Of a DNA stretch of 64,000 nucleotides, positions 1 to 64,000 are shown piece by piece. The stretch lies in the NCBI GenBank assembly GCA_015499995.1, contig JADNRV010000090.1:161357-225356 (forward strand), written 5' to 3'. Positions within the stretch are counted from its first letter, which is position 1. Each line of letters starts with the position of its first letter. Under the pieces are notes generated by a model, which was given only the letters and a program-made list of their open reading frames with translations, made no database searches and was not told the origin of the DNA. Both the position numbers and the translations under genes were made by a program. The DNA is from Flammula alnicola. Taxonomy: Eukaryota > Basidiomycota > Agaricomycetes > Agaricales > Strophariaceae.

Positions 1-1642
1 GACGAAGATGACCTGCACAATAAGATCCTTCAACGCATGCTAGCGTCCAATTTCTCCGAGAACGGGTAAGCCCAATGTAGCCACTGACAATTGGCGAAAA
101 CGCGACTAATTTATATCGAATATTAGAGTGGATTTGTACGACGAATCCGTTAGAACATTGGCGGAAATATTCCCTGTCGAACATGATGGTACGAAAACAT
201 CGACTTTACCTGGAAAGCTCTCTGCTAACATCTTTCTCTTTGTTCCCGAAGGATGGCACTCGGTGACATGCTACAAGAATATCCTCCACCTGGTGACGCG
301 TGTAACAAACAGATTCTACGTCGGCGAGCCTTTGTGTGCGTATCCTGCAATCTCATGACAGCGCATTATCAGTACACTCAGTACATAACATCCAGGCCGG
401 GATCCGAAGTACATTTCACTCGTAATGGACTTCGTCCAGGGTGTACCAAAAGCCGGAATGCTGATCAACCTCTTCTCATACTTCCTCCGGCCGTATGTCT
501 TCAAGCAGTCCCTCCTTCAAGAGATGATGCCAATTGACCGGATGTTTTTCGAACAGATTCGTAGGCCCTTATATCTCTCCTCTCCCCCGCTACGAGCGCT
601 TGGCAACCGAAGTCATTGGAGACATATTGAGATACCGCATTTCTATGTTCGAGAAACACGGTAAAAATTGGGAGTTGAAACCGGTTAGTGTACATCTACT
701 TCCGCCAGCGGATATCTTCCAATGCCGAGCGCTGACTAGGATTGTACCCAGAGGGATATGATTACTTGGCTTCTCGAGGAAGCAGAACCATACCAACGCG
801 ACCCGACTCACATTGCCATGCGTCTTCTGCGCGTCAACTTCGCAGGTCTCATGTCAACCTCTTTCGTACGTTTTATCTCAAATCTATTCCTACTCCTATT
901 TACCCATCTAAAATTATCAAGTTCCTCCCGCAAGTCCTGTACAAACTCGCCGCATCGCCGGAGTACGTCGGACCTCTGCGCGAACAAATCGACTCCGTCG
1001 TCGACAAGTACGGATGGACAAAAGAAGGTATCAGCAAGATGTACAGGATTGACAGCTTCATCCGTGAGGTCTCGCGCTTGAAAGGCTTTAGTGCACGTCA
1101 GTAGCGCCATTCCCTGGTTCTGTGCTTAATTAATGACGCCAATCAACTCCAGTGGTCCTTCACCGTAAGGTCATGAACCCGGAAGGCTTTAAATTCCACG
1201 ACGGAATCACCATCCCGCAAGGAACTCACATCGCTGCTGCGTCCTGCGTCGTCAACGTGAATGAGGATACCTTCGAAAACTCCGATAGATTCGATGGGCT
1301 GCGCTTTGCTCGGTTGCAGGAGGAAGCCGACGACGTCAACATGAAGCACCAGCTCACCTCGCCTGCGATGAATAACCTCTTTTATGGCGTTGGGAAACAC
1401 GCTTGTCCTGGACGGTATGCTCTTCCGCCTTTGTCTGATTTAGCTTAGAGGTGGCAAGATTGTTGATTCAGTGGATACGTAGATTCCTCATGACGTTTAT
1501 CATCAAGATACAGGTTGCGCTCATCCTACACAACTACGATATCAAGGTGAAGGACGATGTACTCCCCAAGGACCGCTGGCTGGGTGCCATCTGCATGCCC
1601 GATATGAATGCCGAGTTGTTGTACAGGAAACGGCATATTTAG
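1..1642 (+). CDS. Cytochrome P450 monooxygenase, 5' end cut by window edge
   Basis: Haem-thiolate monooxygenase, presumably membrane-bound in the ER. Nine exons splice in one frame: <1-65, 127-188, 252-335, 396-492, 557-683, 752-865, 922-1096, 1153-1414 and 1483-1642. The N-terminal membrane anchor and the start lie left of the window. Visible landmarks are the TNRFYVGEPLCRDPKYI block (exons 3-4), the I-helix region LRVNFAGLMSTS, a K-helix region around IDSFIREVSRLKG (E-x-x-R), and the haem loop GVGKHACPGR with its cysteine ligand, split by the last intron. This layout matches large fungal P450 families that attack terpenoids and hydrocarbons, but I cannot assign a CYP family by eye. It is convergent with the acyltransferase to its right, and its position in a run of terpenoid-type genes suggests it oxidises the same product. 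No break is seen in the visible part. Confidence 0.9.
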
Positions 1643-1924
1643 ACAACGAAATTAGTGGTACTATGGAGCGCGGCCTATTGTCAAGGTCATATGACTATTG
1701 AATACTGCGATTTTGAAGGCGGAAAGTATCACCAAAAAATATGACATCTGCCTTAAACTGGACCTTGACTGCGTGAAGACTATTGAGAGAGAAGTTCCTC
1801 CCGCGCCGACCTAGCGCTATATATGACTTGAAGCCCTGAGTGTTGAACCACATACATGTTACAGAGGATGATTTCGATTCTCTATTCAAGTGTCCACCAA
1901 GAAATGTACAAAGAAGGCATAATT

Positions 1925-3476
1925 CTAAGAATTGATACTGGCATCTTCAATGAGCTTAGCCACGCCTTGCTCCAAGCTCTTCATTCGCCTCGCGTTCAAC
2001 GCAACCTCGAGGATTGTACGCCCATCCTCACCCTCGCCGACGATTGTGATAACATTCGCCATCAGAACTGGTATGTTGATCATCACCTTGCTCGCCCGAC
2101 AAACAGTGCGCCCCCCTCCCACACCCGTCCAGTCAAATTTAGTGACATTTTCCGTAGACATGTCGGAAATGGTCATTATCTCGTCTGCATTTATGCGATC
2201 CATGGGAAACATCATCTTGAACGACCTCGAAGGTTTGGCGGATTCTTGAAGATGTTGATAGCTAAACATGCTGCGTGCGAGCGAAACTTCGGATTTGGCG
2301 TTCGCAATCCATGATGCTAATACGTAGGTTGGAAGGATTTTGAGCTCGGAGACGGTAACAATAGGATACTGGCGTGGTGTGAAACAGTTATGGATATAGT
2401 TCTTAGTTTGGATATCAGGGGATATACGGGAATAATCCATGTTACACAGATTTGTCCGAGTGGTGACATTCGTTTCGTCAGCATAGACTGTCTATTAGAA
2501 GGAAATTAATTAGTGCAAGACGATATATTTTAAAATGAATGCAACCTTGTATATCCAAGCTGTTAGGACGTCAGTAGTTGACAGATGGTCTTTTCCGCCT
2601 CCTTCGCGAGACGCAGCATTATTTGCGTCGTCGACAAGCTTTTCAATCGCATTCTGAGGCAGAAGCATGATACGGCGATCGGCCTTGTGCCAAACCCACT
2701 GCCATATCTGCCAGACTAAAAAGGTGACGAGGGCCCACAAACCCTGAATAGAGACTGTCGGATATTCAGAGGGATTAGGAAGTTCGAGTGTTGTTCTTCC
2801 CCCCGTCATATCACTTTGCAAGCGATCCAGGAATACTTGAAGTTCGTTTTCGTTCTCCCCAACATGAAGCGGTGGAGGAACGTCCCATTTTTGGCCGAGC
2901 ATCTCCGCCTCTACAGCTTGCAGTACCACCCCGAAACCTGGCCCGTCTACGAGGAGGTGCGGAATAACCAATCCAATGCAGGTGTATTCTTGGCCAGGTC
3001 GTTTGAAATATGTGAGATGCCATTGCATCAGAGGTAGGTTACGGGCCATCCAGTGACTGGCCACGAGCGGGACATTTGACCGCATGAACAACGACAAAGG
3101 AAGTACCTCCGACTGGGTGGGTACCGGTAACTTGACGTAGTCCGTAATGGGGGATCCAGATACAGTAGAAGTGAGGGTGAAGGGCTTATAGTCTTTGGGC
3201 AGTTGACCAAGGGGAATTTTGACTCTGTAATGCGATTTCTTACCAAAGGTATGTCAGAACATGAAGTAACGAAATATAGCAGTTTCTTACATCCGTTTGT
3301 TCAATCCTACCTGCGAGCAAGGGCCACTTAACCATTACTCGACGTAATTTGGAATCTATCTCGTCGACATCCACTTGCCCCTCAACAATCCATCCGACGA
3401 AGATCGAGGCAGTCGCGGCCAAGCCATCGAAAAGCGTTAAGGGATAGTAGGCGAAATTTCCGCTCAAACCCGTCAT
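1925..3476 (-). CDS. BAHD-like acyltransferase 1 (transferase family PF02458-type)
   Basis: Acyl-CoA-dependent O-acyltransferase-like protein. Exons 3476-3291, 3238-2546 and 2491-1925 give about 481 aa. The start is the ATG giving MTGLSGNFAYYPLTLFDG. The catalytic H-x-x-x-D is present as HLLVDG in exon 2. Near the C-terminus the family's DFGWG-like structural motif is replaced by FDWTGVGGGRT, which the paralogue 3.8-5.4 kb also has. A conserved KWPLLAGR segment follows the N-terminal block. Both introns are about 53 bp and sit at the same places as in the neighbouring copy, so the two arose by tandem duplication. A TATATATA tract lies about 80 bp upstream of the start. The acceptor and acyl donor are unknown; the context suggests esterification of a hydroxylated terpenoid. 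Confidence 0.87.
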
Positions 3477-3803
3477 GTCAAGGGAAGTCGAAATGTATGA
3501 ACGCGATCAGGAGTATCGAGGTCGCACTCATTCGAATAGAGGTTGCAGCTCTTCGATATATATACAATTGTTACATGTGGCGCTAAAACGATTCGATAAG
3601 CCCACTTTCCGAGATATTCCTGCGAAATTCATGGACATCGTGCCATCAAGACGATGCTTCGACTGTAGAAGAAAAACCGGGTACTTTCGCTTCAACTACG
3701 TCCGTTCCGCAACTTCCGCTGTAAGAACACAATTTTGTCCTTAATCAATATGGTAATTGTCGTTTTACATTCCCCATCTACGACATAATCGACTCAAGAT
3801 CTT
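3477..3803. other. Intergenic, between the tandem acyltransferases
   Basis: This holds the promoter side of acyltransferase 1, including the TA tract, and the 3' flank of acyltransferase 2. I see no coding signal. Confidence 0.6.
3556..3564 (-). promoter_or_regulatory. Candidate TATA box of acyltransferase 1
   Basis: An alternating TA tract lies 80-88 bp upstream of the ATG at 3476. It is placed as expected for a TATA element in a fungal promoter of this size. No other promoter evidence was used. Confidence 0.35.
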
Positions 3804-5367
3804 TTAGTTGTTCGAAGTACACACTGTCGACTCATCAGCTGCCTTGATCAGTTTGGCGACTCCCTCTTCTAGACTTCGCATGCGCCTCCTGTTCAATACG
3901 ACGTCTAGTACCGTACTCCCATCGTCTAACCGTCCAGCGATAGTCACAATATTCGAAATCAGAATAGGAGATTCGCTGAGAATCGTCTTGTAGCGGCATA
4001 TCGTCCTGCCACCGCCCACACCGCTCCAATCAATGTCCACAATACGTGCAATGGACATATTGGACATGGACATGCTCTCGTCTGCGCTAGGGTCATATGG
4101 TAGGACAGCTCTGAAGTTGAAAAAGCCGCTAGAGGGCTTGACAGAGTCCTGGAGTAGCGTGTAGACTTGAATGGCGTGACCGAGTGACAAAGCGGATCGG
4201 ACGCTCGCAAGTTTGTAGGCTAGCGAATGAACTGGTGTTGCTTTCAGCTCTGCGACGGTGAGGATCGGATACGGGATGGGAATAAAGCAATTGTGGGCGT
4301 ATTGCTTGAGGGCGACATCGGAAAACACGCGAAGGGAGGCCATGTTGGAGAGATGCACGCGAAGGGTAGGGTATTCTTCTTCACTGAAATAGACGGTCTA
4401 TACGAGTTCTGTTATTAGTCGCAATGAACCTGAGAATGCGAAGAGCTGATGTTACCTTGTACAACCAGGCAGTCAAGACATCTCCAGTTGACAGCCGAAC
4501 ATCCTTCTTCCCCTCCCGAACCATTGCCTCTCTCGCATCACGAACGAGTTTCTCGTATGCCTTTGCAGGTACGAGGATAAGACGACTACGGGCCTTGTGC
4601 CAGAGTTGCTGCCATAAATGCCAGGCCATGAACGTGATTATGAACCACAAGCCTACAACCGATGCTGCTCGGTAGTTAGCAGGTAGTTTCTTGACATTTT
4701 CTTGCATCCGATCGAGGAAACTTTGCATCTGATTCTCGTTGCGGCCAGCGTGAAGGGTCGGTGGGATAGCCCAAGGTCGGCCGAGCGTCTCTGCTTCAAG
4801 TGCATGGACAACGGCTGCAATTCCCATTCCGTCGAAGAGCCCGTGAGGAAAGGTCACCCCGATGCATGTGTATTCACAACCACGCTGTTTGAAATAGGTG
4901 AGGTGCCAATAAGTTAGAGGCAATTGTTTAGAAACCCAGGCACCTGGTGCTCTAGGTGCTGTGGAATGCATGAAGAGCGAGCTCGGAAGAACGTCTGATA
5001 CAGTGGGGAGAGGCAGTTGAACGAATTTGTCGATCGGAACATCCGAAACTCTCGATGTAAGGACAAATGGCGAGTATCCGGCGGGGAATGGGACCAAACC
5101 AAGCGGAACTTTGATTTGAAACAGTAATTTCTTTTCGCAAGTGTAAGTATGACGGATGTTACAGATGGGAAAACCTTGACATACGTCGGTTGACTCGAGC
5201 CTTCCTGCAAGCATCGGCCATTTCATTGTAAGGCGATGCAGAGCTGCTTCAATTTTTGTTAGGTCGAGCAAACCCTCCACGAACCATCCCGTTACAACGC
5301 CAGCATCCTTAAACATGCCATCAAAGAGAGTGAGAGGATAGTAGGCATATTCTTTCTCGGTTTTCAT
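3804..5367 (-). CDS. BAHD-like acyltransferase 2, tandem paralogue
   Basis: Second acyl-CoA-dependent transferase-like gene. Exons 5367-5185, 5130-4456 and 4397-3804 give about 483 aa. I chose the ATG giving MKTEKEYAYYPLTLFDG; the in-frame codon further upstream is only TTG. The catalytic H-x-x-x-D is HGLFDG, followed by MGIAAVVHALEAETLG. The C-terminal motif is IDWSGVGGGRTICRY. Intron positions match acyltransferase 1 exactly (after ...ES/QTD and after TAW-YK), and the proteins align end to end, but they are well diverged, so the duplication is not recent. The pair lies between a P450 and a squalene epoxidase, consistent with decorating one product at two positions or with two acyl donors; that is inference. 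Confidence 0.88.
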
Positions 5368-6369
5368 GTCGGAATGCAATGAAATGCAAGAGCGAGGTCG
5401 AGGATTGATTTACTTTAAGGATGAAGCCAAAGAATTCGGCGAGAAACGAGAAAACTTTGCGCGTCGGCCCAACAAAAACCTAACCGGACAAAAAGCAGGC
5501 CCGAATACGAATCCATATTCACGTTGGAAGAGTATTGGCCATGCAGCGATGCGGGCATAGAATTCCATATCAATCATGATGACTTCGGAGCCTTAGTTTC
5601 AGAACTGCAACCGAGGATGCAACCCCAGATTCTGGACGTTCGATTGGTTGATTCGCCATTCGCATCCGCCTTCTGGGTGAACGTACGTTCTACGAGAAAG
5701 GATGTACTCACCCCTAGGATGGAACAAAGAATGCGCCCTCAACGCGCTTCATTGGCTGGATAAGCCGTCGGATAATAACGGCGAGAATTTCGTCTCGAAC
5801 CCCACGCCGCCATCTCCTGCAGCTCAAACTCCGAGATAGATGCCACCGAACAAGTACACGTGGAAAATGAAGTCGTCTCGTAGCTCATAGGATTCCCATG
5901 GCCAGATAGAGTTAGTCCACTGGAATCGCGGTTATTGTTATAGGAGGGTAGAAAGGGTTGAGAGAAAACCAGAAGGCGAGAGAAAGTCCTCAAACTCAAG
6001 GAAAACAAATACAAGAAAAATAAACATTGTTATTTGTTGAGGTGCTTACCAATTAGAGCCAAATATTGGACCTTGGAGGTCCAGCAAGCAACCATCAAAG
6101 GTCCATAAGTATTAAGTAATTGTGGACCCCGTTAGGTGCGACTCGATCCAAGTTCAACGAAACAAGGGAACTGAAAACAAAATGCAACTCTCCATTGACA
6201 GTCATACAAAAAATACATATTTACAATTTTTGAACAACTGAAGTAAGTCTAGTTAGACTCTCGACCGTCCACATAGACGTCCGTCTATTGAAGATGCTGT
6301 ATCTAAATCTATATAAGTACTGTACAGGGCAAGAAAAGCGATAGGAATAATCAATTTAACAAGGCGGTA
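5368..6369. other. Intergenic, 1 kb
   Basis: Upstream region of acyltransferase 2 and 3' flank of the squalene epoxidase gene. Only short unsupported reading frames are present, and I recognise no motif. Confidence 0.5.
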
Positions 6370-8083
6370 CTAAAAGGACTCAGAGGGAGCCCACCACCTT
6401 ATCTCGCTCCACAGAACGGGGAGGAAGACCCCACATGCTCCGCAGAACTGTTCAAACGAACAAATCAGTCGTTCATCTGCCTTTTTCATGGAAATCGTCA
6501 ACTTACCATACGGATACCCTTCAGCGTGAGAGCAGGATACTCTGCAGGAGACGGTGCTTGATAGGTAAGCGTCCCGACATCTCCGCTGTGCCTCGACTGC
6601 GTGGCTCTTGGGTGGGTGAATATCACCCAGATGGCGTAGAATATGACCGCAAAGAAGTGGCTAGCCAATAACAGTGGTGAGGGAGATAATCTAAGCAAGC
6701 GTATTTGTAAGTTATACATAGAAATATCGCTGGAAAAAGTGCGTACCCCGAGAGCAAAGATACAGGGTCGTCGATACACTTCCCGCCTCGTTGAAAATAC
6801 TTGAAGCAGCCTTTACGAAGGGCCCTATAATCGTCGTCTACACCTTTAAATAAGCAAAAAAAAAACTGTGACCGAAAAACAAATCAACCCACCATCTTTT
6901 TCAAAGAGACCATAGAGAGTCCCGCTTAGGATGTTGATGGTAGACGACAAGGGCTTACGACCCCAATGCCAGTCGCGCAGGGCGTATTGAATCTCCTCCC
7001 AATCGTCCAAATTCTGAATGGAAGCAAAGACAGCTCGGAGATAGACAACGTCGTTGAGGGCGACCGTCATTCCACCACCCGTGAGAGGATGGCGCATGTT
7101 CCAAGAATCTCCCAGCAGGATAACGCCCTTTTTGGACAAAGAGCTGCCCTGTTGAACGGAAGGCAAGAACGAGTTGGGCATGCGCCTGATTCGACCCTGA
7201 GAAAAAGCGGCTCTGACAGCGTCATGAATCGAAGCAGGAAGTTGAGGGAGGATGTTTGTCAAGATATGAGTCTGTGCGGATTTCGTCAACAGCGGGAAAA
7301 ACAAATATTGAAACAACCCACTCTCAAATCAGCTGGAAGCGGGTGCTGGATGTCGATGAGCATACGAGTATCGTGCTCCGAGATTTGGTAGAGTAGAACA
7401 GGACCATGCCCTTGGGGAAGAATAACTGTTCCGTGCCCAGCTACTGGAAGGACGGCGTCCGTTAAAACTGTGCCAACAAAGTAACTCTTGGTGGTCGCCT
7501 TGCAAGCCGCCTTGCCCATAACGATATTGCGAAAGTTCGAGAAGCAGCCATCTGCGACGATGACCAGGTCACCATAAACACCAAAGCTCTGCTCAGTTAC
7601 CGTGTCACAATCCACAGGTGATTCGACAGGTTTGGTTTTTGAGGTGGCTCGAACGCCAATCACTTGGTTCGTGTGCGGACACTCGATAAGGTCGGCGGCT
7701 GTGGCTTCGATCGCGTCGATGTTGGCGTTCTCCAAGGCAATGCGACGGAGCCCCATAACAAAACGACCATGGTGAAAGCTGCGACCCTCCTTTCCTTTTG
7801 GGTAAGGAATTTGGACAGTGTCGCCCCCTTCGACGAGCAAGTATCCGGACACGGTAATGGCATCAATACCCTCGATGCTGGGTGTCATGTTGAGGGTTTT
7901 GAGAGCTTCGACTCCGCCGGGTTGGAGGAGCTCGCCGACGATTCTATCCGGCTCTGAGAAGGAGCGCTCTATCAAAGCAATCTGGAGGAGCTTTGGTCGA
8001 GGAAGAGTTGCAAGGGCATGCGCGAGAGCAGACCCTGCCACTCCCGCTCCAACGATGATAATGTCGTAGTGAGACCTGTGCAT
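6370..8083 (-). CDS. ERG1: Squalene epoxidase (squalene monooxygenase)
   Basis: FAD-dependent enzyme of the ER membrane that converts squalene to 2,3-oxidosqualene, the entry to sterols and triterpenoids. Five exons splice cleanly: 8083-7322, 7271-6893, 6843-6747, 6690-6507 and 6447-6370, giving about 499 aa. The N-terminal dinucleotide fold DIIIVGAGVAGSALAHALA is followed by ELLQPGGVEAL and VADGCFSNFR. Exon 2 has the flavin-binding GDSWNMRHPLTGGGMT signature. FKYFQRGGKCIDDPVSLLSG comes next, then a hydrophobic C-terminal anchor region ending WWAPSESF. No catalytic motif is missing. It could be the housekeeping ergosterol enzyme or a cluster-dedicated copy. Its place between acyltransferases and P450s favours a role in the local pathway, but genome copy number would decide this. 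It is divergent from the P450 to its right. Confidence 0.95.
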
Positions 8084-9564
8084 TGGCGATAGATGGGATG
8101 GTACGGACTCAATCCTGACTTCACAAACCAGTCTGCTCGCTATCTTGCGAGTTATAAGTGAATGGAGAACCTAAATTGGGGAGGGCCAATGCTAGTATGC
8201 GAGGACAAAGTCGGAGAATGCACAACAACGATACGGTGCACTTTTTCTTGCGCGAAATCATGCTGCATCTCGATATCGATGTGTATTGGTCTATCAAAGA
8301 AGATATCGTTGTGGTGACGAAATTTGGGATCAAAATTATAGGTAACTTACTTGAAGTTGTAAATTGTAGATCGGTCTTCGGGAATGGTCGGACAAGCGCA
8401 CCGTAAACGAGGACGTAAGAATGACCTCTATTGAAATTCTTTGCTGATTTAATCAGTAATTTGTAGCAACATCGGTGCCATGATGGCGATAGCGCCCGAA
8501 AGCCCGCCACCGATAATTGAGCAGATGCATATAGTATCGGCTTATGGCAATGGGTTGGCTGAAGGAATCGGGAAAACGAGGAACTTCGAGCACGGATTCT
8601 AAACAGAAGCGATATTCGGTAGCGTCCGCGTTAGAGAACTTTTTGTCGGGTGGCGCGCATTGCGATTGTAGATTCGCACAGAAGTGCAGCAAGCAATCGA
8701 TGCCACGGAAGCGAAATCCGTCGTTTCACAAGGCGAAAAGTTTGTGGATCAACTAGCGAAGTTTAAACTGCAAGCAAACTGCGAGTTGTACATTCTGAAG
8801 CATAGTTGACACAGCGAGGCAGGTTTTCCGACGACCAGAGCTGTCAAACGAGGACTGAATCGCGAGTTTGTTTGTCCATTTTAGCACCACTGAGTGAGCA
8901 CTACTAATACTATTTGTTTTTGTTGTACAAAACCTTCAGGATTTGTCAGACAATACTCAGTAAGTAGGCGCGAAACAAATTTTATCACAAATTGAAATTC
9001 TACCTCAACGGTACACTGGTATCAATTGAGAGTGCTGAAGCTCGGTTATAACTAAAAGGTTATCGTGAATGGGAGTATTGTTCCCATTTTACTACACGAA
9101 GTTTGCAAGGCACCGTATTTCAATCCCCGATCCTTTGAATTTCACCAGCGATACACTTGTCGATACATTTTCGCTCGCTTCGGCAATGACTCTGTCCATG
9201 AACTGATGGACCCTTTTGGAAGCAATGGGTTATCTTCTCGAGCGTCCGCCATCGTCAGAATAAAGAGGATCGGATATTTTGAGTACTATTATCCATCACT
9301 GTACGGCGGCGTTATGCTGGTGGTCCGAACAACGTCAGAGCGGCAACGGTGTAGCAGCGATAACAGCACTTCTCAACTGAGTACTTCTCAACTCAACCGG
9401 TTGAAGGGGACGACCGAACAACCCTTCTTTTACCTGATCAAAAAGCTGTTCCTTGATCGATTCCAAGCAGGCTTTATTCTCCGACCGCGTTTTCACTTCA
9501 GCATGGACAAGGTAGTTCATAGACACCCTTGGACTCCCTGTCAATAACTGAACTTTTCCTCTAG
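8084..9564. other. Intergenic between divergent squalene epoxidase and P450
   Basis: A 1.5 kb shared upstream region. A plus-strand open frame at 9065-9547 (160 codons from TTG/ATG-type starts) has no recognisable domain and no intron logic linking it to the P450, so I do not call it a gene. A TTATAA about 70 bp upstream of the squalene epoxidase start could be its TATA element. Confidence 0.4.
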
Positions 9565-12000
9565 ATGCCCTTCATTTTGAGCACTGTTTTCGACCTCAAC
9601 GTCGCTCTCTTTGGGGTGTGCTCTGCCGTCTTGTATCTCGTCATTCGTAGATGGTTCAAATTCCGTCCACTCTCCAATATCCAGGGACCTCTTTCTCCAT
9701 CTTTTGTGTTTGGTGCGCCTCACGAACTCTATATCTCACGTCCGCCCACTGATTGTTTTTACAGGTCACCTCATTGACTTACAGCACCAGGAAGATGCTG
9801 GAGAACTAGAACACAAATGGGTCAGTCAATATGGCGAGGCCTGCAAGATTGCTGGATCATTCGGGGTTCTGTTTCCTTTCCATTCTTCGATGGCTCGTTG
9901 AGTACTGACCATGACGCAGCAAGATACGCTTATGTTGGCCGACCCAAAGGCGCTGCACCACATCGTTCAAGCGTCTGGTTACCGCTATCCCAAAACGCCG
10001 GATACAAACCAAGCCATCCGACTCATGATGGGCCGAGGGATATTCTGGGCTGTTGGTAAGTTCATATTTTCCTTTTCCCGGCTTCTTCTGATGTACATAT
10101 TCGTGTTTTTTCAGGGGATGACCACAAGCGCCACAAGAAAGTCATGAATCCCGCCTTTGACATCAGCCGTTTACGCTCTTTTTTGCCACTTTTCCAAAGA
10201 TCTGCAGGAATGGTAAATTTAAAAAAAAAACTTCAATCAATTCGACAAATACTAACACCCCAGTGAAGCTCGCAGAAAAATGGAAAGCAGAAATCAAGCT
10301 CAACGGCCATATGATCGACGTTACTACCTGGATTTCTCGTCTCATGCTCGACAATATTGGAGAAGGTGATTTCGTTTCATTGGCTTCAAGAAGGCCATGG
10401 TTTTTTATTTCCCAACAGCTGCATTCGAACATCAATTTAACGCGGTTGATGGCGGGGGAGTCGGAGAGCTCTCGGATGCGTTCACCAATCTCTTGTGAGC
10501 GCTTATCTATTTTTACATATTGCCACCTTTCTCATTATCCTCACATTCAGTGCGGATTCTCTGCTCTTCCCGGACAAAGGAACAGTACTTTTTACCTCTC
10601 TGTGGAGATTCATACCGCCCGATATCCTACGTTACGTTGAATATCTTCCAGCACGTCAAGTCCGTCGCTTCCGCAGGTTTTTGAAAGTGTCCAAGCAGGC
10701 CGCAAGAAATGTAATAAGCAACCGTGCATCCAGTATCAGCTGTGACGACGAGAACAAAGATATCCTGAGCATCCTTGGTGGGTAAAGTCACTTTTTATTC
10801 TCTGCCATGCTCTGACGCGAACACAGTACGATCAAACTCCTCTGTTGACGCTAAGAAGAGGCTCGATGAAGATGAATTACTGTCACAAATGGCGTAAGTG
10901 TTTATTTCCTGTTTTATATGAGAAGGAGGGTTAATGTTCAACATGACAATCGCAGAACTATCATGTTAGCGGGCCACGACTCCACCGCCATGTCGCTTAG
11001 TTGGCTTCTATACGACCTTTCTCTCAATCCCGAGGACCAGAAACGCGTCCGAGAGGAAATCGTCAGCGTCAAATCCCAGAGCGACACACCAGACTGCTTA
11101 GGTATAGTTGACTTTGAAGCAATGACCTACACCAACGCCGTGATAAGGGTAAGTTCATCGAAAATTTCCTTACGAATTGGCTAATAGTACTTCGATGACG
11201 AATTCCACAGGAAACCCTTCGTTTGCATCCTATCGCGTTTATGCTTCCTCGGATGGCCGCTGAAGATGACGTGATACCACTCGCCACCCCGATTACCACG
11301 AAGACAGGAGAAAGGCTTTCAGAGATACCAATCAAGAAAGGCCAGAGCATCTACATGGCCATTTATACTTACAATCGGTTCGCTTTCTTTCTCCCATCAT
11401 TCCCAGACAATGAGCTTACACTATGCTCTGGCGATTCAGACTCAAGGGCGTGTGGGGAGAAGACGCCGACAAATGGAATCCTGGACGGTTCCTCGGGAAT
11501 ACGAAGGAGAAAGAGTACACCATGGGCATGTTTGCTAACTTGTAAGTGGGCACGTTTCGGTTATGCTTTCCAAAGTCTAATACTCTATGCCACAGATTGA
11601 CATTCTGTATGTTCGCCTTATCACTCTTCGGATTAACTCACTAAACGCCATATGTACAGCGGGCGGTGTGCGTGGTTGCTTAGGGTGAGTGTCCGTCCGA
11701 TCGTGAGAAAACCTGCCAGAGCTGACGTTTTATTACATTCATAGGTGGCGTTTTGCGTAAGTCTCCCTCCATCCAAGAAAGAGTAACCTTCCATTAAGCT
11801 CACTGCATTATAGTGTTCTCGAACTACAAGCTACCCTGGTCGGACTCATGGAACAATTCGAGTTCTCGCCGCCTCCCGGAATCGAAATTCAAGGCGCTCC
11901 TGCTGGGAGCATGATACCTGTCATTCGAGGACGGGCACGCGAAGGGACCCAGCTTCCTCTTTGCATCTCTGCGCTCGACAAAGGCGAACGTGATTTCTGA
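9565..12000 (+). CDS. Cytochrome P450 monooxygenase, complete, with micro-exons
   Basis: Complete haem-thiolate monooxygenase with an N-terminal membrane anchor (MPFILSTVFDLNVALFGVC onward). At least a dozen short exons splice in frame. Landmarks in order are KWVSQYGEACKIAGSFG, GDDHKRHKKVMNPAF (the C-helix region), the I-helix oxygen-binding motif MLAGHDSTAMSLSWLLYDL, the K-helix ETLRLHP (E-x-x-R), VWGEDADKWNPGRF, and the haem loop SGGVRGCLGWRFA with its cysteine. The haem loop is built from exons of 11 nt (11596-11606), 25 nt (11660-11684) and 12 nt (11745-11756) before the last exon at 11814. The GGVRxCxGWRFA form is typical of a large basidiomycete P450 group whose members include triterpenoid oxidases. 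One internal junction near 10210-10266 is less certain: an acceptor after GTGAAG keeps the frame. Confidence 0.92.
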
Positions 12001-12354
12001 TAGAATGATGTACACACGTAGATTGATCTAGCTTTACCTCTGAATATTATCGAGTTCGTAATTGGAATGAGCAGCTCAGTGAGGTAGACGTATGTGTATT
12101 TTTCTACTGCATTTATCTGGTACTTCTGTATTTAATTTAGATTCGATTATTGTTCTATCAATCCAAGGTCGTTTCTACATTCTGATCCATTCCATTGTTA
12201 TGTCTATAAGCGCCTATCGTGATCAGTTAGAATTTGATCCCATAAGCGCCGAAAAAAATGTGGCACGTGGGAATATCATGACTAACCAGGCCGCCGCCTT
12301 CCCTCACGCCCAAATCAAGGGGGTTCTGGAACCAGAATGCCGGACCGGGGGTCG

Positions 12355-12402
12355 GTTAGTTAGTCCGGCCGTAGGCCGCCCAAAAAAATTTTTGGACCCC
12401 TC
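12355..12402 (+). repeat. Direct repeat copy A (TTAGTTAGTCC...AAAAAAAT...GACCC)
   Basis: It starts TTAGTTAGTCC, continues with a GCCC then an A7T run, and ends in TGGACCCC. It resembles copy B 485 bp downstream in the same orientation. It could be the terminus of a small non-autonomous element. Confidence 0.45.
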
Positions 12403-12841
12403 TACAAGTGCCCTGAAATTTGGAATTTTGGGCGATGCAAAGGTGTTTTATTACCTCTCTACACTCATAATCTCTTTAATAGGCTGTTAGAGCATCTAGA
12501 ATGAGAATAGAATGAACAATCATTGGTTTGTAGCAGTTACTGGATGACTAAGCCGGTCTATCTGTGGCCTCACACTCGCGATTTCCGTAAACTGCAAATG
12601 TTCGGACCTTTTACAAAACATGATGGGTATATCTTTATTTCAAAGTCAAAAAATCGGATTTCATTGTAATATTTGTACTAATACATCTGTAATATCATCT
12701 AAAATGTATCAGCCTCGAGAAAATCTCTCAGAAATGGGTTTGCGAGACGTGCGAGGGATCTGGATTCTGGAGGGAGAGGTGGAAAGTGCACGTGCCGGTG
12801 ATGTCATATTACCATATCGGGACGTGTGCCTGATTACATAG

Positions 12842-12890
12842 TTAGTTAGTCCAGCAAAAGTGGGCGAAAAAAATAATTCGACCCTAGGTA
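12842..12890 (+). repeat. Direct repeat copy B
   Basis: It shares TTAGTTAGTCC, a GGGCG, an A7T run and TCGACCCTA with copy A in the same order and orientation. It lies just upstream of the BTB gene, so it may also touch that gene's promoter. Confidence 0.45.
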
Positions 12891-12960
12891 TTTTTTTTTG
12901 GTTCGCGAACCCCCTTGGCCCAAATCTTGCCAATGTTCTCAACTTTCCTCGACACTGGCT

Positions 12961-14109
12961 ATGGAAGCACAGGCCATATCGAATTCAGATCATGAAGAGC
13001 CAAATACACTCCTTCATCTAGGTAATACTACTCCCACGTCCGGATCTGTGGACCTTATAGTCGACGACGACGATCCAAGTCTTGGTCACCTCAGCGCTCA
13101 TCCGGATCTATGGTTCGACGATGGATCCTTGGTTTTGCAAGCCTCCAACGTCGGATTTCGTGTCCACCGCACCATTCTGTGCAAACTATCCGAAGTCTTC
13201 CGAGACATGATGATGATACCACAAGCTCCTGGGGAGGATTCAGACACATTTGAAGGATGTCCTCTCGTCAAACTGCCAGATGATGTCACAGATTTGACCC
13301 AACTTTTGAAATCTATCTACGAGCCAACGTCAGCTTCCTTTTCTTATTCACTATTTTATTTATTTATTTTGACGCTACGGAGCTGACTTGCCGCATCGGA
13401 CAGCTATTTCGATGATTTAAGCTCTACGATTCAGGATGAGAATTTTGTTCTTGGAAATATATCGGGTGTCTTGCGCCTCACCACCAAGTACCGATTCAAG
13501 GCGCTGCGTCAAAAGGCCATTAGAATTCTCAAGGAAATCAACCCCACCGACATGGATCGATTCGTTGTTCGTTTTACGAAGCTCTTGGACTCCCGGTCCC
13601 GAAACAGGGAAGAGCAGAAAATCGCAACAGCGGAGGAGATCATATCGTTATCCATCGCCTGTAATGCACGTACTTTATTACCCGGAGCCTTCTACCGCCT
13701 ATGCCAAATCCTCGGCACCGATGGTAGCAGAGATCACCTGCTCCTTGGCTCGTCGAACATTAGCGACCTCGACAAGGCATGGTGCCTGTCTGGCAGAACG
13801 CGCATTTCTGCGCAAGTGGCCAATAGCGGGGCGTATCTCATCAGCGATTCCAATACTCCAAGGTGTAATTTGCCAGAAGCAACCACTCGATCACAAAGAT
13901 GTCGCGGTCGTCCACCACGTAAGGACCCTAGGTTTACATTTGAGGATGTTGTTTGGACGTCGACTGAAGGCGCATGCCATAAGTGTATGTCGCTCTATGA
14001 AAAACAACACCGATGCAGACGGCAAGAAATATGGGATTTGCTACCTCAATACTTTGGATTGGGAAAGAGCTGGGAAGAGATGCGTAGGAATGATGCCAAT
14101 TGGGAGTAA
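12961..14109 (+). CDS. BTB/POZ domain protein
   Basis: Two exons, 12961-13328 and 13404-14109, give 357 aa from the ATG of MEAQAISNS. An acidic, low-complexity N-terminus (IVDDDDPSLG) leads into a BTB/POZ fold: DLWFDDGSLVLQASNVGFRVH followed by RTILCKLSEVFRDMM, then a KLPDDVTDL segment and KYRFKALRQKAIRIL. In Agaricomycetes such genes form large families of unknown role. BTB folds mediate dimerisation and often recruit cullin-3, but no second domain identifies the partner here. The C-terminal half includes CHKC and a basic stretch and has no recognised domain. The gene is convergent with the complex I gene. Confidence 0.85.
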
Positions 14110-14256
14110 CGATGCAGGCATTTAGTAGTATTTGCATTGCCTAGCACTTACATATATCTCGTGGCGGGGAAGGAGGTGATCAAACTTGTATGTTTTACTC
14201 GATGAATCTACGGACATATATATTATTGAGACCTATCTCTTGCGACCGACTCATGC

Positions 14257-16052
14257 TCAAGCTCGCGCCTGGGATGGAGGAGCCACCTCGGGCAGACGAA
14301 GACCAAGGTTGTCGGGAAGTGCCAGGGTATCATCAGCGGCGCTCGCAAGGTGGCCACCGAACCCGACAGCACCGTTCACAGCCCGGAACTCGGCAATGCG
14401 ACGTTCGACTTCGGGGCGGAAATGACGCATGAGACCTTGGATAGGCCAAGCAGCGGCATCACCCAAGGCGCAGATGGTGCGACCTTCAACTTGTTTTCTA
14501 TGAGTAATATCAGTACAGAGCTGAAGTTGCAGGCGAAGAGAAAAACCTACGTCAGCTCGAGCAACATGTCAATCTCGCGCACGTGACCGCGGCCTTCAAC
14601 CATGCGGTTCATCATGTTCATCATCCAGGTCGTGCCCTCTCGGCAAGGCGTGCATTGACCGCAAGATTCGTGCTTGTAAAACTGAGAAAAGCGGGCGATG
14701 GCAGACACGATGTCGGTGCTCTTGTTCATGACGATGACGGCGCCAGTGCCGAGACCGGACTGGGCATCCTTGAGAGAGTCGTAGTCCATCCTGTGAGAAA
14801 AGGTGAGAAGAAGGAACACCGAACGAAAGGTATGACCCACAGGACCTCAGCACACACGTCAATGGGAATTACTGGAACGGACGAGCCTCCAGGGATGATG
14901 CCCAAGAGGTTGTCCCAACCACCAACAACACCTCCACAGTGCTTCTCGATCAGGTCTTTCAAGGGAATACTCATCTCTTCCTCAACGACGCAAGGGTTGT
15001 TGACGTGCCCGCTAATGCAGAACAGCTTGGTGCCCTGATTCCTCTCGCGACCGAAACCTGCGAACCAGCTGGGACCGCGCCTGCAGATTGTCGGGGCGAC
15101 AGCAACAGTCTCGACGTTCGCTACGGTCGTTGGGCAACCGAAAAGGCCAACATCGGCGGGAAAGGGAGGCTTGAGACGCGGCTTTCCTTGCTTTCCTTCT
15201 ATACTCTCGATGAGGGCAGTCTCCTCGCCACAAATGTAGGCTCCCGCTCCGCGGTGGACGTAGACATCGAACGAGTAACCAGATCCACAGGCGTCTTTGC
15301 CGAGGAAGCCAGCGGCGTACGCTTCGTTGATGGCCTGCTGGACGTGGGATGCCTCTTGGTAGAATTCTCCACGGATGTAGATGTAGGCAGCAGTGGCGTT
15401 CATACCGCGTCCGGCAACAAGACAGCCCTCGATGAGTTTGTGGGGATCACCACGGAGAATTTCACGATCCTTGCAGGTGCCCGGCTCGCCCTCGTCGGCA
15501 TTAATAACAAGATAACGAGGTCTGAGGACTAGGGTGAGGACGAAAAATGCACGCTGACACGGAAATCTCACCGTGGGTCCTTCTCCCAACCAGGCTTGTT
15601 CATGAAACTCCACTTCAACCCACTCGGAAAGCCAGCACCTCCTCGACCACGGAGACCAGAGTCCTTTATACTCTGGATGATCCAAGAGTCGCCCTTTAAC
15701 AAGATATCTTTTGTGCGATGCCAATCACCTCGGGACTAAATTCTGGAGTGTAAGACAGTTCGCGATAACAACCAGTGCAGTACTGACCATAGCTCCCTTG
15801 ATACCATGGTCATGCCGGCAGTATGCATTGGTAAATATGCGGTCTTGATCTTTCAAGCCGCCATAGCGTCGAACAGGGGGGTCAACGGCGGTCGCCAGCG
15901 AGCGACTCGTTCGAAGTTTTGCGCGAAATGGTCGCGACACTCCTGCGGGGTACTATAAACTTGAGGACATATAAGAACACGAACAACATACTAGAGGTAG
16001 AGGCCGTTGCCCTCAGCAACGCCTGAGATGACGAAGACGAGGCTTTGAACAT
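14257..16052 (-). CDS. NDUFV1: NADH:ubiquinone oxidoreductase 51 kDa subunit, mitochondrial
   Basis: The FMN- and NADH-binding subunit of complex I in the matrix arm. It takes electrons from NADH and passes them on through its own 4Fe-4S cluster. Six exons (16052-15992, 15942-15788, 15735-15572, 15521-14841, 14790-14551 and 14497-14257) sum to 513 aa, the expected size. The start gives a Ser/Ala/Arg-rich presequence ([18 protein letters not shown]) typical of mitochondrial import. After it come [13 protein letters not shown], the FMN loop [15 protein letters not shown], the NADH-side signature [19 protein letters not shown], and the iron-sulphur ligand motif [11 protein letters not shown]. 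The C-terminal tail ends in VAPPSQARA. No lesion is seen. Confidence 0.97.
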
Positions 16053-16664
16053 TGTGCTCGTCGTCGTTGGGAACGATGAGCTGGAAGCGGAGTTTCTCGG
16101 ATTCACCTTTATTAATTATGTAATTTTGCTAAGACTAATATTTTCCATGGCCAATTTATTTACAAAACTGATGAAAAACCAATTGAGAACCTAGATTAGA
16201 TTAGATCAATTTGTGGCTGTACAGGTCATGAAAATAAGATCGCCGACAAGCCGGCCTTCATGATGTCGGAATCCACCTTGTCCAACTTGTGAGATCGGGC
16301 TATCTCACGACCCTTCGAAAGTTGCAGGAGGCGACATGTCGCCAATGTCAGCAGCAAGGCACGATGCATTGATGACGCACATGTATTTGACCAGCGCAGA
16401 GAGTCCAGAGTCTTGTCAGTTGGCAGTGGCAGAACCGAGCCGAATAATTCTTTCAATCCTAGGCTAACCGACTGTATCCGCAGGTCTCTGGGAAATTTTC
16501 ATTGTATCCCTTGACTAATTTCCGACCTATGTGCGCAACTTACTATTCTCCTTCAAGTCTGTCCTTCGGATTCAGCAAGCTTCTTTACTCGAACGACTTT
16601 CTTGCGTTGGGGGATACCTAGGCCTTTATCGTACTCGACTTGCGTGCAGCTCTAATCACAGTTA
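16053..16664. other. Divergent promoter region, complex I subunit / flavin monooxygenase
   Basis: 612 bp between two divergent starts, with no coding signal of its own. Confidence 0.6.
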
Positions 16665-18998
16665 ATGTCGCCGAAATCCAATAATTCTTCACAAGCTTCA
16701 ACCATTGCTCCTCATTTGAATGCCAGCGTGTTATCCGAACCTGTTGGCATCCTCGGAGCGGGAGTTGCCGGCCTGATAAACGCGTATGTTCTCCTTCAAG
16801 ACGGGTTCACCAATGTCACGGTCGTCACTCGCGACCGCTCTGTAGGAGGTGTGTGGTCGAGAGACCGAGTCTATCCAGGTTTATGCATCAATAAGTATGT
16901 GGACGTATCGTACTTAGCTCCAACTTTGACTGATGGGATCTTTTGTCTCTTCCAGTGTGCATGGAGAGTACCGCTTTTCCCCGCTCGAGATGGCCCTACC
17001 AGAGGACTCTACTCAGACAGGAGGCCACATCACCGGCATGGGGATGTGTGAATACATGGAGACATTTTATTCGAAATTCCTGCAGGATAAAGCCACATTT
17101 CGATTCGAGGCTGAGATTCTCTCCGTTACCAGAGATGAAACAGGTCTATGGAGAGTCAAAACTGAGGACATACACTCTGGGGAAGGCGAAGTGCTGACTT
17201 TTTCTCGTGTCATTCTATGCACTGGTGTATGTGTCATTTTCTCGATCACGATTTCGAAGCTGATCAGCTGAGATATTTACCGTAACAGGGATGCAGTAAT
17301 CCAAAGATACCCCATGAGTTGTCGCTAGAGTCCTCAGAGAAAGCGCAATATAGGGGAATCGTGATTCATTCCTCTCAATTCCGCTCCCGGTTGGACGACA
17401 TATTAGCGAGAGTGAAACCTAAGGAGTTCGATGGCGACAAGGAGAAGGGTACAGTTCTCGTTGTAGGCGGTGGGAAATCTGCAATGGAGTAAGGCTCATC
17501 GTAACTGCCGATTGTCCATGCTGACTCGCTCAAAGCATTTGTGCAAAGCTAGCCAACGAAGGACGGAGAGTGGTTAATGTCTTTGAGTCTCCTGACGTCT
17601 TCGTCGCTTCGAAATCAGCGATTCCCGATTTCATTCGGAAAAGCAGGTAATTTTTTATCCCCTGGCCGCACCACTAAGAGTTACCGAATATTCCAGGTTC
17701 TTAAGTGTCATTTCACCTCACCGAGAGTTAAGAACGCGGCTGGAGTGCGTGAATTTTGTATACTCGTATACATCTTCCAATACCAATCATCATGTTGACG
17801 CGTCGCTTTTTAATATCAGACGCTTCCTCCACATGACAAAAATCGGAAGCTGGATCACGCACTTCATCTGGAAGAACCTCGGAGAATCTTCCGTAAGCTC
17901 TGCAAAGACTGCAAGCCTCTAGATCTTGCCTTCCGTCCCGTTCCCTCATGGATGTCTTTTTTTTATTCAGTTTGCTGCATACTCTATTCCTAAATCATCT
18001 CCACTTCGAAGCCCCCATTCAATGTTTTGGGGTATCCGAACGAATGACGAAGGCCGCGTTCATCCTAGATCGTATTATTCCCTCGTTAACGCAGGAGCAA
18101 TCGAACTCGTAGCTCCTGCCAGAGCTCTGGGCTTCGCGGAGGATGGTCGATCGATCTCCTTGAGCAATGGTACAGAGGTGACTGCTCAGGTAGTCATACT
18201 GGCGACTGGGTGGAAAAGCTCGTGGACTGGTATTTTCGACGGTCAGTTTCTGGTTTCCTTGCTGCATCATGGAAACATGAATTTATATTTCTTGCAGAAA
18301 AAACTGCAGCAGAGATCGGAATAGGCAGACATCCGCCAATGTCTAATCTCGAAAGCGTTGATGGTTCCTGGAACTACGAGACGTTGGCTAACCCACCTCC
18401 TGCACACCCAGAAAATACCACCCAGAAATGGGTCACCTCTATATACCGTGGCCTGGTTCCAGGCAAAAACATCAACAGACGTGACTTTGCAATCGGTGGC
18501 GCTATGGTAGGGTCGACCTGTGTTTCCTCATTCTCCAACCCTGATACCAACGCATCCTAGTTTTCTTCCAACATCGGGTATATGTCCGAAGTTTGCGCAC
18601 ATTGGGTATCTTCGTACTTCCAAAGCGACCCCATGCGGCTTCCTTCTTCCCCCGAAGACGCCATCGCAGATGCCGAGCGTTCATCTGCATGGATGAGACG
18701 TCGATATCCCAATATGCTTTCGTGGATCAATGAAAGCTATAGTACCACACTTGATTTCTGGACGTGCGTATTTTCTTCATACGCGCTGCGACAAATTTCC
18801 TAACGAAAACGGGATGGATACCCTAGTTGGCCACAGGCTGCAGACGAACTTCTTGAGGATATGTGCCTCCCTAGCATGCGTAGCGGAGGGAATTTGTTGA
18901 CTTGGCCTTTCCGTGTCATTGACCTCAAGGAGCTGTCGACGCTCGGACAGGAACGACGCGGTCTCAGGGAAGCACGAATGTCAATTGGACCGCTGTGA
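16665..18998 (+). CDS. FAD-dependent monooxygenase, FMO-like
   Basis: NADPH- and FAD-dependent oxygenase of the flavin monooxygenase type, which hydroxylates nucleophilic N or S atoms or performs related oxidations. It starts at MSPKSNNSSQASTIAP and ends ...MSIGPL; about 7-8 exons. The FAD fold is GILGAGVAGLINAYVLLQDG, followed by SVGGVWSRDRVYPGL. The FMO-identifying sequence has the form YRGIVIHSSQF (F/Y-x-G-x-x-x-H-S-S-x-F/Y). The NADPH fold is VLVVGGGKSAMD, and ILATGWKSSW is the late ATG motif. The C-terminus contains the tryptophan-rich WMRRRYPNMLSWINESY. The substrate is unknown. It lies 4.7 kb from the P450 with two unrelated genes between them, so I do not count it in the terpenoid locus. 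No break is seen. Confidence 0.9.
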
Positions 18999-19720
18999 TT
19001 TATGAAACATTTTTGTTGTCAGTGTACGCAGTTTTCTAGGCCGGCCTGGAACACGACACTCCGAGAATGTTTATTTCGAACTTCTACGAACCCTAGCTAT
19101 CTCCGTACGGGACCACTTTTCGGTAATCACATCCGCATCTGAGAGGAGTTCCCATCGCTTCCTTTGCTGTTATTTCAAGTCTCCTGTTTGGTAATCGAAC
19201 AATATTTTTGTGTGCTCCTCGTGCGTGCTGTACGTCGAAATGTACCCTTAACGAAGCCGTATTTCCTCCTCGCCGATCTCACTCCAACGTTGATATGGAG
19301 GTTGAACGTTGACTTGAAATGCAACACCATATGTATTCTTCGCAAACAATACCATCAATCCTGTTAGCCTCCACTCACCTGTATCCTTAAGTCAACTAAG
19401 TAGTCACCTTTGAACCTTCCTTGTAACAACCTGTTGTCCCAAATGTAACTGTTGCCCTGAAGATGTTTATAAGTTCGGGCCCGGAGCAGGTAAGATCTAA
19501 TCTTATCTCTTATTTTATTTTCGGATCTCGGAGGGCCGGCCTGATTCAGTTTGGGGCCTGGGCAAGACCCGCTTGTCAATGTTCGCTTCGAGCCTCAACT
19601 TGAGTCGAGAGCTAAACGGTCCCACACAAAAGTACATATGGTTCGTTCATAAAGTATAAGATGTCCTGGACTTACTTAAACCCTGTTCGTGACCACTAGG
19701 ATTTGCGCCCTAATGAAGCT
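18999..19720. other. Intergenic
   Basis: 3' flank of the monooxygenase and promoter of the K+ channel. No supported gene or repeat. Confidence 0.5.
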
Positions 19721-22496
19721 ATGGGCGAACCCGGTTTTGAAGACGTCGTCTCGGATTCAGTTCACCATCCACTTCAACGCGCCGGGGGCGCATCGACGAA
19801 TGGCAAGGACCCTCCCAACGAGACCGACACATCGCTCGATCCAATAAACGAAAAGAGCAGTGAACAGAATACCCACTCAGATCAAAACGGAGACCTTCAA
19901 GAGCCCGAAAAGCGACATAAACATCATAGCCAGCGGAAGCCTCGTCATCACTACGACGAAGTCGACGAGGAGGAATCCAGTATCTATCAGCCAACGTACG
20001 ACTTCATCTATCTTACAAGTCTTTGCAACAGAAATTCATGGCCATCTAGGTTGTGGTGGTTCACTTCGACGGCCTTCCCCCTGTTCGCGGGAACCTTTGG
20101 TCCCATAGCCAGCTTATTTTCAGTATGTGGTCTCGTCGAAACATGGCGTATTGGGAGAGATGATGGCAGAAGGATTCGAGACCCGACTTGGTGAGTTACC
20201 TGGTCTTTGCTTTCCCTTCTTCCGCCTAATGTGTTGTTGATTTCCCCGTGTGGGCAGGACGATAGGGCTTAACGCATCCTCGCTCTTTCTCGCCTTTTTT
20301 GCAAACATAATTCTCTTGTTCAACTTCGCACGACGTATCCGTTATGCAATAGCCCAGCCTCTGTCAATTTCACTCTGGTGTGTATAAAATGACCCCGGTT
20401 TGTCAATCGCATGCATCCTCTTACTTGTTCACCTTTCCTTGCACAGGTATATGTCGGCCATTTTTCTTATCGTTCCCATTGGCTTCACTCACGGTTCAGA
20501 CCTGATTTCAAACTCGGGCTCCGCAATTATCTTTTCCCAGTCATACTACTACGCGTTCATATCTAGTATTCTCTACTTTTCAATCTCTTCTCTACTCCTT
20601 ATGTCCTCTCTTGGGTCGATCGTATTCCATGCGTATCCGCCCTCCTTCTCGACTTTAACCAGACCTCAGAGGACGTTGATGCTCCAGACCTTGTCTTTCT
20701 CGCTCTACCTAGCTTTGGGTGCTGGCGTATTCTCGTCCATCGAAAATTGGGGATTCGCAGATGGGCTTTATTGGGCCGACTATACAGTGTTGACCATCGG
20801 GCTAGGCACGGATTTCCCGCTTACGAAGACGCTAGCACGGATGCTCCTCATCCCATACGCGGCCTTCGGGATCACCTTGGTCGGTTTGGTCGTGGCCAGC
20901 GTGCGCGGGCTGGTCCTGGAGCGTGCCCGCGCGAAAGTGGTCAGACGACACCTGGGCAAACAGCGCGAGAAGTGGAAGAAAAACATCAAAGAACGACATC
21001 AGCTGGCGATTGTGCACGAGATGTCGGCACAGACGCAGGATCCGAATACGCCGCAAAGTCCCTCGAGTCTGAGCTGGCGCGAGAAGTGGAAGGAGCAGCG
21101 GCTCACGCGCTTGCCTCGCCGTCTCGTCAAGCATGCTTCAACACCACTGAAACACGAGGATCAGCGGGGCGCGTGGCACCGGCCAGAATTTGAGCTAATG
21201 CGGTTTCTTGAAAGGAACGCGGAACAAACGGAGCGGTACGCTTCGTTGGGAGTGTCTTTTCTCGTTATGCTTATCGTCTGGGGTGCGGGCTCTCTGATTT
21301 TTTGGTACACCGAACGGGTACGCACGCCTCCATCGCCCTGTTACATCCGACGCTTCAATTGAGACATTTCACAGAAAACACAGGGATGGACGTACCCAGA
21401 ATCGTTTTACTTCACGTATACGACGCTCCTCACTATTGGATATGGTGACTTTTTCCCGACCTCACCTTCCGGAAAGCCATTCTTCGTCGTATGGAGTTTG
21501 ATATCTGTACCGGCGATGACAGTTCTCATCTCGAATATGGGAGATACAGTGGTCAAGTGCGTGAAAGACATGACAGTGTGGGTTAGTAAGTGGACAATCC
21601 TACCAGAGCGAGACTTGGACAAGGTGGGGCTTGGAAAAGAGGATGGACCAAAGAAGAAGGGAAGAACTGCCAGAGAAGGAAACAGATCCGCAAGGTCTAC
21701 TAATGCCAACGCTCCACACTCTCGTCCGCAGCTGCATGCGCAGCGTTCCACCTCTCTGAGCGGGCATGCCTCCTCCTCGAAAACGAAGCCCGCCACCTTG
21801 GAAAGAGATGTCGAGTTGATGGGGAAGAAGGTCGAAGGTTTCGAACATTCCGAGGGGAGGCCAAGCAGTCTCGCCGCTCGGCTAGCAAGAGAGATCTCAA
21901 AGTTGGCGAAGGACCTGAGGAAGGAGCCCCCAAAGAAGTATACGTGGGATGAATGGACGAAATGGCTGGATATGTTAGGCGAGAGGGACCAGGATGAGAA
22001 CGCTCCAGAGGCCGCGGGTGACCACGTGAAGTCGAGGAAGGAACCATGCGGTCCTCCAGTTCCCATTCTCCTCGCGCCCCACGGGGGCGTGGTTCTGCAA
22101 CACACCCTCTCTGCCCCTCCTATCGTCGGCGACGACCATCTTCTTCGCTCTGAAACTGTCACGCCTACCGAGGACGAACAGCCCTCTGAATTGTCGCAAA
22201 CCGAGCCACCACAGGGGCCGCACGCAGGCACAACTGTTGCGAATTTTCTGAACCTCAGGACCTGGCGGCACCCGTGGATTCACTATCAGAAACGCCCCAC
22301 AGAAACAGAGTGCGACTCCGGCGCGACGGAGAAGGATGTCGATTGGCGGTGGACGTGGCTCGGTGACCAGGGGCCCTTATTCAGCCGGCTGACAGAGACT
22401 GAGTGGATCATGGAAAAGCTATGTTTCCGGCTGGAGGAGGTGCTTGAAGAAGAGATCCGGGAAGCTCACGCCAGTGCTGCTGCGAATAAACGATGA
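19721..22496 (+). CDS. Two-pore-domain outward-rectifying K+ channel, TOK type
   Basis: Plasma-membrane potassium channel of the fungal TOK1 type, with eight membrane spans and two pore loops. The start ATG gives MGEPGFEDVVSDS. Four exons: 19721 to about 20192, a short second exon, about 20448-21318, and 21375-22496. A hydrophilic His/Lys/Glu-rich N-terminus precedes span 1 (LWWFTSTAFPLFAG). Four spans come before pore 1, whose filter is TIGLGTD, and two more precede pore 2, whose filter is TIGYGDF. The last span is VVWSLISVPAMTVLISNMG, followed by a roughly 330-residue cytoplasmic tail rich in charged and Ser/Pro residues. The two non-identical filters are normal for the family. Members are known to carry K+ efflux on depolarisation. 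Confidence 0.94.
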
Positions 22497-22902
22497 CGGA
22501 CGCAAGATTTTCTGATTTGAGGGCTCATACGATCATCATGTACGTTTTGGTGCGTTACGTTATTTTGTATAATGCTTCACTCATAGTCCAGAGTAATCAT
22601 CAATCATTTGCAATCTCCGTCTCTCTTAGTAATTTTTTGGTCGCTGGAGGTAGAGGCTCCGTCCGATAATTTGACGGCAAGATTCACGACTGTAATGAGC
22701 TTGACATCGATCAGATGAAAAATAGCAGAGTGTTCGAATCTAAACCAAATCTAAATACAAGCAATACGATCCATGATATCTGACTATGAGTCCGTCCCGA
22801 AGGTGTTTCAACTTTCAACTACAGTCTACAGAAAACCATCAAGGCTCGTTGACAGTCTCACTATGAACCTAGGCCCGGAAACAATTCTTAGTTTGACCAG
22901 AA

Positions 22903-22935
22903 ATAATTCTTTTTTCCTGGTCTAGCAGGGATCCG
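22903..22935 (+). repeat. Repeat copy, AATAATTCTTTTTTCCTGGTCT type
   Basis: It reads TAATTCTTTTTTCCTGGTCT followed by AGCAGGGA. A second, nearly identical copy sits at 23171. Related CCGG/CCAGACA-bearing sequence reappears at 24296-24460. Confidence 0.45.
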
Positions 22936-23170
22936 ACGGGGAAAAGTCGTTTCTGGTAAAATTTCCCCGTCTTCAGACTGGTAAATATTTTCCTGGTTTC
23001 ACAGGATTTCTTTTCTCACTTACCAGATTTATACTAAATTTACTAAAAATTTGTCTTGAACCTTGTCCGTTGCAGTTTCTACGCCAATTCCAGACTTTCC
23101 CATGTGTATTCTAACTCTTATCCAACAAAAAGGACCATAGTAAGCTTGTAATAAGCTCAAATCAAGGAGT

Positions 23171-23203
23171 AAGTAATTCTTTTTTCCCGGTCTGGCGGGT
23201 ACA
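23171..23203 (+). repeat. Repeat copy, AAGTAATTCTTTTTTCCCGGTCT type
   Basis: It reads TAATTCTTTTTTCCCGGTCT followed by GGCGGGTA, in direct orientation to the copy at 22903. The pair brackets about 270 bp. Confidence 0.45.
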
Positions 23204-24460
23204 TTATTACCGTATATATTTGACGATTAGGGGAAAATTGCTAAGTCCAAACAGCGTCATGTGATTCTCCGTATTCAGCATGAGCGGCGAGCGCGGAATT
23301 TGAATATTTCGTCGCTCTCACCGCCATCAGGACTCTCACCGCCAAGGATCTTCCTCGCCCACATCCATCTCCCACCCTCTGCGCTTCTATTCATGCTTTT
23401 TCTTGACATTGCCCATTTTCCAAAGCAAAGGAAGCGCCAGTTCTCTAGCTGTACAACAAGAATGCATGGATGAGGCCCCAGGTCCGATGTCAGCCGCCAT
23501 CGCCGTGGCTGCTGCAACTTGTCTTACGATAAGGGTCAATGTTTCAGTGTCAATTTCCATACCCCAGCTTTGATACCTCACATGCGTCACAGCAAGTTAA
23601 AGAAACCCCACTTATGTCTGTCCGCTTTCAGACGTTCTGCGAGTTCAACCAACATCCAGTCAGTCTCCGACGCCTTCATGCTGAAATTGGATGGTTGGTT
23701 TGGAGACAGATTAGTGGTGAAATTGTTATACCTGGTGCGTTTCATTTTGCTTGCACCATCCAGACATTCTAACTGCCTTGGTTTTCTTCCCGCCTTCTCT
23801 GCCCCTTTCCAGGCTCCAGCTGGTTCGCCACCCTTCTCCTCTCGTCATCATGCTTTTCCATATTTGCACATCACAGCTTTGCGATCGACGACCAAACCCT
23901 TGACTTCGAGCTTTTGGATTGCTAAAGGTGAGTATTCATGTGTTTCATTTATATCTATATATTAACATTGAGCCACACCTCAACCTGTCATGTTGTGCCG
24001 TTTCACCAAGACGTAATGTTCAGATTCGAAGGTGCTGTAGTCAGTTTTGTCATCCTTCTTTCATATTGTACTATCACCCCCCAGGCTTCTTGTGTACTGT
24101 ACCTACTATGTATTATGTACATTTACTACCATTAAATTTGGAATTTATTTGAACGATCCAAGTCCATATGCCGTCTGACCTAAGAAAAAACTACCTGAAC
24201 TCGAGTAAAACAAACTAGTAATACCAGGAAAATCAGCCCATGCTAGCCTCAGGAAAGATTCTACATGAAACTAGATGAAATTACTAGTTATACCCTGTCC
24301 AGACAAAACCGGGAATGGTGGCCATGGGGCAGGACATTTTTCCTGGGTCGTTCCTGGTTATGGAATTTCCCGTCTGACGGGGGAATCTTTCCCGGCCAGA
24401 CAAGGAAAACTCCCTTGAACGACGAGTTATCAAACCGGGAATTCTTCCCAGCCCTAGGGT

Positions 24461-24962
24461 TCATAGTGTCTGCTGAACTTTGCCTTCCTCTTTCTGCGTG
24501 TTTCCTAAACGTCCCAAAGTCTGTTCGGCGTGACAGATCGAAGAAGAGGAGCAAAAACCTACCGGAGGTCTGCTGGGATTTATCTCCCGTGATAGCGCCA
24601 ACGACGGAATCCTTGTAGCCCATGGCTCTGTCCTTGGTGCCCTCCACGTATCCTTGGGCCTGAGCCGCCTTGTACTCCGCCTCGCCTTGCGCGTGTTCTT
24701 GCTTTCCGGAGCTTTGCCAAGACGTAGAGCCGGTCAAGCTCCCGATCTAATTATTGACATAGAGACGGCGGCCACGGTCAGTACGATAGTCGGACCACAT
24801 ATGAGCTATTTTGACGACAAATGAACATACATTCTCAACGGCGGTCCCCTTCGCGGAGTGGAATTGGCCGGTCGTCTTGCTATAAATTTATTGTTAGCTT
24901 ACATTCGCCAACATGAAGTTTCAATCGAATGCGTACTTTGGTTCACCAGTAGAGTATGATAT
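24461..24962 (-). CDS. CsbD/Hmp1-like small stress protein, start codon reads ATA
   Basis: Small hydrophilic protein like the fungal mismatched-base/cruciform recognition protein Hmp1 (CsbD-like fold). Exons 24962-24937, 24879-24831, 24746-24563 and 24504-24461 give about 100 aa. Recognisable parts are KTTGQFHSAKGTAVEN, GSTSWQSSGKQEHAQGEAEY, GAITGDKSQQTSG and a short tail ending KVQQTL. Splice sites and frame are intact. The position where the family begins with Met-Ser (MSYSTGEP-like) reads ATA here, and a TAA closes the frame four codons upstream. I see no in-frame ATG before residue 60. So the gene has lost its start, uses a non-AUG or upstream-exon start, or carries a sequence error. The locus is annotated as coding because everything else is intact. 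Confidence 0.7.
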
Positions 24963-27277
24963 GTTTGTTTATGTAGTGGGGATTCGTGAAAGGCCCTTCA
25001 AATGAGTTGGTTATGAGAGGTTTAAAGTTGGGTTGCAATGTAATGAACCTGATGGCAAACCAAAGGATGGAACGTCCATCCATTTTATAGCTAATTTTTT
25101 ATCTCCTATCATATACGAAAAGGAGGTCGTGATGACAATTTCGACTCTAGGCTGGACTAATAGTCTCCTACAGAGGTAAGGGGTTGAAAACGATATACTC
25201 TACGATCGGGCCGGATCCGGAACTTTGACCAGTCTGAGCACGAATAGATCGCGGACCGATAGGCGGGAAAAAGTGTGCCGCCTCAGTGCCTTGTGCGTTT
25301 TTGTTTCATTACATGTCTTTGCTCATCCTCGTACCTGTGTTGGCGAGCACCCATTTCCAATATATATGCTTGCAATCCGACTACGCATATGTCCCAGGCC
25401 TGCCTCAGACAACGCCCCAATTTGGCCACTGTCCAAAGTTGGTGGTGTTTAACTCTGCGGCACCATAGTTAGCGGAGATTCATTCTATCATTCTTGTGCG
25501 CCACAGTTTCCAGGGATAAGCTAACGAGGATCTTAACACCAATACTCCACAGGACGTCAAATTTCAGCTTGCGACGCTGCTGCTCCAAGCAGAGCGTGCC
25601 ATGATTTTTTCTCACGAACTTCCAACAAGCTGAACGATGTGATGACTATTATTCCTTTTGATGCGATTTCCTCTGGCTAGTACTACTTAGTTGACATAGG
25701 CAACATTTGTGACCTGTGCTTCTTGTGTCACTCCCTCATCGCCAATTTTTCTGCGCAGATTGAGTGTTTTACAGTCAGAAGTATTTTGAGAGACCAAACC
25801 TAATTTTCTATAGTACTTGAAGCAGCTTGTTTCTTTTCGATATTAGACAATGTGCCCCACACTTTTATCCAGAAATCTTTCGGGTATACTCACATGACGT
25901 CTTCGGCATAGTCGTGAAGGGCGGTATTTTAGGAAGGGATCTTCAGTCACGAAGCAAACGACCGATAAGCCGACTTGTGCTTGATATCAACACAAATTTA
26001 TTATTCTATTTCTCCGAGACTGAAGTCCACAACCAATGTTACTGGGTTTAAAGCACACTTTGAACATTGCCACATGGGGGCCTCGAAGCATAAGGTACCA
26101 ATTTACTTCTCGAGGACAAGAGAAGCTGAGCTACTATTGTGTTGCCTGACCATCTGACAGATTGTGGCCCATACCTGGCATGTTTCAGCACTTGTGAAGA
26201 TCCACCAACTATAATCTGTACATCTGTTTCGCCCAGCAGAACGCAGGAGGCATCTCACAGATGTCCGAAACCTTGTTCATGTCCACCGATTCTCGTTATC
26301 TAGGCTTTGTCGGATATCTGCGCCCATATGATATGATGCACACGGTTCTGGCAAAGGCGAAGCTAGCTGCCATAGGGAAAGCCGCAAGAAGACACTTAAA
26401 ATCGCTCGCGACAATCCTCTTCATTGGATTGACCGTTAGCTAGTGTAAGCAAGGCCATATATAGATCATCAGAACCACAATAGCGTGCGGAACTCTCGGC
26501 GCTGTCTATTGATGTCTACTTCCTCTGGTTCCTTACAGACGCCGAGATCCTTGGACATCATGCTGTTCTAACTTAAAAACGCGGAGGCAATAGTACACAG
26601 TGTTTACGGAGGTAGCGTAGGCGGCGACCGGTAGGTTCAATTCTCACTGCGCGCTACATGTGTGACGCACTGAAGAGATGTCGACCACGTACGTCCATAT
26701 CCATGTATTCTGGGGCAAGAAAAACTCTTATAACTTGCAGGAATGATTAAAATTAAAGCTACTGAGCTCAGACGGTAAGAGCGAACAGACCCCGAAGAAT
26801 GCAAAGAAAAGTACCCTAAAGCACATAACGTATATCGACAGGTACAAAGAGAGTATACGATGGACTGGCGGCGGGTCAAGTGATAAAGGGGTACAGCCCA
26901 GTGATGGAGGACGGATGACAGATGTATCGTATATGCCGGACCAAGAACATGGACAAGAATCAGAGGTTATGGCTACAAAGGACAGAAGAGTATTGTACAA
27001 TCGTATCGAAGACAAATTTAGGCTACAAAGGGTTGTTGCTGCGATTGCAAGTCATATGCGTGCGTAGTTGACTCAGGAAAGACAGAATAGGGGGTATTTG
27101 TAAGATCATCAAGTATGGCGTAAGGATAAAAGATAAGAAGTAAATTAAAAGACGAAACAAAAAGGAAACGAGGTGAGAAAGGAAAGAACTGCTGGGAGTA
27201 GAGATCAGATCGGTGGATGGATCCGGGGAAAATGGACCAGAATGAGACGGTGGTGCTGTGCCGAGGTTCGAGAGTGG
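24963..27277. other. Gene-poor stretch, 2.3 kb
   Basis: Only short, unlinked open frames, none with a recognisable motif. I see no tandem repeat and no convincing RNA gene. Confidence 0.4.
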
Positions 27278-28491
27278 CTATTTCTCTCTCCATAATAGAT
27301 CAGTGCTTATCTCTTTGTCCACTCGGCAGATGCCATCGACCGCCGTGACTAGAGTCCTGTCAAAGTCTTGAACGAAGACGACTCGTATGACTGAGGGGTT
27401 GTACAGACGGAGCTCACCTGCCAGTGCTCTGAGGGCAGCAGGCGAGGAAGGAGGGGGGTCCCATTCAGTGACCTCAAATTCAACGGACTGGATTTTAGGA
27501 AAGCGCATGAGTAGCCCGTAGAACTGGAGACGCTAAAGATGATAGCAATCACAGTCAGACAGCAGAGTTAAAATAGGGAGGGAAGAGGAGATACCTCGCG
27601 TCCGTCAATAGGAAGAACGAGCGTTCCCAGATGCCTCAGCTCGGTCATCAGTGACCTCGTGTTAGCAATAGCTGCGAGAAGCTTCGTAGAAAATGTGTCG
27701 GTATAGGACGAGTCTGCGAGGTCGAGGGATCTCAATGGCCGCGTCGAAAGTCTCAGTTTGGATAAGAGGTCGTACATCTCCTCACGTTTGGCACTCATAT
27801 CGGTGCGAGAGAAGCAGGTCTTGAGATGTGTGACCGGACGGCCCGGGACTATGGCCATGGCAGCTTCGGAAAAGGTGCATTCTAACGTAGAAAGCTTGGG
27901 AATGGATTGAGAGCCGAGGCGTAAGGGACGCGGCAATGGCTCAACGGCTGGGGTGTCGGCGTCCTCATGGTCCCTGTAGTCTAAAATGTATAAATCTTCG
28001 ACCTCGGTTTGTCTGTCAAGAAAGGCAGCAAGATGGTGATCCCAGTCGAAATCGCAGTGGAACTTGCGAAGCTGGAAGGTGCTTTTGTCCAGGACCCAAG
28101 CGACAGTGGTGGTCGAGCCGTTGTTGATATGGACATTCAGATAACGAAGACGGGTTGTTTCCCCCAGCGCCCGCGCAACAGGTAGCCAGTCCATGTCGGG
28201 TGGTTTGGGTGGTTCATCATCGCCGTCCTCTTCGTCTTCACTGTCGCTCGTGTTGTCGTCCTCGGACAGAAATATGGTAAGGGCATCAACGTGGGCGGAA
28301 AGACGCGGCGAATTCGCGAGGGTATTGCATAGGATAGTCGTTTCTTCGTCGTTCCGCATGAAAAGCGTGTTATATAAAGCACGCTCGGCAACGTGTCTGA
28401 ACCCCTTGGACACACCACACAGGGTTGCAATATCGGCACGACTCCCGACATTTTTGACAATGTTCCGGTATGCCTCCAATGTCAAGTCCAT
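27278..28491 (-). CDS. F-box-like / leucine-rich-type hypothetical protein
   Basis: Two exons, 28491-27595 and 27532-27278, give about 383 aa. The start MDLTLEAYRNIVKNVGSRADIA, followed by TLCGVSKGFRHVAERALYNTL, matches the degenerate F-box pattern common in Agaricomycete proteins, in which the F-box binds Skp1 and the rest binds targets. The middle has an acidic loop (SEDEEDGDDEPPKPP) and leucine-rich stretches such as TRPLRSLDLADSSY. The ending is DKEISTDLLWREK. These genes are highly expanded and mostly uncharacterised; a role in SCF ubiquitin ligation is family inference only. An open frame extends 5' of the ATG but lacks a better start. Confidence 0.8.
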
Positions 28492-30572
28492 ACAAGGTGG
28501 CGCATAACCTGGGTGCAAAGGTAAATGGTTCCGAGGGGTGAAAATCCTGACACTGAAATGGGACGCACCAACTCCCACTCGGGAGTGATGGAAGAGAGTG
28601 GATGTATCAGCCGCCTGTGCGAAAGGAGCGGGAGGCGATGAATTGAAGGAGAGTGGGGGGATTGGGCTAGAGGCAAAAGGTGGTGGAGGTTCGCTGAGGT
28701 GGAGGACGAGGGTACCTCACGCGTTTAATCCCAGACTGCGGATTTATATTGCCCCGCCCACCTATGACGAAAAGAGGAAAATAAGCAACAGCAAAAAGAG
28801 AACGGTAAAAAAAGTCGAAAAAGACAAATAGACTGTCGCTTCCGAAGGCATATTTATGTGCACTGATCATCGTGGAAAACCGAGCGAGCGCGGAGGCATT
28901 TCGGAATCAGTGGGAGATCTCCGGATTGATCAGTGACCTTACCCAAGTTTCCCAAGACCATGTTAGGTTCGGGAGGATGTCATTTTCGGTTTCGGCTTTC
29001 TTCCGTTCAGCTGAAAAATAGCGTTGTAACATATGTAGACAAAAAGGTCGTTATTGTACGTCGGAGGTGTGACGAGCCTGAATATTTCCTTCCACGTGGA
29101 TGCCATGCGAATTTTGGAATTAGTGGCGGCGTTGCCGGGGATGGTTAACAACTAGGTCTTCAATGTTGGTCTGGCTTCGGTGGTGCCGGGTTCTGGATGT
29201 AACGAAGGAGATAGAGAATCATCCGTAGGTTACCTCGCGAATCCAATATGTAGATGACCTGCGCAGTGGAAATGGTGGCGAAGTCCTCGATATGATTTTG
29301 GATCCCCCTGGCTATGAATATTCAGTCGTGAGATGTCCAGGCTTGCCGGAGATACGAATGAACTGCACAAACAAGGAAGCGGGACTCAGGGCTTCGAGCC
29401 CCGATGGCGTGACTCGTAAAGACGCGTAAACGAGCGAAATTTTGACTGTATCGGGACGCGGCGACAACCCTGTGAAGTCTGGAAAGGTGAACACCTCTTT
29501 GAAGTTGACATATTAGATGATGTGTCATAGGTTTGGTTGAAGAATAAACAGCCACTCACGATACTCTTCCCACTTCGTCGTTGGCTTGCGCAATAGATGA
29601 CAAAGGAATCGACGACACCATCTTCAAGGAAATAAATATAAGCTTTATGCCGTCATCAATCCTACTGCCTGATCCGAGATTTATCCTCTGCCTTAAACAA
29701 CTGGATTTTCGCAGGGCTCCCTGACATAGAACAGGAAACATGAGTATAGCTTTCCTAACAGGTCAAATTATATGGACCGACTCGAGGCTTCATTGAATAG
29801 GATTCGGGGGGAACGTGGTGTGTCCTGGAATTTATTTTGGGGGTGAGAAACTTGAGAGAACAGTCAACAACGGCTCAATGGCTCGGTCCATCTCTGTTAC
29901 GCAACTGTGCATTGAGCATCTGGTCATGGAAGGAAAAATAGCGGCTGCAAGGAAGGCAGCCGAAGTCCTTCGAACAGTTTCAAGGTTAAACGCCAAGCGA
30001 GGGGTATTTTGACATGTTCGATGTCCTTCGAGGAATATGGATGTTATAGGCTAAAATCACCAGTTGCCATTTCCGTGCATACTTTCATGGAAACGAGGTA
30101 GCCGCACCGAGACAGGAAACAGAGGTGAACTATCTGATTCACTTGACGGCTGACCCTCGGTCGATAACTGTATTGCTGGACGAACGTGAGGAAAGACAGT
30201 AGTTCTGTCTTCGAAAAACAAAGATTGTATCTGCCGATGTCGTTCTCGAGAAGTGGGAGTGTGGCGCCCCTGGGAGCGCAGGTGGGTATCTCGGGATTTC
30301 AACGGACGATTGGATATTAGATTTCTCCGCTGCGACATCGAAAGGCATAGCGGGCTGGAGCGGAAAGCATTGTGTGAGAGACATACTGAAGGCAGGGATG
30401 AATCCTCCAGAAGCTTAGAAGGCTGGAACTTCATCGGGCTGCCGACGCCGCACGTCGAGAAATTGACTTTTAAACTGATGAACTCAATGGTCTATACCAG
30501 TGTTTGATTCAGAAATATATTATCCAAGAATTCACGGAAAAATGGCAGGACTAACTTCACACCGAGATAACT
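28492..30572. other. Gene-poor stretch, 2.1 kb
   Basis: Open frames at 28598-28831, 29815-30012 and 30057-30434 (minus) are short and lack domains. Nothing was annotated. The last 500 bp may include the 3' UTR of the AP-2 gene. Confidence 0.4.
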
Positions 30573-31273
30573 TCATTCAAGCTTTTCCAACTCTTCTAAT
30601 CGGGACAAAACTACATCTTTGCTCGTTTCTTCGATTTCACCGGCAAGGAATATCTCGTCAAGAATGGCGTAGACCTGCATGCGGGGAAATGTAATGTAAA
30701 TCACAAGAAAGCGGGCCAGGAGCAGCATATTAACCTTATAAAAGTTGAAAACAAGGTCAAGTTCACACACATTATCAAAGAAGGTGTCTGCACAGGCTCC
30801 GTAAGTCGACAATCCGCGATATTAGTCAACAGAAGGCACGCACCCAAAATCTCGACAAACAGATGGATGGCCTCCAGGTACGCCAACTCGTTGTCATTGT
30901 CGTCTACACATAGACAGAAGAATAGCCCGCATATCGTCTGTAGACCACTTTGTAATTGCGGAACTGGAGGGAGGGTCAAGTCGCATATCTCAGGACCCGG
31001 CGTCGCAACACACCTCGACGAAGTTTGATTGGTATTTCTGATCCCGAGGTGCCACTAATCGGTGTACCTCCCCACGTAGTCTCACCTAAACCTCCAATAA
31101 ATCAACAAGCATGCAGTGAAACAGACAGCAAGACTCGCCTTCTCATCGTCATCGTAAGGAACATACCACTTGGAAAGTCTCGTTTTTCCTTGGCGGTTCT
31201 GCGTGAACCTAGATCAACAAAGGCTCGCGTAAAGAAACGGGCATCTCACCTGCACGAGTATGAACCGAATCAT
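30573..31273 (-). CDS. APS2: AP-2 clathrin adaptor complex subunit sigma
   Basis: Small subunit of the plasma-membrane clathrin adaptor AP-2, used in endocytic vesicle formation. From the ATG of MIRFILVQ the chain runs [117 protein letters not shown] and [13 protein letters not shown]. That is the full sigma fold at the usual length of about 142 aa. [14 protein letters not shown] is the AP-2 rather than the AP-1 form. There are about six short exons. The second intron has a GC rather than a GT donor (exon ...GATGAGAAG, intron starting GCGAGT); every other junction is GT..AG. Confidence 0.93.
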
Positions 31274-32154
31274 AGATACCTCATACGAAAGAGATATGTT
31301 ACGTAGCGCCGTTGTTGTAGACCCTGACTGACGACGAGCAGGCTATTTGTCAGAGCATTCTCTAATAAATACAGGCAAATACTGAACAAATAATAGCCGG
31401 CCTCATCTCAGTCACCAGCGCATTTCGTAAGTTTTCTGTAGCCTCGGAAGTGCCTTTTCTAAACGAGATAAACCTTAAATCTTGCGTCAGTCTCGTTCTC
31501 GGCAGGTCCTCGGACTATTCCGGTCGGCGCTCACCATACCGCAAGACCGTAAAACCAATGTAAAACAGCAAGACCCTGGTAAGTAACCCTTAACGCGTCG
31601 GTGGATATATTTCATTTCGAGATAGACTACGGCATATGCATGAGAGAGAAGACGGACGATTTACAATTTCTAGAGTGACTCCGACTCTTCTCCCAATCTG
31701 GTTGTCAGACGACGACTGCTAGACAACAGTAAGTATTTCTCTCACGACGCTCTTCAACATCTTCCGCCGGTCGGAACGCTCACGACTATGTAGAGGAAAT
31801 TTTAGAAAGCAACTGGGCATAAAAATACAAGGACATCCAATGAGGACCTGACGACAGGCACAGAACGGCCCCTATGATTGAAGAAAATTAGAGAGCAACG
31901 CACTGGTGGATCGAGGTTATTCACAGGTTTAAACTGACTAACATGCCTGACAACCTCCCGGCGGGGCCTGGTTGGAAACTGCACACGTGGAATACACGCG
32001 TCCGAGAGCAGTTTATTGTAGGAATTGAGGCACCCGATGATCGTCTAGTGTAACTTGGCGTACCTGGTAATGAAAAGAAGTTGTCAAGAAGTGGTGACGC
32101 CCCCGACGGTACATGGTAAGTCGGAAACTTGCGACAGCAGAATATGGTCTTCAG
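31274..32154. other. Intergenic
   Basis: Promoter side of AP-2 sigma, then sequence without a supported gene. Confidence 0.4.
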
Positions 32155-32638
32155 TCATAGGAGTGAAGGTCGCAAAGCTAAACATAATTGTACTTCGTGG
32201 AGATCTCCGTTCAATCTCTGTAGTATCTCCGTCGTGCTTTGTACGGGGTCCTTGACTATTCGACCGTTGGATCGTGTTGCAAGGGTCATAGCCTGTACTA
32301 CTCTAGGAGACTGTAGAGCGAACAAAAAAATTAGTATGAGTTTCGATATCATGAAATCAACTGCAGCCTGAGATTTATCCCACTGAAGGAACCCCAATGT
32401 CAATACATCTTTCCATGGTTTGAGTTGACACTCGTCCACGATAGCGTGTCGTAACAGATTTTCCTTCTAAGGATGCTTCAAGGAACGGTTCCCCTGCAGG
32501 ATTAAGAAGATTGGTAGCTTGCATTACAGGAACCGTCACTTCAAACGTGAGTCTCGCAGGTCTTCGCAGTCCGGATCCGTAATCCCGGTCAGCACATCGT
32601 AAGCACAAACATAGACTGGCTAGGAGATTGACCATAGA
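32155..32638 (-). pseudogene. Possible C2-like domain fragment, frame-shifted
   Basis: Minus-strand coding-like text with a beta-strand rhythm: RLTFEVTVPVMQATNLLNP, then GEPFLEASLEGKSVTTRYR, and in another frame DECQLKPWKDVLTLGF, later SKLILI and GDLHEVQLCLAL. The order resembles the C2-like module found at the N-terminus of many Agaricomycete STAND/NACHT proteins. Joining the two blocks requires a one-base shift near 32436-32445, where no intron fits. No downstream NTPase domain is seen. I read it as a remnant; the domain call itself is tentative. Confidence 0.35.
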
Positions 32639-34444
32639 TGTGTCTTCTTTTCTAAAAGAAAATGGGATGTGAATAATCGCGCAGCAAAATCCTTCTAGTA
32701 GGAATAAAACTTACCACGGATGTAAGGTACGGGTGCACACTAAAGAGTGCAAAGGGTTCCTTAGTTAGTAATTCGACAATGCTAACACCGAAGTCGTCTC
32801 AGTGTCAGTGATCAAGAGGGTCGACCGAGACCAGCGTCTGCAATGAGCAACAATTTCCCAGTCTGAGAACAAAAAGAAAAAGACGCGGCAGAACAGACGT
32901 AGGACGAGCCTGGAAAGCGTTTCCAGATTTAGCGATGGAAGTCATACCTTCTCTTGTAAAGAAACTTCGGTCCCTAAACACGCAGAAGAAGAAGCGTCGA
33001 TGAGAATAAAGCCAGTAAAAACCACCTTGCGTGGTACTCCTAAAACCGAGGTTAAGGAGAGATCGTGAGGCTGGCACTCGTATGGCCACCGCTTACATGA
33101 ATCGTAGGACCCGAATTCGCCCGGCGTTAGAAATGGAAAACAACTACGGAAGACGGAACGCACCCAATAGTTTCTATTTCCTCATATACGTCCCGGATAT
33201 AAAACGTCCTTCTCCCCAAAGACCCCCTTCTCCCCAAAAGATCTACGGTTCATGTAGATCCATAACTCCGAGAAACTAGATTTTAGCAAGGGCGGTGGAC
33301 ACCTAGCGAGAAGTCCAGACGAGCTCGTAATCGCCAGCAATGTGTTGTTGGACCAGTCTCTAACCAGAAGGGTGAGATGGCCTTGGGATTTGGGTAGCCA
33401 TGTCAGCAAGAGCTACGGCACCAGTGAAGGTGAGAAAAATACCATTGACAATATCGAGAACCAGCACAGAACTCAGTACTTGAGACGATTTCGCCGACGA
33501 CGAACTCGTGATCATAAATTTCGGATTCAAAGCTATCAAGTTGGAATATCGGCAGCATGACAGCTTCAGCTTCTTTAGAGTCTGGGCATGAACATCCACG
33601 CAGAAAATTTCACCTCATTGAGGTGGGGATGGTCTGTCAATAAAGTGGGCCGTGGACCGTCGAGGGAAAAAATGTTCAATTTCGCTCAATTTCTCTTAGA
33701 ATTCTTGGCAGATGACTCTCCTTGGTTCCTTTCCGACCTTCAGGAAATTCTCGAGTGTCCATCTAGGCTCCTCATTCCAGATTGGAGCCTGAACCGACAC
33801 GTAGTGTAGAGGAGTTACATGCATAAAGTTAATTGGAAGAATAGCACACAGCTAGAAGGAAATGAGGAGAACCAAGAGGAGAACATGAGTGGCTAAGCTT
33901 GTGGCGGCGGAAGGCTCAGACAAACATGCGCAAATATAGACCTCCTCCGTCCCAAGCTCCTCCAGACCACAACCTCATTTATTTTATTCCATCTAGTCGG
34001 AAGTCCATACAAAAAAGCACACAGGAAGCCAATATTGTAAGCAAAACCAATCAAATGAGTAAGTACCAAATTGTCGTTCGTTCATAAGTCCAAAATGAAC
34101 ACTTCGTAATATATATACTGCAACTAAGCAGAATCTGTAACGCGTCGGAAAACATAGCGATGAACCACAGAGTCAGACAAGACGAGAGAGACAAAAGAAG
34201 GAAGAAAGAGAAACTGAAGCGGATAAAAACGAGATAATAATTAAGAAATCATAGGCGGTATACCGCCACCGTCAAATCAAATCGTAGTCGTAATCGAAGC
34301 AATTATGTCGCACATGAGCCGAAGCTCTAGCCGGAAGAGAAACATGTACCGCATCCACTCCTGAGGCCTGATACGTCAGGTATCTTGAATCCACGCCAGG
34401 GTCTGGGATATAAAAAAAGAGGGAACAGACACCCAAGCACGCGT
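32639..34444. other. Gene-poor stretch, 1.8 kb
   Basis: Short open frames only, including a minus-strand one at 33360-33599 without domains. The right end is the 3' flank of the chitin synthase gene. Confidence 0.4.
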
Positions 34445-37400
34445 TTACTCTCCTGCAAAGAGACGCACAACCATATACGTCGTGGACCCTACGAATCGAA
34501 TGACTAGAACATCGAAGAAAAGAAGAAAAAATGTCAGCGCACAAAGCGAATGCCTCGAAACACCAAATAAAAAGAAAACATACACGCAAGACCAGCAACA
34601 GATCCGAGGAGGAACGCCATATACCCATTAACAGCCTTATTCGCTCCACCCGTTGCCGCCTTTTCGTTCGTGCTCGTGATCGCCGCAGCCAGCAGAGAGT
34701 TCGTCAGTACCCACGCGAGCAATACACTGCCAAAGAAAAGAGCCAAGTCAGATGTCAATCGCCCACCCAAACCCAAAGAAAATGCAAAACACAAAAACGC
34801 ACTTGGTCCTAAACGTTCTATAATAATCCTCCTGGAGAGTGCTCGGATCCGGCTTGCTCTCCACCTTGGGCGGCTTCGTGTTCAGCTGATGTATCGCATC
34901 CTCGTATAGCGCATTGATATCCTTCTCGTCCGTCGGCACCTCCGCCTCGACCTCGCCGGTTTTGGACTTGCCCGTGGTGACTGTGCCGAGGGCTTTGGCG
35001 ACGGTGTTGTCTCCTTTCGTACCCCAGGAGACATCATGCACATTGGCGAACTATAAGGAAGGAAGGAAGGAGGTTTGGTTAGGGGCACAGAAAAGCAATA
35101 CAAAGGGCGGGAAGACGACGCACAGCATAAACATTCAGGACGTTGATATACGAAGGCGCCATCAACATGTACTGAATAAATGAAGTGATCATATGCCACG
35201 GCTCAAACTATCCAAACCACCAAGTCAGATTAGATGTCCCATCCATGAAACCTCGAAACACGAAAAAGAGAGACAGACTCACGAAGATCAAGCTAGCAAT
35301 GATATACAACCCCAACGTCGCCAACAAGGACAAAACGATATTCCTAAAGATATGATTGGAGAACATGCTCGAGAACGTCAACGTCTGCGCATGTGCCAGG
35401 TTCTCGATACCCTTGAATGCGAGAAGGAACGCCGCGACCTGTAAACGAAACGACAATCAACGTCTCTCTCTCAAGTGAAACAAAAAAAGGTCACACATAC
35501 CGTCATATAAATCGTAATAAGCGAAAACCCAATCATTGCCCCCGTATAACCCCACTTACTCCCCTGCGGCCTATTACCCAAGGAAAGGATGAAGCACATG
35601 ATGAGCAAGCCGAGATAGAAATAGTTGAGGATGACGTTGGCAGTGTGGATGCCGTGGAGGTTGAACGTCGGGTCCTCCATCGACTCCGAGAGGATGATGA
35701 ACGCGATGTAGTAATTTGCCTGGTGCGGTCGTGGTGTCAGTTTCATTGTAAAGTGGAGGAGAAAAGGACACACCAAAGAAAACCACGCAAAGATCAAGTT
35801 AAAAAGCTGATAAAACATTTCCACATGTATCCACGCCTTGCGAATAAACGTATGGCTCGAGCGATAGAGATAGTGGAAGTGCACCGTCGAGTGCACGGCA
35901 GCGAAGAAGGATCCGTTGAGCCAGCGCCTTCTTTGCGAGATGAGTTCTGGAACCTATCACAATAATGGTTAGCGAAAGAGGATATACACAAAAGGAAGAA
36001 TGACGTACTTGATCAGGCACATCGGTAACAGCATACGCCGACTTGACGTAGTGCAAAATCCATGAGCCACCGCGCTTCGACACGAGCTCCCAGCACAGAA
36101 TCTACGGTTAACATGAAATGGCATCAGCTCTCCACCTCCGTGACATGTTGCTGGATACTCACTCGATCTTCAGCCAAGTACATATTCGCCGTAAATATAT
36201 CCGCACCTGCACCATGCTAGATATTGCCACTGATTAACAACAAAACAACAAAACAAAGCAAGGTAAGATGTAGATAAGACGCACCATAGTCTCTCCAAGG
36301 AAATACTTCTGCAACGGGCCCTCGCCGTTGGAATCGTTCTGCAGAGCGATGTACCTGTACGCGCTGAAGGCACCAGGAAGCACGGTGATGTACCCGAACA
36401 CGGATTCGCTGTATGAGACAAAGCCGTTTGCTTAGTTGGCTAGCGGGATGGAACATGTCCACTTACAGAGGCTTATCAAGGATATTCGACATCTTGTACT
36501 CGAAATTCTGCGCCGCAACCAGCGGATTGATCAAATTCGTCCCATACTTGCCCTTCAGCGCCACGATCTCCCCACACGCGCCCCCAACATTCGAATTAAT
36601 ATCAAACGCCTTCCACAGATGGTATATAGACGTCGGTCCCGGCATCGTGCCCACGTCCAGCAGCACACACACATTGGGCTGCAGGATGGCCCCAAAGGCG
36701 TTGAAGAACCACCGGTGTGAGTTGATTTTCTTTTGGTTTTTCTCTTTCAGGCAGAATATGATTTGAACGGGGACAACGCCTTTTTCCGCGCCTTCGATTT
36801 TCAGCGAGGGGCTGACCGAGACTGTAGGGAGGTGTCAGCGAAAGGAGGAGGGAAGGAAGAGATAGCAACTCACTCTGCGTAGTATACTCATAAATATGCG
36901 CCGTCACATCCTGCTTCCCAATCTTCGTCTTCGCCACGCCCTCCTGATACGCCCCCATCGCCGCGATCACACTCAAGGTCCTCGAATTAATCTTCCCCCT
37001 TCCGTCGCTCACAATGCACACCACCACCTTCTTCCACCCGTCCTTGCCCCACGTCTTGCTCCGATCACGCTTGCACAAGTGTACGATGTTCTTGATCACA
37101 CCGTGCATCGTACGGCAGAACAGCTCCTCGTCCTCGTTGTACATCGTCATCACGATGAACAGCTCCGTCCGTCGTGGCGGGTCGTAGTGCACCTGCCGCA
37201 GAGTGAACCCCGAGTCTTTGAAGTCGTTCGGGTCGCACGTCGCTGCAGAGTACCGCATGTGCGTGAATTCCCGCTCCGTGCGGTTCGCACACATGTCCAA
37301 AAGTTTCTTGGGCACCGCGTTATCCAGAACGAAGTTTCCATGGAACAGCCTACAGAAGAATTAGCCGACAAACACAAGAAATATTCCATCGGCACTTACT

Positions 37401-38120
37401 CGACTTTCTTGATGGTCTTGTACCGCCTCGGCACTCTCTGCGGAATCCGCCCATACCGAATATTATTCTCCGACCTATCATCGGCTACCATCGTCTCGTT
37501 CTCATCGTCATACCCACCAGGCAGCCTGGGCATGCTCGACATCGATGATGGATCGCGGCGCAACAACGGCATATCGCCCGTATCTCCCTCTAAATCGTCG
37601 TGCATATCGTGCAAATCGTAGCCGGACCGCGAGTACATCGAACCCGGGGTCGTCGACGGGCCTGGGGGCATGAACCCTAGGTGTGAAGGTGGCCCCAAAA
37701 GCGGATTAGGAGGGGAAGGCGACTGCGGGTGCTGCATGGGCGGCGGCGACAGTGGGTGCAGCGGCGTACTCGTGGGTCTAAACCCGCCGTATGACGTGTC
37801 TACAGGTGCCTGGGGCGGGTAGAGAGTTGGAGGCGGCGGTGGTGGGGAAGAATAAGGGTTGTGAGGTGGTGGATTGAACGGATCCGCCAGAGACGTCCCA
37901 CCGTAGGGTGCCTGCTGCACTGGGCGGTCGTACGGGTTCGGCTGAGCGTCGTAAGCGTCGTAAGCGTCGTACGGGTTGGGCGTCGTTGTCGCCGGGTACG
38001 GCGCATAGCTGTCGTTGTAGTGCCTGTGCTGGGCTTCATCTGCCTAGACAACGAACCGTTCATCAGCGTTCGTCAACAACAGCGAGAAATAAGAGAAAAT
38101 ACCTCTGGGTAGCGAGACAT
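34445..38120 (-). CDS. Chitin synthase (division I type, GT2 family)
   Basis: Plasma-membrane glycosyltransferase that polymerises UDP-GlcNAc into cell-wall chitin. About 13 exons. Exon 1 is only MSRYPE (38120-38103), then 38043-37400, then 37349 onward, to the stop at 34445-34447. The N-terminus is a Pro/Tyr-rich cytosolic tail of about 200 aa with [14 protein letters not shown] repeats. The catalytic region has the chitin synthase N-terminal block ([20 protein letters not shown]), [58 protein letters not shown] and the processivity motif [11 protein letters not shown]. Several membrane spans follow and the end is [12 protein letters not shown]. The last intron uses the GTATGT donor after GLA. 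The class I-III architecture is clear; the exact class is not assigned. Confidence 0.95.
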
Positions 38121-39226
38121 GGCGCGAAAGAAAGAAATGTGCTCTGCCCTGTTCGCTGCGGCTTTTTGAAAGCGCTGGCGATGGCAGTTCACGGCACCGT
38201 TGTCGAGAGGCTGTTCTACCCGCAGACAACTCCAGTTACAGATGATTACCTAATATCGCCGTGCCTGCGCATCTCATGCCAAGCTTGACGCGGACGTGAT
38301 GGTTATGTTCGGCCGCCGCTTTGGGCATTCTTTAAGGACCCTGGAAGCTCCCACCAGTTGATGTCCGTGAATTTGCGGATTTGAGGCCCAAAAATCGACA
38401 AACCTCTGTCCATTTTGACAGCCTAAAAATCCCAGTTCCGTCCACTTTCTTGCGGATTTGAGGCCGGCCGGACAAAGTTTCCAGGCTGCTGAAATTTGTC
38501 AGATTCATGCCCATATATTAGCCAAATGGACCAACATTTTGGGAGATCCTATTTAATATCTACGCACGAACGCTGGGAGCCAGAAATAAATTTTAGCACC
38601 CGCAGGGAGAGAAAATTTGGACATTCACGTAACAATCTCTGTTCGTTTTTGCGGATTTGAGGCTACTATCCGACATAATGCATAGACCTTGATGATGAAC
38701 TCGTCAGAATGGAGAGAGTGGAGGATTGATGGAGGAAGAAGGAATTTCTGTCTCAAATCCTAGATTTTATTTCATGAAATGTGTTGGGTCCATGCCAACG
38801 AATGATTCAGAGGGAGGCGCCGCAACAAGGGACCGTTTGACGCCAAACCCGCAGGAAGACTCCGATATCAGTCGACGATACGTTGTCTAGCATAAGTATA
38901 CGCATATATGCAGGTGGGGGGAAGAAAGAAAGGGAACAGGATGCCTTTTCGACGCCTCGGTCTATATGTAGTTGGAGGGGGGAGAATCGGAGTTGGAAAG
39001 AATGACATCATGACGTTCGAAATTCAAAAGCTGAAGCTTGAAGCGCTGAAGACTGAGGCTTTCACGAAATTATGTTCGAATCAGAACGCGTCCCGTTCGC
39101 GTAGGTTCGCGTTCGCGTTTATGAGTCACATGATCCCGGCCCGACTGCGGCTATCCAGTTTCAACTTCCAAATTGAAATTCGCCTAATTCTACTCTTGAT
39201 CTTGAACTTGAACGTGCAAGGTTACC
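38121..39226. other. Intergenic with thrice-repeated motif
   Basis: Chitin synthase promoter side, then about 1 kb without a gene. Three copies of TGCGGATTTGAGGC occur at about 38374, 38453 and 38650. Confidence 0.45.
38370..38664 (+). repeat. Three direct copies of TTGCGGATTTGAGGC
   Basis: A 14-15 bp motif recurs three times in 295 bp in the same orientation, each copy preceded by T-rich sequence. The first two are about 80 bp apart and the third lies about 195 bp further on. It may be the core of a decayed repeat family. Confidence 0.5.
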
Positions 39227-39635
39227 ATGGTAGAGGGCCTAAAACTTCGTCATGCAGTCCTGACTGCCACCGTGGTTACAGTCGTTGTTTCTTCGATATC
39301 CTACAAGCTATCCATTGGTTTCGTAGGAAGGCTTTATCGCCAAAAATATGTAAGTTATCAGTTATCACCCAATAATCTTAGGCTCAACTGACAGAAATCA
39401 TTAGCTTCCACCAGATTTGCTAGTCTGGAGAGAGCTACACGCTATAGAGATTTATAATTCTGTTTGGAAAACCCTGCTTCCTCTCCTGAAGCAGCCTGAG
39501 CTTCGTTTGTGGGCAGCGACTGTACACGCACAACGCCAGTACGAGCTGCCTGACCCAGATAACTATCTAAGGTTGGCGGGAACTATATGGCAGGAATTTT
39601 ATTTCGTTAGTCATCTTTTGATTTCCCACCATTGA
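39227..39635 (+). CDS. Hypothetical small protein with N-terminal membrane anchor
   Basis: Two exons, 39227-39349 and 39405-39635, join in frame to about 117 aa. The N-terminus VEGLKLRHAVLTATVVTVVV is followed by SSISYKLSIGFVGRLYRQK and reads as a signal anchor. The second exon encodes a helical soluble part (LVWRELHAIEIYNSVWKTLL, then a PEL..WAATVHAQRQYELPDPDN stretch). I do not recognise the family. The stop is reached just after EFYFV, where a GT (GTTAGT) could be a further donor, so the gene may continue downstream; the kinase-like exons 0.6 kb away are a possible but unproven continuation. Confidence 0.45.
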
Positions 39636-40239
39636 ACTCCGCCTTCGGCAAGTCCGGCACCTTGTAATGTGGTAGCCTGTCTATAATTTCAACGAAAAAT
39701 AGAAAGAAATTCAGAACTTTTATGCCAGTTCTACCGAATACTTCTGATAATCACCAAATTACAGAATACTTAACTACCTATAACACTGACATTTTATCCC
39801 CAAACCCTCTATACAATAAACAGTAAGTCTTGCAAAGCTCGGGACAGGTTGTTACACTTAAATAGTTGATAAAATCCACCCTGTAAATGTCGACTTCTAT
39901 GTAGTTGTTTTTTTCTCTTTTGTTGGCCAGACACGTAGCCGGCTGTATGCGCATCACTCGAAGCGCCCGTGAGCGCTAAAATAAGAAATCGATGACGATG
40001 TCAACGTCCTGTATTTCTCCAAACAAAAAAAAAGTACAGAGTCAAGTGTGTCCCCGGAAGAAAATAAATCACTACTTATTAGGAACATCCCATCACCCTG
40101 TTGAGAATGCATGCTCACAAACTTGAGATAGCCTGGACTCCTGGCAGAAACACAGACTCATTTTATTTGTTTAATACCTATTTTGTGTGTTGTAATTCTC
40201 CCAGTGAAATTTTCAACCAGTGTGACTACATAAATAATT

Positions 40240-41418
40240 GGCAGTGCAATCGCCTTATACCTCAAATCCTCTAGATTTCAGTCCGGAGGACGAAGTTCAT
40301 ACTGGATTTCCACAGGTCTGCACGGCAGAATTGAAACTCAGCATCGGCGAAATGGCGGCTTCTGTCGATCAAACGTCAAAATCCTGCCATATAGTTCCCG
40401 CCAACGCTAAACTATCTCTTCCTCGGCGGAAACAAGATCAATAATTTTACTGCCAAACATTTCACGATTTTTTTAGCTCGCAATGGACTCTCCCACGCAG
40501 CGCGCACTAAGGATAACAAGGATGTTATTCTCCGGGTTATAGCAGCAGGTGGTCAAGGTCACAATCACCTCCGCATCATCAGGCGATTGTCCCGTCCGCC
40601 AGATATATTGCGCAGCAATAATCATATTCTACCAATGATAAAGGAAGTCGCGTATCGAGATATCGTGGTTGGGTTTTTCCTAGACTCATGTATGATCTCT
40701 ATCGCGCCATCAACCCAGCTCATATGAGCAGCGTAGAAGATGTGTTGTACATGGTTATCCAAGCTCTTGAGGTAAGTAATAATCGTACATCTGAGCTTTA
40801 TGCTTACAAGTATTTCGTGTAGGGGATTGCTTATATTCATCGCAATCTAATTGCACATCGGGTAAGTCTGTATGTCCGAGCTATTAACCTCTCGTTGACC
40901 GTATGAGTCACCTAGGATCTCTTCTTGGACAATTTTATAATCGAATTTTTGCCAGAGTCTATGGATGAGCGCGGAACCATGCCTCGTCCGCGTGTTTATC
41001 TTATTGATTTTGAAACCGCGGTCGACTTTCCTGAGGATTCGTCGCCGTCTGAACGACTTTCGTTGGATTTTCCTTTCCCAGACTTGACAGAGTACGCTCG
41101 ACCAATGCCTCCAGAGCTCGAATCAGGCAACCCGTACTGTCCTTTCAAGCTGGATATATGGCAATTCGGTTCCGTGCTTCACGAAAATTACCCGGTTAGC
41201 GATTTCCTATTCTAGGCCTGCTTCAGACAACTCATCGATCCTTTCGTTAGACTGGCTTAGCGGAGGTTGATCAACTCTGGGCTGATCTCGCATCACCTAA
41301 TCATGAAGACCGACCCACTGCTAGTGAAGCCATGCACAGACTTGATACTTTCGTCAGATCGAGGACCCCTTCTTCTTTACACATCCGATCCCTCGTTCCG
41401 GAGGTCGATTGGGGCTGA
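40240..41418 (+). pseudogene. Protein kinase-like gene with a one-base frameshift
   Basis: Kinase-fold protein of a fungal type. Exons splice as about 40243-40315, 40393-40743 (by eye), two short exons, 40917-41191 and 41257-41418. Recognisable text is DFSPEDEVHTGF, NFTAKHFTIFLARNGLSHAA, DVILRVIAAGGQGHNHLRII, the catalytic loop IHRNLIAHRDLFLDNF (HRD..N), VYLIDFETAV (DFE in place of DFG), then KLDIWQFGSVL and HEDRPTASEAMHRL. Between EVAYRDIVVG and FPRLMYDLYRAINPAHMS the frame drops by one base in the run GGGTTTTTCC at 40671-40680, and no intron can bridge it. The rest is intact, so this is either a young pseudogene or an assembly error. The true 5' end is not clear; no ATG is seen for the first exon. 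Confidence 0.6.
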
Positions 41419-42018
41419 AGCACGGCGTTGCGCCATTGGTATCTGCGTTGTTCTCCGATCGCTGTTGTTCTATTCGTAATTGTTTCTTTCTGTTGTTTGT
41501 ATGGTATACCCGTTCTATCATATGTACTAGAATCCATTTTCTGTACTCTTATGGTGGTTCTCCCTGATTACCAGGACTTCAGTTGAATGCGCTTGTGGAA
41601 CCACGCCTGAGTCAGCTATAACTGACGCAGTAGTCGATTTATCCATCAGGCCTATAAGCTTAGAAGCGAATATTCTGATTCATCGCAAACAAAATTGGTA
41701 TTCGTGTTTCTAAAAGACTGCTTTATCGCGCCAACGGAGCGCAACTAATGTCTGGAGTCCTCCGTAGCGTTCCAGTGGCCATATGTCAGTTGGAGCCATC
41801 GTTTGAAATGGAGTAACTTCAAAGTTCAAACACACTATATAGCTATACCATCCCCCAAACACAACCTTCTAGATCTATAACCATCCAATTACGCATTATT
41901 ACAAAAATGCTAATACTATACTATCAATACATATGCACCGCGAATATAAGTAATTTATATAGTCCACAAGATGTTCACTTGGAAACAAGTCGCAATTAAA
42001 GGAGTAAAGCCTGTAACC
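41419..42018. other. Intergenic, convergent 3' ends
   Basis: 600 bp between two convergent genes. Nothing recognised. Confidence 0.5.
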
Positions 42019-43428
42019 TCAATACCGCGCAAACTTGAACGCTTCTTCGCCCACTTCCGGCCAATAAAAGTTATCCGTCGTCTTCGTCCACCTTCCGAGG
42101 GTATAAACGAACCCGATGATGCCTGTTATGTAGGCTGCGATAATAGCTGCAAGTTTCCATATACCGATACATGGAAAGGGAGAAAGAAAGTAGTCAGAAA
42201 CCCTCAGCCAAGACGACGCACGAACGACTTGTGAAAGAAAAAACTTAAAACACACCTTTCCTTCTTTTTGGAAACCTCTGCATCTCCCACGCAATCTCGG
42301 GTATACCCATCACGTTGCAGAATATGTGTGCAGTGATAGGTGGCAGGATCGAACCTGTGCGGAGGAAGAGATAGGATGCGTGGGACCCGAAGAGGGTGGT
42401 GTACGCCAGTTGGAATACTGTCCAGTTTCGAGTATCAATACAACAAAAGATGGAGAAGCTGAAAGAGAAAGAGAAACGTACGACTAGTAATCAGAGCACG
42501 CTTCGCAGCAGCGGCATTGCGCCCGTACCGGTGGAACGTCTCGTACCCGTGGTGTACGTGCGCTGCATCATAAAAAAGGTCAGGGTTTTGTTAATATACA
42601 AAGATACAGAGGCAATTACACACCCAAACCAAATGTTAGCGGTCCGAGAAAAATCATCCGCATCCTCGATGCGCCCGAGAGGTGGTATATCGACAACACA
42701 CACGCGCGGAACACGATTTCTTCGGTTATTGGCGCCTACGTCATTCACATATAAAGACAACAATAAAATCAACATTCCAAACGGCAAGTCGAAACACAAA
42801 AGATGAAAGACATACCACCCAATAATTCCTCACACCCTGAATACTAAAAAATCGCTGCACTATATGACTTCGCCACGTCCAATTCCTCTGTCCAGGGAGC
42901 TCTTTGCCGAGAAAGCTGCTCCCGAACAGCGGGCCGAGGAATAAGATGGGAGTGACAAGGTGTGCGTACACATTCCTCCCCAATATAAGTTCGGAGAGGG
43001 TGAAAGACGAAGGAAGGGGGAAGCCGAGCCTGAGAAGGGTAGCTTCGAGCGCTATATCCAAATTCTACCGAAGAATAATTAGCATGTCACCCGGCCCGAC
43101 TGGTGCAGAAGAACTTCGGACAAAGAAAGAAACAAAAAAATCCACTTACCCTAACAGTCCCCCCGACATGCGCCCACAAAACCCCAAAAACTCCAGCACC
43201 GCATACGAGCGTAGCCCCACTCACCGCTAGCAACCTAGCGCGTATGACCGCCGGGTCGTCGCGCGTGCCCCTCGCGCCTCCCTCAGGGTGTCCGAACGTC
43301 AGGCGGGCTTTCTGCGAAAGGTAGAGAGAACCGACATATATCGAGCCAAGGAAGAGTGAGATGAGATGTGCCGAAGAGGTGGTCAAGAGGGGATGAGTGA
43401 AAAGGAGCTGCATCCGAGTTGCTGTCAT
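42019..43428 (-). CDS. RCE1: CAAX prenyl protease 2 (type II CAAX endopeptidase)
   Basis: Integral ER-membrane protease that removes the -AAX tripeptide from prenylated Ras- and a-factor-like proteins. The start is taken at MTATRMQLLFTHPLL (43428); a second Met follows at residue 6. About seven exons. The catalytic motif E-E-x-x-x-R is visible in APITEEIVFRACV, followed by the His-containing AHVHHGYETFHRYGR and the third site ITAHIFCNVMGIPEIAWE. Hydrophobic spans fill the N-terminal part (LISLFLGSIYVGSLYL, LLAVSGATLVCGAGVFGVLW) and the C-terminus (KLAAIIAAYITGIIGFVYTL). All three active-site regions of the family are present, and no lesion is seen. Confidence 0.92.
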
Positions 43429-46368
43429 TGAACGTGTATCGCTGAACGTGAAGCTTTGAAATCTTGACGAGCCTGAAACTTGGACTGTATCTGGGTGTAT
43501 TGGAAGTATCCTCGACCCTTTGGACGGGTATCGTTTCTTGAAAACCTGCGCCTCTTGCGTGGGTATCCTATGCAAATCCTATGTCGATCCAAGTGAAAGG
43601 CAGTTCGTGTGCTGATGGTAAGTAGCTTTCCCACTTCCACAGCCTCAAACTCCGAACAAAGTTTTCTGAAAGGATTAGTATCCAGAACAAAGGAGAGAGG
43701 GATGGTCCTCCAAACGACTCAGATGGCGAGGAAACAATTAGGGAAAAAGACAATAAATATCATAATTTCCCGGCGCGATGTGCTTTGACGCTTTGCCAGT
43801 ACCATTAATCACGTGATGGCATGTGCTTCGTCGGCATCTCTCGGCATCTCTCCCCAGCGCTTTGTTACTACTAAAGCGCAAACCTCTGAAAACGATAGCA
43901 ACATCCGTGCATAAAAAACAGGATTTTTGATCGGTTCGAGAGGAATGACATCCCAGACCCGTAAGCATACGAGCCTCTGAACTCAGGCCCGGCGATGTCC
44001 TCCGATATTAACATACGTCAATACCGCCATAAACGAGCCGTCGGGCCGAACACTGGACTGCACCTCGCTCCTTGCTCGCTCCAGACAACCAAATTCGCCG
44101 GCGCTTTACGATTCTACGAAAGTCCAAGCTGCGGTGGACTTTAATCGGTCGCTTGAAAGATAGTTGAAGTATATTTACCACTCTGGTCATGGGACAAGTT
44201 CCGACCTCGACGTCACTTGCAGTCGGCAAATGGACGGATACCGTTGGACAATAGACTTGACGACGAGCACAATAAGTGTGCTGGAATCAAGTAATGGGAA
44301 CGGTCAAGGATGCATTTCACCGTTTAACCTTGGTTCCATTAGTTCTTCATTTCCGCTTGAATAGTCGGAAACGAGAATACTCCAGTGAACGCTCATGCGA
44401 GCATGCGCAGTAAGTAAAGTTCATCTATAGTTCAATTTATTAGTTGTTTTATTTTTTGCCAGGGCAATCGCGGGTCCCGTGAGTTCAGCAAAGGCAAATA
44501 CGTCATAGACCCATACTTTGGCTGTCACAAATCCCATGTACGCGCAAACTGGTATCTTATTCATGAAAGACATCGCACATGCACAGGCACATGGTCAGAA
44601 AAATGCCGTAGATATTAGACACTACCAAAAATTAAAATACACCCAAATCACCACGTCAGCCAGAGATTTATCTCCTCTCGTTATATTTTACCGAAAAACT
44701 GGGAAACCTGATATCTAACAGAAGAATTCCTTGTGTTGAAAGTTCCGCCCGTGCACGAAAGGAGCGTATCGAGAGATCCCACTCCACCTCCGTGATTCAT
44801 AATTCAGACAACAAACACTCCGCCAGAGTTATCACAGTCTAGCAGACTATTACATACAGGGTTGCATGGACGTACCAGGTTCCGCCCGGGTGAATGGTAA
44901 ATTCTAGCCTGCATGCAATAGCTGCAGAGAGCCAATTGTACTTAGGAGTTGCGGGCGGAGAATACCCCACGAACTCCAATAAGGTCAGGCGGGCATGTGT
45001 TATTGTGTGGGGAAGCGTGAGTGAGTACGACATGCTGGGTAGATTACTCTACTGAACGCGGATATCCCAGATCGATCGTATAATCAAAGCACAGATAGTG
45101 CGAAAATTCTCTAGTGATGGCCATCCTACTTACTTTGTCCAAGATATGGCAGGCGAAGATCTCCAGTGATGCCATTGCGATCATGATAAAATCCACTCCG
45201 AAGGTATGTGGAGGCCTTGATCATGGCAGATGTATACAGCATGTTGCGCGGAGCTTGAGCGATTGGCAGTTATGCAGGTCAAGCTAATAGACGTCATCCA
45301 TCGCTCGTTTCGGGAATCTAAAGGTAGAATTCATAGAGACAATCTGAATTATTCGCGATAGTGAAAGCATCGACATTCTGGAAGGAACCTCATATCATAT
45401 GCGGAGAAAATCCAGGCTGGGTGGCTGTATTTTCCAGTGTCATTAGGAGATACAGTAGATCTCCCACCAAGCCGCTTCCAAGTCGAAATCGATGCTCTAT
45501 ACAGATAATCTGATTACGGTCGGAAAACACAAGGATGTGGATACAGAGTCAGGCGATGCGCCACACAGCGGTATTTTAATTTGCCAAGACAGAGGCCTTC
45601 AGTCCACGTGGACTTGAGAAAAAATAAGGAGAGCCTCGTTCATTTGACTATGACTCTCAGCATACAAACGGCATTTGAAATCCAAAAGGTTGGGAGGGGG
45701 CCGTATATTAAAATAATTCCAGGACCGCATTGCCAGACAGAAAGAATTGTGCATGTGTTCACATAATAGACTCCTTATTGCCCCTATAACTGGATCCAGT
45801 GTTCAAGATATCAAGAGCTACCATGATTCGGAAAACCGATGAAGTTAAAGGTCACAGGTTGGGTGTAAAAGTCTTGCAAAAGTCCAAGATAGATTCCAGA
45901 ATCCAGATCGAACTCGTTTGAAGCTTTTCGCCAGAGTATTGAGAAGTATTTGTCCGCCGGAAAGGCTTCGATGTTCCAGAGAAACCACATTCCATTCCAG
46001 ATTGAAATCTTCATGAGATTTGGTTACTATATGGTAGTATACCCCGCTGGAGCAGGCTCCGAGAGATCCTATTATAGTCATGACGTGAAGTTACTACAGT
46101 TGCCGTAGTTGACGGAATTCGCTATGAAAAAAAAAGATGGTTTGCAGACTTTCAGGTGCGCATTATAAGCATCGCCGAAACGTCCTTTATACTTTAGATG
46201 TTAGGAGGTAGGAACGACTTTAAGTTGAACAACTTTAACTTCCAGGAGCGTTCTCAAGAAACGTGATCAGTTCCGAAACCAGAGTGTGGTCACGCCACGA
46301 GCCAAAGATGCACAAACAGGTTCCCTCTGTCTCCGACACACTCCGAACGTTGACCAGCACATTCCACC
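43429..46368. other. Gene-poor stretch, 2.9 kb
   Basis: The longest featureless interval in the window. Short open frames (44518-44718, 45581-45766, 45845-46081 minus) lack domains and splice partners. I see no terminal repeat or obvious transposon remnant. Confidence 0.4.
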
Positions 46369-46859
46369 ATGCACGCATCCCTCATCCGCCGCCAGCTCGG
46401 GGGCCTGATTCCCCCTAAAATTGCCACACCAAAGCTCGTCGTAAGCACAAGCTTCACACTAGATATTTACCTGGCCTTTTTCTGATTTTTTTGCGATTTT
46501 TTACGCCACGAAAACAACCAGTCCGGTGGATCTGGCGCAGGATTGGGCCCTCTCGTCGAGTTCTACTCAAAACTGCCCAAGGGCGAGTCCACCGCCCGCG
46601 TGAGCGGTATTAAAGGCCGTTACTTCACCGGCAAGAACGCGTCAGGAAAGCCCATCGTTGCTCTCATTGTCGGTATCTTCGCCATTAGCTACACCATTGA
46701 CTACAACAGTGAGTTAACTTGGATATCTCGTTGCTGGGATGCATCTGACTGGTTTCCTTTTCTTTGCAGTGCACTTGAGTACGTTAATTCTCAACCCACG
46801 TCTTGACTTTGGCCTTGCTAACGACCCGCGCAGAACACCACAAGAACCATGCGCACTAG
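46369..46859 (+). CDS. ATP17: Mitochondrial ATP synthase subunit f
   Basis: Small single-span subunit of the membrane Fo sector of mitochondrial F1Fo-ATP synthase. Exons 46369-46440, 46522-46708, 46770-46778 and 46834-46859 give 97 aa. The N-terminus MHASLIRRQLGGLIPPKIAT is arginine-bearing as expected. Then come SGAGLGPLVEFYSKLPKG, RYFTGKNASGKP, the membrane span IVALIVGIFAISYTIDYN, and the lysine/histidine tail MHLKHHKNHAH. Exon 3 is only 9 nt and supplies most of MHLK. Without it the conserved tail cannot be formed, so the micro-exon is well supported. Confidence 0.93.
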
Positions 46860-49800
46860 ATGAAGTTCGTGGGGCTAGTGGGAGACATGTCAATCCAATA
46901 GATCGCATGCGGAGCAATTATTTTATTTCCATTTGCTCAGCCTTGAACCATGAGTCCCCAATTCCACAGCCTTTCAGAAATTCTTGATTCGTGTCAACCC
47001 AACACACCTGACAGCAAATCCATGACGAGAAGATGCCTGAACGCGTTATCTTCTCGCAGCTCACGTTTTGCATGCACGACGCGTGTTTCGAAGGTGACCA
47101 GGAAGAAGGTGGCGAAGTAAGAAGTCAAGACAATACGTCCATGGGGTCTGCCAAAACAACTCGGAACTAGGTGTCGGATAACCTCAGGACTCATCCAGAC
47201 CGTCGTCGAAACCTCGACCACCTCGATTTCTCCACATTTTATGGAGCGTGCCATTCGGAACGTACCGTTTGGTTTTTCTTGCTCCTACCTTCCGGCGTCC
47301 GCAGGCGATTCGGAAGGCGGGGCCCGAGGTCCATGGTCATCTGAACCGCCCATGTCGTGCGCCCCATTATTAGCTGCGCAACAGCTTCTGGGCCAGACAG
47401 AGTTCCTCGCAAGTCTTCATCCGCTCATTTGAAACTTCCTTTTATCTATCTCTTGATCACAGGAGCAGCTTTGAGCGTGTCTGAGAGAGAGAGATTGGAC
47501 ACTGACGTGCATGCGCAGCTCGGCGATTGAGTGGACTGGCCTGTAAGCTGTCTTTGCCAGTCAGTATCGTTTGCCTGCCATTTGATGACGGACTTCGCGG
47601 GGCGCAAGGTCCTCTTATCGAGGCCTTCTCGTTCTCGATCAAGACACGGTGTTCCAACAATGAAAAACTTAATCATTGCATGGTATCCGAACGTTCGCGG
47701 GAGGTGTCGCACCTCCTTTTATTGGCGTACAGTTAACGTGGCTGAGATGGGGCACCTATCTCGTCTTGTTCGACAGCCTTCTTGAACGTCGTGGTGGAAA
47801 GGATGCACGATGCTTTTATCCTTGTGGCGCAGCGATAAGGCGTATCGTGACAATGTGTATGGATGAATGGACTCGATATACCCGTCGGAGACACCGTCTT
47901 GAAGACCCGAACATTCCAAGATCCTGGGTCTGTCACGTACAATGTACTCGAGTATACGGTTCCCTCACGGTTGCCGAAAATGTTTCTCCAGAAGGCTGGT
48001 ATATGTCCCGAGCCAGAGCTCGAAGCACATCAAAAGACTTCAGATAAGATCTAAGTTCTTGTTCGCCTGAGGGTTGTTGTTGACTTGAGGTTATTCTATA
48101 CATCTACGATCCATATATCGTCTGGCATTTCCTGCAACGCCGCACATTGACACACTTTGAGATGGTCATCGTGACCTCCGATTGTTTGCGAGCCATTTGG
48201 GGAGGGGAAAGTGAAGAAGAAAGATAGGACTGGACAAGGGCATCGGACATGTGGTCTCTTTTCAGCTGGTCGTGTTTTTTCAAGTTCGTGCTGGGGTAAT
48301 CACCAGATCATAAGACACCGGAGACTTCTGTCCGGGGACAGAAAACAGAAACTGGAGCCCCAGGCACAGATGCGTCATCCACTTGCCTATTTGACACAAA
48401 GACTTAAGTAATAGCACTGCACGAATGCCCTGAGCACCTTTTGAGCACGGGAGTCCAAGTGCGAAGAGAGATGCGATTATATACAATGTATGTATGTGGT
48501 ATCATAGCGGAATCACGGGTGGATAATCTGCAGGATCTAGTATATGATGATAACATTCAGGCAGTTGTGTCGAGTCATGGAACCGGAGTCAGGGGGAAAA
48601 AGTTGGTAGCGGCGCGGCGTGCGCGGCGGCGTCTTATGTCAGTCTCACACCCGCCGCGCGAGCCTGGGCAGCCCGACATGCGAAACAAAATTCGTCTACA
48701 TTGTCCACGTCCCGCTGGATCTCCCGGCCAAATGACTGTATAGAGAAAATGAAACCGAGAGACAGGTCAGGATCGCATTGAAACAGGCCAAACAGAGCTC
48801 GGCGAATTCAAACATGATGGAAAGTACACTTGCCGTTAGACATGTATTGAGTCGACAGTTCGGAGGGTGGTAATAGCTGCGCTCGCAGCGCGTGGTGTTA
48901 CAATCTAGGATTGCGACGACGAGGTGACGTTGGAAATGCTGTGCACAGGACGTGTTTTGAGTCAGGGGAATGGTCAAAGGCTGGGGGTCAAGAGCTGGAT
49001 ATACGGACTCCACACTTTGCCCATCGGGTTCCTTCACTTAAAGAAAGAACATAACTTAGATGAGAACGCGGTATAAAACGGAGGACATACGCGATCTGTT
49101 GGCACATATTCGTATATTGTTTGCGTCGGTGTAGCTGACTCTTTGAGAAGAGGGCCAGGTGAGGTCAGCTCTTGGGGAGGGGGATGGTATGAATGCAAGT
49201 GCAAGGATGGGGAATTATATAGTAGAAATGGACAAAGGCAAGGATAACTCCTCACAGCATTAGGCAGGCGATGTTTATGCAAATTCGGGAAGGCTAAAGA
49301 CATGAACCAAATAAGTCTCACTCAACTTTTCCATCAATAACCACATCCGTTGAAAACGCTGCCGTGAGATTACCCACATGTGCAAACCTTTCCCTGCTTG
49401 TCAATGTCTTCCGCTCCGATGTTTATGGCAATTGTCTACGTGTGACAGGTTTTGTCTTCGTCGGTTGGATGATCCCTTTATCTACCGCAGTCGAATACGG
49501 GCTCGAATGTCCATTTATTTTTGTTTTTTCTTTGTTTTTGTCCCAAATTGCGGCTCACTGAAAATGGCTTTTAATACAATTGGGATATTGATATGCAGGC
49601 CCGTCGTCCCGAGGATTCAGGGCCTTGCAACGGAACCAAAGCCTTGGCCAGTTTGTCAGCGAGAACCGAGCCCATATCGAGGTGATGAGATTGACCACCA
49701 TCGATCACAAGTTATCAGAAGTTCGTCATACCCGGCCTCCTGCTCTGCCAGGGAACATTGACTTCACATCTCTCGGCTGGGTTTCAACTTTTCAACTCGA

Positions 49801-50296
49801 ACCAGAAACACGCGTCGTGCGAACGCTTCTCAAGACCTTTACCTCGCCACGCATGTGGACTAGTACTGTAAAAGAAAAGGATTTCCGAGATTCCGCTCGC
49901 ATCGATTATGCGATAAGTTGCGACCATGGACTCGCTCTCGAAGATAGACGATAGCGATAGTCGAAGGGCTACTCAAGATCCGCAAATGCCTATTTGGCGG
50001 ACTTCGGGACGCCGTGGCTTTGCTGCATCCCCCTTATCTGTCCGGGGCGTGATACCTAAACCGCGGACGCGCTCGCTTCTCCAAGTGAGTACGCCAGTCT
50101 GCAGGTTAGCATTTCCAGGGTGTTAATGACCTGAGCGAGCAAATCAATGGTGATACGTTGCTTAATCACCGAAATTATCTTCCCTAACCCTAGTGGATCG
50201 AGCAGCCTAACGCAATGTACGTGTTGCACAGCAGATGATCTAGGCCAGTCCTGTCGAACAAAGTCATAAATTAATATAGATTATAGTACAAAGAGG
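46860..50296. other. Long stretch without a recognised gene, 3.4 kb
   Basis: Several open frames of 60-127 codons occur on both strands (for example 47676-48047, 48696-49037 minus, 49378-49761, 49625-49954). None has a motif I know, and overlapping frames compete, so I call none. A GC-rich patch (GCGGCGCGGCGTGCGCGGCG) lies at about 48610. Confidence 0.35.
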
Positions 50297-52233
50297 TCAT
50301 TGAGATTTGCCCGAATCTAAGCGTACCACGACCCACTTCCTTGTCAAGAGATTAAATATGGTGCCAAAAATACCTGCGATAAGAGTGCAGGTGAAGATGA
50401 TGACGTTATACGGCATGCTGAAGTCTGGTGTCGCCAAGTCAACCAGTAGGGCGGAGGTATATATTCGGCCATCCTTGGGCGAGAACGATGAAGCGTTGTT
50501 GAATAGCGCAACCGGCGTGAAAATCGCGGGCGGCAAGTCCCATCCTCGCTGGGCGTCTGGCGGATGCTCGGTATACCGCAGAAAGGCTTTCGTAACGTCC
50601 ATGGTAATCTGCACGGTCTTCTTCGGTGGAATGCGAACCAAGGCTTGGAACGTTGTAGGCCGAGAGTGTGGGACAGAGGGAATGTAGGCTATGTCGGATA
50701 TGATGCCATCTGTGGCAAAGAAGAATTGCAGGGCGTTAAAAACTTACAGGGCGAAGATCGCGGAGAGTGGACAGACCTTCGACAATTCCATCAATTCGGG
50801 TTTCCAACGTGTGCAAATAAAATTGTACAAGCCAGGGCATGGTTTCGAGATACAGCGCGTGTACTGTTTCTGATCGGTGATTGGTGATCATGACAGAAAG
50901 CCGACCCCAGGCCTGACTTGAACCTCTGAGTGTTCTTTTCACCGAAAACGGGGTCGTGCCAGAATGATATACCGGTGCTAAGTCACAATGAGAAGTGGTG
51001 CTGCGATGATGTAAACGTCACTCACGGTAATTAAACGCCTCAGGCCACTTGATTTCAACATTTAAAGGCTTTTCGACTAGACACGATTGGAATGAGGTAA
51101 AGAAAAAATAACACAGTTGATCACGCTTACTAGTTTTAACGTTATAAATTGCCAAACTTCCGTCAATCGATGATGGATCTGGCGTGATACCGCACAACCC
51201 ATTCTTGGGCAATGACACCACCACTTGGCTTGTTTGTGCGACCGGACACGTTCGGTCTATGGTGCGGTCGAAAAGAGACTGAATGGACCAATCTATGCCC
51301 AAGTGGCTGTTCAGTCATACGCCCAGTGACAATAAGTAGCGACGAACCTTGTTTTTGGCCTGATGTCGCCCGTAGAGGATCAGACACCGTCTGGAATGTC
51401 AATCTCAGTTCGACGCCTTTGCCTTCGCGCCACAACACATGCACACCCATCCCGTGCCAGTCGGCGTCAAACAGACGATGCGGGTTCAAGAGACTTGCGA
51501 TGCCCGAGAGGGACTTGCAAGGAAGAAGTTTGAGGAACGGCGTCAAATTTTCAGTGCAGACATGTTCCGAAGGTAAAGAAGCATGTCGAATTCTGTGAGG
51601 AACATCCCAGTTGGGAAGCATTCCTTCCGGGACAAAAGACTGCGAAGGTGACGTAGTTCGTAGTTCGTCCAGAGATCCAAGCGAGGCGCAGAATAGACCC
51701 GCAAGCGCGTTGCGAAGTCCTTTCCACCGCTCGTCGATCCTGACGCAAAGACGATTGTCAAATGCGAATCAGACGTAATTATGAGGTATCTCACGTTGTT
51801 GTTGCTCCATCACCCATCCACGCCCACAATTCAGCACCAGTCCCTACCCCCTTCTCTTCCGGGTAGCCCCATCGATCATAATTCCAATTTCCAGCGTTCA
51901 GCGTCAGGTGAAGCTCCGTCACCGCGTATTGTCGAAGAATCTGTCCCAATGCGAGAGGAAACACGGTATAATGTTGAGCTGCAAGGGTTGGTTAGTTTTT
52001 AAATGTCTGTATTCAACATTTTGACGCACATTCATCTGGTCTCTCTAGCGTTCTAGGATCTCTGGGGAAGCACCCTTCAGGAGGGTCGTGAAAGTGAATT
52101 GTGAGGCAACTCTGCCGTCTTGCAAGGTGTTGATTGTCAATTTCTCGTCAAATCGCTCTTGAGACGAGGCTAGTACTGTTAGACAGAGATGTATCAAGGT
52201 CAAAGGCCACAGAAGTCGCTGGCTGGCTACCAT
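50297..52233 (-). CDS. GPI16: GPI transamidase component PIG-T / Gpi16
   Basis: Essential subunit of the ER-luminal GPI transamidase complex, which attaches GPI anchors to proteins. The start at 52233 gives a signal peptide (WPLTLIHLCLTVLASSQERF). Conserved blocks follow: LQHYTVFPLALGQILRQYAV, ELHLTLNAGNWNYDRWGYP, NWDVPHRIRHASLPSEHVCT, ENLTPFLKLLPCKSLSGIAS, ADWHGMGVHV and PKNGLCGITP. Then come VYHSGTTPFSVKRTLRGSSQ, AWGRLSVMITNHR and PPAIFTP. Near the end is a single membrane span (VIIFTCTLIAGIFGTIFNLL) with a short cytosolic tail RKWVVVRLDSGKSQ. About seven to eight exons; intron lengths look normal. It is divergent from AFG2, with 484 bp between the starts. Confidence 0.93.
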
Positions 52234-52717
52234 TGCCCCTGCGCTGGCCGTGCTCAGCGTTGAGGTTGTCGGCGTCAGTCGTCGTCACAGGTCGTGACGA
52301 CGTGTTGTGTGTACATATTGTGGCTTCTTCCCGCTTTGGGATGAGCGAGCGGGGTTTGAATTTGACAACCAAAAAAAAAAAAAAATTCCGATCCTCCATC
52401 TAACTGTTGTCTGACTTGATTTCTAGGATATTCTGTATTTCGGAAGATTAGCCCACCTGGATACCCTAGGATTGGCTGTCGTCGCACTTTTCTGTGCTAA
52501 AAACAACGTGGTATTACCGGAAAATCTTCTTTGTTGTAAGTCCCTGTGACTTTCGATCTCTGTCAGCCTGCAGGCTCAGGTTCGTGGAATTGACTTAGTG
52601 GCGTAACTCTCTCTGCTCTATCAAAAATCGAGGGTGTTTACGGCGACGACCTCAACGTAACTTATGTACGATTGAAAGTTTATGCAAGGCTAGGTCTACC
52701 TAATATTTATTTTGAAG
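52234..52717. promoter_or_regulatory. Shared divergent promoter region GPI16 / AFG2
   Basis: 484 bp between two divergent housekeeping starts. A run of about 14 A at 52371-52384 could act as a nucleosome-excluding tract. No specific binding site was assigned. Confidence 0.4.
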
Positions 52718-55812
<3,095 letters not shown>

Positions 55813-57249
55813 CGATGGCGATCGCGAGAACGTGCTTGGGAAGTTAGAGAGGATACGACCATATCAAGCAGCTAATGGCCGTCCAATTAACGCAGCATGC
55901 GTGGTCTCATAACTCGATTCTGTCTTTGTTGCGTTTCCGCGGTTTACATAATTTTCGTTTTGACCGTTGTGGTCTTGCCTAACAATTCGAAATGAGGGTA
56001 CACTTTTGAACACCCTATAAATTTTGCAAACATTGAAGTGTCCGTATTTACGGCGTCTTGCCAACGGAATGTCTCCTGCAACCAACCGGGTGTCTCCGCT
56101 GTTCCACACGAAACCATACGGCGCGGAATGTTACCGACGAACATAAATGAAGGTGGGAAGTTCAGGATGAAAGAACGCAGGATAGTTCCGGGAGAGTTAT
56201 CTCAGAGGGCTCTGCCCATCATGATCTCAGCCTTGAGGCCAGTTGTGGCATTCCTGAGAATACAGAATCTTCAGAAAACCATCTAAATGTCGACGATCTT
56301 CTGCAAGGCCATCAGCTGACGAATATCTCACCTGAAAATTACCAGTATTGTCCGTTGGGACTGAATGGCGAAGTTGATCGTCATGACGAGAAGTGCGGAG
56401 CCGGGAAGTGCGAAGAAGATATATTTAATCTCGAGTCCGAACGGAAACCTATGAAGGAAATATAATAGGCATGTGTCAAGCCTGGGTGTTTTAATTCTGC
56501 GAATGAAAGGATATGAACGTGTGCCAATGCTATGAATCTTGCAGAATCAGGCAGAATCTTAGACGTCATTGGCTGCTGTCACGCGACAAAATGGAGGGTT
56601 TTTCATGTCACTGACCAGGACAAGACCAGGATTCCGCATTTATGACATCGAACCCCTCAAATTCCATCCGACGAAGTCTAACATAGCACGAAGAAGCTTC
56701 CCTATCCCACCTGTGGTAGCACATTCCGAAAGATCCGAACGCAAGGCGCTGCAGATGCCTGCAGGACAGCATGAAGTGTTCCGCAAATTGGCGACACGAG
56801 CAGGGATATTCCAGGACCGTGTCCTGATATTCATGCCACGGTACTACCACCTGCATGCATCGGCGGTGGACTTGTTGCGCAGTATCCAAAATTATAGTTG
56901 GAGGTTTTCTATCCTGGGAAGTGCCTCCAACAATTCCGGATTAATTCGTTTGTGTGATTCTAAAAGCTGTAGAAAGCTGTCATGAGTCAGTGCTAGTCAG
57001 CCGTCTCGAATGCCAGGAAGAGTAAACGTGAATGACGAAGTAGCACAACATCGCAATATATAATGAGAAATTCGAGTTTGGGTGCTAGAGTTCAATATGC
57101 GAACTACATCTGCAATTGAGAATATAGCATCATCCTGACGCAAAACTGCTGCTTTATAAATCTTAACGCTCAAATGGGTGAAACGATCATACGATTAGCA
57201 AATCGTGGCAACTTACATGCACGATCCAACGATGTGATAGCGCCTCGCG
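55813..57249. other. Intergenic, 1.4 kb
   Basis: An open frame at 56569-56985 (138 codons) has no recognisable domain and no splice partner. Otherwise nothing was recognised. Confidence 0.4.
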
Positions 57250-57762
57250 TCATTCCCATCCTCCCAAGGCGTACACACGAGATGCAAGATGGAGCCAGAA
57301 CGTCGAGGTCTCGTGGCCACCAACTTTCCAGGTGGGCTGCTGGGAGATTGGGAAGGATATATATATCGACATTGACAGGGTAGTCATCGTCAGCACGTGC
57401 CCAGTAAAGACGGGTAGTTTAGGAATGTCTTCTGGACGGAGTTCAAAGCTCATGGCGATTGCGAAGGACCTTGAGCTTAGGACAAGCGGTTCGGGAATCC
57501 ATGGATCGAGATAACCGTCGCTCTTTCGACGGTTATCGTGTGGATAATTCCTCCAGGATAATGAACCTATCGCAGATGGCACAAGCCCATGCCTCCGTCG
57601 AAGGTCTTCTCGCACTTTACGTGTCCATAGAGTACGCGGCCGCATTCGGTTCACAGGGCTCAGGATGCAGTACAAAAGTGCAGCGAGGTCGAGAGAATCC
57701 ATTAGATGCGCCAGAATCGGGCGATATAACTCCAATGGAAGATGTGGCAGCTCATTTATCAA
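57250..57762 (-). pseudogene. F-box gene remnant broken into three frames
   Basis: The 5' part reads MINELPHLPLELYRPILAHL, then DSLDLAALLYCILSPVNRM, a good Agaricomycete F-box start. Downstream the protein-like text jumps frames: CPKLKVLRNRHEL, then FELRPEDIPKL, then TRLYWARADDDYPVNVDIYI, LPNLPAAHLESWWPRDLDV and LAPSCISCVRLGRM. The jumps fall within about 60 bp (57420-57480) with no fitting introns, so at least two small indels have broken it. It abuts the palindrome cluster and transposase to its right. Confidence 0.55.
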
Positions 57763-57811
57763 CGAACTCTGGGAAGACGATGTTATCAGTATCAGTCACC
57801 TAATGCTGACA

Positions 57812-57927
57812 GTGATGTGCACATGCCTACTCTAGTAGAGTATTTAGGCATGTGCACATCACACTCTGAGCAGAGCACTCTAATGTGCACACGAATGCCT
57901 AATCATGTGCACATTAGAGTCAGCTCA
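57812..57927. repeat. Two adjacent long palindromes built on ATGTGCACAT
   Basis: Palindrome 1 has 18-nt perfect arms at 57812-57829 (GTGATGTGCACATGCCTA) and 57845-57862. An inner TACTCTA/TAGAGTA pair lies between them. Palindrome 2 has 15-nt perfect arms at 57877-57891 (ACTCTAATGTGCACA) and 57906-57920, extended by TGAGC (57867-57871) and GCTCA (57923-57927). The self-complementary decamer ATGTGCACAT occurs at 57815, 57850 and 57905, with a one-base variant at 57883. Placement just beyond the 3' end of the transposase gene suggests subterminal repeats of the element or a nested MITE. Confidence 0.8.
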
Positions 57928-58200
57928 GCACATGCTCAAGGCCATACAAGCCGTGCCGGCATATCCAAGGCATGCCTGCCGGCCTCTTGGTGCGCTTGTG
58001 GCGTGCATCCACACGCGCCTCCACACGCGCCTTGTGCGCGCTCAGGTGCGCCCATTCCCATATTTGTCAGCCCCCGCCGTTCCTCCAAGGGGCAACCGCC
58101 ACATACCATTCTGGGTAATGTACTTAGTAGCTAGATCCAGTAAATCATTAAACCGCGTAATAAGCATCAATAAAATGTAATGCTTGTATTTCTAAGGATA
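57928..58200. other. GC-rich repeat-bearing 3' flank of the transposase
   Basis: It contains alternating CGC/GTGC runs, including CCACACGCGCCTCCACACGC at about 58010, and no coding signal. Confidence 0.4.
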
Positions 58201-61200
58201 TTACAGTGCATCTACAGATATAGACCCGAGGGGTGCATTATGCTCAGCCTCATCTTGAAGCGGTGACACCTCGTCATCCTCACCATCGTCCTCCTCCCTC
58301 ATGCTACTACTACGTGGAACAATATCACAGCGACCTTCAGACTGTACATACTTTGCGACATTGCACCAGAGCATGCCACAGTGACGCGCCATCATCAAGA
58401 ATTGCTCCTGCTGGTTGAGCGCAAATGCGACCCGTCCTGCGTCGAACAGTGGGTCCGCCGGCACATTTGGAAGACACCAGCTAGCCAGATCCGCGGCGCG
58501 CTTAGACCAAGTTGCGGCACGATGGAGGAGGAACTGTTGAACGCGCCGCATCTCCTCCTGCAGCAGTTCGACTTCCTCCCTCCATCGGTCTTGCCGTGCT
58601 CTGCTCTTACACCACTCCACGCGGAGAACTAAAGGTGTAACATGTAGATATCAGTATAATCCGTCAGAAATTTCGAAGCATACACGCACTATCGTGGAGC
58701 GCCCCATCACCGTGCATCTGCTCGCCAACCCCCACATGCCTCCATATCCACGACAACATTCTATGACCCTCCAATGCGACCTCCTTCTCCGTCCCCCCTG
58801 ACTTCCTCCTTTGCTTCTTCCTCGCCTTCTCTGAGTCGTCATCTTCAGCCGCTGCTGCACGGATGTCACCCTTCTTCAGTTCTGGAACAAGGTTCTCCCA
58901 CCCCTCAACCCCTAATCGAGGCGCCAATCCAGCCAGCGCAGATCGCGCTGCACAGTATCGGTTTGCCGCAGCGTTGACCTTGGCCTGACACCTCACGACG
59001 ATGGTATTCGCTCGAGTATTTGCCACTTGGCCACGCTGAAACCGCGCCTTGTCGATGAGGACATAGGATCGAAGGCGGAGACCCTCGCGAAGATCGTCAA
59101 GCGCATCGGAGGCCTGTGCTTGGCGCAATTTCCATTCAATACTGAGCAGGCGCATGTCGCATGGAGTCGTGGAGGTCAGGGAGGAGGGAAGTCTGAGGAG
59201 CACCTCATGCGCGGGGATTTCCAGTTGTTCATCCATAGCGTCATGGGCACGAGCACGAACCATTCGTAGGCTGGGAATATACATGTGTTGAACCTCAATC
59301 CAGGCCTCGATCTTCCTCTTGAGTGTTGACATACGAAGCTTGAGGTTTGTCTTCTGTTTATCGGTAGCAGTAGTTGAGCTCAGACTTGCAGCGGTCATCG
59401 CCGTCTGACGTCTAGGATGTATGTTTAAATTGATATCTTATTGAATAACATAACTAGAGACTTACTGGCTCTCCTCAAGGTCAATGCCCATAGAAATAAG
59501 GTGGCTGGCCGATATTTCCTCGTGCATTACATATGCGACACCCAATGATGCGTCTGCATGTTCCTCGTCAGCAAGCTGAAGACGAACTGCATTTTGAGAC
59601 AGCGCTAGACAGGCTCGTTATAAATAAAAGAATAAACCATACATTAGTCTGGTAACACACCTTTAACACGAGTTTCCATTGGATTAGGAAGGCTGGTATC
59701 CTTCTCCCAGGCAGATAGCTCCACCTCCCATAGCGAAACATCCTCAGTGGGGAGCCTTTCTGTCAGCGCCTTGTGCAGCTCCCTATGCTCGACCATCTCA
59801 GGTACCGCATCTGTAATTCGCTTCAGGAGTATCGTCGCTAGAAATTTAAATGATCAGTTTCATTAAAATGTGCATAGAGGTGAATAACGCACCGAGCTTC
59901 ACCGTCTTCTTCCAGTTCCAGTCTCCGAAATGGTCATCGAGAGTATCACGGCGGGCCCCCGGCCCCATTTCCCGAGTGCTTGAAGCAATGGGATTGATGT
60001 GAGCCCATCCACGTTCAACGCCTTCGCCATCTGTTCGCCCAACTTTGGGATTGAAATTGAACGAATACTTGGTCTGGCATTTCAGGACATGAGCGGGAAG
60101 ATGGAATTTGGGGACCAGGAATCGATACGAGGTAGAGCTGTCGTGATTAACGCGCATCCAGGATGGGTAGATTTTGAGGCGTTCCCAGAGGTTGATGCTC
60201 CATTGGCAGGCGATATCATATGATATCACGACCTCGACCAGCTCCTCGAGCTCCACGCTTGAGCAAAAGAGATAATCCATATTCACGTAGCTAAAAATAG
60301 ATGCATTAGCAAACTTGTTCTATAAATATAAATGTCGTAGATCACACACCGTTCGCCCTTCTGGAGATCTCCAACAGAGCTTGGGCGCTTCATATCGTGC
60401 CGAGTACAATCCACAGTCCCAGCCCCAGATGCTGCCAGCCCATCCTTTCCCCTCTCTTTGTTGACAGCGTTGTGATTGGAGCAAGTGCTGGGCTATTGTA
60501 GCGTTCATCAGAGGCGGCGACCATGAAAGAAATAAATCGGTACTCACCTCCTATATTACGAGGGTTCCAAAAGTGTTTAAAAACTCCTTGAATTCACTCT
60601 CATGGACAAAGTATGCCCATCCATTGCTCAAGCTAGGATCCGAGGCATTATTGCTCACCATCTTCTGCTTCAATCGGAAGTTGGCATCCATTCCAAGGAA
60701 AAGAGTGTAGAGAAATCTAGAATGAGACATCAGTGACAATAGATAATGAGATTCAATCATTCACACCTTTTTTCGGGGGGTGCATCCCTCCAATCGCTCT
60801 CCAGGTTTACTCCGGGATGAGGACATGCGGGACAGAGCATGGCACATTCGCGTTGGCGCGTACCAGCTGCCCCAGAAGACTCGTGTCCACGTCCAGACCG
60901 CTTGAGCATCTTGATATTCCGGTACTGCCGGACCATTCTCATGAACGCACGGTAGCGATCCTAATCAAGGCAGTTAGATAGATACTAAAGCGGCCCACTG
61001 GAATGAAATAGTATCTCACGGGAATTGTGGTCGTCCCTATATTGTCTGAAAGTCTTGCCAAAGACTGATAATACTCGAACGCAGATGCCTTGGATTCAAA
61101 GGATAGAATTTGAAAGGTATTGAGAACCCGCAGAGTGGCGGCTGAGCGAGGAAATCCGACGGTGGATGGGTACCAGCCAAAGCGAAGCAGTTGGACGAAA

Positions 61201-62047
61201 TGGGGTGGAGGGGTACCACAGCCACAGTAGTTCAGCGTAACTTCATGTATGCCATTCGTCTCTATGACAGTAAATGTGTTGTGGGAAGAGCGGACAGGGA
61301 AGTGGCAGGATTCGCCCAGCGGATGGCCGAGCTGGAAGCAGAAGCCTAGTGACTTGAAGCTAGTCTTTGCGAAGTACCCTTCTTCCCGCCAGACCTGTTA
61401 CCACAAGGTAAGACATCCACATATGACATCAAGCAGGCAAACTGACCTCGATCCGGTGCAAGCCATTCTGAAAGTGCCTGCGAAGAAGACAGCCAGAGCA
61501 GTACAGCTCACGGCCATCACAGTCAATGCACCGGTAAACCTGCGCGCCAGTATCACCACAGTCACGGCAGGTAGGCGTTAAAGTGCCACGGCTCTCTAAT
61601 CGTAGGAACTCGGCGAGAAAGACTTCGCGATCGAGAAGCCACTGCCGCATAGGAAAGTCCTGCCAGAACATTATTAAATTTTGTAATAGACAACAAGACT
61701 GTACATACCCCTTTGCGCTGTTTGTGAGTAGATGATTTTGGAATGCTGGTTTCTTCCAGAAACTCTGCGTATGCTGGATCGATTGCATCGTCGACATTTG
61801 CCTCCCAAATTGGGGCAGAGGATGGGTAAATTGGGTCATATGGGTCATCCAATGCCGCGAAGTCGCCTGCATCAGTCAAATCGTCCAGCTCCACTTTACG
61901 GGAACGGTACCCCATTTGCCCGCTAGGCAGCATGCTGAAGGATGTCGAAAGGATAGGAGTGGATGCAGGCACAGGGGGATCAGGCTCGTCCGCGATGGAA
62001 ATCATGCAGCCATTGGGTGAGCGTTGGCGGCGCCGTCGTTTCGACAT
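58201..62047 (-). pseudogene. KDZ-family transposase with CxC2 zinc cluster, premature stop
   Basis: DDE-type transposase. The start at 62047 gives MSKRRRRQRSPNGC. About ten exons end at 58201. The N-terminal CxC2 cysteine cluster is CRDCGDTGAQVYRCIDCDGR followed by ELYCSGCLLRRHF. Later come LCPACPHPGVNLESDW, LGMDANFRLKQK (first acidic region), STCSNHNAVN, GTVDCTRHDMKRPSSVGDLQ, ISYDIACQWSINLWER (second Asp), PKFHLPAHVLKCQ and GRTDGEGVERGWAHIN (Glu region). The C-terminal part is a long charged helical tail. Exon phases fit throughout, but an in-frame TAG at 60551-60553 (minus strand) falls right after FLNTFGTLVI and just before a normal GT donor, inside the catalytic core; related proteins read through here. 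I therefore annotate it as an inactivated copy. Confidence 0.88.
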
Positions 62048-62239
62048 GTCAAGATAGTATTCTGTAACAGTATGAACAAATTCTACATAGGCAGTACATG
62101 GAATATTATGCACCATGAGCTCACTTGTGGGTTCTGTGGTGGCAAGATCTCCAGATTTCTGCCGGATCGGTTCATTTCAATGCCATACGCAACATTTGCT
62201 GTTGAATTTTCCTGGTGTCGCGGCCCACGTTCGTGCGAA

Positions 62240-62360
62240 ATTACATTACCCTCCCCTCGTTTGACCTTTTGCAATGCAGAAGTGCCGCAAAGATCGTGTG
62301 ATTGCATGCAAAGCGCTTATTCAACCATTATCCATGTTTGCTCCATGCGTGCATGTATTC
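62240..62360 (+). repeat. Repeat copy 1: ATTACATTACCC(C)n..TTTGACCTTTTG
   Basis: It reads ATTACATTACC, a C-rich patch, TTGACCTTTTGCA, and then TTATTCAACC about 45 bp further on. The same order of blocks is found again at 62759-62930. Confidence 0.5.
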
Positions 62361-62592
62361 AAACCTGGCGACCCGATCATTATGTACGGATGCAGTAGAT
62401 TAAACTGTAAAACCTTGTTCCATCATTGGTGCCTGATCGTCGTGATGGCACAGACGTCAGTTGTGGGTCCATGTCCACCGACACGCTCACTCGACGCAGG
62501 GTAGCTAGCTCATAGCTGTATGCAGTTCAACAGAACCACAGAAATTTCTTAGGAGATACTACTTGTGGGCATGTCTCAAGTGCTCTGAATAC

Positions 62593-62708
62593 ATACATAT
62601 GCGCGATGCGTGAATTTCAAACAATGAATTTCAACGCATCTGCGTGACTAATACATATGCGCGATGCGCGAATTTCCAACAATGAATTTCAATGCATCTG
62701 CGAGACTT
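62593..62708 (+). repeat. Tandem repeat, two 58-bp units
   Basis: Units at 62593-62650 and 62651-62708 are adjacent, equal in length and differ at only a few positions. Both begin ATACATATGCGCGATGCG and contain CAATGAATTTCAA. Each unit has GATGCG near its start and CGCATC or TGCATC near its end, so each could fold on itself. Confidence 0.8.
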
Positions 62709-62758
62709 CAGTATTGCAAAAAGCTTCTGGATTTTTTTTTCCAGGCGCACGTTTGCTC

Positions 62759-62930
62759 ATGAATACATTACCCCCCCCCTGTTCGACCTTTTGAGATGCG
62801 GCAAAAGGAATTCCAGCTCGGTCAGGAATATATTACCCGCCCCCTCATTCGACTTTTTGGACGCGGTGCCGGCAAAACTCAGCCGTGCCCTTATTCAACC
62901 GCTATCTGCATTGCTCGATGCATGCGGGAA
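62759..62930 (+). repeat. Repeat copies 2 and 3: GAATACATTACCC(C)n..TTCGACCTTTTG
   Basis: Two further copies of the C-run motif, one at about 62760 (TTCGACCTTTTG) and one at about 62826 (TTCGACTTTTTGG). The latter is followed by TTATTCAACCGCTATC, as in copy 1. The segment is therefore a diverged duplication of 62240-62360 in direct orientation about 0.5-0.6 kb away. Confidence 0.5.
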
Positions 62931-63022
62931 CATGCGGCGGCGGCCAGCATATTCTGAATGTGGCGATGCTCATGATAACAGAGCTGCATTGAGGAAATAC
63001 GCCTAATACCTAATACATTTGA

Positions 63023-64000
63023 CTAGGTTGTACGGAAAGTATTTCTACCAAAAATAAAGGCACGATCATCGGGGAGACTGGCTGCAGTCGAAAAAAGTTG
63101 CAGCGCAGCCTCGGTCCAATCTTCTAACTTACCGTCGATGAGTTTCTTCTGCGCCCTACCTGCCGCGGTCAATTTGAGAGTGGTTCCAGTTTGGAACCCA
63201 TAGTCTACCCATCGAAACAAACCGCCTGAGCAGTATTGCGTCATGGACATCCGCTGCACTCCCTCTCCAACGACCGGGGTGTTCCCATGCCGAAGCACAC
63301 TGGACGGGATCAAGATAGTGGCACCAGGGGGGAACTCGATCACCAGGCCGAGGTCAAAAAGGACCATATGACCGCCGAGAGTTGGATCGAAATTGCCAAG
63401 TGCAGTGATGGCACAGAGGCCGTAGGCGACATTGTTGTAATCCGTGTGATCAACCGTTATCGTTCCAGGCCCAAGGTTGAACGTACAAGCTGGGAAGATG
63501 CTGCATGTAGGGAAGTTGGGGCGCAGATGTGGGAGTGGTCATAGAGCCGCGAGAGATAGGATCGATATACGTTGTAGAGCTTCGGCGCATAGAATGCAAA
63601 TGCACCTGTAGAGTTAGAATGGCAGTTAGCAATTATAGGCCCGAAGATTCTCAAATGAAACTTACCACTCTGGAAGCCGGCTATGCGCTTGATGTCGTTG
63701 TGCTGGCAGAGAGATTGAATGATGGCTTTAAGTCTCCCAGGAATGCCCAGATTACCCGGTTGCTGGAATAGAGTTGTTAGTAGAGAGAATATTAAATATC
63801 GTATGAATAGACGCACCACAGAGCCACCACCAAATGATACTCCGGTCGGAATCGCGTAATAATTGCCTCGACGGTGGTTGAAAGGGTCCTTGCTCGCCGA
63901 CGGTGCAAAAGCTCCATTCCGCTTGCCTTCGACGCGCGCCTGGGTCATAGCAGATGCGGCATTCCTCACAGAAGGCATCCACGTCGGATCTTTGGGCCGG
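63023..64000 (-). pseudogene. TET/JBP-like 2OG-Fe(II) dioxygenase, C-terminal part, frame-shifted
   Basis: C-terminal part of a basidiomycete protein of the TET/JBP oxygenase type; characterised relatives oxidise 5-methylcytosine or thymine in DNA. The 5' end is off the right edge. Exons are >64000-63817, 63762-63666 and 63605-63023. Text in order: GVSFGGGSV, GNLGIPGRLKAIIQSLCQHN, AFAFYAPKLYNVYRSYLSRL, NLGPGTITVDHTDYNN (H-x-D iron ligands; His 63446-63448, Asp 63440-63442), LGGHMVLFDLGLVIEFPPG, TILIPSSVLRHGNTPV (distal His) and TQYCSGGLFRWVDYG. Between LSRLYDHS and HLRPNFPTCSIFPACTF the frame shifts by one base at about 63531-63537 with no fitting intron. So it is either a decayed gene or a sequence error. 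The family call rests on memory of these motifs. Confidence 0.65.

What the first reader, a model, noticed from the sequence alone, without database searches (positions are those of the whole stretch)
1..12000. Candidate acylated-triterpenoid biosynthesis locus around a squalene epoxidase
A squalene epoxidase sits between two BAHD-like acyltransferases and two P450s, all apparently intact where visible. Squalene epoxidase makes oxidosqualene. P450s and acyltransferases are typical tailoring steps for mushroom triterpenoids, some of which are known to carry acyl side chains on hydroxyls. No oxidosqualene cyclase is visible, so either it lies left of position 1 or the pathway borrows the sterol cyclase. 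Established knowledge covers the enzyme families; the pathway assignment is inference.
Basis: partly seen in the sequence, partly recalled or inferred. Interest (0 to 1): 0.75.

Follow-up and report, generated by a model that had tools for sequence, protein, structure and literature searches.

The report
Mushroom gene cluster for acylated triterpenoids
A mushroom keeps a second, specialised copy of a sterol-pathway enzyme beside two oxidising and two acid-attaching enzymes, which looks like a small pathway for decorated triterpenoids and may hold the unidentified enzymes behind some known mushroom compounds.

Summary
The five genes are real and look intact, in Flammula alnicola. Order: P450A(+), ACT1(-), ACT2(-), SQE(-), P450B(+), from -487 to 12000. 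Four of the five models equal public proteins letter for letter. The assembly shows two squalene epoxidase loci. The window's copy is a distinct paralogue, 57% identical to the other, with an intact active site. The only oxidosqualene cyclase found lies on another contig, so the pathway must borrow it. Pfam misses ACT1 and ACT2, but ACT2 folds like a BAHD enzyme. Relatives of P450A, ACT1 and ACT2 share one Gymnopilus junonius contig. P450A's only other close relatives listed are in Hypholoma sublateritium, a clavaric acid producer, and G. dilepis. Reported chemistry of a related mushroom fits: lanostanes with 2-HMG and 3-acetyl esters, beside a bis-oxidised squalene. Most likely an acylated-lanostane cluster with its own epoxidase; the bolder reading is bis-epoxidation plus HMG attachment. 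Against it: no such epoxidase was listed for H. sublateritium or G. junonius. Nothing functional was tested.

The parts
1..1642 (+). P450A, cytochrome P450 of 503 aa; begins 487 bp left of the window (C852:160870). Exons in the window: 1-65 (continuing from the left), 127-188, 252-335, 396-492, 557-683, 752-865, 922-1096, 1153-1414, 1483-1642
   Evidence: the spliced model equals public P0153; first model with one intron (189-251) left in, corrected. PF00067 4e-26; close relatives in Hypholoma sublateritium, Gymnopilus junonius and G. dilepis.
1925..3476 (-). ACT1, BAHD-like acyltransferase of 481 aa (exons 3291-3476, 2546-3238, 1925-2491)
   Evidence: equals public P0012. HxxxD present. No Pfam match. 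Sister to G. junonius P0008 at 100/100 support.
3804..5367 (-). ACT2, BAHD-like acyltransferase of 483 aa (exons 5185-5367, 4456-5130, 3804-4397)
6370..8083 (-). SQE2, squalene epoxidase paralogue of 497 aa (exons 7322-8083, 6893-7271, 6747-6837, 6507-6690, 6370-6447)
   Evidence: equals public P0033. PF08491 8e-90; human squalene monooxygenase 9e-98; separate clade; pocket residues intact.
8084..9564 (.). Gap of 1.48 kb between the divergent starts of SQE2 and P450B; a possible shared promoter region (inference, not tested)
   Evidence: Coordinates.
9565..12000 (+). P450B, cytochrome P450 of 548 aa in 15 exons; CYP5150-like from recall, not tested
   Evidence: splice model without an in-frame stop. 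PF00067 7.4e-69. Not compared with a public protein.
3516..3517 (.). Site where the other haplotype contig (C320) carries an insertion of about 6.5 kb with a Plavaka transposase piece, 40 bp upstream of the ACT1 start codon
   Evidence: flanks align up to 3517 and again from 3516; PF18759 1.5e-23.

Best explanation
A small specialised-metabolism cluster for an acylated lanostane-type triterpenoid. SQE2, a duplicated and diverged squalene epoxidase with an intact active site, supplies epoxidised squalene for the pathway. The single, unlinked oxidosqualene cyclase cyclises it. P450A and P450B hydroxylate the skeleton. ACT1 and ACT2, two BAHD-like enzymes, esterify two hydroxyls. Shown here: gene content, reading frames, paralogy of the SQE, fold of ACT2 (predicted), absence of a linked cyclase, linkage of P450A, ACT1 and ACT2 relatives in a second genus. 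Inferred: that the five act in one pathway, that the substrate is a lanostane, and which acyl groups are used.
For: Five genes in 12.5 kb, bounded on the right by BTB-like, NADH-dehydrogenase and ion-channel genes and on the left by glycosidase- and GH3-like ORFs. A second SQE locus exists that groups with the species tree; SQE2 is 57% identical to it but 78% to a Gymnopilus dilepis SQE. Of 23 pocket positions (recalled from the human enzyme), 22 equal that other copy and one is V to L at human 197. ACT2 fold hits include a triterpenoid acetyltransferase, and the ACT alignment's best PDB sequence hits are BAHD enzymes (6.8e-5 and 0.0054). P0002, P0008 and P0155, relatives of ACT2, ACT1 and P450A, are on one 247,879-bp G. 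junonius contig. P450A has close relatives in only three other listed species; the next is 36%. Chemistry of relatives: Pholiota populnea makes lanostane diesters with HMG at C-2, acetate at C-3 and oxidised C-24/C-25, plus 2,3,22,23-tetrahydroxysqualene (PMC9040055, passages), and clavaric acid (PMC9862111, passages).
Against: No SQE2 relative was listed for G. junonius or H. sublateritium (best 120 of 4714 shown; H. sublateritium's sterol-type SQE is not among them either, so its absence is weak), nor an ACT for H. sublateritium (32 hits). SQE2-clade members of G. dilepis, Panaeolus papilionaceus and Coprinopsis cinerea sit on contigs whose lengths match no ACT hit. No cyclase, transporter or regulator was found within the five-gene island. 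In H. sublateritium one erg1 is reported to serve both sterols and clavaric acid (PMC12785832, passages), so a dedicated SQE is not required there. The one search for this species by name showed no triterpenoid report (listing of 12 papers; older names not searched).
Confidence: 0.58

Rival explanations
1. P450A, ACT1 and ACT2 form a conserved unit for some other acylated product (for example a polyisoprenepolyol or sesquiterpenoid ester), and SQE2 merely lies beside it in this species.
For: Only these three genes have linked relatives in G. junonius, and no SQE2 was listed there. G. junonius is reported to make gymnopilins and gymnoprenols, the latter polyisoprenepolyols (PMC11851804, passages). 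SQE2-clade genes in other species are on contigs without a listed ACT. ACT paralogues on C34, C39 and C656 lie near short-chain-dehydrogenase-like ORFs; no SQE was seen beside them (read by eye; SQE hits are elsewhere).
Against: SQE2 lies inside the island, between ACT2 and P450B. G. dilepis has both SQE2 and P450A, though on different contigs.
Confidence: 0.22
2. SQE2 is an extra sterol-pathway copy (dosage or fruiting-stage isoform) with no specialised role.
For: Active-site residues are nearly unchanged, so it should make ordinary oxidosqualene.
Against: It is 57% identical to the other copy, forms its own clade with members in other genera, and sits among tailoring genes.
Confidence: 0.13
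3. SQE2 is a self-resistance copy protecting the fungus from a squalene-epoxidase inhibitor made by the cluster.
For: Duplicated targets inside biosynthetic clusters are a known pattern (recalled); the cluster has no backbone enzyme.
Against: Pocket positions are unchanged except one conservative V to L (positions recalled), so no target-site change stands out.
Confidence: 0.07

Closest known systems
Clavaric acid pathway of Hypholoma sublateritium (erg1 squalene epoxidase, oxidosqualene clavarinone cyclase occ)
   Same: Squalene epoxidised to dioxidosqualene, cyclised, then esterified with HMG (PMC12785832, passages). P450A relative present in H. sublateritium. The Flammula cyclase lies between an actin-related and a condensin gene, the order given for the cyclase cluster of H. 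fasciculare (PMC8181146, passages); immediate adjacency not checked.
   Different: There one erg1 is reported to serve sterols and clavaric acid, and the HMG-attaching step is described as uncharacterised. Here a second SQE sits with two acyltransferases and two P450s. Only one cyclase locus was found in Flammula.
Fasciculols, fasciculic acids and pholiols (lanostanes and their esters from Hypholoma and Pholiota)
   Same: Extra hydroxylations and, in pholiols A-D, two acyl groups, HMG at C-2 and acetate at C-3 (PMC9040055, passages), matching two ACTs.
   Different: No gene cluster for them showed in the listings searched; no product of F. alnicola is known from these searches.
Siraitia grosvenorii SgSQE2 (dioxidosqualene for mogrosides)
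   Same: A squalene epoxidase isoform that makes dioxidosqualene, leading to a C24-OH triterpenoid (PMC12196517, passages).
   Different: A plant enzyme; SQE2 here has not been assayed.
Fungal onoceroid clusters (homo, fumi, alli of Aspergillus)
   Same: Fungal triterpenoid clusters with an FAD-dependent epoxidase, P450 in two of them and, in alli, an acetyltransferase (PMC11109268, passages).
   Different: They carry their own cyclases, and their epoxidase is described as homologous to those of meroterpenoid pathways, not as a second squalene epoxidase.

Membership tests
Squalene epoxidase (ERG1/SQLE) | SE domain PF08491 and whole-length similarity to a solved enzyme | tested here: met
   PF08491 8e-90; human squalene monooxygenase 9e-98 over 6-458.
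Squalene epoxidase (ERG1/SQLE) | FAD-binding GxGxxG, GD...NMRHPLTGGG motif and pocket residues | tested here: met
   Motifs seen in the alignment; 22 of 23 recalled pocket positions equal to the genome's other SQE.
Squalene epoxidase (ERG1/SQLE) | Epoxidation of squalene (once or twice) | not testable with these tools
   Needs enzyme assay.
BAHD acyltransferases (PF02458) | Match to the family model | tested here: not met
   ACT1 and ACT2: no hit at E<=5, not among the genome's PF02458 matches, none in NCBIfam. The G. junonius relative P0008 passes (27.3 bits against 22.7).
BAHD acyltransferases (PF02458) | Two-domain BAHD fold | tested here: met
BAHD acyltransferases (PF02458) | HxxxD catalytic motif | tested here: met
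   H157, D161 and G162 (ACT2 numbering) invariant in 25 of 25 aligned sequences, ACT1 and ACT2 included.
BAHD acyltransferases (PF02458) | DFGWG structural motif (recalled) | tested here: not met
   In its place most rows read D-W-[ST]-G or similar. So: works like a BAHD by fold and catalytic motif, not filed as a canonical member.
Cytochrome P450 (P450A, P450B) | PF00067, ExxR and heme-cysteine motif | tested here: met
   ExxR and GxxxCxG read in both models; the leading F of the heme motif (recalled) is Y in P450A.
Fungal triterpenoid biosynthetic cluster (helvolic-acid type, recalled) | Clustered oxidosqualene cyclase | tested here: not met
   The only cyclase matches in the genome are on C334; none seen by eye in the window or 30 kb left.
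Clavaric acid/fasciculol pathway | Cluster genes present in a known producer | tested here: inconclusive
   P450A relative in H. sublateritium, 81% over 474 aa; no SQE2 or ACT of that species listed, but the lists may lack its gene models.
Clavaric acid/fasciculol pathway | Production of HMG-lanostanes by F. alnicola | not tested
   No metabolite data seen (listing).

The most novel reading that the evidence does not exclude
SQE2 is a dedicated squalene bis-epoxidase making 2,3;22,23-dioxidosqualene, whose cyclisation gives the 24,25-oxygenated lanostane side chain. P450A and/or P450B add the C-2 (and C-12 or C-7/C-11) hydroxyls. ACT1 and ACT2 are the missing HMG-CoA:lanostane acyltransferase and its acetyl partner. 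The locus would then be the tailoring cluster for the fasciculic acid/pholiol/clavaric acid family, working through the single unlinked cyclase.
Probability: 0.24. Interest if true: 0.8.

Novelty: new variant of a known kind. Interest (0 to 1): 0.57.

Why it matters
HMG-esterified lanostanes are reported from Hypholoma and Pholiota, and a 2025 review says the HMG attachment in clavaric acid still needs to be characterised (PMC12785832, passages). This locus offers two concrete acyltransferase genes, a P450 whose close relatives were listed only in Hypholoma and Gymnopilus besides Flammula, and a second squalene epoxidase that could explain the bis-oxidised squalene seen in Pholiota. It is also a triterpenoid-type cluster without a cyclase and with acyltransferases invisible to Pfam, so mining that starts from cyclases could miss it (inference).

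Tried and rejected
A cyclase left of the window: ORF lists for 30 kb read by eye and Pfam on 15 chosen ORFs there gave none. Genome-wide, PF13243 and a cyclase exon gave only C334. PF13249 gave no match at all, not even at C334, so exon-by-exon searches of this genome are not fully sensitive and a second, diverged cyclase is not excluded.

Recent duplication versus old paralogue: the 119-row tree put six SQE2-clade rows apart from 113 others with SH-aLRT 100 (one of 120 proteins dropped by length), but P0035 and P0049 are long branches. A second tree with 56 of the 119 rows, those two among the rows left out, gave a 100/100 clade of four SQE2 rows, yet a test could not reject that SQE2 arose within the dark-spored agarics (p-AU 0.478). 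The date of the duplication is open.

Frame change in P450A near 560: explained by an intron (493-556). My first P450A model (524 aa, used) kept one 63-bp intron; corrected.

Self-resistance by target change: no pocket change beyond one V to L.

Papers: ten searches; their listings show no gene cluster for fasciculols, pholiols or gymnopilins and no HMG-lanostane acyltransferase. The library is open-access only, so this is weak. Passages of PMC7712035, PMC12345202 and PMC10816013 added nothing. I did not look up the original Godio papers on erg1 and occ; they are known here through the review.

NCBIfam gave only scores far below cut-off for SQE2 and P450A and nothing for the ACTs. GH3-like, glycosidase and UstYa ORFs to the left were not included: nothing ties them to the five genes.
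Full report
Source and setting. The window is the right end of contig C852 (161357-225356) of a 74.4-Mb, 861-contig assembly. Proteins from a contig of the same length are public as Flammula alnicola, a brown-spored agaric. Several loci occur on two contigs at 96-98% identity, so the assembly holds parts of two haplotypes.

The five genes. Splice models were made by hand-guided scripts and checked against public proteins. P450A (503 aa), ACT1 (481), ACT2 (483) and SQE2 (497) are identical to P0153, P0012, P0001 and P0033. P450B (548 aa, 15 exons) was modelled without an internal stop but not compared with a public protein. The order is P450A(+) ACT1(-) ACT2(-) SQE2(-) P450B(+); P450A begins 487 bp outside the window. 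To the right come a BTB-like ORF, an NADH-dehydrogenase subunit and an ion channel; to the left glycosidase-like and GH3-like ORFs. The island is about 12.5 kb.

The squalene epoxidase. PF08491 finds SQE exons on four contigs: C834 and C178, which are allelic (93.7-97.1% at the DNA level), and C852 and C320, the window's locus. The C834 copy (P0050) groups next to Pholiota conissans among the dark-spored agarics and is taken as the sterol enzyme (inference). The window's copy is 57% identical to it, 78% to one from Gymnopilus dilepis and 64% to one from Panaeolus papilionaceus. G. dilepis also has a second copy (P0082) that groups with the sterol type. In a tree of 119 of the 120 listed proteins, six rows (Flammula, G. 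dilepis, two unnamed, P. papilionaceus, Coprinopsis cinerea) stand apart from 113 with SH-aLRT 100, but the last two have long branches. Five alignment columns separate the four core members from at least 90% of the 113; four of the five are shared by all six. Of 23 pocket positions (recalled from the human enzyme), 22 equal the genome's other copy and one is V to L. The enzyme thus looks functional. When the duplication happened is open: an origin inside the dark-spored agarics is not rejected (p-AU 0.478, 56 rows).

The P450s. P450A's search gave 29 hits: its own record, H. sublateritium, G. junonius and G. dilepis as close relatives, then nothing above 36%. These four stand together at SH-aLRT 100 (21 rows). 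P450B was not searched outside.

Synteny. ACT1 and P0008 are sister at 100/100; ACT2 and P0002 lie in the same unresolved clade. That the contig is one and the same is inferred from length and species; distances are unknown. No SQE2 of G. junonius or H. sublateritium was listed (best 120 of 4714), and no ACT of H. sublateritium (32 hits). These absences count against a fixed five-gene unit, though missing gene models could explain them. G. dilepis has SQE2 and P450A on separate contigs.

The cyclase. PF13243 and a cyclase exon find only C334:704.8-706.1 kb; PF13249 finds nothing, not even that gene, so sensitivity is limited. Actin-related and condensin-2 genes lie on either side of it. In H. 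fasciculare the cluster annotated with an oxidosqualene clavarinone cyclase lists actin-related, cyclase and nuclear condensin in that order (PMC8181146, passages). By position, Flammula's only cyclase found is thus the counterpart of that gene; whether it makes lanosterol, clavarinone-type products or both cannot be told here.

Chemistry of relatives. Pholiota populnea yields lanostane diesters, pholiols A-D, with HMG at C-2, acetate at C-3 and oxygen at C-24 and C-25, together with 2,3,22,23-tetrahydroxysqualene (PMC9040055, passages); further HMG lanostanes and (+)-clavaric acid are reported (PMC9862111, passages). Hypholoma lateritium (recalled as the same species as H. sublateritium) yields a lanostane oxygenated at 2, 3, 12, 21, 24 and 25 and fasciculols with their depsipeptides (PMC6359218, passages). 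A review states that clavaric acid passes through 2,3,22,23-dioxidosqualene and that HMG attachment needs further study (PMC12785832, passages). In a plant, a squalene epoxidase isoform makes dioxidosqualene for 24-hydroxylated mogrosides (PMC12196517, passages). Two ACTs, two P450s and a spare SQE are roughly what such a diester would need beyond the sterol pathway. This is an argument from relatives: no metabolite report for F. alnicola was seen (listing).

Verdict. A genuine, partly conserved tailoring cluster with a distinct squalene epoxidase paralogue; most likely for acylated lanostanes (0.58). That SQE2 is a bis-epoxidase and one ACT an HMG transferase is the boldest reading left standing (0.24). 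Its main weakness is that SQE2 was not seen in the best-known producer, where one erg1 is reported to serve both branches.

Noticed in passing
window 3516-3517; L016:1-4225, L028, L039 (contig C320): The other haplotype contig carries an insertion of about 6.5 kb with a Plavaka transposase piece between ACT1 and ACT2, 40 bp upstream of the ACT1 start.
   Followed up: partly
window 2246-3517 and 3516-12316 against L028, L016, L017: The two haplotype contigs are 100% identical over these stretches (most of the cluster) but 97.8% from 12918 on, with an indel at 12317-12917, while the other SQE locus differs by 3-6%. Recombination, sweep or assembly sharing not told apart.
   Followed up: partly
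L012:1572-2279, 3800-4330, 5488-5973; L013:1-297: At least four UstYa-like (PF11807) ORFs about 20-30 kb left of the cluster, a possible separate specialised-metabolism group.
   Followed up: no
L014:2198-3100 (-): A GH3-like ORF (PF03321 1.7e-5) some 6-7 kb left of P450A; of interest because fasciculol depsipeptides exist and GH3 enzymes make amides (recalled), but nothing links it to the cluster.
   Followed up: no
L042:1584-2519, 4262-5615, 9192-10000: The only oxidosqualene cyclase found has actin-related and condensin-2 genes on either side, the order reported for the H. fasciculare clavarinone cyclase cluster.
   Followed up: partly
L043, L046, L047: Close copies of an ACT relative on C34, C39 and C656 (about 90-99% at the DNA level), beside short-chain-dehydrogenase-like ORFs (read by eye).
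   Followed up: partly
L013:5216-5830 (-): Ricin-B-type lectin domain ORF (PF14200, PF00652).
   Followed up: no
P0049 (Coprinopsis cinerea): A C. cinerea squalene epoxidase falls in the SQE2 clade rather than with the 113 others, on a long branch; it shares all five SQE2-core columns with the four core members.
   Followed up: partly
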